This document shows positions 1 to 34,727 of a stretch of DNA of 34,727 bases, piece after piece. The translations under genes were made by a program, and so were the position numbers. The notes below the pieces were generated by a model. The model had not been told where the DNA came from, did no database searches, and saw only the letters and a list, made by a program, of their open reading frames with translations. How positions within the stretch are numbered: position 1 is the first letter of the stretch; every line of letters begins with the position of its first letter. Origin of the DNA: Gemmatimonadota bacterium (GTDB lineage: Bacteria > Gemmatimonadota > Gemmatimonadetes > Longimicrobiales > Gaopeijiaceae); NCBI GenBank assembly GCA_029863645.1, contig JAOTVA010000022.1, positions 1 through 34,727 of the forward strand. The letters run 5' to 3'.

Positions 1-109
1 CGTGACTCACGAAGAGCACGCGGAAGTCTCGGTCGAGAAGCTCCAGCGCCAACTGCGCGCTCCGCTGTCCCCCACCCGTGTCGTGAATCGGGTTGGCGGA
101 GAGTATCAC
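1..109 (-). CDS. Probable glycosyltransferase, N-terminal fragment (runs off left edge)
   Basis: On the minus strand, an open frame begins with GTG at 109 and is still open at position 1. Its first residues read VILSANPIHDTGGGQRSAQL, followed by an amphipathic stretch ending in RVLFVSH. A beta strand, then a glycine-rich turn with GGGQRSAQ, then a helix is how many GT-B (GT4-like) glycosyltransferases begin. The start lies 17 bases after the stop of the membrane protein at 127-1704, so the two are probably co-transcribed in a surface-glycan locus. Only about 36 residues are visible, so the family assignment is inference from the N-terminus. The frame is also open for some codons upstream of this GTG, so the exact start is uncertain. 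Confidence 0.5.
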   Translation of the reverse strand, partial: MILSANPIHDTGGGQRSAQLALELLDRDFRVLFVSH

Positions 110-126
110 CGCGGCTCCGCCGGCGG

Positions 127-1704
127 CTACCTCGGATCCACCCAAGACGGCTCCAAGATTCGCAACCAGTCGTTCTCGACGACACTGGTCGCCACTGCCG
201 CAACGACGATGGAACCGGGCGGCGTCACAATCCAGCGCCCGTCATCCTCTTCGATCCACGGATCGAAGAAGGAGGGCCCGGAGACCACGTAGCCCCCCTC
301 AGGGTGACCGTCGATCCTGCTTCCCTGCCACACGATGTAGTCGGGGTGGTATTGGACGAGGTAAGCGCCCGCTAGCTCGGCCTCTGACTCGGGGCGAGGC
401 TGCGAATCCTCCAGGGGCGGGACGGATGTGTGCACGTAGGACCGCCGCAGCTCCTCCGATGACCGCGAAGCGTAGAGGAGCAAAGTCTGCTGCCACCAGT
501 CCAAGTGATCGACCGCAAGCAGGATTTCCGGTCCCTCGCGCGCACGAAGCCACTCTGCAGCATCCCTCACCGCCTGGGGAGGCCGGGGCCTGTCGGCAAG
601 ATAATCGACACCGAGGACGAAGACCTGGACCACAAAGCTGATCGCGACCCACGGAGCGAGTAGCGGCCGCATACGCCTCCACGCTTCGTCTGCAGAAGTC
701 GTGGCTAAGCAGCCCAGCAGGATGATCGAGGCGATGCTCGGTATCAGCAGGAAACGGGAGTCGGGCCCGAGCATGGGCAGGAAGAGCATCGCCCCGAGGA
801 AGAACGCGAGGAGAGACCCACCGCCCGCCGCGGCGTACTCGGCGAGTCGCCCTTTCAGCCCCCCATCAAAGGTCCCCCTGCCTGGAATCCTCGAGCCGAA
901 GTGTCTCCTGAGCACCTCGAGGACGATCGCCGTCGGTACGACGAGATAGAGCATGAGGGTGGCGAGATCTGTGAGTCGTCGCGACAGGGGCTGCGGAACC
1001 TGCTGAAAGAAGTCCGCTGTGGTCTGCCCGACCGTCATGACCACGATGATCCGCACGAGTGTGAGGCTCGCAGCCAACACGAAAAAGCCGCCGGCGTGGA
1101 GCACGCCATGACGGAGCATCACGACAAGAGCGAGGGCCGCGGAGACCACGACGGCCTCGGTCCGAAGGGTCGACGCCGCAAGGAGCAGGAGTCCTGCGAC
1201 TGCCAGCCATCGTATGCGCGCCGTTGCCTCGAACTCGATCAGGGACCGCAGGGTTAGCACAAAGAGTGCACCAAAGTAGATGCTCGCGTAGGCGTTGTGG
1301 CTCAGCTCCGTCAGCAAAGGGAGCGCCAGCAGGCCCGCAACCGTCAGCCAGCCCCACTCGGCACTCACGGCTCGCGAAACCACGCCGTACGCCCCGACCA
1401 GCACGACCACCCAGGCGAGCGTCGATAGCCAAAGCACACCCTGCGTCTGGTGGAACACACTCCCGACCCCCAGGGCTCCCATGAGCCTGATCCAGGCTCC
1501 CTGAATCAGGAAATAGCCCGCGGGCCAGGTCCCCGACCAGTTCTCCCAGTCGGAGGTGAAGGCTCCGAGGTCACTCTCGGCGAGGAAGGACCGGATGACG
1601 CGGGTCGAGGGATCGCCTCGTCCTACCCAGATGTACCCGGACAGAATTGCAGCCGAGGTCCCGAGGCCGACAGCACTACCGAGAAGGAGCAGGTAACGTC
1701 TCAT
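127..1704 (-). CDS. Polytopic membrane protein, GT-C/ArnT-like glycosyltransferase candidate
   Basis: This 525-residue protein begins MRRYLLLLGSAVGLG and has about ten hydrophobic segments over residues 1-370, then a soluble C-terminal part of about 150 residues. The layout matches GT-C lipid-linked-sugar transferases of the PMT/ArnT type. The first segment is followed by an extracytoplasmic loop with acidic residues (AESDLGAF) and aromatic residues (WENWSGTWPAGYF). In that superfamily the equivalent loop holds the catalytic acidic residue. The ATG at 1704 is the first in-frame Met, but no clear Shine-Dalgarno sequence precedes it. The gene is 30 bases downstream of the 1735-2481 gene and 17 bases upstream of a probable glycosyltransferase start, which supports a role in sugar or surface-polymer assembly. 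The exact substrate cannot be read from the sequence. An unrelated polytopic family remains possible. Confidence 0.6.
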   Translation of the reverse strand: MRRYLLLLGSAVGLGTSAAILSGYIWVGRGDPSTRVIRSFLAESDLGAFTSDWENWSGTWPAGYFLIQGAWIRLMGALGVGSVFHQTQGVLWLSTLAWVVVLVGAYGVVSRAVSAEWGWLTVAGLLALPLLTELSHNAYASIYFGALFVLTLRSLIEFEATARIRWLAVAGLLLLAASTLRTEAVVVSAALALVVMLRHGVLHAGGFFVLAASLTLVRIIVVMTVGQTTADFFQQVPQPLSRRLTDLATLMLYLVVPTAIVLEVLRRHFGSRIPGRGTFDGGLKGRLAEYAAAGGGSLLAFFLGAMLFLPMLGPDSRFLLIPSIASIILLGCLATTSADEAWRRMRPLLAPWVAISFVVQVFVLGVDYLADRPRPPQAVRDAAEWLRAREGPEILLAVDHLDWWQQTLLLYASRSSEELRRSYVHTSVPPLEDSQPRPESEAELAGAYLVQYHPDYIVWQGSRIDGHPEGGYVVSGPSFFDPWIEEDDGRWIVTPPGSIVVAAVATSVVENDWLRILEPSWVDPR

Positions 1705-1734
1705 TAATCACTAACGCGGAGAGGTGCCCGGAGC

Positions 1735-2481
1735 CTACGCCGACTTCCGCTTCCTGCCCATCGGGATCATGCCTTCAGGGGAAGCCGCAGCTGGAAGGAA
1801 TGGCACCCAGTTGCGGATCGCCAGGCGCGCAGCTTCCGAGGTGACATCGACTTGCAGGCTTACGAAGCGGTGCGCCACGAAGAGGGTCGGCAGGTGGATC
1901 AGCCCCTGCGGCAGCAGCTGCTCCGGTGAACGCACCGCGACGAATCGGTGCTCGGCGCCCTCGACGGGTTTCAGCTCGTGGGACTCGCCCCGCAAGACGT
2001 GCCCGCCCGTGGTGCGGTAGTAGTGGTTGCGCAGAGGAGCCGCCGCGTCCCGCAGGTCCTTCTCCGCGGACGGGTTATCGGCGCGGAAGTCGAACGCCAC
2101 CTCCACCCTCACACGGTCGATGCTGACCGGCGCGAACTCACGCCCGGCCCGGAGGCCCATCAAAAACTGCGGGATCGACTGGTCCTTATGGGGCAGATAC
2201 GCCGTGATGCGCCGGTGGTCGTCCGAGTCCGGGGCCGGCGTGGACAGATAGGACGCGAGTGAAGCCCTCGAATCCGCTACCCCTTTTCGGTCGAATCGCT
2301 CGAAGCGAATCGCGGCGAGAACCACGATGGGACATCCCTGCAGGCGGAGTCCGACCAACTCCCAGAAGTGGTCCTCCTCCTGGCGTCCGAGGTAAACCTG
2401 CTCCGGATCCGGGATATAGGCGTATCCATCACGAACCCGCTCCAGGTGCTCCCGCACGTGCTCGAAATGTGGATGCTTCAT
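1735..2481 (-). CDS. Hypothetical protein, 248 aa
   Basis: I do not recognise this protein. It is soluble, with no signal peptide or membrane segment. It starts MKHPHFEHVREHLERVRDG and ends in a basic tail (MGRKRKSA). The middle alternates hydrophobic beta-like stretches (CPIVVLAAIRFERF; VRVEVAFDF) with charged helices, which suggests an alpha/beta fold. Codon usage and third-position G/C look normal for the window, which supports real coding. The ATG at 2481 has no Shine-Dalgarno motif in the preceding bases, so translation may be leaderless or the start may differ slightly. It is divergent from the acyl-CoA ligase at 2645 and lies just upstream of the putative glycosyltransferase pair, but neither neighbour suggests a function. 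Confidence 0.65.
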   Translation of the reverse strand: MKHPHFEHVREHLERVRDGYAYIPDPEQVYLGRQEEDHFWELVGLRLQGCPIVVLAAIRFERFDRKGVADSRASLASYLSTPAPDSDDHRRITAYLPHKDQSIPQFLMGLRAGREFAPVSIDRVRVEVAFDFRADNPSAEKDLRDAAAPLRNHYYRTTGGHVLRGESHELKPVEGAEHRFVAVRSPEQLLPQGLIHLPTLFVAHRFVSLQVDVTSEAARLAIRNWVPFLPAAASPEGMIPMGRKRKSA

Positions 2482-2584
2482 CTGTTTACAGTGTCGAAGA
2501 AGTGGGATCGACGCTATCGACGAAGCAGTCCGGCCACAAGGCGCGGAAGGGCCGGTTCCGGGCCTTCGGCTTGCTCCTCACGAT

Positions 2585-2615
2585 GGGGCGGGGTCAGGTT
2601 TCACCCGACCGCCCC
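2585..2615 (+). other. GC-rich hairpin with T-tract in the leader of the acyl-CoA ligase
   Basis: The 5' arm at 2585-2595 (GGGGCGGGGTC) pairs with the 3' arm at 2607-2615 (GACCGCCCC), with two bulged Gs and an 11-base loop. It is followed by TTCTTCT. On the plus strand this has the form of an intrinsic terminator, yet no plus-strand gene ends upstream. It lies 30 bases before the GTG at 2645, so it may be an attenuator or a leader structure. This is based on sequence pairing only. Confidence 0.35.
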
Positions 2616-2644
2616 TTCTTCTGCATGGACCGCCAGGACATACC

Positions 2645-4147
2645 GTGGCCCTTCCCCTAATTCAGCGCGCGGACCGCCATGGGGACCGGCTCGCCCTACT
2701 CGCTCCCGAAGGCACCTTCTCGTACGCCGACCTCGCTACCGCGTCAGCAACTGTGGCCGGGCGACTCTTGGACGGACGGGACGACCTCCGCGGTGAGCGG
2801 GTCTGCCTCCTGACACCACCCGGATGGGACTACGTCGCCGCGACCTGGGGCATCTGGCGTGCAGGAGGAATCGCGGTTCCGCTGGCGGTCTCCCACCCGC
2901 CCCCGGAGCTGGCATACGTGCTCGACGATGCACAGCCCGAGGTGGTCATCGCACACACGGGACTGGCAGACCGCATTGCCGAGGGAGCCGCGGCCCGAGG
3001 ACTGGAGGTCAGGACAACCCGAGAGATGCTGACCGGGTTCGACGCTGGCCAACTCCCCGACGTCGACCCGGGGTGCGCCGCGATGATGCTATACACCTCG
3101 GGCACGACCGGTAGGCCCAAGGGCGTCGTGATCTCCCACGCGAACATCCAGGCTCAGGTGGAGTCGCTGAGCGAGGCCTGGGGTTGGATCCCCGACGACC
3201 GCATCCTGCTTCACCTCCCGCTACACCACGTGCACGGCATCGTGAACGTGCTCACGACGGCGCTGTGGAACGGTGCCGCTTGCGAGATCATGCCGAGCTT
3301 CGACCCCGTCGACGTCTGGCAGCGGCTCGCGACGCAGGAGTTCAGCCTCTACATGGCCGTCCCAACCGTCTATCGGCGTCTGATCGAGAGTTGGTCGGGT
3401 GCACCGGAGAACACTCAGAAGGAGTGGTCCACCGGCGCGGGTGCCTGCCGGCTGATGGTGTCGGGCTCGGCCGCCCTTCCGGTACCGACGCTCGAGCGCT
3501 GGCGGGAGATGACCGGACACACGCTGCTCGAGCGGTACGGCATGACCGAGATCGGCATGGCTCTCTCGAACCCGCTGGAGGGCGAACGGCGACCTGGCTT
3601 CGTCGGGGCGCCGCTACCCGGGGTAGAGGTTCGGCTCGTCGACGAGGAAGAACGACCCGTCTCGCCGGGTGAGCCGGGCCAGATCAACGTCCGCGGCCCA
3701 ACGGTCTTCCACGAGTACTGGCGACGGCCTGAAGCGACGGCTGAGGCCTTCACCGACAGCGGCTGGTTCAGGACGGGCGACCAGGCGGTCGTCGAGGGAG
3801 GCGCGTATCGCATCCTGGGTCGGCGTAGCGTGGACATTCTGAAGTCCGGAGGCGAGAAGATCTCCGCGTTGGAGATCGAGGACGTGCTACGATCTCATCC
3901 AGCCGTCCGCGACGTAGCGGTGGTTGGAGTCCCCGACCCCGCGTGGGGCGACCGCGTGTGCGCCGCGATCGTTGCCGAGCCCGGAGCCACGACCGGCGAG
4001 GACGAGCTGCGCCTGTTCGCGAAGGAGCGACTCGCACCGTACAAAGTTCCCAAGGACTTCCTCCTCTTGGACGACTTGCCGCGCAACGCCATGGGCAAGG
4101 TCACCAAGCCAGCCGTCAGCGCACTCTTCGGAACACCCGGCGGTTGA
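2645..4147 (+). CDS. Acyl-CoA synthetase (AMP-forming), malonyl-CoA synthetase-like (ACSF3/MatB group)
   Basis: This 500-residue ANL-superfamily enzyme would activate a carboxylic acid via an acyl-adenylate and form its CoA thioester in the cytoplasm. Core motifs are present: the phosphate loop YTSGTTGRPKG (150-160), the A5 motif YGMTEIG (298-304), the aspartate motif WFRTGD (374-379), the hinge region LGRRSVDILKSGGEKIS (391-407) and the C-terminal catalytic lysine in NAMGKV (K485). The combination SNPLEGERRPGFVGAPLPGV (308-327) with RRSVDILKSGG is typical of malonyl/methylmalonyl-CoA synthetases (MatB, ACSF3). That substrate is therefore my preferred inference, although generic fatty acyl ligases are close. 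The GTG start has AGGA at 2635-2638 with six-base spacing. The stop overlaps the TTG start of the next gene, implying translational coupling. Confidence 0.85.
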   Translation: MALPLIQRADRHGDRLALLAPEGTFSYADLATASATVAGRLLDGRDDLRGERVCLLTPPGWDYVAATWGIWRAGGIAVPLAVSHPPPELAYVLDDAQPEVVIAHTGLADRIAEGAAARGLEVRTTREMLTGFDAGQLPDVDPGCAAMMLYTSGTTGRPKGVVISHANIQAQVESLSEAWGWIPDDRILLHLPLHHVHGIVNVLTTALWNGAACEIMPSFDPVDVWQRLATQEFSLYMAVPTVYRRLIESWSGAPENTQKEWSTGAGACRLMVSGSAALPVPTLERWREMTGHTLLERYGMTEIGMALSNPLEGERRPGFVGAPLPGVEVRLVDEEERPVSPGEPGQINVRGPTVFHEYWRRPEATAEAFTDSGWFRTGDQAVVEGGAYRILGRRSVDILKSGGEKISALEIEDVLRSHPAVRDVAVVGVPDPAWGDRVCAAIVAEPGATTGEDELRLFAKERLAPYKVPKDFLLLDDLPRNAMGKVTKPAVSALFGTPGG

Positions 4148-5709
4148 GCAGCCTCACGCTCGCGACGAACCAAGCCGACATCCTGGCCTCGCTGAGACGA
4201 CTCAGGGGAAAGGGTACGGTGGGCGACGTGGTCGCGGATTCCGGATTGCCGAGCGACGCCGTGCGGGTTGGGCTGAAGTCGCTCCTGGAAAGCCACGAGG
4301 GTCACCTCGCCGTCACGGAGTCTGGCGACCTCCTCTACGACTTCGACCCCAAGATGGTCGAGCGGGGCACCGAGCCCTTCTTCGTGCGGTTCGGGAGGGC
4401 CATCGGTCGCACGCTCCGGGGCGCGTTCAAGGCTTGGATCGTCGTCATGCTCGTCGGCTACTTCGCCGTCTTCGTGGCCCTCGTCATCGCCGCCTTGTTC
4501 GCGAACCGCGGAAACGACTCTCGGGGTGGGTGGGGACGAGGGCGGGGGCGCGGAGGCGGTGGCCTCCCGAACTTGTGGTTCTGGTACTGGATATGGGGGC
4601 CACGCTGGAGGTTGGGCCGACCCTACTACGGCCAGAGGTGGGAGCGGACCCTCGATAAAGACGACAAGGTGCCCTTCTACAAGAAGGTCTTCGCATTCGT
4701 CTTCGGGCCCGATCGACCCAAGGCCACAAGGAAGCAGGTCGACCGTAGCACGATCCGCCTGATCCGAGCCAGAAACGGTGTCCTCACGACCGCCGAGCTG
4801 GTCGAGCACACGGCGCTTCCGTTCGGGGAGGCTGAAAGCGAGATGGGTCGCCTGCTGGGCGCGTATGATGGCGAGGTCGTCGTCTCACCCAAGGGCGAAC
4901 TCGTGTATGCGTTCCCGGAGCTGACGAAAAGCGTGCGCCCCGAGAAGGGCGCACGCCCGCCGAACCCTGCGTGGCTGCGCCTCGAGTATCCCCTCGAACT
5001 CACGGGGAACGCCTCTACCGCCAACGCCCTGGTGGCCGGCATGAACGCGTTTACGCTCATCGCTGCGGCGACGTCGCCGTGGTTCATCTTTCCTAGGCTG
5101 GGGCTTGGTGGGCCGGCTGCATTCGTTGGCCTGGTGCTGGTCCCGGTGGCCTTCAGTGTGCTGTTCTTCGGGATCCCCCTGGCCCGTATGGTGGGGGTGA
5201 AGTTCCAGAACAAGCGGCGATATGCGCGTAACGTGCGACGAGTCTTGCTCGGTCTCGTCTATCGTGAGGCTCTGAAGGGGAAACCGGTGGGGGTCGGGCA
5301 GGCGCACGAGTACGTCACCTCCCGCCTCGAGGGACAGGCGGTGACGAAGGAGGCCGTGCAGGGAGCGTTGGACGAGTTGGCGAAAGAGTTGGACGCAGAT
5401 GTCGTTTCGGACGAAGCAGGCGGGCTCCGGTATGCATTCCCAGCTCTGCCGCGAGAACTTCGCGCGTCGGAGAGCGTACGCCGCACCCTCGCGCTGGAGA
5501 AACGTGAGCTCGGGGACGTCGTCTATTCAACCGCGGATACGGCAGTGGAGGCCGGGGAGCGGGAGTTGCGGCTGTTCGATAAAGAGCTCGCCGGGGACGT
5601 CGATCTTGATCGGTACCTTCCTGCCACCGATCGGGTGGACTTCGAGGACGACTACGAGATCGTCGCATTCGACGAGGAGCTACAGCGCCGCGGAAGAGGA
5701 GCGCGCTGA
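4144..5709 (+). CDS. Membrane protein with three winged-helix-like repeats
   Basis: This protein has 521 residues. The same frame is open upstream into the ligase gene, but the natural start is TTG at 4144, which overlaps the ligase stop (TTGA). Three modules of about 60 residues look alike: 10-67 (ending GDLLYDF), 202-260 (ending GELVYAFPEL) and 365-435 (ending GGLRYAFPAL). Each has helices with a TVGDVV/TTAELV-type turn and closes with a beta-hairpin G-x-L-x-Y-x-F, as in winged-helix domains. Hydrophobic segments lie at about 96-120, 296-315 and 325-350. Between the first module and the second are a Gly/Arg-rich linker (123-140) and a Trp/Tyr-rich patch (NLWFWYWIWGPRW, 143-155). I know no named family for it. 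A membrane-anchored sensor or regulator is possible but unproven. Confidence 0.75.
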   Translation: MSSLTLATNQADILASLRRLRGKGTVGDVVADSGLPSDAVRVGLKSLLESHEGHLAVTESGDLLYDFDPKMVERGTEPFFVRFGRAIGRTLRGAFKAWIVVMLVGYFAVFVALVIAALFANRGNDSRGGWGRGRGRGGGGLPNLWFWYWIWGPRWRLGRPYYGQRWERTLDKDDKVPFYKKVFAFVFGPDRPKATRKQVDRSTIRLIRARNGVLTTAELVEHTALPFGEAESEMGRLLGAYDGEVVVSPKGELVYAFPELTKSVRPEKGARPPNPAWLRLEYPLELTGNASTANALVAGMNAFTLIAAATSPWFIFPRLGLGGPAAFVGLVLVPVAFSVLFFGIPLARMVGVKFQNKRRYARNVRRVLLGLVYREALKGKPVGVGQAHEYVTSRLEGQAVTKEAVQGALDELAKELDADVVSDEAGGLRYAFPALPRELRASESVRRTLALEKRELGDVVYSTADTAVEAGERELRLFDKELAGDVDLDRYLPATDRVDFEDDYEIVAFDEELQRRGRGAR

Positions 5710-5729
5710 ACCGCACGTCCGCCTAGGAG

Positions 5730-6911
5730 CTAGTCCAGCGCCGCGATGCGTTCTTGCAGAAGCCGCACCGTGCGTTGCGCTCGACCGCTGGGCTCCCAGA
5801 GATCAATGACGGCTTGGTACGCCTCGCGCGCGCGCGATGCATTTGCCGCCTGTTCCGAGAGTACCCCGAGACGCCTCCAGCCCATAGCGAACGACGGGTC
5901 GGTGTCGATCGACTGCTCGAGAAGGGCGATCGCTTGAGCCAAGTCACCGCCGAGCGACGCGCGGTCGGACTGCCTCAACAGGCGAAGGGCGTCGTCGGAA
6001 TCCGTGCTGATGGAAGCCAGCCTCTCCCCTTCGCGAATCACCCGGAGTGACTCCCCCAACCGCTCGCGGACACGCTCCGAGAGATGCTCGACGGCCGCCA
6101 GAAGTTCGTCTTCACCTGAGTACGCCTCTTCGAAGCGTGCGACGACCGACCCGGACGGTAACGAGATGCCGGACCGCAGGACGAAGGCCGAGCCGCGCCG
6201 ACCCACGTCGCCCGACAAGATGAGTCTCAGGCCCTGCTGTTCTGCCACCCGATGCGCCGCCTCCGTGGTCAGAGGCGAGGACGGATCAGCGCCCAGCTCG
6301 ACTGCGACAGCAAGCACGCTCGCCGGATCAGCAAGCGTGACGACCCGAGACCGTGATAACTCGAGCTCGAACGCATCAGTCACGAGCGCAGCGAGTGAGG
6401 AGTCATCCGTCCGGTTCTCGAACGCCACCAAGACCACGGGGTCGCGCTCCGCGATGACCCCCTGCGCGAGGAGAGATCCGACCGGACCGATTCCTAGCGC
6501 CCACATCGTCATGTAGGCGACGACGGACGTCACTACGAGCGCCACGCACGAGACCGCGCCGAGCACGGTGTTCCTCCACGTGAAGATTCCCGATCCGTAG
6601 AGCGGGTGAGCCTCGGGAACCACGAGTACCTGGTCCGGCGTCAAGCCCACCAAGTCGTTGGGATCGATCTCGTCCTCGATACGTAGGCCAGGAAGGCCTC
6701 CCTGAGCTACCGCGGTGGCGACAAAGACGGGAAGCATGGCCACCAGCAGGCTTAGCGTCAGCGTCGGCGTCCAGGCAGGCAATCCGATCGCGTCGGTCCC
6801 TAACGCGACCAGGACCCAGGCCGCCCACGACGACAGAGCATATACGCCCAGGACTTGCCAGACCGAGCGTCGATTGACCGCCCGAGCCAGCTTCCGGATC
6901 GCGTGAATCAC
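5730..6911 (-). CDS. Membrane protein with TolB-like domain and TPR-type C-terminus
   Basis: The assigned start is GTG at 6911, giving 393 residues beginning VIHAIRKLARAVNRRSVWQV. The frame stays open to 7268. However, codons between 7058 and 6911 have a clearly lower third-position G/C (about 60%), and no Shine-Dalgarno motif supports the ATG at 7058, so I prefer the shorter form. It has hydrophobic segments at about 18-40, 48-70 and 112-145. Next comes a region beginning VVLVAFENRTDDSSL (about 159-173), typical of the TolB-like domain found behind Ser/Thr kinases or adenylate cyclases. The C-terminus (about 315-393) is helical and TPR-like (AIALLEQSIDTDPSFAMGWR). No kinase, cyclase or DNA-binding domain is present. 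The role is probably as a membrane scaffold or sensor. It converges with the 4144 gene and diverges from the 7128 gene. Confidence 0.7.
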   Translation of the reverse strand: MIHAIRKLARAVNRRSVWQVLGVYALSSWAAWVLVALGTDAIGLPAWTPTLTLSLLVAMLPVFVATAVAQGGLPGLRIEDEIDPNDLVGLTPDQVLVVPEAHPLYGSGIFTWRNTVLGAVSCVALVVTSVVAYMTMWALGIGPVGSLLAQGVIAERDPVVLVAFENRTDDSSLAALVTDAFELELSRSRVVTLADPASVLAVAVELGADPSSPLTTEAAHRVAEQQGLRLILSGDVGRRGSAFVLRSGISLPSGSVVARFEEAYSGEDELLAAVEHLSERVRERLGESLRVIREGERLASISTDSDDALRLLRQSDRASLGGDLAQAIALLEQSIDTDPSFAMGWRRLGVLSEQAANASRAREAYQAVIDLWEPSGRAQRTVRLLQERIAALD

Positions 6912-7127
6912 GGCCGCATGGCCAGGAGACCCACGTGGGGAAGTGCGCTCATGACGTGCCAGTTGGGTTGCGAGTAGCCTCAGAATGGGTGTCGCGGTTG
7001 CCTTACTCAAGCTCCGGGTTACGAACTCTGCCCTGACGAAGGGGTAGGCAGGATCCATACTCGGGGCTGCTGAGCCACCAGATCGACACGCCGAATCAGG
7101 CGTCGATGCCCCCACTGCGGAGAAGCA

Positions 7128-7520
7128 ATGTCCAGATCGACGCGTACGATGACCGTCCTCGCCATCCTCCCGGCGCTCTGGGCTTTCGCGGCTTGTGCGG
7201 GTGTATCTCCCTCGACCAACGACCCGTTCGAAGCCGGCCTCGAGGGGCGGAACGAGATCCTGGTCCACATCATCAACAGCAACTTCTACGATGCCCGCAT
7301 CTACGTTTTATCTGGCGGATTCCGTAGGCAGCTCGGCACGGTGACGGGCAACACCGAGCGTACCTTCAGGACGGATTGGACCTTCTCTCAAGATCTGCGC
7401 CTGGTACTCGACCTCCTCGCGGGCCCGACGTGTACGACAGAATCCTTGCCGGTGGACCCGGGAGACATGCTGCAAATGCAGATCATGCCCGCGTTCAACG
7501 AGACGCAAGGCTGTCGCTAG
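7128..7520 (+). CDS. Small putative lipoprotein, 130 aa
   Basis: A type II signal peptide is visible. Basic residues (MSRSTRT) are followed by a hydrophobic run and the lipobox FAACAG, with the acylated Cys at about residue 23. The mature part, about 108 residues, contains beta-strand-like stretches (EILVHIINSNFYDARIYVL; RRQLGTVTGN) and two further cysteines (CTTESLPV and the C-terminal GCR) that could pair as a disulfide. The ATG at 7128 has GGAG at 7119-7122, five bases upstream, and this decides the start over the later ATG at 7149. I do not recognise the family. Similar short beta-rich lipoproteins are common in Gemmatimonadota. It is a lone plus-strand gene between two minus-strand genes. 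Confidence 0.7.
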   Translation: MSRSTRTMTVLAILPALWAFAACAGVSPSTNDPFEAGLEGRNEILVHIINSNFYDARIYVLSGGFRRQLGTVTGNTERTFRTDWTFSQDLRLVLDLLAGPTCTTESLPVDPGDMLQMQIMPAFNETQGCR

Positions 7521-7552
7521 TCCGACGGACAGGCCGGGGTAGTCGCGCCGCC

Positions 7553-8737
7553 TCAGCTGTAGAGTAGGTCAGGAGCCACCGAGGCCTCGAACGCTTCCAC
7601 CTCGGCAGCCGCACCCTCGAGAATCTCGTCAGGGGCGAGACCGGCATCGACGCCGACCCGCAGACCGGAGTGTCCCCAGAGGATGTCGATCGGGGCCTTC
7701 TCCGACTCGTACTCGTAGGGCGGTTCACGCCACTTGAGCTCCCCAGGGGCCGATCTCTGCACCGCGCAGAGGATGGCCACAGCGGTGTGGACGGGGCGGA
7801 AGGCCTCCGGGTCGGTCACGTGGAGCTGGCCTCCTCCGCACGTCACCCCCCGGTGCTTCTGAAACGTGGGCTCGAAGTGGCACTGTCGCAGGGTCACCCC
7901 CGGACCCAGAAGGGGACCGAGTGACTCAGCGAGCGCTCGTGGGTCTACGAAGGGGGCGCCGAAGAGCTCGAAGGGACGCGTCGTTCCCCTGCCTTCTGAG
8001 AGATTGGTTCCCTCCAGGAGTACCATGCCCGGATACGTCGCGCAGGAATCGAGGGTCGGCAGGTTCGGGCTCGGCATGACCCATGGCAGTCCGGTCTCGC
8101 TCCAGCGCATGCCACGCTCCCACCCTGAGCAGGGAACCACTTCCAATTCGCACCCGATGCGCTGCTCCCGGTTGAGCCACATCGCCAGTTCGCCACACGT
8201 GAGCCCGTGTCGCAACGGAATCGGGTACAGGCCGACGAACGACTCGTAGCCGGGCCGCAGCACCGGCCCTTCACGGCGGCCCCCGATGGGGTTCGGTCGG
8301 TCCAGCACGACGAAGCGGACCCCGGCTTCGGCACACGCCTGCATGGCCAACGCCATCGTCCAGATGAACGTGTATACGCGGACGCCGACGTCCTGAAGGT
8401 CGAAGAGCAACGTGTCGAGTCCCATAAGCATCGCGGAGGTCGGCTTCCGCACTTCGCCGTAGAGGGAGTACGAGGGCAGGCCGGTCGCTGAGTCTCGGAA
8501 GTCCCCTGACTCGACCATGTTGTCCTGCTTCTCTCCCAGCGCCCCGTGTTGCGGTCCGAAGAGCGCGCGCAGGTCGAAGTCCTGCCCGATGAGCTCGACT
8601 GACGATGGACGCAACGACGAGGTCACCGACGCGGGATGGTGGATGAGCCCAAGACGTTGGGAGCGGAGATGGGCGGCCTCGCCGGACAGGACGCGCTCTA
8701 TACCGCTGCGCACCAGCATGAGCGGGCTAGGGGACAC
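7553..8737 (-). CDS. DUF1343 family protein, exo-beta-N-acetylmuramidase NamZ-like
   Basis: The 394-residue protein matches the DUF1343 family along its whole length. Visible motifs are RLGLIHHPASVT near the N-terminus, LFGPQHGALGEKQDNM, FDLQDVGVRVYTFIWTM, LDRPNPIGG, EGTNLSEGRGTTRPFELFGA and the C-terminal GLRVGVDAGL. In Bacillus subtilis the founding member NamZ removes terminal MurNAc from peptidoglycan fragments, in muropeptide recycling. The likely job here is the same. Unlike secreted NamZ, this protein shows no signal peptide from either possible start (GTG at 8737 or ATG at 8719), so it may act in the cytoplasm. It overlaps the end of the exported protein upstream by 11 bases and is the last gene of the minus-strand run. 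Confidence 0.9.
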   Translation of the reverse strand: MSPSPLMLVRSGIERVLSGEAAHLRSQRLGLIHHPASVTSSLRPSSVELIGQDFDLRALFGPQHGALGEKQDNMVESGDFRDSATGLPSYSLYGEVRKPTSAMLMGLDTLLFDLQDVGVRVYTFIWTMALAMQACAEAGVRFVVLDRPNPIGGRREGPVLRPGYESFVGLYPIPLRHGLTCGELAMWLNREQRIGCELEVVPCSGWERGMRWSETGLPWVMPSPNLPTLDSCATYPGMVLLEGTNLSEGRGTTRPFELFGAPFVDPRALAESLGPLLGPGVTLRQCHFEPTFQKHRGVTCGGGQLHVTDPEAFRPVHTAVAILCAVQRSAPGELKWREPPYEYESEKAPIDILWGHSGLRVGVDAGLAPDEILEGAAAEVEAFEASVAPDLLYS

Positions 8738-10430
8738 GTCTTCGAATCACGTGAAGGTGGCTCTCTTCACGCCCTGAGAGCGCCAAGGTCTGCGGGGCGG
8801 ACTCTACTCCGCCCAGGACGGACCAGAGCGTCAACTCCTCTTGCCTCGGGACCGCGCAGAACCGGTAGAAGCCGTTGGCGTCGCTGGTGGTCTCTTGAAT
8901 CGTGTAGGCCTCGCGACCGACCAAGCCAGCCGTGGCGCCCGTGGCTTCGAACCGTGACCACCTCAGGCGAACCACCGCGCCCGAGACGGTGCGCTCGGTG
9001 GCCTGCTCTCGCACGATCCCCGCGAGGACACTCTTCCCGGGCTCGGCCTCAACGCGGCACATGTCCGCGAGCATGTCGCCGGGCGACGGCATGTGGAACT
9101 CCAGGTAGGACGACACACCTGGAGCCACCTCCCGGGTGACCGGTGGCGGCGTCAACCCGAGCGACTCGACCTGCGCATCCACGAAACGAATTCGGTAGGT
9201 GCCTTCGGCTAGGCCCACCAGATTGAAACGCCCCTCCGTGTCGGTGAAGACCTGTTGATTCGACCCGACGTACCCTACACGCACACCGGGCATGGGCAGG
9301 CCCATGCTGTCGACGACGAGACCTTCGACGGCCCCGGTGCTCACGCCACGGCCGAGGTCGCGCCCCCCAGCCTCGATGATCTCGAGCACCCGGCCTCCGG
9401 TTTGGCGAAAACCCGTAATGCGCCGACGTCGCTCGATGCCCCCGACCTGAATCTCGACGAGCGGCATGCGAATCCACCACTCCGGTACGATCCACGTCCC
9501 CTCCGGCGTCCTTTGGAACTCGACGCGGCCGGTGGCATCCCCCGAACGCACGTCCTGGCCGAGGTTCTCGTACGTGAACTCGAGCCAACGGAGCTCGACC
9601 GACTCACGATCCAGCCAAAGCGTCCCAGAGATGTCCGTGATGTCGTCTTTCTCGCCCGTAGGCTCGAACGCCAAGCCAACGAGCCCGGGAGCCTCGCGTC
9701 CCCCGTCGACCAGACGGAAGCAATGCGTGTCCAGAAAGCCGTCCGATATCAGTACCTGCGCATCGGGAGCGTGGTAGGTCCACTCCGACACGTCCCGTCG
9801 AACGAATCCGTTGATCGTGAGATCCTCGACGGGTCGACTCTCGAAGGGCGTGCGCATGTAGCCGGTCCGCCTCGACCGCTCCTCGCTCACGAGGGCGCGG
9901 TCCTCGTCGAGCTCTCGCTCGTACATGAGGATCGCGTACCGGTAGAGTCCCTGTTCGTCCGCCATGGAGGCGGCACCGAGGGCCTTCGCGACCTCGCCCC
10001 AGACGTCGGCCAAGAGACGGCCCTCCCGACCTGGGCGAGTCCGACACGGACCAGCCGCGGCTGTTACCTCCACGCCCTCCAACTCAATCGCTCTCGATTG
10101 GAGGCGGAGGATCAACGGCACCGACGCGCCCTCCACGACACCGAAGACATCACTCTCTCCGGTCGCGTGTCCGATCATCTCCGCACGTGCCACGTATTGG
10201 CCCGCCTCCAGCGAAGGAAAGAGGGCTCGCCCGTTCCGATCCGTCAGGCGTGACGCCACGACCCGACCAGTTGGGAGAACGAGGTGCGCAATCGCGCCGA
10301 TCAACGGCTCCGACGTATCGGCGCCGAGGACCTGCACCATGACCGTCTGGGCCTGCACGGGACTCGCGGCCATCGCAGCCGCCACTGCCACAGTCATTCG
10401 CAGAGCCCAACGCGAGGATCCGGTCTTCAT
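8727..10430 (-). CDS. Exported protein with carboxypeptidase-regulatory-like domains
   Basis: The protein has 567 residues with a Sec signal peptide (about residues 1-27, ending SPVQAQ). A first CarboxypepD_reg-like beta-sandwich lies at about 29-122, with the pattern TDRNGRALFPSLEAGQYVA. Its end, ELEGVEVTA, is the junction usually seen before TonB-receptor plugs, but no plug or barrel follows. A unique region (about 125-370) has the tract VPEWWIRMPLVEIQVGG. Two more sandwich repeats follow, GAVEGLVVDSMGLPMPGVRV with TDTEGRFNLVGLAEGTY, and VLAGIVREQATERTVSGAVV with SDANGFYRFCAVP. Such proteins are periplasmic or outer-membrane associated and abundant in Gemmatimonadota and Bacteroidota. The start ATG overlaps the stop of the LtrA-like gene (ATGA), implying coupling. 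The function is unknown. Confidence 0.8.
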   Translation of the reverse strand: MKTGSSRWALRMTVAVAAAMAASPVQAQTVMVQVLGADTSEPLIGAIAHLVLPTGRVVASRLTDRNGRALFPSLEAGQYVARAEMIGHATGESDVFGVVEGASVPLILRLQSRAIELEGVEVTAAAGPCRTRPGREGRLLADVWGEVAKALGAASMADEQGLYRYAILMYERELDEDRALVSEERSRRTGYMRTPFESRPVEDLTINGFVRRDVSEWTYHAPDAQVLISDGFLDTHCFRLVDGGREAPGLVGLAFEPTGEKDDITDISGTLWLDRESVELRWLEFTYENLGQDVRSGDATGRVEFQRTPEGTWIVPEWWIRMPLVEIQVGGIERRRRITGFRQTGGRVLEIIEAGGRDLGRGVSTGAVEGLVVDSMGLPMPGVRVGYVGSNQQVFTDTEGRFNLVGLAEGTYRIRFVDAQVESLGLTPPPVTREVAPGVSSYLEFHMPSPGDMLADMCRVEAEPGKSVLAGIVREQATERTVSGAVVRLRWSRFEATGATAGLVGREAYTIQETTSDANGFYRFCAVPRQEELTLWSVLGGVESAPQTLALSGREESHLHVIRRRVP

Positions 10431-11557
10431 GATCCGATGCGGTCGGCTCTTCGTTCATCGAGAAAGGCGACGAGGGCGACACCAGCAAGCGCGACCGCCA
10501 ACGGCACATAGGCTGGCTGGCCCGACACGAGAGACAAGGCCGCGGCGGTGGTGACGATGATCGCGATGCGCGCAACCGGCCGACCGCAGGTGGCGCGCCA
10601 CATCGCGAGCGCAGTGCCGCCTACGAACAGCACCAGACCCAACGCCAGTGCGAACAGGCCTGAGGCGGGAAGCGGATCACCGGGATGAGCAATCGCTTCT
10701 TCCAAGGCCACCGCGTACGCAATGACGCCGCAGAGCATGGGAAAATGGGCCAAGCTGAAGACGTCTCGGGCCATACTGCCTCGCACCGCTGGGGCAGCCG
10801 ACTCAAGAGCCTCTTCCAACTCGGGCTTCGCCACAGGGAAGTAGGTCCACCAGAGCGCGCACGCGACGAGGACGCCCAGGAAGGAAACGGCGATGACATT
10901 GGGGGTGAACTCCGCACCGGTAAGCCCGGCTGCCGCCACGATGAGGGATTCGCCGAGCGCGATGATCACGATAAGTCCGTGTCGTTCGGCAAAGTGCTCC
11001 GCGTGGATATCCCAATGCTGTGCGCGGCCTCCGATGGCGGCCGCCACCACATCCAGCGCAATCGCCAGGCCCCAAAGCCACGTCTGCATCGGGCCGCCAA
11101 AGAGCGCCCCGGCAAAGACCGCCAAGAGGCCGGCGACGGATGCGGCACCGAAAAGTCTGACGGCGGCCGCTTGACCGGGGTTCGCGCTCGCGACCCTCGC
11201 ATAGATCCAAAGGCCCAAGGTCCGCACCAAGACGTAGGACGTCGCGAACCAGACTGCGTGTACACCGAAGGAGCCGGGTATCGCCACCGCCATGAAGAAC
11301 GCGACGGCAGTGGCCACCAGCGTGCCGAACTCAACGAACGGGTGCGTGGTGTCCGCGGCGTTCAGCGCCCAGGTGAATTGGGTCCACGCCCACCACACGA
11401 GCCAAAAGACGAGGACCGCACGCCCCACGCCTGCCCAACTCAGATCATGATGTAGAAGTCCGACGATCTGCGTGATTCCGAATACGAACACGAGGTCGAA
11501 GAAGAGCTCGACGAAGGTCGCGCTCTGATCGCCCGGTGACGTAATCGCACGGCTCAC
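10427..11557 (-). CDS. Low temperature requirement A (LtrA) family membrane protein
   Basis: The 376-residue polytopic protein has about 10-11 membrane segments. It opens with the LtrA signature TFVELFFDLVFVFGITQI and continues with FWLVWWAWTQFTWALNA. A mid-protein HAEHFAERHGLIVIIALGES block is the most conserved part of LtrA proteins. Genes of this family were first linked to growth of Listeria at low temperature, but the molecular activity is not established. I chose the GTG at 11557 (MSRAITSPGDQS...), which has GAGGCG about six bases upstream and begins 11 bases after the nitroreductase stop. The open frame extends to 11641, but that extension lies within the nitroreductase gene and is rich in proline and arginine. 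The C-terminus overlaps the next start by three bases. Confidence 0.88.
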   Translation of the reverse strand: MSRAITSPGDQSATFVELFFDLVFVFGITQIVGLLHHDLSWAGVGRAVLVFWLVWWAWTQFTWALNAADTTHPFVEFGTLVATAVAFFMAVAIPGSFGVHAVWFATSYVLVRTLGLWIYARVASANPGQAAAVRLFGAASVAGLLAVFAGALFGGPMQTWLWGLAIALDVVAAAIGGRAQHWDIHAEHFAERHGLIVIIALGESLIVAAAGLTGAEFTPNVIAVSFLGVLVACALWWTYFPVAKPELEEALESAAPAVRGSMARDVFSLAHFPMLCGVIAYAVALEEAIAHPGDPLPASGLFALALGLVLFVGGTALAMWRATCGRPVARIAIIVTTAAALSLVSGQPAYVPLAVALAGVALVAFLDERRADRIGS

Positions 11558-11567
11558 AACAAGCGCC

Positions 11568-12128
11568 TCACGGCAACCACGTCGTTTGGTCGGCTGCGGG
11601 TGTACGAGGCTTGGGCTCGGGCATGGCCGCGGGCTCACCAACCTCGATGGTCGCGATGATGCGTTCGCCCTCGGCGACTCCGACCGCGTTCCGTGAATTA
11701 GGATCGTCCATCACGGCGCCGGTCTTGATGTGGGCACCCAGCCCCATGGCATGCGCAGCGAGGGAGAGATTCTGAATCGCCATGTACGTGGACGCGTAGT
11801 CCTCTTCGCAGATCTCCGGGTTCTCATCCAGAACGACCGCCACCGCGATCATGGCCGGCAAGGAGGCATGTTTCTCCGCCACTTTGTTCAAAACCTCGCG
11901 CGCGGCGTCAGGGTCCTCAACTCGCTTCGCCTTGCGGGCCCCGAGCGCCGCCCCGTACGCGCGCCGCGCCTCGGGGCCGAGCACGTAGAATCGCCACGGC
12001 TGGGTCATGCGGTGATTGGGTGCCTGAATGGCGGCTTCAAGGAGACGCTCGATCTCCTCCCTCGCGATTTCCCGATCCTTGAACTCACGAATGGATCGTC
12101 GGGACGTGATGGTTTCCAAGATGTCCAT
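11568..12128 (-). CDS. Nitroreductase family protein (FMN-dependent)
   Basis: This 186-residue protein starts MDILETITSRRSIREFKDREI, the classic nitroreductase N-terminus, whose SRRS/R residues bind the FMN phosphate. It continues with EAAIQAPNHRMTQPWRFYV and has the later motif TYMAIQNLSLAAHAMGLGAHIKTG, which packs at the dimer interface. It would use NAD(P)H to reduce nitroaromatics, quinones or a related substrate. The natural substrate cannot be read off, and Bacillus YdjA-type compact nitroreductases are the closest style. An in-frame Met 48 bases upstream lies inside the preceding gene, so the ATG at 12128, just beyond the neighbour's TAG, is preferred. It sits in the same transcriptional run as the LtrA-like gene. 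Confidence 0.88.
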   Translation of the reverse strand: MDILETITSRRSIREFKDREIAREEIERLLEAAIQAPNHRMTQPWRFYVLGPEARRAYGAALGARKAKRVEDPDAAREVLNKVAEKHASLPAMIAVAVVLDENPEICEEDYASTYMAIQNLSLAAHAMGLGAHIKTGAVMDDPNSRNAVGVAEGERIIATIEVGEPAAMPEPKPRTPAADQTTWLP

Positions 12129-12129
12129 G

Positions 12130-14106
12130 CTAGAACAGGGCCTCCGTGGCCTCGAGTCGACGTACCACCTCTCCACACGTCCCCTCCCCCGTCCTCATGG
12201 CGACGCTCAATATGCTGCCCACGAACGTCCCGGACGTGCCCACCGGCGATCCGAACCACCCGGCCCTCGCACGCTCGTAGAGGCCGTCCTCGGACGGCCA
12301 AGCGACCAGATGGTCGTAGGCTTCGTTCACAAAGTCCCAGTATTCCTGATCTGGACCGAAGACCAAGCGCTGTAAGTTGATGCACGGTGTCAGCGTCGTG
12401 ATTCCCACGAAGATCTCCCAACGCAGTCCACGGGCCACACTGGTATCGGACACCATCGAGGGGAGCGAGCGCACCCAAGCCTCCGCGCCGTCAGGATAGC
12501 GGAAGTGAGCCCTCGACAACGCTGCGTCCGCCACAGCCTGTAGTCCGTTCAGTTCACGCGCCTTATTCGCATCTGCCGTGACCTGGTAGAGGTCCGCCAG
12601 TGCTAACGCACCCTGCTCGATCAACGCATACCCGATGAGGTTATCCATCAGCGTTGGTCCACCGTCGCCCAAGAGGAAGCCGAGCGAGACGATCTCTCGA
12701 ACGAGCTCCTCCGCTTGCGTTGTCCCGCCGTCCAGAAGCTCGATGGCGGCGGCGGCCAGGTGGGAATAGGTCGCAGCCCTGAATTCCGTGTAGCGTGGAA
12801 TGGGCATGGTGACCAGGGTCAGGTCGTCGGGAAGCGGATCCTCGTAGCGACCGCTCGCGACGTCGATCGCTGGGGCCCTCGCCAGCCGTGATAGCGATGC
12901 CCGGGCCGGATGTCTCGCGAGTCCTTCGAGGTATCCGCGCTGCTGGGCGGTTACGCCGCGCCCGACCACGGTGAACAAGGAATCGGGCCACTCGAAGGGA
13001 TGTACTCCGATCGGGTTGGCATCATCGGTGGTGGGGAGCCAGGCCACGGCGATGCGCTCCGACGGCTCACGCTCCCCTGGCGGCACCTCCCGCTCGGAAC
13101 CCGCAAAGGAAAGGTCGTGCAGGAGCTGGCCTGCCTCGTTCGGCGTGACACCGGCGTCGGTCGTGACACGATAGGAGCGCATAGCCTCCGCGCGAGCGCC
13201 TCGGGTGCGGACGTTGTCGAATCCTGGGACGGCCAGCTGGGTCAGGATCGGACCCACTGCAGCTGTGGGTACGAGCGTCAGGATCGGCACCGCGATGAAG
13301 GCCGCGAGAGCACCGGTCAGGACCGCGGAGTGTCGCAACACGCGGCCCAATGACTGATCCGCCGCAGCGCGTTCCTTCGCGACCCCTCCGGGTGCGAAGC
13401 CAGCGCGCCAGGACCGAGCCTCATCGGAGGCCAGATCTTCGACCCACGGCTGCCGATACCACCGCTTTCGTGCCCGCCTGATGCGCGACTCCGCGACCGT
13501 TCCCGCCACGGACCCGAAGACATACATCGCCAGCGACGGAAGCGCGGTACCCATCCATAGGCCTGCCGGAGAGACGAGGCCACGCGCCCCGAGCACGATG
13601 CCGATCGCCAGCGCGTTCGGTAGCCACACGCCGGCGATGGCGTACATCGTCACAGCGAAAACGCGAAGCGCGGCCATTGCCTCGCGCTCCTTGGCATCCA
13701 CCTCCGAGAAGTGACGACCGCCTGTGAGCAGGAAGCCCATGTCACGATTGCCATCGGCTATAACCAGCTTGATGGTTTCGAAGTCGTAGCCCTGCTCGAG
13801 CGCCCTGGAAATGCGGCGAAGGAGCGTCATGGATCGGACGAGCCCATCGGCCGCGAACGTGAGACCGATGATCGCAAGCACCAGGGTGACCCACCACGCG
13901 TCCGCAAACGGTCCTAGTGTTGCGAGGTCCAGGTCCCGGCCCAGGACGAACAGGAGCGGAAGCACCAGAATGCCCCCACCTAATGCTGCGCTCGTCGCCA
14001 CCCGGCCAAGGTCACCCTGAAGCCGCTCGAGTCCTGGAGGAGGCCATCGGATGGAGGGCGCGTCACTCACGCGTTCGACAGAGCCGGACTTGATCGATTC
14101 TGTCAC
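12130..14106 (-). CDS. Uncharacterised multi-pass membrane protein, 658 aa
   Basis: I do not recognise this family. The start is GTG at 14106, preceded by AGGAGA with six-base spacing. A TTG nine codons upstream lacks such a site. Hydrophobic segments lie at about 38-56, 69-88, 147-173, 185-203 and 258-285. A charged loop between the fourth segment and the fifth contains RRARKRWYRQPW. Residues from about 290 to the end are soluble and largely helical (HLAAAAIELLDGGTTQAEELV; ALIEQGALALADLYQVTAD), reminiscent of helical-repeat scaffolds. The C-terminus includes a Cys-containing segment LTPCINLQRLVFGPDQEYW. It lies 43 bases downstream of the AddA-like gene and two bases before the nitroreductase start, so it probably shares their transcript. 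An envelope role is possible, but nothing specific can be said. Confidence 0.75.
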   Translation of the reverse strand: MTESIKSGSVERVSDAPSIRWPPPGLERLQGDLGRVATSAALGGGILVLPLLFVLGRDLDLATLGPFADAWWVTLVLAIIGLTFAADGLVRSMTLLRRISRALEQGYDFETIKLVIADGNRDMGFLLTGGRHFSEVDAKEREAMAALRVFAVTMYAIAGVWLPNALAIGIVLGARGLVSPAGLWMGTALPSLAMYVFGSVAGTVAESRIRRARKRWYRQPWVEDLASDEARSWRAGFAPGGVAKERAAADQSLGRVLRHSAVLTGALAAFIAVPILTLVPTAAVGPILTQLAVPGFDNVRTRGARAEAMRSYRVTTDAGVTPNEAGQLLHDLSFAGSEREVPPGEREPSERIAVAWLPTTDDANPIGVHPFEWPDSLFTVVGRGVTAQQRGYLEGLARHPARASLSRLARAPAIDVASGRYEDPLPDDLTLVTMPIPRYTEFRAATYSHLAAAAIELLDGGTTQAEELVREIVSLGFLLGDGGPTLMDNLIGYALIEQGALALADLYQVTADANKARELNGLQAVADAALSRAHFRYPDGAEAWVRSLPSMVSDTSVARGLRWEIFVGITTLTPCINLQRLVFGPDQEYWDFVNEAYDHLVAWPSEDGLYERARAGWFGSPVGTSGTFVGSILSVAMRTGEGTCGEVVRRLEATEALF

Positions 14107-14112
14107 CCGATT

Positions 14113-14118
14113 TCTCCT
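14113..14118 (-). promoter_or_regulatory. Shine-Dalgarno site deciding the start at 14106
   Basis: AGGAGA lies six bases before the GTG at 14106. This strong site decides the start of the 658-residue membrane protein over the TTG at 14133. Confidence 0.7.
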
Positions 14119-14149
14119 GATGATGGGGCCCAACGAAGATAGTCGGGAG

Positions 14150-17100
14150 TTACCACTGTTCCAGGCGTCCCTGTGCGGTGAAGAAGAGCACGCGCTCTTT
14201 CACGGCGCTCCCTGTTAGACGGGTCCACGCTTCGGCATAGAGATCGACCTGGCGTCGATATCCGACACGCCGCCGAGCAAAGTCCGGGTCGGTTCCGACG
14301 TCGGTCTTGTAGTCGGCAATGACCCACCCGTCCTCCTCCAGGAATGCCAGGTCGATGACGCCTTCCAAGACACGAAGGCCGCGGTCGACCTCGGGAGTCG
14401 ACTCATCCCGCTCACTCACATCGTCCCCGGCCACCCCGAAAAGGTCCAGCTGCGGCCGCTCTCCCACCCGGTCTGGCCCAGAGTCCATCTCAAAAGTGTC
14501 GGTGCCCATAGACGGTAAGGCGAAGGGCACCTCGGACAGTACCCGCTCGGCGCGCTGGGCCCGGGTCCACAGTTCTGAGCTACGCACCGACTGAACCATG
14601 TCGAGAAGCTCGCCGAGCTCCACCGGCTCCCCATGGTCGTCGAGCGGTCGTTCATGTTGTACCAACAGGTCGCGGCACGTCGCGCGGAGTGATAGTGCGT
14701 CGGGGTCGAGCGCTGCCGCGGCTAGGGCCCCGTGCACCGCGCTTCCCCACGAGAATCCTCTAAAGCGTTCGCTCGGAGATGCAGCCTCCTCCTCGCCAGC
14801 GACGAAGGCGGGTGAGTCGTGTGCCTTGGCCACGTCGGTCACCGTCGCATGGTGGTAGGTCGGAGTCCTGAGCTCGGCGATGGAGGCGGCGGCGTTCCCG
14901 GCGACCCGGCGGGCGTCTTCCGCAGTCATCTCCAGTCGAGCCCTGGGTGGGGGCTCTTGCGCCTCGATGTCCAGCTGCGTCGCGCGTCGGTCGACCCAAG
15001 CATGCAAAGCCCGCCATGGCGATGTGTCTGGACCCTCGTCCCAGCGGACCACCAAGAGCTCTTCTTTTGCTCGGGTTACCGCGACATACAGGAGGCGAAC
15101 CTCCTCGGCCCTATCGAAGCGCTCCTCCGCCGCCTCCTTCTCCTCCCAGGCCGTCGGGACGGCGAGCACCCGATCTCCGCGATATCCTTCCGTGGCCTCG
15201 GTCACACGCAGATAGCCGACGGCAGTCCCGTCGACGCCGCGGACCACGTGCATGGACGGTGCCCTTCCGCTGCCCCCAGCGGGGTCGGCCAGAACGACCA
15301 CGGGCGCCTCAAGGCCCTTCGCCTGGTGAAGATTCATGAGCCGCACGACGTCTGTTCGGCCAGGCTCCAAAGGGGCCTCCGCCTCCCCCAGGTCCAAGGC
15401 GGCCCCCAGCGCCGCCAGGGCCCCTGGGAGCGAGGCCTCACCGGCGATCGCCGCTGACCGAACGGCGTTGAGCGCGTAGACGAGCGCCCCAGCCCTGAGG
15501 CTTCCCAACTCGCCCGCGGCCGCGTAGGGCAGCAGTCCCAGCTCGCTGACGAGCCCGGAGACGAAGATGTCTGCGGGCTCGGCGTTCGCCGCGCGCCACC
15601 ACGCATGAAGGGCCCGCAGCCCTTCGAGCGCGTCTGGATGACCGCGCTCACCGGGGCGCATCGCATCGAAGCCTCCTCCTTCCAAGCGATGCGCAACGAG
15701 CCGCTCATAGTCCAAGCCGAAGAACAGACCGACGAGGGCTGCCACGACCTTCACGGGATCGCCCGGGTCGATCAGGCACTCCAACACAACGGTGAGCTCG
15801 CGGATCTCCTCCTCGATGCCGACGCCCGCACCGGTCACCTGAATCGGAATGCCGTGTGCTTCGAGCGCTCTCGCGTACACGTCCAGGCGTGCGCGGGTGC
15901 GCGTGAGAATCATGAAGTCTCCGGGCTCACGATCCCCGGTATCGACGCGCGATCTGATCCAACTGGCCAACCGGCCAGCATCGTCCTCCGCGGCGGACGC
16001 CTGGTTCGACTGATCGGGAGACAGTCGATAGGCGAATACGCCTTCAGCCGGCACACGCGACTCGGCGGGTCTGGTATTGAGGGGCTCGAACGCCGCCTGT
16101 TCCGGTGTCGCCGCCGCGGGGAAGAATCCCGGATCGTCGAACAGCTCATTCACCAGGTCGCCGATCGCGGGGCGTGAGCGGAAATTGGTCGTCAGCTCCA
16201 CAACCTTTCCGAAGGTCCGAAAGCGTTCCTTGACGATGCCATAGAGCTGGATGTCGGCCCTACGAAACCTGTAGATACTCTGCTTGGGGTCGCCCACCAC
16301 GAAGAGGGCACCTGGACGCGGGACCGCACGCAGCCAGTCGGGTGCGGAGTCCGATGTCTCCGCATCGGGCTCGGCGGACAGGAGCAGCACGATCTCCGCT
16401 TGGAGCGGGTCTGTGTCCTGGAACTCGTCCACCAGCAGCCGCTGGTAACGCGCCCCTAGGTCCTGGCGGACACGAGGGTTCTCACGCAGCAATTTTGCCG
16501 CCAGGAGGAGCAGGTCCTGAAAGTCGAGCTGTCCCATCCGCAGACGGTGCGCCGCGAACTCGCGGGCCGCGTGCTCGGCAAGCCGCACCGCCAACGCGTA
16601 TCTGTGGGCATACCAGCGATTCAGCAGGACGCGCGCCTGCGTGTCACCAACGCCGAACGTGTCGGCACGAGCACACACGTTCTTCGCCATCTGCGCGTTC
16701 TTCCAGCGCTTCTGTGTGATTGAGTGCCCTCTAGGGCCCGGCTTGCACAGAAGCGCCAATGCGTCGAACAGATCGGCCGCCTTCTCCCATCCCGTGATGT
16801 CACGCGTGAAGTGCAGCGTGCGAATCTTCTTTTGGAGCGAGTCCCAACCCTTTTCGGGCTCACGCTCAGGCATCAACTCGTGCGCGTGGTCGACGATCGC
16901 CTCGAGCTCCGCACGCACGGAGGACACCTCGGAGAGCGGCGGTGGCTCGGCTGCCTCGGCTTCGAACACGACGTCAGGGTTCTCGACCACCTGCTCGAAC
17001 AGTCCGTACAGTGCCAAGGGCCTCAAGCCCGCCAGGGAGAGCTCTTCGAGCACCGGGTCACTGTCCCGCGCCAAGCGTTCCAGATAGGCGCGCCAGAATC

Positions 17101-17554
17101 GCCTGCGAGCCACATGGCGCTCCTCCACCGGCATTTCCTCGAAGGCGGGATCCAATCCGACTTCGAGGGGGCGTTCGCGGAGGAGGCGGGCGCAGAACGC
17201 GTGAATGGTGCCGATGAACGCGCGGTCGATGTTGTCGAGCGCCCGCGCGAGTCGCTCGGCGGCGAGTCCATCCGGGGGCCCCTCCGACCGCTCGGACCTC
17301 AGGCGGGCCTCCACGCCGGCCTGGAAGCGCTCGCGCAGCTCGCCGGCGGCTTTGCGGGTGAACGTGACGGCCGCGATGTGTTCGATCTCAGCCGTGCCGG
17401 TCTCCAGGAGCGCCAGCATCCGATTGACGAGCTCGGTGGTCTTACCTGACCCCGCGCCGGCCTCCACGAGGAGATTCACATCGAGGTCGCGGGCGATCGC
17501 CGTTCTCGCACGGGCGTCGGGAAACGGCAACGGGACCACGTTCGAATCAGTCAC
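14150..17554 (-). CDS. addA: UvrD/REP-family helicase-nuclease, AddA/RecB-like
   Basis: The 1134-residue protein has all the marks of a superfamily 1 DNA helicase fused to a RecB-type nuclease: Walker A EAGAGSGKTT (31-40), motif Ia AAVTFTRKAAGELRERF, GTIHAFCARLLRE, LDFQDLLLLAAKLL, Walker B LLVDEFQDTDPLQ, motif III VVGDPKQSIYRFRRAD, motif IV TNFRSRP, motif V MNLHQAKGLEAPVVVL and motif VI LLYVAVTRAKEELLVV. The C-terminal nuclease has VIDLAFLEEDGWVIADYKTD, the Asp and D-x-K of the PD-(D/E)xK site. It would process double-strand DNA ends for recombination with the AddB-like protein at 18594-21722. The start is GTG at 17554, with no strong Shine-Dalgarno site. The partner gene is not adjacent, because an exported FAH-family gene with its own terminator lies between. 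The gene symbol is by domain architecture; the RecB or AdnA naming could also apply. Confidence 0.9.
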   Translation of the reverse strand: MTDSNVVPLPFPDARARTAIARDLDVNLLVEAGAGSGKTTELVNRMLALLETGTAEIEHIAAVTFTRKAAGELRERFQAGVEARLRSERSEGPPDGLAAERLARALDNIDRAFIGTIHAFCARLLRERPLEVGLDPAFEEMPVEERHVARRRFWRAYLERLARDSDPVLEELSLAGLRPLALYGLFEQVVENPDVVFEAEAAEPPPLSEVSSVRAELEAIVDHAHELMPEREPEKGWDSLQKKIRTLHFTRDITGWEKAADLFDALALLCKPGPRGHSITQKRWKNAQMAKNVCARADTFGVGDTQARVLLNRWYAHRYALAVRLAEHAAREFAAHRLRMGQLDFQDLLLLAAKLLRENPRVRQDLGARYQRLLVDEFQDTDPLQAEIVLLLSAEPDAETSDSAPDWLRAVPRPGALFVVGDPKQSIYRFRRADIQLYGIVKERFRTFGKVVELTTNFRSRPAIGDLVNELFDDPGFFPAAATPEQAAFEPLNTRPAESRVPAEGVFAYRLSPDQSNQASAAEDDAGRLASWIRSRVDTGDREPGDFMILTRTRARLDVYARALEAHGIPIQVTGAGVGIEEEIRELTVVLECLIDPGDPVKVVAALVGLFFGLDYERLVAHRLEGGGFDAMRPGERGHPDALEGLRALHAWWRAANAEPADIFVSGLVSELGLLPYAAAGELGSLRAGALVYALNAVRSAAIAGEASLPGALAALGAALDLGEAEAPLEPGRTDVVRLMNLHQAKGLEAPVVVLADPAGGSGRAPSMHVVRGVDGTAVGYLRVTEATEGYRGDRVLAVPTAWEEKEAAEERFDRAEEVRLLYVAVTRAKEELLVVRWDEGPDTSPWRALHAWVDRRATQLDIEAQEPPPRARLEMTAEDARRVAGNAAASIAELRTPTYHHATVTDVAKAHDSPAFVAGEEEAASPSERFRGFSWGSAVHGALAAAALDPDALSLRATCRDLLVQHERPLDDHGEPVELGELLDMVQSVRSSELWTRAQRAERVLSEVPFALPSMGTDTFEMDSGPDRVGERPQLDLFGVAGDDVSERDESTPEVDRGLRVLEGVIDLAFLEEDGWVIADYKTDVGTDPDFARRRVGYRRQVDLYAEAWTRLTGSAVKERVLFFTAQGRLEQW

Positions 17555-17576
17555 GTGGCCAATGTGAGTTAGCTGG

Positions 17577-17622
17577 TGGGAGAAAAGAAGACCGGGAGGC
17601 GTCCGCAGGACACCTCCCGGTC
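17577..17622 (-). terminator. Intrinsic terminator after the FAH-family gene
   Basis: On the minus strand, GACCGGGAGGTGTCC (17622-17608) pairs with GGACGCCTCCCGGTC (17604-17590) around a three-base loop. This gives 15 pairs including one G-U wobble. The stem is followed directly by TTCTTTTC. It lies 21 bases after the FAH-family stop and ends just before the AddA-like start at 17554. Because the wobble is a mismatch on the opposite strand, the hairpin is better on the minus strand. Confidence 0.85.
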
Positions 17623-17642
17623 AGGACTCGGCGAGCCGCTGT

Positions 17643-18473
17643 CTACATGCCTTGCACGACCGAGTTACGAAGGATGCCCACCCCGGGAATCTCCACCTCG
17701 TAGGTGTCCCCCGGTGACATCGCGCGCGTCGAGCCCATGGTCCCGGTCCAGACCAAATCTCCCGGGTAGAGCGTGAAGTACTGGGAGATGTAGTGAACCA
17801 TGAACTCGAGGCTGAAGATGAGATCCGACGTGTTCTCACCCTGCACTCGGGTACCGTTGTGACGGCCCTCGATGGCCAGGTTCCTGGGATCCAAGCCTGT
17901 GACCAGGTAGGGGCCCACCGCGTTGAACGTCTTGCTGCCCTTGGCACGCGACCACTGGATGTCCTGCGCCTGCCACGCGCGCTCGCTGACGTCGTTGCCC
18001 GCCGATACACCAAAGATGTAGGAGCCTGCGTCCTCGAGAGAGATGTTGTTGGCGACGCGGCCAATCACCGCAACTGCCTCGGCCTCGTAGTGCAGATTCC
18101 GCGACTCGGCGGGGCGGACGATGTTCTCCCCGGGGCCGATGATCGACGACGGCGGTACGAGGAAGATGCCTGGGTACTCAGCCGGGTCGCCGCTGATATG
18201 GCTGCGGAAGTTGAACGCCGTCATGAAGATCTGCTGCGGATCCACAGGTGCCTTGAGCGTGACGTTGGAGAGCGCCACGCTCGCCCCGGTGCGGCTACCA
18301 CCGGCATAGGGAGCACCCGAGAGACGGTGGACCGTTTCTCCCACGAGTTCGCCCCAGGAGATGTTGCCAGCCTGCTCGAAGCGGACGAACCGCTGAGCGT
18401 TCTGGGCCTGAGCGGAGACCGTCAGGACGGCTGCAGCGACCACGACGGCGGATAAACAAGAGACCGCACGCAT
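17643..18473 (-). CDS. Exported fumarylacetoacetate hydrolase (FAH) family protein
   Basis: The protein has 276 residues. The start is ATG at 18473, with GGAGG at 18483-18487, nine bases upstream; the open frame further upstream crosses the intergenic hairpin. Residues 1-23 form a clear Sec signal peptide (MRAVSCLSAVVVAAAVLTVS, then AQA before the cut). The FAH-family core is complete: the metal-binding region HYEAEAVAVIGR, GVSAGNDVSERAWQAQ, QWSRAKGSKTFNAVGPYLV, and the C-terminal WTGTMGSTRAMSPGDTYEVEIPG region (split here for brevity: WTGTMGSTRA, then MSPGDTYEVEIPGVG). Members hydrolyse C-C bonds of acylpyruvates or decarboxylate related acids, normally in the cytoplasm, so the signal peptide is unusual. 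It splits the addB-like and addA-like genes and has its own ribosome-binding site and terminator. The substrate is unknown. Confidence 0.88.
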   Translation of the reverse strand: MRAVSCLSAVVVAAAVLTVSAQAQNAQRFVRFEQAGNISWGELVGETVHRLSGAPYAGGSRTGASVALSNVTLKAPVDPQQIFMTAFNFRSHISGDPAEYPGIFLVPPSSIIGPGENIVRPAESRNLHYEAEAVAVIGRVANNISLEDAGSYIFGVSAGNDVSERAWQAQDIQWSRAKGSKTFNAVGPYLVTGLDPRNLAIEGRHNGTRVQGENTSDLIFSLEFMVHYISQYFTLYPGDLVWTGTMGSTRAMSPGDTYEVEIPGVGILRNSVVQGM

Positions 18474-18482
18474 ATCCACAAA

Positions 18483-18487
18483 CCTCC
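18483..18487 (-). promoter_or_regulatory. Shine-Dalgarno site of the FAH-family gene
   Basis: GGAGG lies nine bases before the ATG at 18473. It fixes the start so that the protein begins with its signal peptide rather than with upstream in-frame codons. Confidence 0.7.
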
Positions 18488-18498
18488 AGATGGGGAAT

Positions 18499-18522
18499 CC
18501 TCGGCCAGCCCTCCGGCCGAGG
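18499..18522 (-). other. Perfect hairpin in the leader of the FAH-family gene
   Basis: CCTCGGCC (18522-18515 on the minus strand) pairs perfectly with GGCCGAGG across an eight-base loop, 26 bases upstream of the ATG. No T-tract follows, so it is not an obvious terminator for the upstream addB-like gene. It may be an mRNA-stabilising or regulatory leader element. The interval 18474-18593 also has to carry any promoter for this gene. The best candidate, TTGTGG with TATTAC further downstream, is weak. Confidence 0.4.
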
Positions 18523-18593
18523 GGTGGGGCACCACATGTAATAGGGGAGCGACCTCCCCACAACGTCGCGGGGCAGTTCTGCCCTCCGAGCCG

Positions 18594-21500
18594 TCAGTCC
18601 TCGAAGGTGCGCGTCCGTTTGAGGTTAGCGAAGGCGGGCCAGACGCCGACGTTCAGGTGCTCCTGTGACCAGGCGGCCATTGGGGAATCGAGCTTTCCGA
18701 AGCTCAGCTCCCGTACACGACAGACCTGGGCGAAGTCACAGAAGCGGCAGTCGTCCGCCCGGTCGGTCGGGACGAAGCTCCCTGACGCTACCCCGTCGAG
18801 CATGAGGCCAAGGAGGTCGCCGACGCCGGCGCGCTCCAAGCGATTGAAGGCCAACGTCCGATGCTCTCCGCGTACCGTCGGGAAGTGATACTGGCCAGTC
18901 GCTACCTTCCCGCCCAGCCGATCCTCGGCCACCAATGCGTACAGGGCGTGTTGCAGGCGGCGACCCCCGAAGAACGCACCGGTTCCGGCGAAGTCTCGCG
19001 CCACTCCGGTCTTGTAATCGATGACATGGACCCCGACCAGATCCTCGTCCACCCGGTCCACGGCTCCCCGCAGCCGGAGCTCACCCCCGCGCACGGCCAC
19101 AGGTACGGGCTCGTCCTCGCCCAGGCCGAACTTGAGCTCCAAGGCCACCCATGGTGCCCCCAGCTGTCGCACCATACGCACGAACGCACGAACATCGTTC
19201 TCGAGCGCCGCGAACTCTCTGCGCATGGTCCCTTCGCCGGGTATCGGGATCTCGTCGCGGGTTCGAGCAACGCTCTCAGCCAGGACGTCCAAGGCTAACG
19301 ACTCGAATGCAACCTCCTCCGCGCTCAGTCCGCGATCTCTCGCTCCGCGCAGTGTCCGTTCGTAAACCCTGTGCAGCAAAGAACCACGCCGGAGGGCGTC
19401 CAGCCATCGGTCGGGATCCAGCTCGGGATCGTCGGGCGGCCTGAGTCCGAGGACCATGCTGTGGAGATACCGGAGCGGACAGGCCCCGAGGGCCTCGAGG
19501 CGACTCGCGGAGACCACCTGCGATGGGTTCCGTCGAGGGTCCAAGACGTCTGGACGGGGCTGGATGACCCCGTGCCCGGGTCCGGGCGTCCCCTCCCGCA
19601 GGGCGCGTCGGGCGGGAAGCCCGGCACTGAGCCGGGGGTAAGCAGCTCCCACCTCGTCGACCCCCGCCCGCATGACGCCCCCACGACCCAGCTCCGCCAT
19701 CCAGGTATCGTCCCCATCCAGAGCGGACCTGCCCTCGGCGGGGACCGCACACACGATGCGACCCAGGGTCGCGTCCAGATCTTCGAACGTGAGCGCCGGG
19801 TCCCCACGGGCCGAACGAAGGGCCTGCAGCAGCACGGAGGACGGCGCGAGACTGCGCGCCTCAGTAGCGTCCCACGCGCCGTAGCTCAGCGTGACCGAGC
19901 CTCGCAAACGGGAGTAGAGCGCGCCGAAACGAAACATCCGCTCCCGCATCAGCTCGGAGGAAGTGGGGAGCCCCGCACCCAAGACCCGTCGATCCGAGTC
20001 GAGCAGGACGGGATCCTGCCCTTCGAAGCCGGGGACGCGATCGGCATCCAAGCCGACGATGAACGTCGCCTCGCGACCCACGAAGCCTCCATGCTCCAAG
20101 TCCGAGAGGTGGATGTGTCCACCTTCAGCTGACCACGCCGACACCTCGTCGGCCGACTCGAGCGAGCCCGCCCTCACCCGAATCGAGAGATGCCTCCGGA
20201 GCACAGTCACCGCCGCCCGGAAGTCCGTGCGGCGCAGAAGCGTGGCCTCAATGCGCTCGAGGATGTGTTCGACGTCATCGCGAGCATTGGCGTCCGGCCC
20301 AGTCCCCTTCGGAACCCGCCGTAAGAAAGCGCGTAGGCCACGCGCGAGCTCCGCGGGCGAGACGCGACGTCCGTCTTCGCCGAGTTGGTCAGGAACGGTC
20401 GGCGTCGCCTTCAGGGCCGGGAACAGGATCGAGCGTAGCGCCTCGAGCTCGGAGCGCGCATGTGCCTGTCGACGGTGAAAGTGCGCCTCGTCGTCGTGCC
20501 GTCCAGGCAGCTGCCGGTCCACTCCGGCGAGCGCTTGCCGGATTTGAGAGCGATAGCGCTTCCTTCCCCACCCGACGCGCAGCGAGCGAAAACGGCGGGC
20601 CAGCGCCGCCGCCGCGTGATGGCGCTTCGACCAGGGGGGCCGGAGATCTCCGGCCTCGAGGAGCCTCCGAATCACGTGAGCCTGGAATCCTTCTTCGATC
20701 CATTCCAGGTACGAGCGCACGACCCTGCCCGTGCGCGTACGAGCGAGCGGCAGGCCGACCGCATAGGTCACGGGAACACCCAGCCGGACCGAGAGAAGAT
20801 GAAGCGCCGCGCCGTATGTCTCAGGGTCGGGCGCGACGATCTCGACCTGGTCGAAGCACAGCCCCCTCTCGGAGATCCGCCTCAGGACCTCGCGAAGCTC
20901 GTCATGGACCGACGCCGCCCGAAAGAAGTACGTCTCGGGTGTTTCCAACCCCTCCGGTAGACCGCCAGGCGCGTAGAGGTATGAGCGTGAGCGGTGCTTT
21001 CGGGTGGGCTTCCACAGGATGGGCTCCGGCGTGTCCAAGCCGACGACCGCATCGGTCTCCAGCACCTTGGCGCCCCTGGCCGCCAAACCAGACACGAGTC
21101 GGCCGGCCAGTCCCCGCGTGCCGAGGCCCGGGACCAGAAGCAGTACATCCGCATCCAAGACATCCGGGAGTCGTCCCCCTTCGAGCTCCAGGGTTTCGAG
21201 TCCCATGCCGATCAGTCCGGCCACATCGAGTTTGCGTCGCTCCCGCAGAAGATCCTCGAAGCGCTGCAACACACGACTCAGGAAGCGCCGCTTCTCCCAG
21301 TCCGCGAGCCGCGCCTTGTCGAGCGCAGCCGGGCCGACGCCCGCCAACCGCAGGGCCTCCAGGGCCTCGTGGACCCGCTCGCGAAACCCTACCCCGTCCA
21401 CGAGGGCCCGGAGGTCGCTGCCCGGACGGGGCATTGCGGCGTCCATCGCCTCGTCGAGGAGCGCTTGCGCCTCGAACGCGTCGAGCGCCGACAGCCCGAG

Positions 21501-21722
21501 GCGGTCCATCCCGGGCCGGGCCAATTGAAGCGCCAGCGGACGCGGGGTCGTGACCTCGAACCCAATCCACCCATGACTGACGAGGGAGAGACGACGCAGC
21601 AACTCGCGACCGGAAGCCAACGTTGTGGATACGATCAGCTTCCGGTCCAACGGATGCTTCGCTGCCACGCGGGCCAGGGACTCGACGAGCCGCGGGGACT
21701 CCCCGAAGCGCTCTCCAGTCAT
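18594..21722 (-). CDS. addB: AddB-like PD-(D/E)xK nuclease with Fe-S cysteines
   Basis: The 1042-residue protein has the AddB/RexB architecture. An N-terminal degenerate helicase-like half (LIVSTTLASGRELLRRL) shows no intact Walker A lysine. The middle region includes LLVPGLGTRGLAGRLVSGLA, DQVEIVAPDPETYG and FIVGLDADRVPGFEGQDPVL. The C-terminal nuclease has VDRVDED, the motif VIDYKTG (D902, K904), and four cysteines spaced as in iron-sulfur AddB nucleases: C748 (GACPLRY) then C992, C995 and C1001 (CRFCDFAQVC). With the AddA-like protein it would resect DNA double-strand ends before RecA loading. The start ATG at 21722 is 15 bases after the gyrB stop, so it is probably part of the recF-DUF721-gyrB transcript. 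The gene symbol rests on architecture and Cys pattern, not on a database match. Confidence 0.85.
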   Translation of the reverse strand: MTGERFGESPRLVESLARVAAKHPLDRKLIVSTTLASGRELLRRLSLVSHGWIGFEVTTPRPLALQLARPGMDRLGLSALDAFEAQALLDEAMDAAMPRPGSDLRALVDGVGFRERVHEALEALRLAGVGPAALDKARLADWEKRRFLSRVLQRFEDLLRERRKLDVAGLIGMGLETLELEGGRLPDVLDADVLLLVPGLGTRGLAGRLVSGLAARGAKVLETDAVVGLDTPEPILWKPTRKHRSRSYLYAPGGLPEGLETPETYFFRAASVHDELREVLRRISERGLCFDQVEIVAPDPETYGAALHLLSVRLGVPVTYAVGLPLARTRTGRVVRSYLEWIEEGFQAHVIRRLLEAGDLRPPWSKRHHAAAALARRFRSLRVGWGRKRYRSQIRQALAGVDRQLPGRHDDEAHFHRRQAHARSELEALRSILFPALKATPTVPDQLGEDGRRVSPAELARGLRAFLRRVPKGTGPDANARDDVEHILERIEATLLRRTDFRAAVTVLRRHLSIRVRAGSLESADEVSAWSAEGGHIHLSDLEHGGFVGREATFIVGLDADRVPGFEGQDPVLLDSDRRVLGAGLPTSSELMRERMFRFGALYSRLRGSVTLSYGAWDATEARSLAPSSVLLQALRSARGDPALTFEDLDATLGRIVCAVPAEGRSALDGDDTWMAELGRGGVMRAGVDEVGAAYPRLSAGLPARRALREGTPGPGHGVIQPRPDVLDPRRNPSQVVSASRLEALGACPLRYLHSMVLGLRPPDDPELDPDRWLDALRRGSLLHRVYERTLRGARDRGLSAEEVAFESLALDVLAESVARTRDEIPIPGEGTMRREFAALENDVRAFVRMVRQLGAPWVALELKFGLGEDEPVPVAVRGGELRLRGAVDRVDEDLVGVHVIDYKTGVARDFAGTGAFFGGRRLQHALYALVAEDRLGGKVATGQYHFPTVRGEHRTLAFNRLERAGVGDLLGLMLDGVASGSFVPTDRADDCRFCDFAQVCRVRELSFGKLDSPMAAWSQEHLNVGVWPAFANLKRTRTFED

Positions 21723-21737
21723 GCCCAGGACGCGACC

Positions 21738-24015
<2,278 letters not shown>

Positions 24016-24019
<4 letters not shown>

Positions 24020-25143
24020 GAACTGATCACGCCGGCGCTGATATGCCAGCGCGCCAGGGCATCCTTCTTGACCCGGACGTCCGATTCGCGCGGCGCGGTG
24101 AGCACGACCTGTCCGGTCTCCTCCGCTTCCATCAACTCCAAAACCCTCTCGCTCCTTCCGCCGTCGAGCTCCGCAAACACGTCGTCGAGCAGCATGAGTG
24201 GCATCGCCCCCCTTCTCTCTCGGATCGTGCGCGCCTCGACGAGCCGAAGAGCCAGGGCCGCGGTGCGGCGTTGTCCGCCGGACCCGTAGTCGCGGAGATC
24301 CAGACCGTCACGCGGTCCGTCGAGCCTCAGGAGAACGTCGTCTCGATGCGGCCCGACCGTAGTCGTTCCGAGACGACGGTCCTTTCCAGTCGACTCAGAG
24401 AGCGCTTTGTGGAACGCAGTCTGAATCTCCTCGGCCGTCTTGGCACCGCCCAGGTCGACGCTGGATCGATAAGTCATCCGCGCGCGCGCGTCGTTCGACA
24501 CGCGCGCGTAATAATCGCCGAACGAGTCAGAGCCCCCTTGAATCCAGGTTCGACGCCCACCGATGACCTGCGCCCCCGCGCGAGCAAGGCCATCGTCCCA
24601 GGCCGTCACCACCGAAGCGGAGTGCCCTTCCTTGAGAGACGCATTCCGTCGAGCTAGGATTCGCTTGTAGTCCTGCAGGGCGGACACGTAGCCGGGCTCA
24701 TTCAGAGACAGGACGATGTCGAGGAACCTTCGCCTGTCCTTCGGTCCTCCGCTCACGAGCTCCACATCGGCCGGCGAAAAGATCACCGCCGACAGCCGTC
24801 CGAGAGCATCGCCGATCCGCTCCGGCTCATTCCCGTCGACGGAAATCTTCTTCCGCTTCCCCCGGCGCTCGAACGCCGCAGCCACCTGGACCCTGTCCCC
24901 GACTTCGTCGGCTCCGCACGATCCGTCGCCGACGACTCGGAAGACATCCTCTCCAAAGCCGACCAGCTGCTCGTCGCGCGCTCCCCTGAACGAGCGGAAC
25001 GTCTCCAGATAGTAGATCGCTTCAAGAAAATTCGACTTGCCCTGGGCGTTGTCGCCAATGAGAGCGACGCCCTCCGCGGGAAGCTCCAGCTCCTGAGAAC
25101 CCAGGTTACGGAAGTGGCGTAGGGCGAGCCTGCTCAGACGCAC
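24016..25143 (-). CDS. recF: DNA replication and repair protein RecF
   Basis: The 375-residue SMC-like ATPase begins RLSRLALRHFRNLGSQELEL, the typical RecF start. It has Walker A GDNAQGKSNFLEAIYYLE, the ABC signature YGSGGQRRTAALALRLVEA and Walker B MPLMLLDDVFAELDGGR. Between them, SAVIFSPADVELVSGGPKDRRRFLD is diagnostic of RecF. It binds gapped DNA and helps RecOR load RecA. GTG at 25143 is chosen because it gives the canonical N-terminus. It is the first gene of the recF-DUF721-gyrB-addB run, so a promoter should lie in 25144-25570. dnaA and dnaN, often next to recF, are not in the window. Confidence 0.96.
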
Positions 25144-25570
25144 GGACCGCTGCTCGGGAGGGATCCGGAATGCATGGGAGAATTTAACCGCCTTGACCCC
25201 GACCGACCACCCCGGCCGAACCCGCGGAATCGCTTGTGGTAGAAGGATTTTCGCGCTCTTGGAGGTAACGCGGGGCGGGCCGCGTCAGCGCTGCTGGAAA
25301 TCGGGCTTGTACTTCCCGAAGAACGCTTCCGACCCTCTCCTATTTCGTTGGGTCGGGGGCGCTGTCCAGAGCATGCTGAATTGCCTGGAGGCTCCTGTCT
25401 CGGCTCGATTGCGAAGGGCGGTACATCGGCGCCCCCAATCAGAATGGAAAAAGCCATCCGGCCGCCTTACCTTTCGGCCCGCTCCCAACTCAACCGGGCC
25501 CAAACGCCCTGTTTGGTCGGGGCGCCGAAGACCTTCGCAGCCCCCTCGTTTCGCCAGGAGCCCCGTAGCC
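25144..25570. other. Divergent intergenic region between recF and ssb, with a long-range stem
   Basis: These 427 bases hold no convincing gene. They must contain the recF-operon promoter (minus) and the ssb promoter (plus). I cannot point to clear -35/-10 pairs. GGGGGCGC at 25355-25362 and GCGCCCCC at 25429-25436 would close an 82-base domain with an eight-base-pair stem. Short inner complementarities (GGAGGCTCC; GCATGC) exist, but no tRNA, SRP RNA or riboswitch consensus fits. The ssb Shine-Dalgarno site AGGAG is at 25556-25560, ten bases from the ATG. Confidence 0.4.
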
Positions 25571-26029
25571 ATGAGTCGGTCCCTCAACAAAGTCATGCTC
25601 ATAGGAAATGTCGGGAACGATCCAGAAATTCGCGCAACGAGCAGCGGGGCTCGGGTGGCCAAAGTGTCGCTGGCAACGAACCGCTCGTGGTCGGACAGGT
25701 CTGGGCAGCAACAGGAGAAAACGGAGTGGCATCGCCTGACCTTCTTCGGCAGGCTGGTCGACATTGTCGAGCAGTGGGTCAAGAAGGGCGACCGGCTCTA
25801 TGTCGAGGGCCGCGTCGAGTATTCACAGACGGAGGGCGAAGGCGGGCCCAAGTACTGGACCGACATCGTCATCAACGAGATGGTGATGCTCGGCTCGACC
25901 CAGGGGGGCGGCGGAGGTGGGGGCGCAGGCAGCGGCGGGAGCGGGGGCGGCGGGGGACGCTATTCGGGCGGGGGAGACAACGATCCAGGGCCGTCGCTCA
26001 GCGAGCCGGACGACGACCTTCCGTTCTGA
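25571..26029 (+). CDS. ssb: Single-stranded DNA-binding protein
   Basis: The protein has 152 residues. The OB-fold begins SRSLNKVMLIGNVGNDPEIR and includes WHRLTFFGRLVDIVEQWVKKG, LYVEGRVEYSQ and YWTDIVINEMVMLG, all standard for bacterial SSB (about 1-110). A glycine-rich, repetitive linker (about 116-140) follows. The acidic tip ends DDDLPF, the docking peptide for RecO, PriA, exonuclease I and other partners. The start is ATG at 25571; upstream in-frame codons lie in intergenic sequence and the AGGAG site supports this Met. It coats single-stranded DNA as a tetramer in replication and repair. It is divergently placed from recF. It is not beside rpsF/rpsR as in many genomes. Confidence 0.97.
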   Translation: MSRSLNKVMLIGNVGNDPEIRATSSGARVAKVSLATNRSWSDRSGQQQEKTEWHRLTFFGRLVDIVEQWVKKGDRLYVEGRVEYSQTEGEGGPKYWTDIVINEMVMLGSTQGGGGGGGAGSGGSGGGGGRYSGGGDNDPGPSLSEPDDDLPF

Positions 26030-26041
26030 GCCTCGACCTGG

Positions 26042-26377
26042 CTAGCTCTCCGAGGATGACCCCTCGGGCTCGGTTTCCCACAGCCCCATGAAGTACTCCT
26101 CGTACTTTTCGGGGTGCGCCTTGTAATCCTCGAGCCAGACGTCGAACGGGGGTAGCGCGATCCGTCGCCCTAGCCAGTCGGTTGCGACGCGCACCATCTC
26201 GACATACGAGATGTCCCCCTCGCCCCCCTCTTCCCGATACGCGCGGTGGGCGAGCAAGTAGATCTCGTCCGGGCTCATCAGGACGAGGAGGTCCGCCAGC
26301 TGCGCTGAGCAGTAATCGTGATACTTAGCGCGCAGGACCTGAAGCGGCTCCTTTGAGCCCTTCTTACCTTCGTCCAC
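26042..26377 (-). CDS. Orphan helical-domain protein, paralogue of the 27118 and 28832 genes
   Basis: The protein has 111 residues. GTG at 26377 is preceded by GGAGG with six-base spacing. Apart from short charged ends it consists of one helical module (about 12-100). It resembles regions of the two larger neighbours: LLVLMSPDEIYLLAHRAYR, then about 25 residues later ALPPFDVWLEDYKAHPEKY. The matching block in the 191-residue protein is LLPLPPFETWCDDLARNP and in the 225-residue protein [21 protein letters not shown]. The shared core is L-P-x-F-x-x-W-x-x-D-(FLY)-x-x-x-P-x-x-Y. I know no named family for it. It converges with ssb, 12 bases away. It is soluble and probably cytoplasmic, and may bind partners through this domain. 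Confidence 0.72.
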   Translation of the reverse strand: MDEGKKGSKEPLQVLRAKYHDYCSAQLADLLVLMSPDEIYLLAHRAYREEGGEGDISYVEMVRVATDWLGRRIALPPFDVWLEDYKAHPEKYEEYFMGLWETEPEGSSSES

Positions 26378-26383
26378 CGCGGT

Positions 26384-26388
26384 CCTCC
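26384..26388 (-). promoter_or_regulatory. Shine-Dalgarno site for the GTG start at 26377
   Basis: GGAGG with six-base spacing to the GTG at 26377. This is a strong site that supports the 111-residue orphan as a real gene despite its non-ATG start. Confidence 0.7.
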
Positions 26389-26533
26389 CGCAGGCGTGTA
26401 GAGTCCCTCAGTGCGTCTCGGTGCGTCACGGACCTGAGAGGCTCCGATCGCGCCAAGGTATGCAACTCAGGGACTTACGAGCGCAAGGCTTTCGCGGCTC
26501 CCCTCGAAGACGGCGTGGTTTTCCGCCGACGCG

Positions 26534-26743
26534 TCAGGGGGTCGACGGCGTGACGTCGGGAGCGAGGCCGGGAGGCGTGTCGACATCGTGCTCGCGCAGA
26601 TGACGATAGATGGATCGACGCGTCAGTCCGTAGAGCACCACGCGACTCAAGAAGTCCGGATCGGTCTCCTGGACTTCTTCTGCCTGGGCAGCGATGTCAC
26701 GCGGCAGCTTCACAGAAAGTTGCACGGAACGCGTCTCCCACAT
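26534..26743 (-). CDS. Small ribbon-helix-helix (CopG/Arc-like) regulator
   Basis: The protein has 69 residues. ATG at 26743 has GAGGTG about seven bases upstream, and gives the N-terminus WETRSVQLSVKLPRDIAAQA. This is a beta strand with alternating residues followed by two helices (EEVQETDPDFLSRVVLYGLT; RRSIYRHLREHD). Strand plus two helices in about 50 residues is the ribbon-helix-helix DNA-binding fold, acting as a dimer. The frame is open upstream to 26815 but crosses an AT-rich stretch that looks like its promoter (CATAAT at 26778-26783 as a possible -10). No toxin gene lies next to it, so a classical antitoxin role is not supported. It may regulate its own promoter and the orphan genes around it. 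The proline-rich tail is probably disordered. Confidence 0.65.
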   Translation of the reverse strand: MWETRSVQLSVKLPRDIAAQAEEVQETDPDFLSRVVLYGLTRRSIYRHLREHDVDTPPGLAPDVTPSTP

Positions 26744-26946
26744 AGACACACCTCGCCCAGAAGGGATGGTTGAAAAAATTATGCTTTCAGGGGTACCGAC
26801 CATCGAGACACGCACCCGACTGTGATCGGTGGGGAGGCGCTAGCGACCCTTGAGATGGAGAGTACGGTAAGTGGGGACCAGAGCGTGCGCAACCCCCTTG
26901 TTGGCCGCACCACAAGAAAAGCGTGAGCCCATAAGTCGTTGCCATA

Positions 26947-26956
26947 TAACATGTTA
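26947..26956. repeat. Perfect 10-base palindrome, candidate operator
   Basis: TAACATGTTA is self-complementary and lies in the AT-rich intergenic region upstream of the ribbon-helix-helix gene. Short palindromes of this kind are typical operators for dimeric regulators, but only one copy was noticed, so the assignment is speculative. Confidence 0.3.
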
Positions 26957-27097
26957 GGAATACGGACATTTTCGTAAACCATGTGTTCCTGCGAGAGGTC
27001 GCAGTTTACACGTAGACACCGCGTCGAAGTGGAAGTTCAAGTGCCGCAGGGAGTTTCGACTGCAGCCCCCGGCATCGCCACCGGGCAACCGGCCACA

Positions 27098-27117
27098 CAG
27101 TTTTTTGGAAAAAACTG
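27098..27117. repeat. Perfect inverted repeat abutting a stop codon
   Basis: CAGTTTTTT (27098-27106) and AAAAAACTG (27109-27117) are perfect reverse complements separated by GG. The repeat ends immediately at the TAG stop (27118-27120) of the 191-residue orphan. The two-base centre is too small for an RNA hairpin without opening inner pairs, so it is more likely a DNA palindrome or a weak terminator using the T run. Confidence 0.6.
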
Positions 27118-27693
27118 CTAGGGCAGCGCGGACCGAAGAAACGCTACGAGCGTCGAGGATTCGAAGCTCAAGAAGCGATCGCGCACCGCGACTGGGTCAT
27201 GCTCTTGAAAGATTAGAGCAGTGCGGTGAATGCGGTTCGACTGACGATTTTCGAACGCGATGAAGCCACGCCAGGTGACTCCGTCGCGGAACGACCTGAG
27301 GTGGGCCTGCCACGGATACCGATCGTGAGAGAACTCACGAGTCTCGACGGTCACGGGGGCTCCTGCATCGGGAGCGTCCGCCGAGTCGTCGACGTCGTAG
27401 AGGTGCGCCGTCGGGTTCCGAGCCAGGTCATCGCACCAGGTCTCGAACGGCGGGAGAGGGAGTAGGGCTTCGCAGTAGCGCACGAGACTCGCCATGAGGT
27501 CGGCGTCCTCGCCTCCCCCACTCAGGCCCGCTCGTCTGGCACGTCGGCAAAGCGGCCGAATCGCCTCAGGAGGTAACATCCTAAGCAGCCCTCTGGCCTG
27601 TCGTAGGCGATAGGCCTCGTAACGCTCGAGCTGTTCCTGCTCTGTGCCTGGGCCATGGGCAATCCCGTGGCCCACGGCTCCGCCGGTCAGCAT
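27118..27693 (-). CDS. Orphan two-domain protein (helical domain, then beta domain)
   Basis: The protein has 191 residues. Residues 28-100 form the helical module shared with the 26042 gene, ending LLPLPPFETWCDDLARNP. Residues 126-191 form a second module: WQAHLRSFRDGVTWRGFIAF, later HRTALIFQEHD and a final helix TLVAFLRSALP. The second module matches the N-terminal part of the 28832-29509 protein (SWHGYFSF ... RTTDIFIED ... [11 protein letters not shown]). The two proteins thus carry the same two domains in opposite order. No signal peptide, membrane segment or enzyme motif is visible. ATG at 27693 has only a distant GAG as Shine-Dalgarno; a GTG six codons later is an alternative. The gene follows the 27733 gene by 39 bases and may be co-transcribed with it. 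Confidence 0.72.
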   Translation of the reverse strand: MLTGGAVGHGIAHGPGTEQEQLERYEAYRLRQARGLLRMLPPEAIRPLCRRARRAGLSGGGEDADLMASLVRYCEALLPLPPFETWCDDLARNPTAHLYDVDDSADAPDAGAPVTVETREFSHDRYPWQAHLRSFRDGVTWRGFIAFENRQSNRIHRTALIFQEHDPVAVRDRFLSFESSTLVAFLRSALP

Positions 27694-27732
27694 CGACGGT
27701 CAAGCTCGGGAGGCGTCACCGAACTCCGTGCC

Positions 27733-28638
27733 CTAATGGACGACGTGCGAGCCGGAGAAGGGGGCGGGCACCCGCACCACGTGCAGCGGCGACTCGTGAA
27801 TGTGAAGTGCGCTGAGCGTCTCGCGCGCTCCGAAGGTGTCCATTACGCGAGCGAGGGAAGCGAAGCGATCTGGATCGAACCTCGCGAGTAGCGCGCCGAG
27901 TCCCCGACGTATGTGCCCGAGGCACGTGCGCGTCTCGGCGAGCGTCGTCGGGAGGGCAAACCGTACCTGGTACTCGATCGCTTCGGCCGCGGCCATCGGC
28001 TCGGTTCGGAGTAGCTCGCCGGTCGGAAACGCTTCGGACAACGCATGCTCCAGCGGTGCGTCGCGCTCCTCGAACGCCGTCCGGAAGACGAGCGCGCTCG
28101 TGTCGTAGTCGAGTTGCGCACGGGTCACGCGCCCGGGTCCCAACACGATCCGAATCGAGGTGCCCTCGTGAAGGTCGAGATCGCGGCAGATGTCGCGATA
28201 GCCGACCCGCAGGAAGGTAGGGCGGGTGAGAGGACCGAAGCCGATCCGCTCCAGGACTCGAAGGCCGAGCTGAAAGCCGTACTTGCGGACTGCGTCCGGA
28301 TCGCGCGTGGCGGCCGCCGCAGTGATGAGCTCCGACACGTGATCCAGCGTGGGCTCGTACACCCAATCGAGGACGACGAGCTCTGTGCTGAGATCCAGCA
28401 CTTTGAGCTTCCCGCTGCCCAGATCGAGCGCTTCTGCGGTAGAGGCGTAGCGTCCCTCGACGACCAGTGCGAGCCCGATGTCTTCGATTCTCCCGCCCGG
28501 TGTGTCCATCTCGTGGACGTCCCTGTACTGCACAACGGCGCGGGTGAGCGGAAGCTCACAGATTCCCGGGACATCACCCATCGCCTCAGGGCGTGCGTCC
28601 GTGTAGACGTGCGTCTGCATCGCGTGCTCGACCCCCAT
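27733..28638 (-). CDS. Hypothetical protein, about 301 aa
   Basis: I do not recognise this family. The frame is open upstream to 28821, but that part overlaps two perfect hairpins and a possible promoter, so ATG at 28638 or ATG at 28620 (with GAG six bases upstream) is preferred. The protein is soluble, with an N-terminal beta-rich part (RAVVQYRDVHEM; IGLALVVEGRYAS; KLKVLDLSTELVVLDWVYEP) followed by a mixed helical region (AVRKYGFQLGLRVLERIGFG). Near the middle, TSIRIVLGPGRVTRAQLDYD looks like paired strands. Third-position G/C and residue composition look like genuine coding. It is divergent from the 28832 orphan and upstream of the 27118 orphan. It may belong to the same functional set, but it shares no visible domain with them. 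Confidence 0.65.
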   Translation of the reverse strand: MGVEHAMQTHVYTDARPEAMGDVPGICELPLTRAVVQYRDVHEMDTPGGRIEDIGLALVVEGRYASTAEALDLGSGKLKVLDLSTELVVLDWVYEPTLDHVSELITAAAATRDPDAVRKYGFQLGLRVLERIGFGPLTRPTFLRVGYRDICRDLDLHEGTSIRIVLGPGRVTRAQLDYDTSALVFRTAFEERDAPLEHALSEAFPTGELLRTEPMAAAEAIEYQVRFALPTTLAETRTCLGHIRRGLGALLARFDPDRFASLARVMDTFGARETLSALHIHESPLHVVRVPAPFSGSHVVH

Positions 28639-28648
28639 TCCGACAAGA

Positions 28649-28668
28649 AACCCGGCTTTCGCCGGGTT
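28649..28668 (-). other. Leader hairpin with GAAA tetraloop
   Basis: On the minus strand AACCCGGC pairs perfectly with GCCGGGTT around GAAA, a GNRA tetraloop closed by C-G. TTCTTGTC follows, giving it some terminator character. It lies 11 bases before the possible start at 28638 and directly after a second perfect hairpin. Confidence 0.6.
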
Positions 28669-28686
28669 ACCCGACCGGAGTCGGGT
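28669..28686 (-). other. Leader hairpin with TCCG tetraloop
   Basis: On the minus strand ACCCGAC pairs perfectly with GTCGGGT around TCCG, a UNCG-type tetraloop closed by C-G. It abuts the GAAA hairpin. The two unusually stable loop types are in the correct sense only on the minus strand, which suggests a structured minus-strand RNA. Confidence 0.6.
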
Positions 28687-28710
28687 GCGGTGCCAGTGAC
28701 AGTGCCCCCC

Positions 28711-28740
28711 ACGATAACGACCGCTTCCTGACGATCGCAA
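28711..28740 (-). promoter_or_regulatory. Possible sigma-70-type promoter for the 27733 gene leader
   Basis: TTGCGA (28740-28735) and TATCGT (28716-28711) on the minus strand are 18 bases apart, each matching four of six consensus bases. Transcription would start a few bases downstream, leading straight into the two hairpins at 28669-28686 and 28649-28668. This is a consensus match by eye only. Confidence 0.33.
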
Positions 28741-28831
28741 GAAAAACGTAGTCGGCCCTGGCGAGCCGCCCCACCACCGCCTTGCTGGGGCTCGGGAGCA
28801 TTGGCATCTTCCGGCGTCCATTCCCTACGCC

Positions 28832-29509
28832 ATGACCACTCTGAAAGAACGCCGACGCTCAGTCGCCTTTCTCGAGAGCCACGGGGACACCTGGGCGTGT
28901 TTCTTGGTCACTCATCCGGGCAGTGCCGGATCTTGGCACGGATACTTCTCGTTCCGCCCGAGCCACGGCGAGGTAGGCGAAGACGAAGTCCGCACGACGG
29001 ACATCTTCATCGAGGACTCCGAAGACGAGATCCACGAAAAGGCGCGGAGCCTCGGGCGCCCGCTCCTGGCCAGCCTTCTCGATTCGGCTCTCTACACCGC
29101 AGACGGGAACGGACACGCGCCGCGGCTCAGGGGACGATTTCGATCGCTCCTGGTCCAGAACTCCGTCGACATCGCGGGCGACTGGAGCGGGCACCCGGGT
29201 CCAGCGGAAGACCACGAGGTCGATCGACTACGATCGCTCTACGCGTCGTACCGGCTCGATCAGGTGGCTCATTTTATTTGCCTCGTGGACCAAGAGGCGT
29301 TCGAACATGCGGTCGACCGGATCCTGGATGGCGAGAGCGTCGACTTCCTGGCCAAGGACCGGATGCAGTACGCCATCATGGTCGTGGATCACATCGAGCG
29401 GCTGCTGCCCCTGCCCGACTTCGCGACTTGGGCGGAGGACTTCATAGCCAAGCCCGAGACGTATCGGCTCTATACCCACACGCTGCACCGGGAAGGACGA
29501 CTGCCCTGA
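28832..29509 (+). CDS. Orphan two-domain protein (beta domain, then helical domain)
   Basis: The protein has 225 residues, starting with ATG at 28832. Residues 18-89 carry the beta module: [34 protein letters not shown] and [11 protein letters not shown]. Residues 135-215 carry the helical module: [18 protein letters not shown], then [20 protein letters not shown]. Both modules recur in the 27118-27693 protein in the reverse order, and the helical one alone in the 26042 gene. The linker (90-134) is charged and Gly/His-rich. No signal peptide or catalytic motif is visible. The codon use is typical of the window. No good Shine-Dalgarno motif was seen. It is divergent from the 27733 gene and about 100 bases upstream of rpsU. 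The function is unknown. Confidence 0.75.
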
Positions 29510-29610
29510 GGGTGGCGGACGGGCTCATGGGCTCAGGGCCGTTGCCCCGATTCCACGGGTCGTTTACGTTTTTCTGCTCAGTATTCGTCAGCCCGAGAGG
29601 TACGGTTCCC

Positions 29611-29805
29611 TTGGAAGTCGTCATCCAGGACAACGAGAGTCTCGACCGAGCGCTCCGCCGCTTCAAGCGGAAGGTGCAGCGCTCCGGGCTGTATTCCGAG
29701 TTGCGAAAGCGCCGTTACTACGAGAAGCCGAGCGCCCAGCGCAAGCGGAAGCGTGAAGCGGCCATCCGTCGCGAGCGCCGTCGCCAGCGCCGCAGCCGCC
29801 GCTAG
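29611..29805 (+). CDS. rpsU: 30S ribosomal protein S21
   Basis: The protein has 64 residues. From TTG at 29611 the sequence reads [20 protein letters not shown], then [20 protein letters not shown] and a very basic tail of Arg/Lys repeats. This is the complete bS21 pattern, including the conserved [12 protein letters not shown] helix. S21 sits on the platform of the small subunit and supports initiation. The upstream frame is open but lacks family similarity. GAGAGG lies about ten bases before the TTG. A TTG start is unusual for a ribosomal protein and may keep expression modest. A short hairpin with T-run follows the stop. Confidence 0.93.
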
Positions 29806-29806
29806 C

Positions 29807-29829
29807 GGAGCGAGTCCCGCTCCTTTCTA
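29807..29829 (+). terminator. Possible intrinsic terminator after rpsU
   Basis: GGAGCG (29807-29812) pairs with CGCTCC (29818-29823) around AGTCC and is followed by TTTCT. The stem is only six pairs and the T-run is short. It sits directly after the rpsU stop and overlaps the end of the convergent AraC-type gene. Confidence 0.45.
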
Positions 29830-30609
29830 GGCAGCGCGACGTCCGAAGAGGTCCGTCAACGTCGACCAGGCGTCCACGGCGTCCGAGGTCAGGTGGGTCC
29901 ACGCAAAACGCACCACCAGCCGATTCCAGCCATGCACGGTCCGTAATTCGGTAGGCGTCGTGTCTGCCAACGTCGCGGTCACGCGGCACAGATTGCCGGC
30001 CGAAGTAAAGCCCAAACGATGCGCCGCGCTGGCGACGCTCACGCCACGGTCGGACAAGACCTCCGCCACGGCCATCACTCTGAACCAGCGGAGGTAGGTG
30101 TACGGCGAGGCCAACCCTCTGCGACGGAACCTGGCTTTGAGCGCTCCCCGGCTAAGTCCGCAGGCCCCCGACAAGCCGTGCAGGCTCGTGTAACGGCTCG
30201 GGAATTCGAGGACCCGACGCGTGAAGCCCCGAAGTGGGGCAGGGAGCGGAACTCCCGCGGCACGGCTCAAGTCAGCGAGGGCTGAGTCCACCCAGGTGCC
30301 GTCGGTCACGGGGCGCTCCAGGAGCAGCCGCAGTCGGCGGGTCAGGTCATCGAGCCGCGGCTTGGGCAGCTCGTCCTGGCGCCTCTCCGCCTCCCATCTC
30401 CTCAGCAGCAAGTCGTCGAGGTCCAGAATGGCCACCCCGCTCGGCACACGCTCCTGCAGGGCCGCCCCGGCACGGACGAGCAATCGTGGGAATCCCAATT
30501 GCAGCGCATCGATAGCGAGCGATGCGTCCGTGACTACGTCCTCGTCCGGGTGCGCAGCTCTCCTAAGCGCCTGCTGGAGCAGGGGATCGGTCACTCGAGA
30601 GACGATCAT
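29827..30609 (-). CDS. AraC-type helix-turn-helix regulator
   Basis: The protein has 260 residues. The C-terminal half (about 128-225) holds the two helix-turn-helix units of AraC-type DNA-binding domains: SLHGLSGACGLSRGALKARF (142-161) and SVASAAHRLGFTSAGNLCRV (191-210). They are joined by the linker helix TYLRWFRVMAVAEVL. The usual FxSxxxFxRxFKxxxG end is changed to TSAGNLCRVTATLADTTPTE. The N-terminal 125 residues do not look like a cupin; SGVAILDLDDLLLRRWEAER has an alpha/beta receiver-like look but no clear phospho-acceptor pattern. Such stand-alone regulators are frequent in Gemmatimonadota. The start is ATG at 30609, and 108 bases separate it from the upstream pilT. The target is unknown. 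Confidence 0.8.
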   Translation of the reverse strand: MIVSRVTDPLLQQALRRAAHPDEDVVTDASLAIDALQLGFPRLLVRAGAALQERVPSGVAILDLDDLLLRRWEAERRQDELPKPRLDDLTRRLRLLLERPVTDGTWVDSALADLSRAAGVPLPAPLRGFTRRVLEFPSRYTSLHGLSGACGLSRGALKARFRRRGLASPYTYLRWFRVMAVAEVLSDRGVSVASAAHRLGFTSAGNLCRVTATLADTTPTELRTVHGWNRLVVRFAWTHLTSDAVDAWSTLTDLFGRRAA

Positions 30610-30717
30610 CGCATCTCGCTCGTTGAACAGGATCGTGCTCGTCCAATGTGAGTCCGCAATACGCGGGGCGCCACTGGGATGGTCCGTCGCCGCTCGGGGC
30701 GTTTCAGCGAGGGCCGA

Positions 30718-31797
30718 TTATACGAACTCCGCCTTGGGCTCTTCCTTGAGGTGCTCCCTGAAGGCCTGCTTGTTGTTGCACCTCATGTAGGCCTCCTCCG
30801 GGGTGATCTGACCGGACATCAGGAACTCGAGGATGTGCTGATCGAGGAGCTGCATCCCGTCCTTCTTGCCCGTCTGGATGATGGACGGGATCTGATGGAT
30901 CTTGCCCTCACGAATCAGGTTTGCGATGGCTGACGTGCCCACCATGATCTCCCAGGCCGCGAACCGACTCCTGCCGCCTTTCGCCCGTAGCAGTACCTGC
31001 GCGACGACACCTTTCAGCGACTCCGCGAGCTGGGAGCGAATCTGATCCTGCTCGTCGGACGGGAAGACGTCGATGATCCGGTCCACCGTCTTCGGCGCCG
31101 AGTTGGTGTGAAGCGTCCCGAATACGAGGTGTCCGGTCTCGGCCGCGGTGATGCCGAGCTCGATCGTCTCCTGGTCCCGCATCTCTCCTACCAAGATCAC
31201 ATCGGGGTCTTCGCGCAGCGCCGCGCGCAGAGCGGCGGCGAAGCTCTTCGTGTTGGTCAGGATCTCACGCTGATTGACGAGGGCCTTCTTGTTTTCGTGG
31301 ACGAACTCGATCGGGTCCTCGATGGTCAGGATGTGGTCCTGCCGGGTCTCGTTGATGAGGTCCACCATCGCGGCGAGCGTCGTGCTCTTGCCCGACCCGG
31401 TCGGCCCGGTCACGAGGACAAGCCCCTTGGTGAGCATGCACATCTTGCGCACTGGATCGGGCAGCTTGAGGTCGTCGGCCGTGAGGATCTTCGAGGGAAT
31501 CGTCCGCATGACTGCACCGAGTCCCTTCCGCTGCCAGAACACGTTTACCCGGAAGCGCGCCAACCCTTCGATCTCGTAGGCAAAATCATAGTCGAGACTC
31601 TCTACGAACTTGATGCGCCAATCCTCCTCCATGATCTCGTAGACGAGCGTCTCCATGTCCTTGTCTGTCATCTCCCGGAACTTGATGCGCTGCAGATGTC
31701 CATGGACGCGCATGACCGGCGGGGAGCCAACAGTGAGGTGCAGGTCCGACCCTCCCTGTTCGACGAGAACCTTGAGGAACTGATCTATCTGGGCCAT
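30718..31797 (-). CDS. pilT: Type IV pilus retraction ATPase PilT
   Basis: The protein has 359 residues. ATG at 31797 gives the standard start AQIDQFLKVLVEQGGSDLHL. Upstream in-frame codons belong to another gene's end. The motifs are Walker A GPTGSGKSTT (131-140), the Asp box HILTIEDPIEF, Walker B REDPDVILVGEMRDQETIEL and the His box AAETGHLVFGTLHT. The PilT-specific AIANLIREGKIHQIPSIIQT segment is also present. The hexameric ATPase depolymerises type IV pili to drive twitching, DNA uptake or surface sensing. The sole companion here is the MshEN protein upstream, 49 bases away, whose ATPase domain appears degenerate. No pilB, pilC or pilins lie in the window. PilU is the alternative name. 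Confidence 0.95.
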   Translation of the reverse strand: MAQIDQFLKVLVEQGGSDLHLTVGSPPVMRVHGHLQRIKFREMTDKDMETLVYEIMEEDWRIKFVESLDYDFAYEIEGLARFRVNVFWQRKGLGAVMRTIPSKILTADDLKLPDPVRKMCMLTKGLVLVTGPTGSGKSTTLAAMVDLINETRQDHILTIEDPIEFVHENKKALVNQREILTNTKSFAAALRAALREDPDVILVGEMRDQETIELGITAAETGHLVFGTLHTNSAPKTVDRIIDVFPSDEQDQIRSQLAESLKGVVAQVLLRAKGGRSRFAAWEIMVGTSAIANLIREGKIHQIPSIIQTGKKDGMQLLDQHILEFLMSGQITPEEAYMRCNNKQAFREHLKEEPKAEFV

Positions 31798-31846
31798 GCA
31801 GGCGCTCCGTAGCCGCGGGAGTAGTGGTTGGAGTCGTGGTTTCGCT

Positions 31847-33109
31847 TCATGCCTGGAGCGCTTCGAGCGTCCAGTCCAGGTCATCTCCGTCCCGCTCAGC
31901 GACGTGGAGCTGCCAACGGATGCCGGCTTCGTAGGCCGGGCCGAAATCATCGACAGCACTCCAAAGCAGGAACGCGACCGACGCGACGTCGAGCGCGCTG
32001 GTCGCCCAGTCGGAGGTCTCAGCGGATAGATCGACGGTCACGACGTCGAACTGAAACGCCCGCAACGCCTCTAGCTCCGAAGCCCAGGCGGCTGGATCCT
32101 CGGACAGCCTGTGACTGAACGCTTCCGCAGCCGCCGGCCGATCTTCGGCATTGATGTAGATGCTACGCCAGGTCGGATCGAGGAACAGCTCAGGGAGGTG
32201 TGGCAGGAGTTCGTGACCGAAGGAAGCCGGATCGCTCGTGACCACGAAACGCGCCTTGCCGGAGCGTGCGAGCATTCGCACCTCGGAGAGGATGCCCTCA
32301 GACGGAGGCGGGAACCGATCCTTCAGCTGAGAGGTCTGCTGTCCCGGATGAAACAGGTATTCGAGGCCGGACTCGTCGCGTAGAAATCGCACGTCCACCT
32401 CGGTGACCGTGCCCGCGCGGCTCAACGTCCCGTCCCACATCGCACGATCATTCCTTCCAACAGCCGCCCTCGGGCTCGGGGAGAGTGACTGTTCGAGATA
32501 TCCCTCCCAGTCACCGGACAACGGCCTGCGTCGAATCGTCCCGGCGTCGTCCCACCACACGGACGCTCGCGGGCCCCTGACCGAGATTCCGAAACGCTGC
32601 GCCGAAGCTTGGACTACCTCGTCCCACGCGTCACCCAGTTCGATCGGTGCCCGATACCCTTCTTCCTCCGCAGCGGCAGCCCGCGCATAGACCTGGCGAA
32701 TCAGCTCCCGAATCTTGGAAGGCGCCGCGAGCGCCAACTCGACGTTCAGTTCGGTCCGTGAACGGAGCTCGTCGACTGCCTTGGTCTTGAGCGGCGACTC
32801 CACGATCACCGTTAATGTGTCCTCCGTCTTCATGATGGGCAGCGTCAGATGCGCGAGCGCCCACTCCGGGGACACGAGCATCGCGGCTTCGTAGTCGATC
32901 GACTCGGCGTCCGGGAAGACGTAGGGAAGGTCGGCTTGCGACGCCAACCCCCACTCCAGTTCGCCCTCGGAGACCAAGTCGCAGGCGATCAACGCCTCTC
33001 CGAAATACCCTCCGTGCTCACGCTGATACGCGAGCGCAGTCGCGACATCCCCCTCGGTGATACGCCCGACGTTCATGAGGATACTCCCGATGCTTCCGCG
33101 TTCTGTCAT
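31847..33109 (-). CDS. MshEN-domain protein with degenerate PilB/PilT-like ATPase domain
   Basis: The protein has 420 residues, starting with ATG at 33109. Residues 1-140 match the MshEN/GspE N-terminal domain of type IV pilus and type II secretion ATPases: GSIGSILMNVGRITEGDVAT, YFGEALIACDLVSEGELEWG, and PIMKTEDTLTVIVESPLKTK; members can bind cyclic di-GMP. The rest can be laid beside PilT in order: FVVTSDPASFGHELLPHLPE where Walker A should be (no GKS/T), RSIYINAEDRP at the Asp box, FDVVTVDLSAETSDWATSAL at Walker B, and VASVAFLLWSAVDDF at the His box. All catalytic residues are lost, so I infer a pseudo-ATPase. It lies directly upstream of pilT and is probably co-transcribed, perhaps as a regulatory partner. 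The ATPase homology is inference by eye. Confidence 0.75.
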   Translation of the reverse strand: MTERGSIGSILMNVGRITEGDVATALAYQREHGGYFGEALIACDLVSEGELEWGLASQADLPYVFPDAESIDYEAAMLVSPEWALAHLTLPIMKTEDTLTVIVESPLKTKAVDELRSRTELNVELALAAPSKIRELIRQVYARAAAAEEEGYRAPIELGDAWDEVVQASAQRFGISVRGPRASVWWDDAGTIRRRPLSGDWEGYLEQSLSPSPRAAVGRNDRAMWDGTLSRAGTVTEVDVRFLRDESGLEYLFHPGQQTSQLKDRFPPPSEGILSEVRMLARSGKARFVVTSDPASFGHELLPHLPELFLDPTWRSIYINAEDRPAAAEAFSHRLSEDPAAWASELEALRAFQFDVVTVDLSAETSDWATSALDVASVAFLLWSAVDDFGPAYEAGIRWQLHVAERDGDDLDWTLEALQA

Positions 33110-33196
33110 TTCGGGGGTCCCACGTGAAGGGAGGGGGTCGTGGAGAAACGAGCGATGACCGCTGCGGGAGCGCTGGCAGCGCGGGGGACTAGCAGA

Positions 33197-33661
33197 TTAC
33201 TGGTTGCGCGATGGAGAAGCTAGTTCCGGATCGGTGACGATGATCACCCCGCGACCGGCCGGGCCATTGCCCTCGATCAGATACGGATATCGTCCGGGTG
33301 GCGCGCCTTCGAAGCTCAACACATACCGACTGTCCCGGTTGATCAGGGGTGGTGACGCGGCCTGGTCGGTCCGCTCGAGAAATGCCCACCGCACACCTGC
33401 GACGCTGTCTGCTTCGAAGATCACCTCGTGGATGAGCCAATCCGAGGTAACGAACTCGACATGGGAGCCCGGCTCTATGGAGATGGCCACCGGATCGGCC
33501 CGCTCACTGGGCCCGCCGCTGAGTGTGACCCGGTACACACGATCGCGGAGCGTCAGTCCGAGTTCCGCGTGAAGGGTCGCATCGGGCTGCGTCTCAGGGT
33601 CAGGGGGAGGCTCGCAAGAGACGGCGATCAGCACCGCCATCCCGAACGCGAAAGACCTCAA
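33197..33661 (-). CDS. Cupredoxin-fold lipoprotein lacking copper ligands
   Basis: The protein has 154 residues. I chose TTG at 33661, which overlaps the upstream stop (TTGA) and starts directly with a lipoprotein signal peptide: RSFAFGMAVLIAVSC, with the lipobox Cys at about residue 16. Earlier in-frame starts (33691) give the same mature protein. The mature part follows the cupredoxin pattern: PVAISIEPGSHVEFVTSDW, LIHEVIFEADSV, then YVLSFEGAPPGRYPYLIEGN followed by GPAGRGVIIV. In copper-binding relatives the last stretch reads Y-x-Y-x-C-x-x-H; here Cys and His are replaced, though the first His (LIHEV) remains. It is probably a non-copper periplasmic lipoprotein. It is coupled to the zinc-ribbon gene upstream. 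Confidence 0.72.
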   Translation of the reverse strand: MRSFAFGMAVLIAVSCEPPPDPETQPDATLHAELGLTLRDRVYRVTLSGGPSERADPVAISIEPGSHVEFVTSDWLIHEVIFEADSVAGVRWAFLERTDQAASPPLINRDSRYVLSFEGAPPGRYPYLIEGNGPAGRGVIIVTDPELASPSRNQ

Positions 33662-34332
33662 CCGGACACTTCGCACCCACACGAGATGCAAAATCTCCAG
33701 TCGGGGTCTAGCTCCTCACCACAGTCGTTACACGGGACGACCTTGAGGTCCGTGCCGCAGAAGGGACAGAAGTTGAGGTTCTCACGGGCGGGCAACTCTG
33801 CACGGCACCACTGACACGCTGTGGGTGAAGCGCTCACGCCGTCCACGGATGCTTCTTGGAACACGTCCACTCCAGGCGGAACAATCCCTATCGGCTCCAC
33901 AGCGTCCTCCGAGGGTGCAAGATCGGCCATCGCGATGGGGTCCTTGGCGTACAGCTCAGCCACGAGGTCGGTGGGTTCGCTCACCGCTGTCGCAGCCAGG
34001 TCCACGTACGCTTGATTGAGTCGAACGTCGACCGCCGCATACTCGCGATAGAGGCCGGTGTTGGGGTTAGCCGTGTCGAGCTCCGCTCGAAGGTCGCGCA
34101 ACGCCGGCTCCGACTCCAGGAGCAAGTAGCCTCCCTCACCGGCCAGTAGCCTGAGCAGGGCATCTTCGTAGTCCCCGTTCATCTCCACGCCGATGCGATC
34201 TCTGTGGGAACCGTACGGGACCAAGTTCTGATAGATCTCGGCCACGGTGAACGGTCCGGTAAGGTACTCCGGGCGTTGCGTTTGAATTTCTTCGATCAGG
34301 GCGCGGTGGAACCGCTCCAGAATTTCGCTCAT
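33658..34332 (-). CDS. Double zinc-ribbon protein, 224 aa
   Basis: Two zinc-ribbon cysteine sets are clear at the C-terminus: C173/C176 with C189/C192 (CQWC, CPFC) and C201/C204 with C215/C218 (CNDC, CISC), plus a further C220. The N-terminal part (1-135) is helical and acidic: SEILERFHRALIEEIQTQRP, TVAEIYQNLVPYGSHRDRIG and NGDYEDALLRLLAGEGGYLL. It is linked to the ribbons by a disordered Pro/Val-rich stretch. No membrane segment or enzyme motif is seen. Zinc ribbons of this type usually mediate protein or nucleic-acid binding. The start ATG at 34332 is six bases after the preceding stop, so the edge gene, this gene and the cupredoxin-like gene form one transcript. The role is unknown. Confidence 0.8.
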   Translation of the reverse strand: MSEILERFHRALIEEIQTQRPEYLTGPFTVAEIYQNLVPYGSHRDRIGVEMNGDYEDALLRLLAGEGGYLLLESEPALRDLRAELDTANPNTGLYREYAAVDVRLNQAYVDLAATAVSEPTDLVAELYAKDPIAMADLAPSEDAVEPIGIVPPGVDVFQEASVDGVSASPTACQWCRAELPARENLNFCPFCGTDLKVVPCNDCGEELDPDWRFCISCGCEVSG

Positions 34333-34338
34333 CCCTTG

Positions 34339-34727
34339 CTATTCCTCCACTTCCAGGCGGACAAGACCCTGCTCGACGGCGGCGCGCAGGAACGTCTCGG
34401 GGTCCGTGAAGGGAATCTCGACGCCGGCCTGCTCATGCCACCGCTCGGCAAGCCGGCGCATGTACGAAGACATGGATTCATGCGAGAACCCTGCCTGATC
34501 GCGCATCTGCCGTACGATTTCGTGCCAAGTTCCGCGAATCAAATGGCCGTCGGCCAACCGGATCGTGCGCGATGCCTCGTCCTGGGATGCCAAGGACCGT
34601 TCGAAGAGCTCGAGCTGGCTCGGGTCGTACGTCGGATAGCCATCGGAGCCGCCCATCCGGGCCTCGACTTCGGCGAGCAATCGATCGATCGGGTCGTCGA
34701 GGTCCTCCAGCTCCCGTAACCGCTGTT
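34339..34727 (-). CDS. Hypothetical protein, 5' end beyond right edge
   Basis: The frame is open to the right edge, so the start is outside the window; about 128 residues are visible. Beyond the TTG at 34680 the frame continues (RLRELEDLDDPIDRLLAEVE), so a start inside the window is not needed. The visible part is soluble and acidic, with QLELFERSLASQDEASRTIR, then HLIRGTWHEIVRQMRDQAGF and SSYMRRLAERWHEQAGVEIP. It looks like an all-helical protein. I do not recognise the family. It is six bases upstream of the zinc-ribbon gene and probably in the same operon, since short gaps continue through the cupredoxin-like gene. Confidence 0.65.
   Translation of the reverse strand, partial: QRLRELEDLDDPIDRLLAEVEARMGGSDGYPTYDPSQLELFERSLASQDEASRTIRLADGHLIRGTWHEIVRQMRDQAGFSHESMSSYMRRLAERWHEQAGVEIPFTDPETFLRAAVEQGLVRLEVEE

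Follow-up and report, generated by a model that had tools for sequence, protein, structure and literature searches.

What kind of system is encoded by a group of genes that share two protein modules in different orders and flank a small putative regulator? The locus lies in the window, the whole 34,727 nt stretch of Gemmatimonadota DNA analysed here, in which the initial annotation had marked three open reading frames (here A1, A2 and B) as paralogous orphan genes. All three are present where they had been placed, A1 and A2 on the minus and B on the plus strand. The features of the locus are:

25193-26029, plus strand: open reading frame containing ssb (single-strand DNA-binding protein), a conserved neighbour
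26042-26377, minus strand: A1, 111 aa, a lone helical module (open reading frame and helical profile)
26534-26743, minus strand: small ribbon-helix-helix-like (RHH-like) protein, 69 aa counted from MWET, fold by pattern only
26864-26869, minus strand: TACCGT, putative -10 element of the RHH promoter (TTGCGC-N17-TANNNT conserved)
26887-26892, minus strand: TTGCGC, putative -35 element of the same conserved promoter
26931-26957, no strand assigned: dyad GTAANNNGTTGNNNNNCAACNNNTTAC, with 3 mismatches in this copy, whose near end lies about 37 bp upstream of the -35 element
27118-27693, minus strand: A2, 191 aa, helical then beta module
27121-27348, minus strand: beta module of A2, residues 116-191 (profile comparison)
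27388-27642, minus strand: helical module of A2, residues 18-102 (profile comparison)
27733-28626, minus strand: U362, a conserved 297-aa protein with a predicted two-part alpha/beta fold
28832-29509, plus strand: B, 225 aa, beta then helical module
28853-29107, plus strand: beta module of B, residues 8-92 (profile comparison and model)
29213-29491, plus strand: helical module of B, residues 128-220 (profile comparison and model)
29611-29805, plus strand: bS21 (rpsU), a conserved neighbour

Two of these genes have open reading frames longer than their conserved portions. The frame of U362 spans 27733-28821 on the minus strand, with conservation starting from 28626, and that of the RHH-like protein opens at 26815 (minus strand), upstream of the MWET start; because sequence conservation sets in at 26743, translation probably begins there.

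Module homology and structure predictions

Comparison of module profiles, derived from ortholog alignments, gives significant matches among all three helical modules, with E-values of the order of 1e-13 to 1e-18 (B and A2, 8.8e-19; A2 and A1, 2.2e-14; B and A1, 2.4e-13), and between both beta modules at about 1e-16 (B and A2, 1.4e-16), while beta and helical profiles do not match each other. The proposal that two modules are common to the three genes is therefore upheld, as are the swapped order (helical-beta in A2, beta-helical in B) and the helical core L-P-x-F-x-x-W, which recurs in the ortholog alignments. The modules stand as proposed, but their extents are slightly wider (A2, about 18-102 and 116-191; B, about 8-92 and 128-220). 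Within the window's own genome, the only matches of an A2 query are B (residues 20-99, E = 5e-4) and A1 (residues 23-96, E = 0.003). The description of the locus as three paralogs holds for A1, A2 and B, but it overlooked U362, a conserved cluster member located between A2 and B; U362 as an additional copy of the helical or beta module is ruled out, as it is unrelated to them by profile comparison.

The initial annotation had recognised neither domain, and module searches of Pfam, NCBIfam, PHROGs, PADLOC and the PDB likewise gave no match. At the usual thresholds, the helical module, the beta module and U362 correspond to no known family or solved fold; both modules are undescribed in the libraries searched. 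Judged by title and abstract, the papers listed by a text search on Gemmatimonad bacteria and ribbon-helix-helix proteins deal with subjects other than this locus. The structure model of B (pLDDT 80, pTM 0.51) contains two ordered modules with a linker of low confidence between them; the beta module is modelled with three to four strands and two helices and the helical module as all-helical; a Foldseek search of this model against the PDB gave no match at E = 1e-3. The model of U362 (pLDDT 87, pTM 0.82) has weak best Foldseek matches to ARPC2 (E = 8e-3), ExsC, SpcU, SigE and YbjN, none of them at E = 1e-3 or better and all with low TM-scores. We take these folds to be secretion-chaperone-like.

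Distribution and inheritance of the cluster

The term orphan does not apply to these genes, which have orthologs in much of the class and, across the window's family, the arrangement A1-RHH-A2-U362|B beside ssb and bS21; the term lineage-specific is correct at the level of class and phylum, as far as tested. In particular, a B query matches 43 of 59 related genomes (any match counted, modules included), and across 298 genomes of the phylum the helical, RHH and beta profiles are found in 121, 102 and 164, respectively. A scan of named genomes, the single scan through which phyla beyond Gemmatimonadota were covered, returned 72 loci that belong to Gemmatimonadota by title or kinship, save one contig. 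That exception (L090) is titled Gammaproteobacteria bacterium Ww582 and carries the Gemmatimonadota gene, probably as a result of mis-binning.

Both module orders and the neighbouring RHH-like gene recur in other genomes within the same cluster. In the window's family (f1), the order ssb | A1-RHH-A2-U362 | B-bS21 is repeated with recF and gyrB nearby; the loci of one genus (g26) are without B, and those of another (g12) have RHH-A1 only. The loci read in family f2 are mostly A1-RHH|B and are kept near ssb, with U362 in one f2 genome among those scanned. Further, the RHH-A1 pair has different neighbourhoods in families f4 and f9, and the linkage to ssb is therefore not essential. B has no match on plasmids, A1 has none on viral contigs, and PADLOC and PHROGs gave no match for the proteins of the locus. 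The cluster is old and vertically inherited in the class Gemmatimonadetes. Separately, in one genome (L171:2795-4042, also L032) the A1 frame is open over 416 aa, suggesting an extended A1.

The small RHH-like protein and its pairing with A1

A ribbon-helix-helix regulator had been proposed in the middle of the locus. The sequence pattern is present, but significant profile support from Pfam, NCBIfam or the PDB is not, as the protein matches no RHH profile or solved RHH structure in these libraries; Pfam Arc is matched by 1 of 32 members at a non-significant E-value of 0.014. As far as the alignment alone indicates, the protein would be a strand followed by two helices, with polar residues at alternate strand positions, and SVQLxVRLPR followed by two likely helices is what we take to be the usual RHH pattern.

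The RHH profile has exactly one match in each positive genome. Where both genes have strong matches, the RHH-like gene is immediately upstream of A1 and co-oriented with it in 99 of 101 genomes (gap below 700 bp, median 201), and the two exceptions have the genes on separate contigs. The constant core of the locus is this pair of an RHH-like protein and a lone helical module. In the leader of the RHH mRNA (26733-26862, minus strand), the motif CxCCUC could pair with the GAGGUG ribosome site; folding of four genomes gave this pairing in three. A leader that masks the ribosome site was rejected as a candidate, as the folds are no stabler than those of shuffled sequences.

A conserved promoter and an upstream dyad

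The promoter of the RHH gene is conserved as TTGCGC-N17-TANNNT, and a conserved 29-bp dyad, CGTAAGTCGTTG-N5-CAACGACTTACG, ends 36-39 bp upstream of its -35 element in 25 of the 27 genomes scored; in the remaining two, a tandem copy located 29 bp nearer scores best. The best scores average 17.9 of 24, compared to 12.6 in shuffled sequences. Across 68 genomes of the window's family there are 100 dyad matches compared to 12 for the reversed pattern, and across 40 genomes with no detected RHH gene there are 94 compared to 16, a 6- to 8-fold enrichment with or without the gene. Autoregulation by the RHH-like protein, with the dyad as its operator and the other sites as its regulon, was considered and the claim was dropped, because equal enrichment where the gene is lacking indicates that the binder is probably another protein. 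By this pattern of occurrence, the dyad probably belongs to another, class-wide regulator, which would also control the RHH operon.

The dyad sites are mostly intergenic and often precede envelope genes (lipoproteins, TonB receptors, OEP and a pilin-like gene). For example, the dyad recurs before a lipoprotein gene in four genomes, the window's included (L178, L184, L195 and L219), and before an NtrC-type regulator gene in two genera. Several other matches fall within or close to mnmG, parB and a bactofilin gene (L187, L202, L215, L201 and L221), in the vicinity of the usual chromosome-origin genes. Two further placements were discarded: the half-site shows no enrichment before B and U362, and a proximity to rRNA operons, suspected from positions at contig ends, was not borne out, with Rfam giving only two tRNAs across 40 loci. 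One such contig-end site is the RHH gene itself (L194).

Split and fused forms of the modules

Family f4 has the beta module as a separate gene directly behind RHH-A1 (profiled at five loci), and profile match positions, read by eye, place it at matching coordinates in 14 genomes. Genomes of f1 and f9, the window's own among them (L152), also have stand-alone beta genes at other places. Some stand-alone beta genes (L062:6743-7377, L148 and L151) are near a small AbrB-like gene with a GGRITIP motif, which adjoins the beta gene in L062. Moreover, in families f6 and f7 a distantly related helical module (E = 1e-5 to 1e-7) forms the N-terminal part of 260-285-aa proteins whose C-terminal half is methyltransferase-like; in one of them (L159) this part matches Methyltransf_25 at E = 2.8e-5, just under the curated cut-off. 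By eye, such fusions, with a degenerate second domain, are near or next to a gene for an RlmI-type-looking methyltransferase (L156, L157, L158 and L159).

In the tree of helical modules, A2 and B group as sisters, with SH-aLRT support of 90, inside the A1 sequences, and the helical module was therefore probably copied once from A1 and diverged afterwards. In the beta tree, the module of B groups with the f4 operon module (support 85) and that of A2 stands apart, with weak support overall (54-85) that does not discriminate a circular permutation from separate fusions as the origin of the domain swap. By distribution, B (seen in f1 and f2) is older than A2 (seen in f1 alone). The proposed duplication and domain shuffling are both supported, but the rearrangement is old and not local to this genome. 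An interaction between the proteins is likewise plausible, given that modules fused in either order here are encoded by separate neighbouring genes in another family. The same comparison, split in f4 and fused both ways here, together with the linkage of the genes, suggests that beta and helical modules may act jointly.

A regulatory reading and its rivals

We tentatively read the locus as an old, vertically inherited cluster of regulatory type, in which an RHH-like regulator has interchangeable helical-module partners in A1, A2 and B, a reading that falls just short of probable; the functional roles, DNA binding and docking among them, are inferred. An RHH-like dimer would bind DNA, and the helical module would dock to the RHH-like protein; if the module is such a docking partner, A1, A2 and B would be alternative partners of one regulator. 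The beta module of A2 and B could recruit a second ligand or protein, and U362, with its predicted chaperone-like fold, may add another protein-binding part to the complex in the window's family. Counting against this reading, the helical module is also found with no RHH gene, fused to a methyltransferase-like domain, profile and PDB searches give the small protein no support as an RHH fold, and the dyad before its promoter is as enriched in genomes without the gene. A bolder extension, which we regard as unlikely, is that throughout the class one helical docking module is an interchangeable link to one small DNA-binding protein, whose partners would compete. The module would then occur alone (A1), fused to a beta module in either order (A2 and B), beside a beta gene and on a methyltransferase-like protein.

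The main rival to the regulator reading is a housekeeping or structural complex, for example in replication or in ribosome or envelope assembly, in which the small protein would help assembly instead of regulating through DNA binding. The constant position of the cluster between ssb and bS21, with recF and gyrB nearby, its single copy and vertical inheritance, the resemblance of U362 to protein-binding chaperone folds and the lack of statistical support for an RHH fold all fit such a complex; we nevertheless doubt it, as RHH-A1 is found elsewhere in f4 and f9, where ssb linkage is dispensable, and as SVQLxVRLPR and its two likely helices have the usual RHH pattern, albeit as a pattern only. 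The helical-methyltransferase-like proteins of f6 and f7 (helical E-values of 1e-5 to 1e-7, and the L159 match to Methyltransf_25 at 2.8e-5) would instead make the helical module a substrate or nucleic-acid recognition unit for modification enzymes, and A1, A2 and B the adaptors of a lost or separate methyltransferase. This is improbable, since the similarity is weak, the remaining members tested have no Pfam methyltransferase match and the window's cluster has no methyltransferase. Finally, a small RHH-like gene with a small gene directly behind it could be a chromosomal toxin-antitoxin pair, in which case A2 and B would be spare toxins. The patchy, mobile distribution expected of such systems is not what the locus has (single copy, syntenic, no plasmid or viral match): there is one copy per genome at a constant, vertically inherited place, B is not on plasmids and A1 not on viral contigs, PADLOC and PHROGs have no match, and the RHH core has no conserved tail able to neutralise a toxin. 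A toxin-antitoxin pair would accordingly be very surprising.

Whichever function applies, two protein modules and a larger family (U362) are defined that have no library match but wide conservation in a phylum that has been little studied. Modules that are split, fused in both orders and fused to another domain constitute a natural experiment, from which partners are predictable and testable. The class-wide dyad additionally points to a widespread regulator.

Comparison with known systems

Secretion-chaperone-like folds (type III chaperones, YbjN and Arp2/3 ARPC2) are the source of the best Foldseek matches of U362, which differs from them in that its E-values are no better than 8e-3 and its TM-scores are low, with no sequence match in the libraries searched. 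RHH-led toxin-antitoxin operons also have an RHH-like gene followed by a small partner gene; in contrast, RHH-A1 is single-copy, syntenic, vertically inherited and off plasmids and viral contigs (searched with B and A1), and its A1 partner is unrelated to anything in the libraries searched. Arc/CopG-type repressors are similar to the RHH-like protein in size and in sequence pattern, a short strand (here VQLxVRLP) followed by two likely helices, and are likewise encoded by a small gene heading an operon, whereas the RHH-like protein has no significant profile match and its A1 partner comes from an undescribed family. Overall, the system resembles a small-regulator operon whose partner protein is of a new kind.

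Follow-up and report, generated by a model that had tools for sequence, protein, structure and literature searches.

Results

A PilB-like gene without a P-loop lies directly upstream of an intact pilT

We analysed a window of 34,727 nt (the whole stretch of DNA under study), contig JAOTVA010000022.1 of assembly GCA_029863645.1 from a Gemmatimonadota bacterium of the order Longimicrobiales, family Gaopeijiaceae. Two genes of the pilus motor family lie in tandem on its reverse strand. The first, an ORF at 31847..33109 (-) (coordinates including the stop codon), starts with ATG and encodes 420 aa; its end is separated by 49 nt (31798..31846, (-)) from the ATG of the second, a pilT of 359 aa at 30718..31797 (-). 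The first-pass annotation had called this neighbor a complete PilT, which its TIGR01420 score of 479.5 bits (cut-off 319.1) and its P-loop, GPTGSGKST, corroborate. P-loop, Walker B, and His box are intact in 30/30 PilT sequences examined, a set that contains the window copy twice and also two contigs in duplicate. PilT is a motor without an N1 domain, and MshEN is absent among the Pfam families listed for the paired PilT.

Upstream of the pair, positions 33197-34725 of the window encode a cupredoxin-like protein, a zinc-ribbon protein, and ORF 34339-34725, a trio found upstream of the pair in most of 21 loci compared. In many of those loci a dehydrogenase gene separates the trio from the pair and a thiolase gene lies downstream; the window has neither gene at these places. 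Elsewhere in the window, the products of 27118-27693 (-) and 28832-29509 (+) look like distant paralogues, the former matching homologues of the latter at about 29–35 percent identity.

The upstream product combines MshEN with a predicted N2 domain

The 420-aa protein begins with an MshEN (N1) domain (residues 1-149; 32663..33109, (-)), as had been proposed for its N-terminal ~140 residues. Pfam MshEN (PF05157) matches residues 60-145 at 66.7 bits (cut-off 23.1), and the same model matches 26/26 family members. PDB sequence matches are to the N-terminal domains of PilF (1.9e-16), PilB (6.7e-09), and MshE, with one further row, at E 0.14, that is a protease. Pfam lists nothing besides MshEN in this product at E values up to 10, and the part after MshEN is covered by no Pfam or NCBIfam family.

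Residues 150-262 (32324..32662, (-)) are supported as a PilB/PilT-type N2 domain, at the level of predicted fold. An AlphaFold2 model of the full product, built from an alignment of four rows, has moderate confidence (mean pLDDT 65.6). Using VIA-align, model residues ~5-149 match MshEN domains (7lko_A, Z 13.1, rmsd 6.5, 131 aligned; 5htl_A, Z 12.4, rmsd 5.9, 140 aligned), and residues ~155-258 match the N2 domains of PilB (5tsg_C, Z 9.2, rmsd 2.9, 94 aligned) and PilT (3jvv_A, Z 8.0, rmsd 3.0, 92 aligned) as well as that of GspE; the first row outside secretion and pilus motors appears at Z 6.6. The best whole-model Foldseek matches are GspE, MshE, and PilB. Structure prediction, suggested earlier as a check, thus returned a motor N2 rather than an unrelated fold for the middle domain.

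The C-terminal third is probably a shortened RecA-like domain

Residues 263-420 (31850..32323, (-)) quite probably form a short, degenerate C2 (RecA-like) domain, an identity that is not proven because its similarity to PilT is invisible to ordinary profiles. At E ≤ 1, 0/26 family members match T2SSE (PF00437). When residues 150-420 alone, the C-terminal third alone, or residues 150-262 alone were compared with PilT, PilB, and combined motor profiles, hhalign probabilities were 0.1 to 0.3 percent, within the range of shuffled controls, and we therefore gave up C-terminal PilT likeness as a result of ordinary sequence profiles. The isolated local alignment of 150-420 to PilB also differs in register from the anchored one described below. 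A family profile searched against PDB sequences with hmmsearch matches motors through MshEN only, and the remaining hits (methionine synthase type enzymes and a PP2A subunit, E 0.17-0.55) were taken as chance.

Comparison of full-length profiles is more informative about placement. The alignment anchored in MshEN continues colinearly across N2 as far as residue 298, where it meets the GPTGSG segment of PilB, so that TSDPASFGHE (residues 291-300; 32210..32239, (-)), read correctly in the first-pass annotation, falls at the P-loop position. Its score is 135.7; shuffling columns 150-420 gives 128.4 (s.d. 0.8, maximum 131.9), and shuffling 263-420 alone gives 131.3 (s.d. 0.5, maximum 134.0). The unshuffled score is reached by 0/40 shuffles in each set, and likewise by 0/40 with the combined motor profile, a result to be read as supportive and not as a probability, since column shuffling removes local autocorrelation. 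The first-pass annotation also listed the Asp box, Walker B, and His box as altered, a reading that would need a residue-level alignment of the C-terminal third, past the point (residue 298) at which the anchored alignment stops.

Modelled alone, residues 258-420 give a poor structure (pLDDT 45.7). Among the Foldseek rows listed for it, 24/50 are PilB, PilT, PilU, GspE, FlaI, or CpaF chains, with no listed row significant and the motor rows at E 0.14 to 1.5. The VIA-align list for it has motors in 9/50 rows, at Z 3.6 to 5.0, mixed with FolD, phosphatases, ribosomal proteins, and other unrelated folds that score just as high (Z at most 5.2); given this mixed list and the low pLDDT, a fold claim from the lone model was dropped. 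The earlier statement that the C-terminal half aligns by eye with PilT is thus the weakest part of that reading; the N2 fold, the anchored alignment, and the motor chains among the Foldseek rows support it indirectly, and the C-terminal third alone matches no motor profile significantly.

Homologues come from one order and uniformly lack the P-loop

Among 98 related genomes searched, full-length homologues range in identity from 73 percent to about 30 percent. Three named loci came from a contig scan, each under a Gemmatimonadota or Gemmatimonadetes MAG title; two of them match contigs of genomes G005 and G023 in length, position, and identity and were treated as duplicates. When 395 genomes of the phylum were searched with a profile, matches extending beyond residue 180 were listed in 32 genomes, each being the source genome itself or a member of the same genus, family, or order; for other families of the class, the listed matches reach residue 168 at most and thus cover MshEN only. 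Among the genomes searched, no member of the family lies outside this one order, and the family alignment retrieved no relative from viral contigs.

A P-loop (G-x4-GK[ST]) is present in 0/33 translations of the family (including the window copy and two duplicates) and in none of the further translations of the wider set. Relatives with intact motifs, which would have pointed to a frameshift or sequencing error, are thus lacking among family translations, and the frame is conserved across the order. Searches of open-licence PMC papers gave no description of a dead PilB/PilT partner of this kind.

A different protein of the same genome, L004 (G000:C121:70670-71803), fuses MshEN, T2SSE, and a response regulator; its Walker A, GPARSGTSS, lacks the lysine, and its T2SSE domain still matches at 232 bits. 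On its sequence it is a candidate for a second, independent dead motor; a fusion of similar make-up, L002, has its P-loop intact.

The MshEN domain carries an altered c-di-GMP site

Wang et al. (PMC5013675) describe two c-di-GMP motifs with 12 key positions. Their equivalents here are tandem 24-residue motifs at residues 6-29 and 35-58 (32936..33094, (-)). Like the c-di-GMP receptors Vibrio MshE and Thermus PilF GSPII-B, the family keeps the tandem 24-residue scaffold with its 5-residue spacer, along with both Gly, both Gln (His in one row), and, in nearly all rows, the equivalents of Leu29 and Leu58. Unlike those receptors, it lacks both stacking arginines, replaced by Ser6 and Tyr35 in the window copy. 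Across the family, position 1 of motif I is Thr, Ser, Asn, Pro, or Met (Arg in 0/25 rows with a residue there), position 1 of motif II is Tyr (20) or Phe (6) (Arg in 0/26), and position 2 of motif II (Leu39) is Phe in 26/26. Among 29 PilB/GspE-type MshEN domains of the same clade, the position-1 Arg is present in 24 (motif I) and 25 (motif II), and Gln32 is mostly Ala.

The earlier suggestion of cyclic di-GMP control fits poorly with these data: both motif arginines are replaced in every member, and NCBIfam NF053729 (the c-di-GMP motif model) scores 34.3 bits on the window protein, below its cut-off of 38. In Thermus PilF GSPII-A constructs, Ser at the motif II arginine position abolished binding (PMC12002112). 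Canonical c-di-GMP binding by the family is therefore doubtful. The aromatic residue at position 1 of motif II could stack on a base, and a ligand, if any, would be bound in other than the canonical MshEN c-di-GMP mode.

pilT follows the gene in every testable locus

In 37/37 testable loci, pilT lies directly downstream, so that the conservation of the pair in related genomes, proposed earlier as a check, is borne out. In the first locus set pilT follows in 32/33; two of these loci are duplicates, and the exception, L029 (genome G017), is a broken copy. All 30/30 distinct testable loci of that set have gaps of -14 to 108 nt. Seven new loci with downstream DNA (L133, L136, L138, L139, L145, L146, and L149) complete the count, which excludes L148 (contig edge) and G081 (split over contigs). 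In G211 (L146; also L155, G211:C263) the PilT beside the family gene shares just 44 percent identity with the window PilT, which suggests a replaced or diverged partner.

Co-occurrence follows the same pattern. Among 59 genomes, the paired-type PilT (E ≤ 1e-120) is present in 23, and 22 of these contain the family; in the 23rd, G076, pilT lies at a contig end. Two of the other 36 genomes, G011 and G066, have the family with a pilT cut by a contig end. The remaining 34/59 have no intact family member, though many carry other PilT and PilB motors. The zinc-ribbon protein, the cupredoxin-like protein, and ORF 34339-34725 are also conserved around the pair, and adjacency alone is therefore not proof of binding.

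The two genes are lost together and the partner is under purifying selection

Both genes have been lost together in four genomes, by three deletions and one joint decay; these cases come from draft assemblies, and single ones could be artefacts. In G002, of the window's genus, a single deletion joins partner residues 1-52 to PilT residues 323-359 with the neighbors kept, and in G037 partner residues 1-94 are joined in frame to PilT residues 322-359. G053 retains remnants of partner residues 1-12 and 14-64 and no pilT at that place. On their two sides lie the dehydrogenase and thiolase genes, frequent neighbors of the pair, and from this position we read them as remnants and not as a small MshEN protein in its own right. 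In G017, two in-frame stops interrupt pilT, and the partner, spread over two contigs, has a stop and an internal deletion. A counter-case is G307 (L136, G307:C54:94353-95603), with one in-frame TAA early in the partner and an adjacent pilT whose match is open and full length; this TAA may stem from misassembly or mark the beginning of loss. Together, the uniform adjacency and the four joint losses strengthen the idea of a partnership.

Between the window and L010, dN/dS of the partner is 0.149 overall (MshEN 0.111, N2 0.195, C-terminal third 0.152) and that of pilT is 0.080, rough values given a dS of about 1.4; two closer pairs of the partner gene give 0.189 and 0.209. The whole partner gene is under purifying selection. 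From the joint losses and these ratios we conclude that the protein has a function and is linked to the paired PilT.

The paired PilTs form a clade of their own

A FastTree phylogeny of 62 sequences groups the paired PilTs in one clade (support 0.999); three rows labelled 'can' (L006, L121, and L122) are paired PilTs entered a second time. The sister group consists of 29 PilTs from other loci, mostly pilB-pilT units, and the genome's other PilT-type protein, L007, stands apart from both. The PilT tree fits descent of the partner from the pilB of a duplicated pilB-pilT pair, and the MshEN tree does not resolve descent from canonical pilB; we put forward such an origin as a hypothesis. The paired PilTs also share a conserved C-terminal tail peculiar to them, ending in EFV in 15/27 extracted tails compared with 0/26 among canonical PilTs. 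This tail is a candidate contact and nothing more.

Discussion

The first-pass annotation described a PilB/PilT-type protein without an ATP site beside an intact pilT, and the MshEN domain, the N2 fold, the missing P-loop, and the TIGR01420 match agree with that description. The family is conserved, lacks the P-loop throughout, and is genetically coupled to pilT; since the two genes are kept or lost together, the dead gene appears to be a dedicated partner or regulator of the live one. Our preferred reading, to which we give a probability of roughly 60%, is that the product is a PilB-like pseudo-ATPase, built of N1/MshEN, N2, and a shortened C2 that has no ATP site, and the obligate partner of the downstream PilT. 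Against it stand the C-terminal third, which by itself has no significant sequence or fold match, and the exceptions in G307 and G211.

Comparison with known systems places the protein near the assembly ATPases. As in PilB, GspE, and PilF, MshEN is followed by N2, and as in the canonical pilB-pilT order (G000:C49, G010:C67), the gene lies directly upstream of pilT. Unlike those ATPases, it has neither a P-loop nor a T2SSE profile match, and only about 120 residues follow the P-loop position, compared with more than 200 in them. Judging by this length, the C-terminal zinc-binding part of PilB, GspE, and PilF is presumably absent. The pair also recalls PilT-PilU, in which two motor-family genes stand in tandem, one dependent on the other. 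Work on Vibrio cholerae (PMC6762196, PMC6821130) reports that PilU works only with PilT and that ATPase-inactive PilT still supports PilU-driven retraction, a precedent for an ATPase-inactive motor protein serving another motor. Unlike PilT and PilU, both intact ATPases without MshEN, one member here is naturally dead and of the PilB type.

If the preferred reading is correct, the pair would resemble a pilB-pilT unit whose first motor has lost catalysis. The partner would bind the paired PilT through N2/C2 surfaces, perhaps in a stacked or mixed ring, and would provide in trans the N1 domain that PilT lacks, to serve in sensing or in docking at the pilus base, with a possible effect on retraction. 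More tentatively, one could imagine a split retraction motor in which catalysis and N1 reside on different polypeptides of one complex, the dead ring serves as a clutch or docking ring, and the rebuilt MshEN pocket (with Thr and Tyr/Phe for the arginines) senses another ligand or senses c-di-GMP differently; we regard this fuller scheme as speculative.

The best-surviving alternative, still an unlikely one in our judgement, is that the protein works at the pilus base as a sensor or scaffold, or on another PilB/PilC system; it would be co-transcribed with the paired PilT and required in the same process without binding it. The MshEN/N1 domains of active motors do bind platform or regulator proteins, as the titles of PDB entries for the PilB N-terminal domain with PilZ and for GspE with GspL indicate, and the conservation of other genes around the pair means that adjacency alone shows no binding. 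However, an N1 scaffold would not need the N2 and C-terminal domains, which are conserved under selection, and the joint losses remove the paired PilT yet spare other neighbors.

Less probable again is a C-terminal third that is an unrelated small domain fused to N1-N2, which would make the protein a regulator built from motor parts and not a dead motor. The failure of all 26 members to match T2SSE, the insignificant isolated profile comparison, the poor lone model, and its mixed best VIA-align rows are what such a fusion would predict; it accounts badly for the colinear anchored alignment that reaches the P-loop position and is equalled by none of 40 shuffles, for the motors among nearly half of the listed Foldseek rows, and for the placement of the segment directly after N2. 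A decaying pseudogene, or a sequencing or assembly error, is very improbable: although the ATP site is missing, G017 has broken copies, and G307 has a premature stop, full-length frames with the same architecture stay open over one order, at a dN/dS of about 0.15.

If the obligate-partner reading is true, the pair would be a natural case of a motor-family protein working without ATP, as is known from laboratory PilT mutants. Recognition among pilus motors, and between motors and the pilus base, could then be studied cleanly, as could the contribution of N1, which PilT lacks, when it is carried on another polypeptide.
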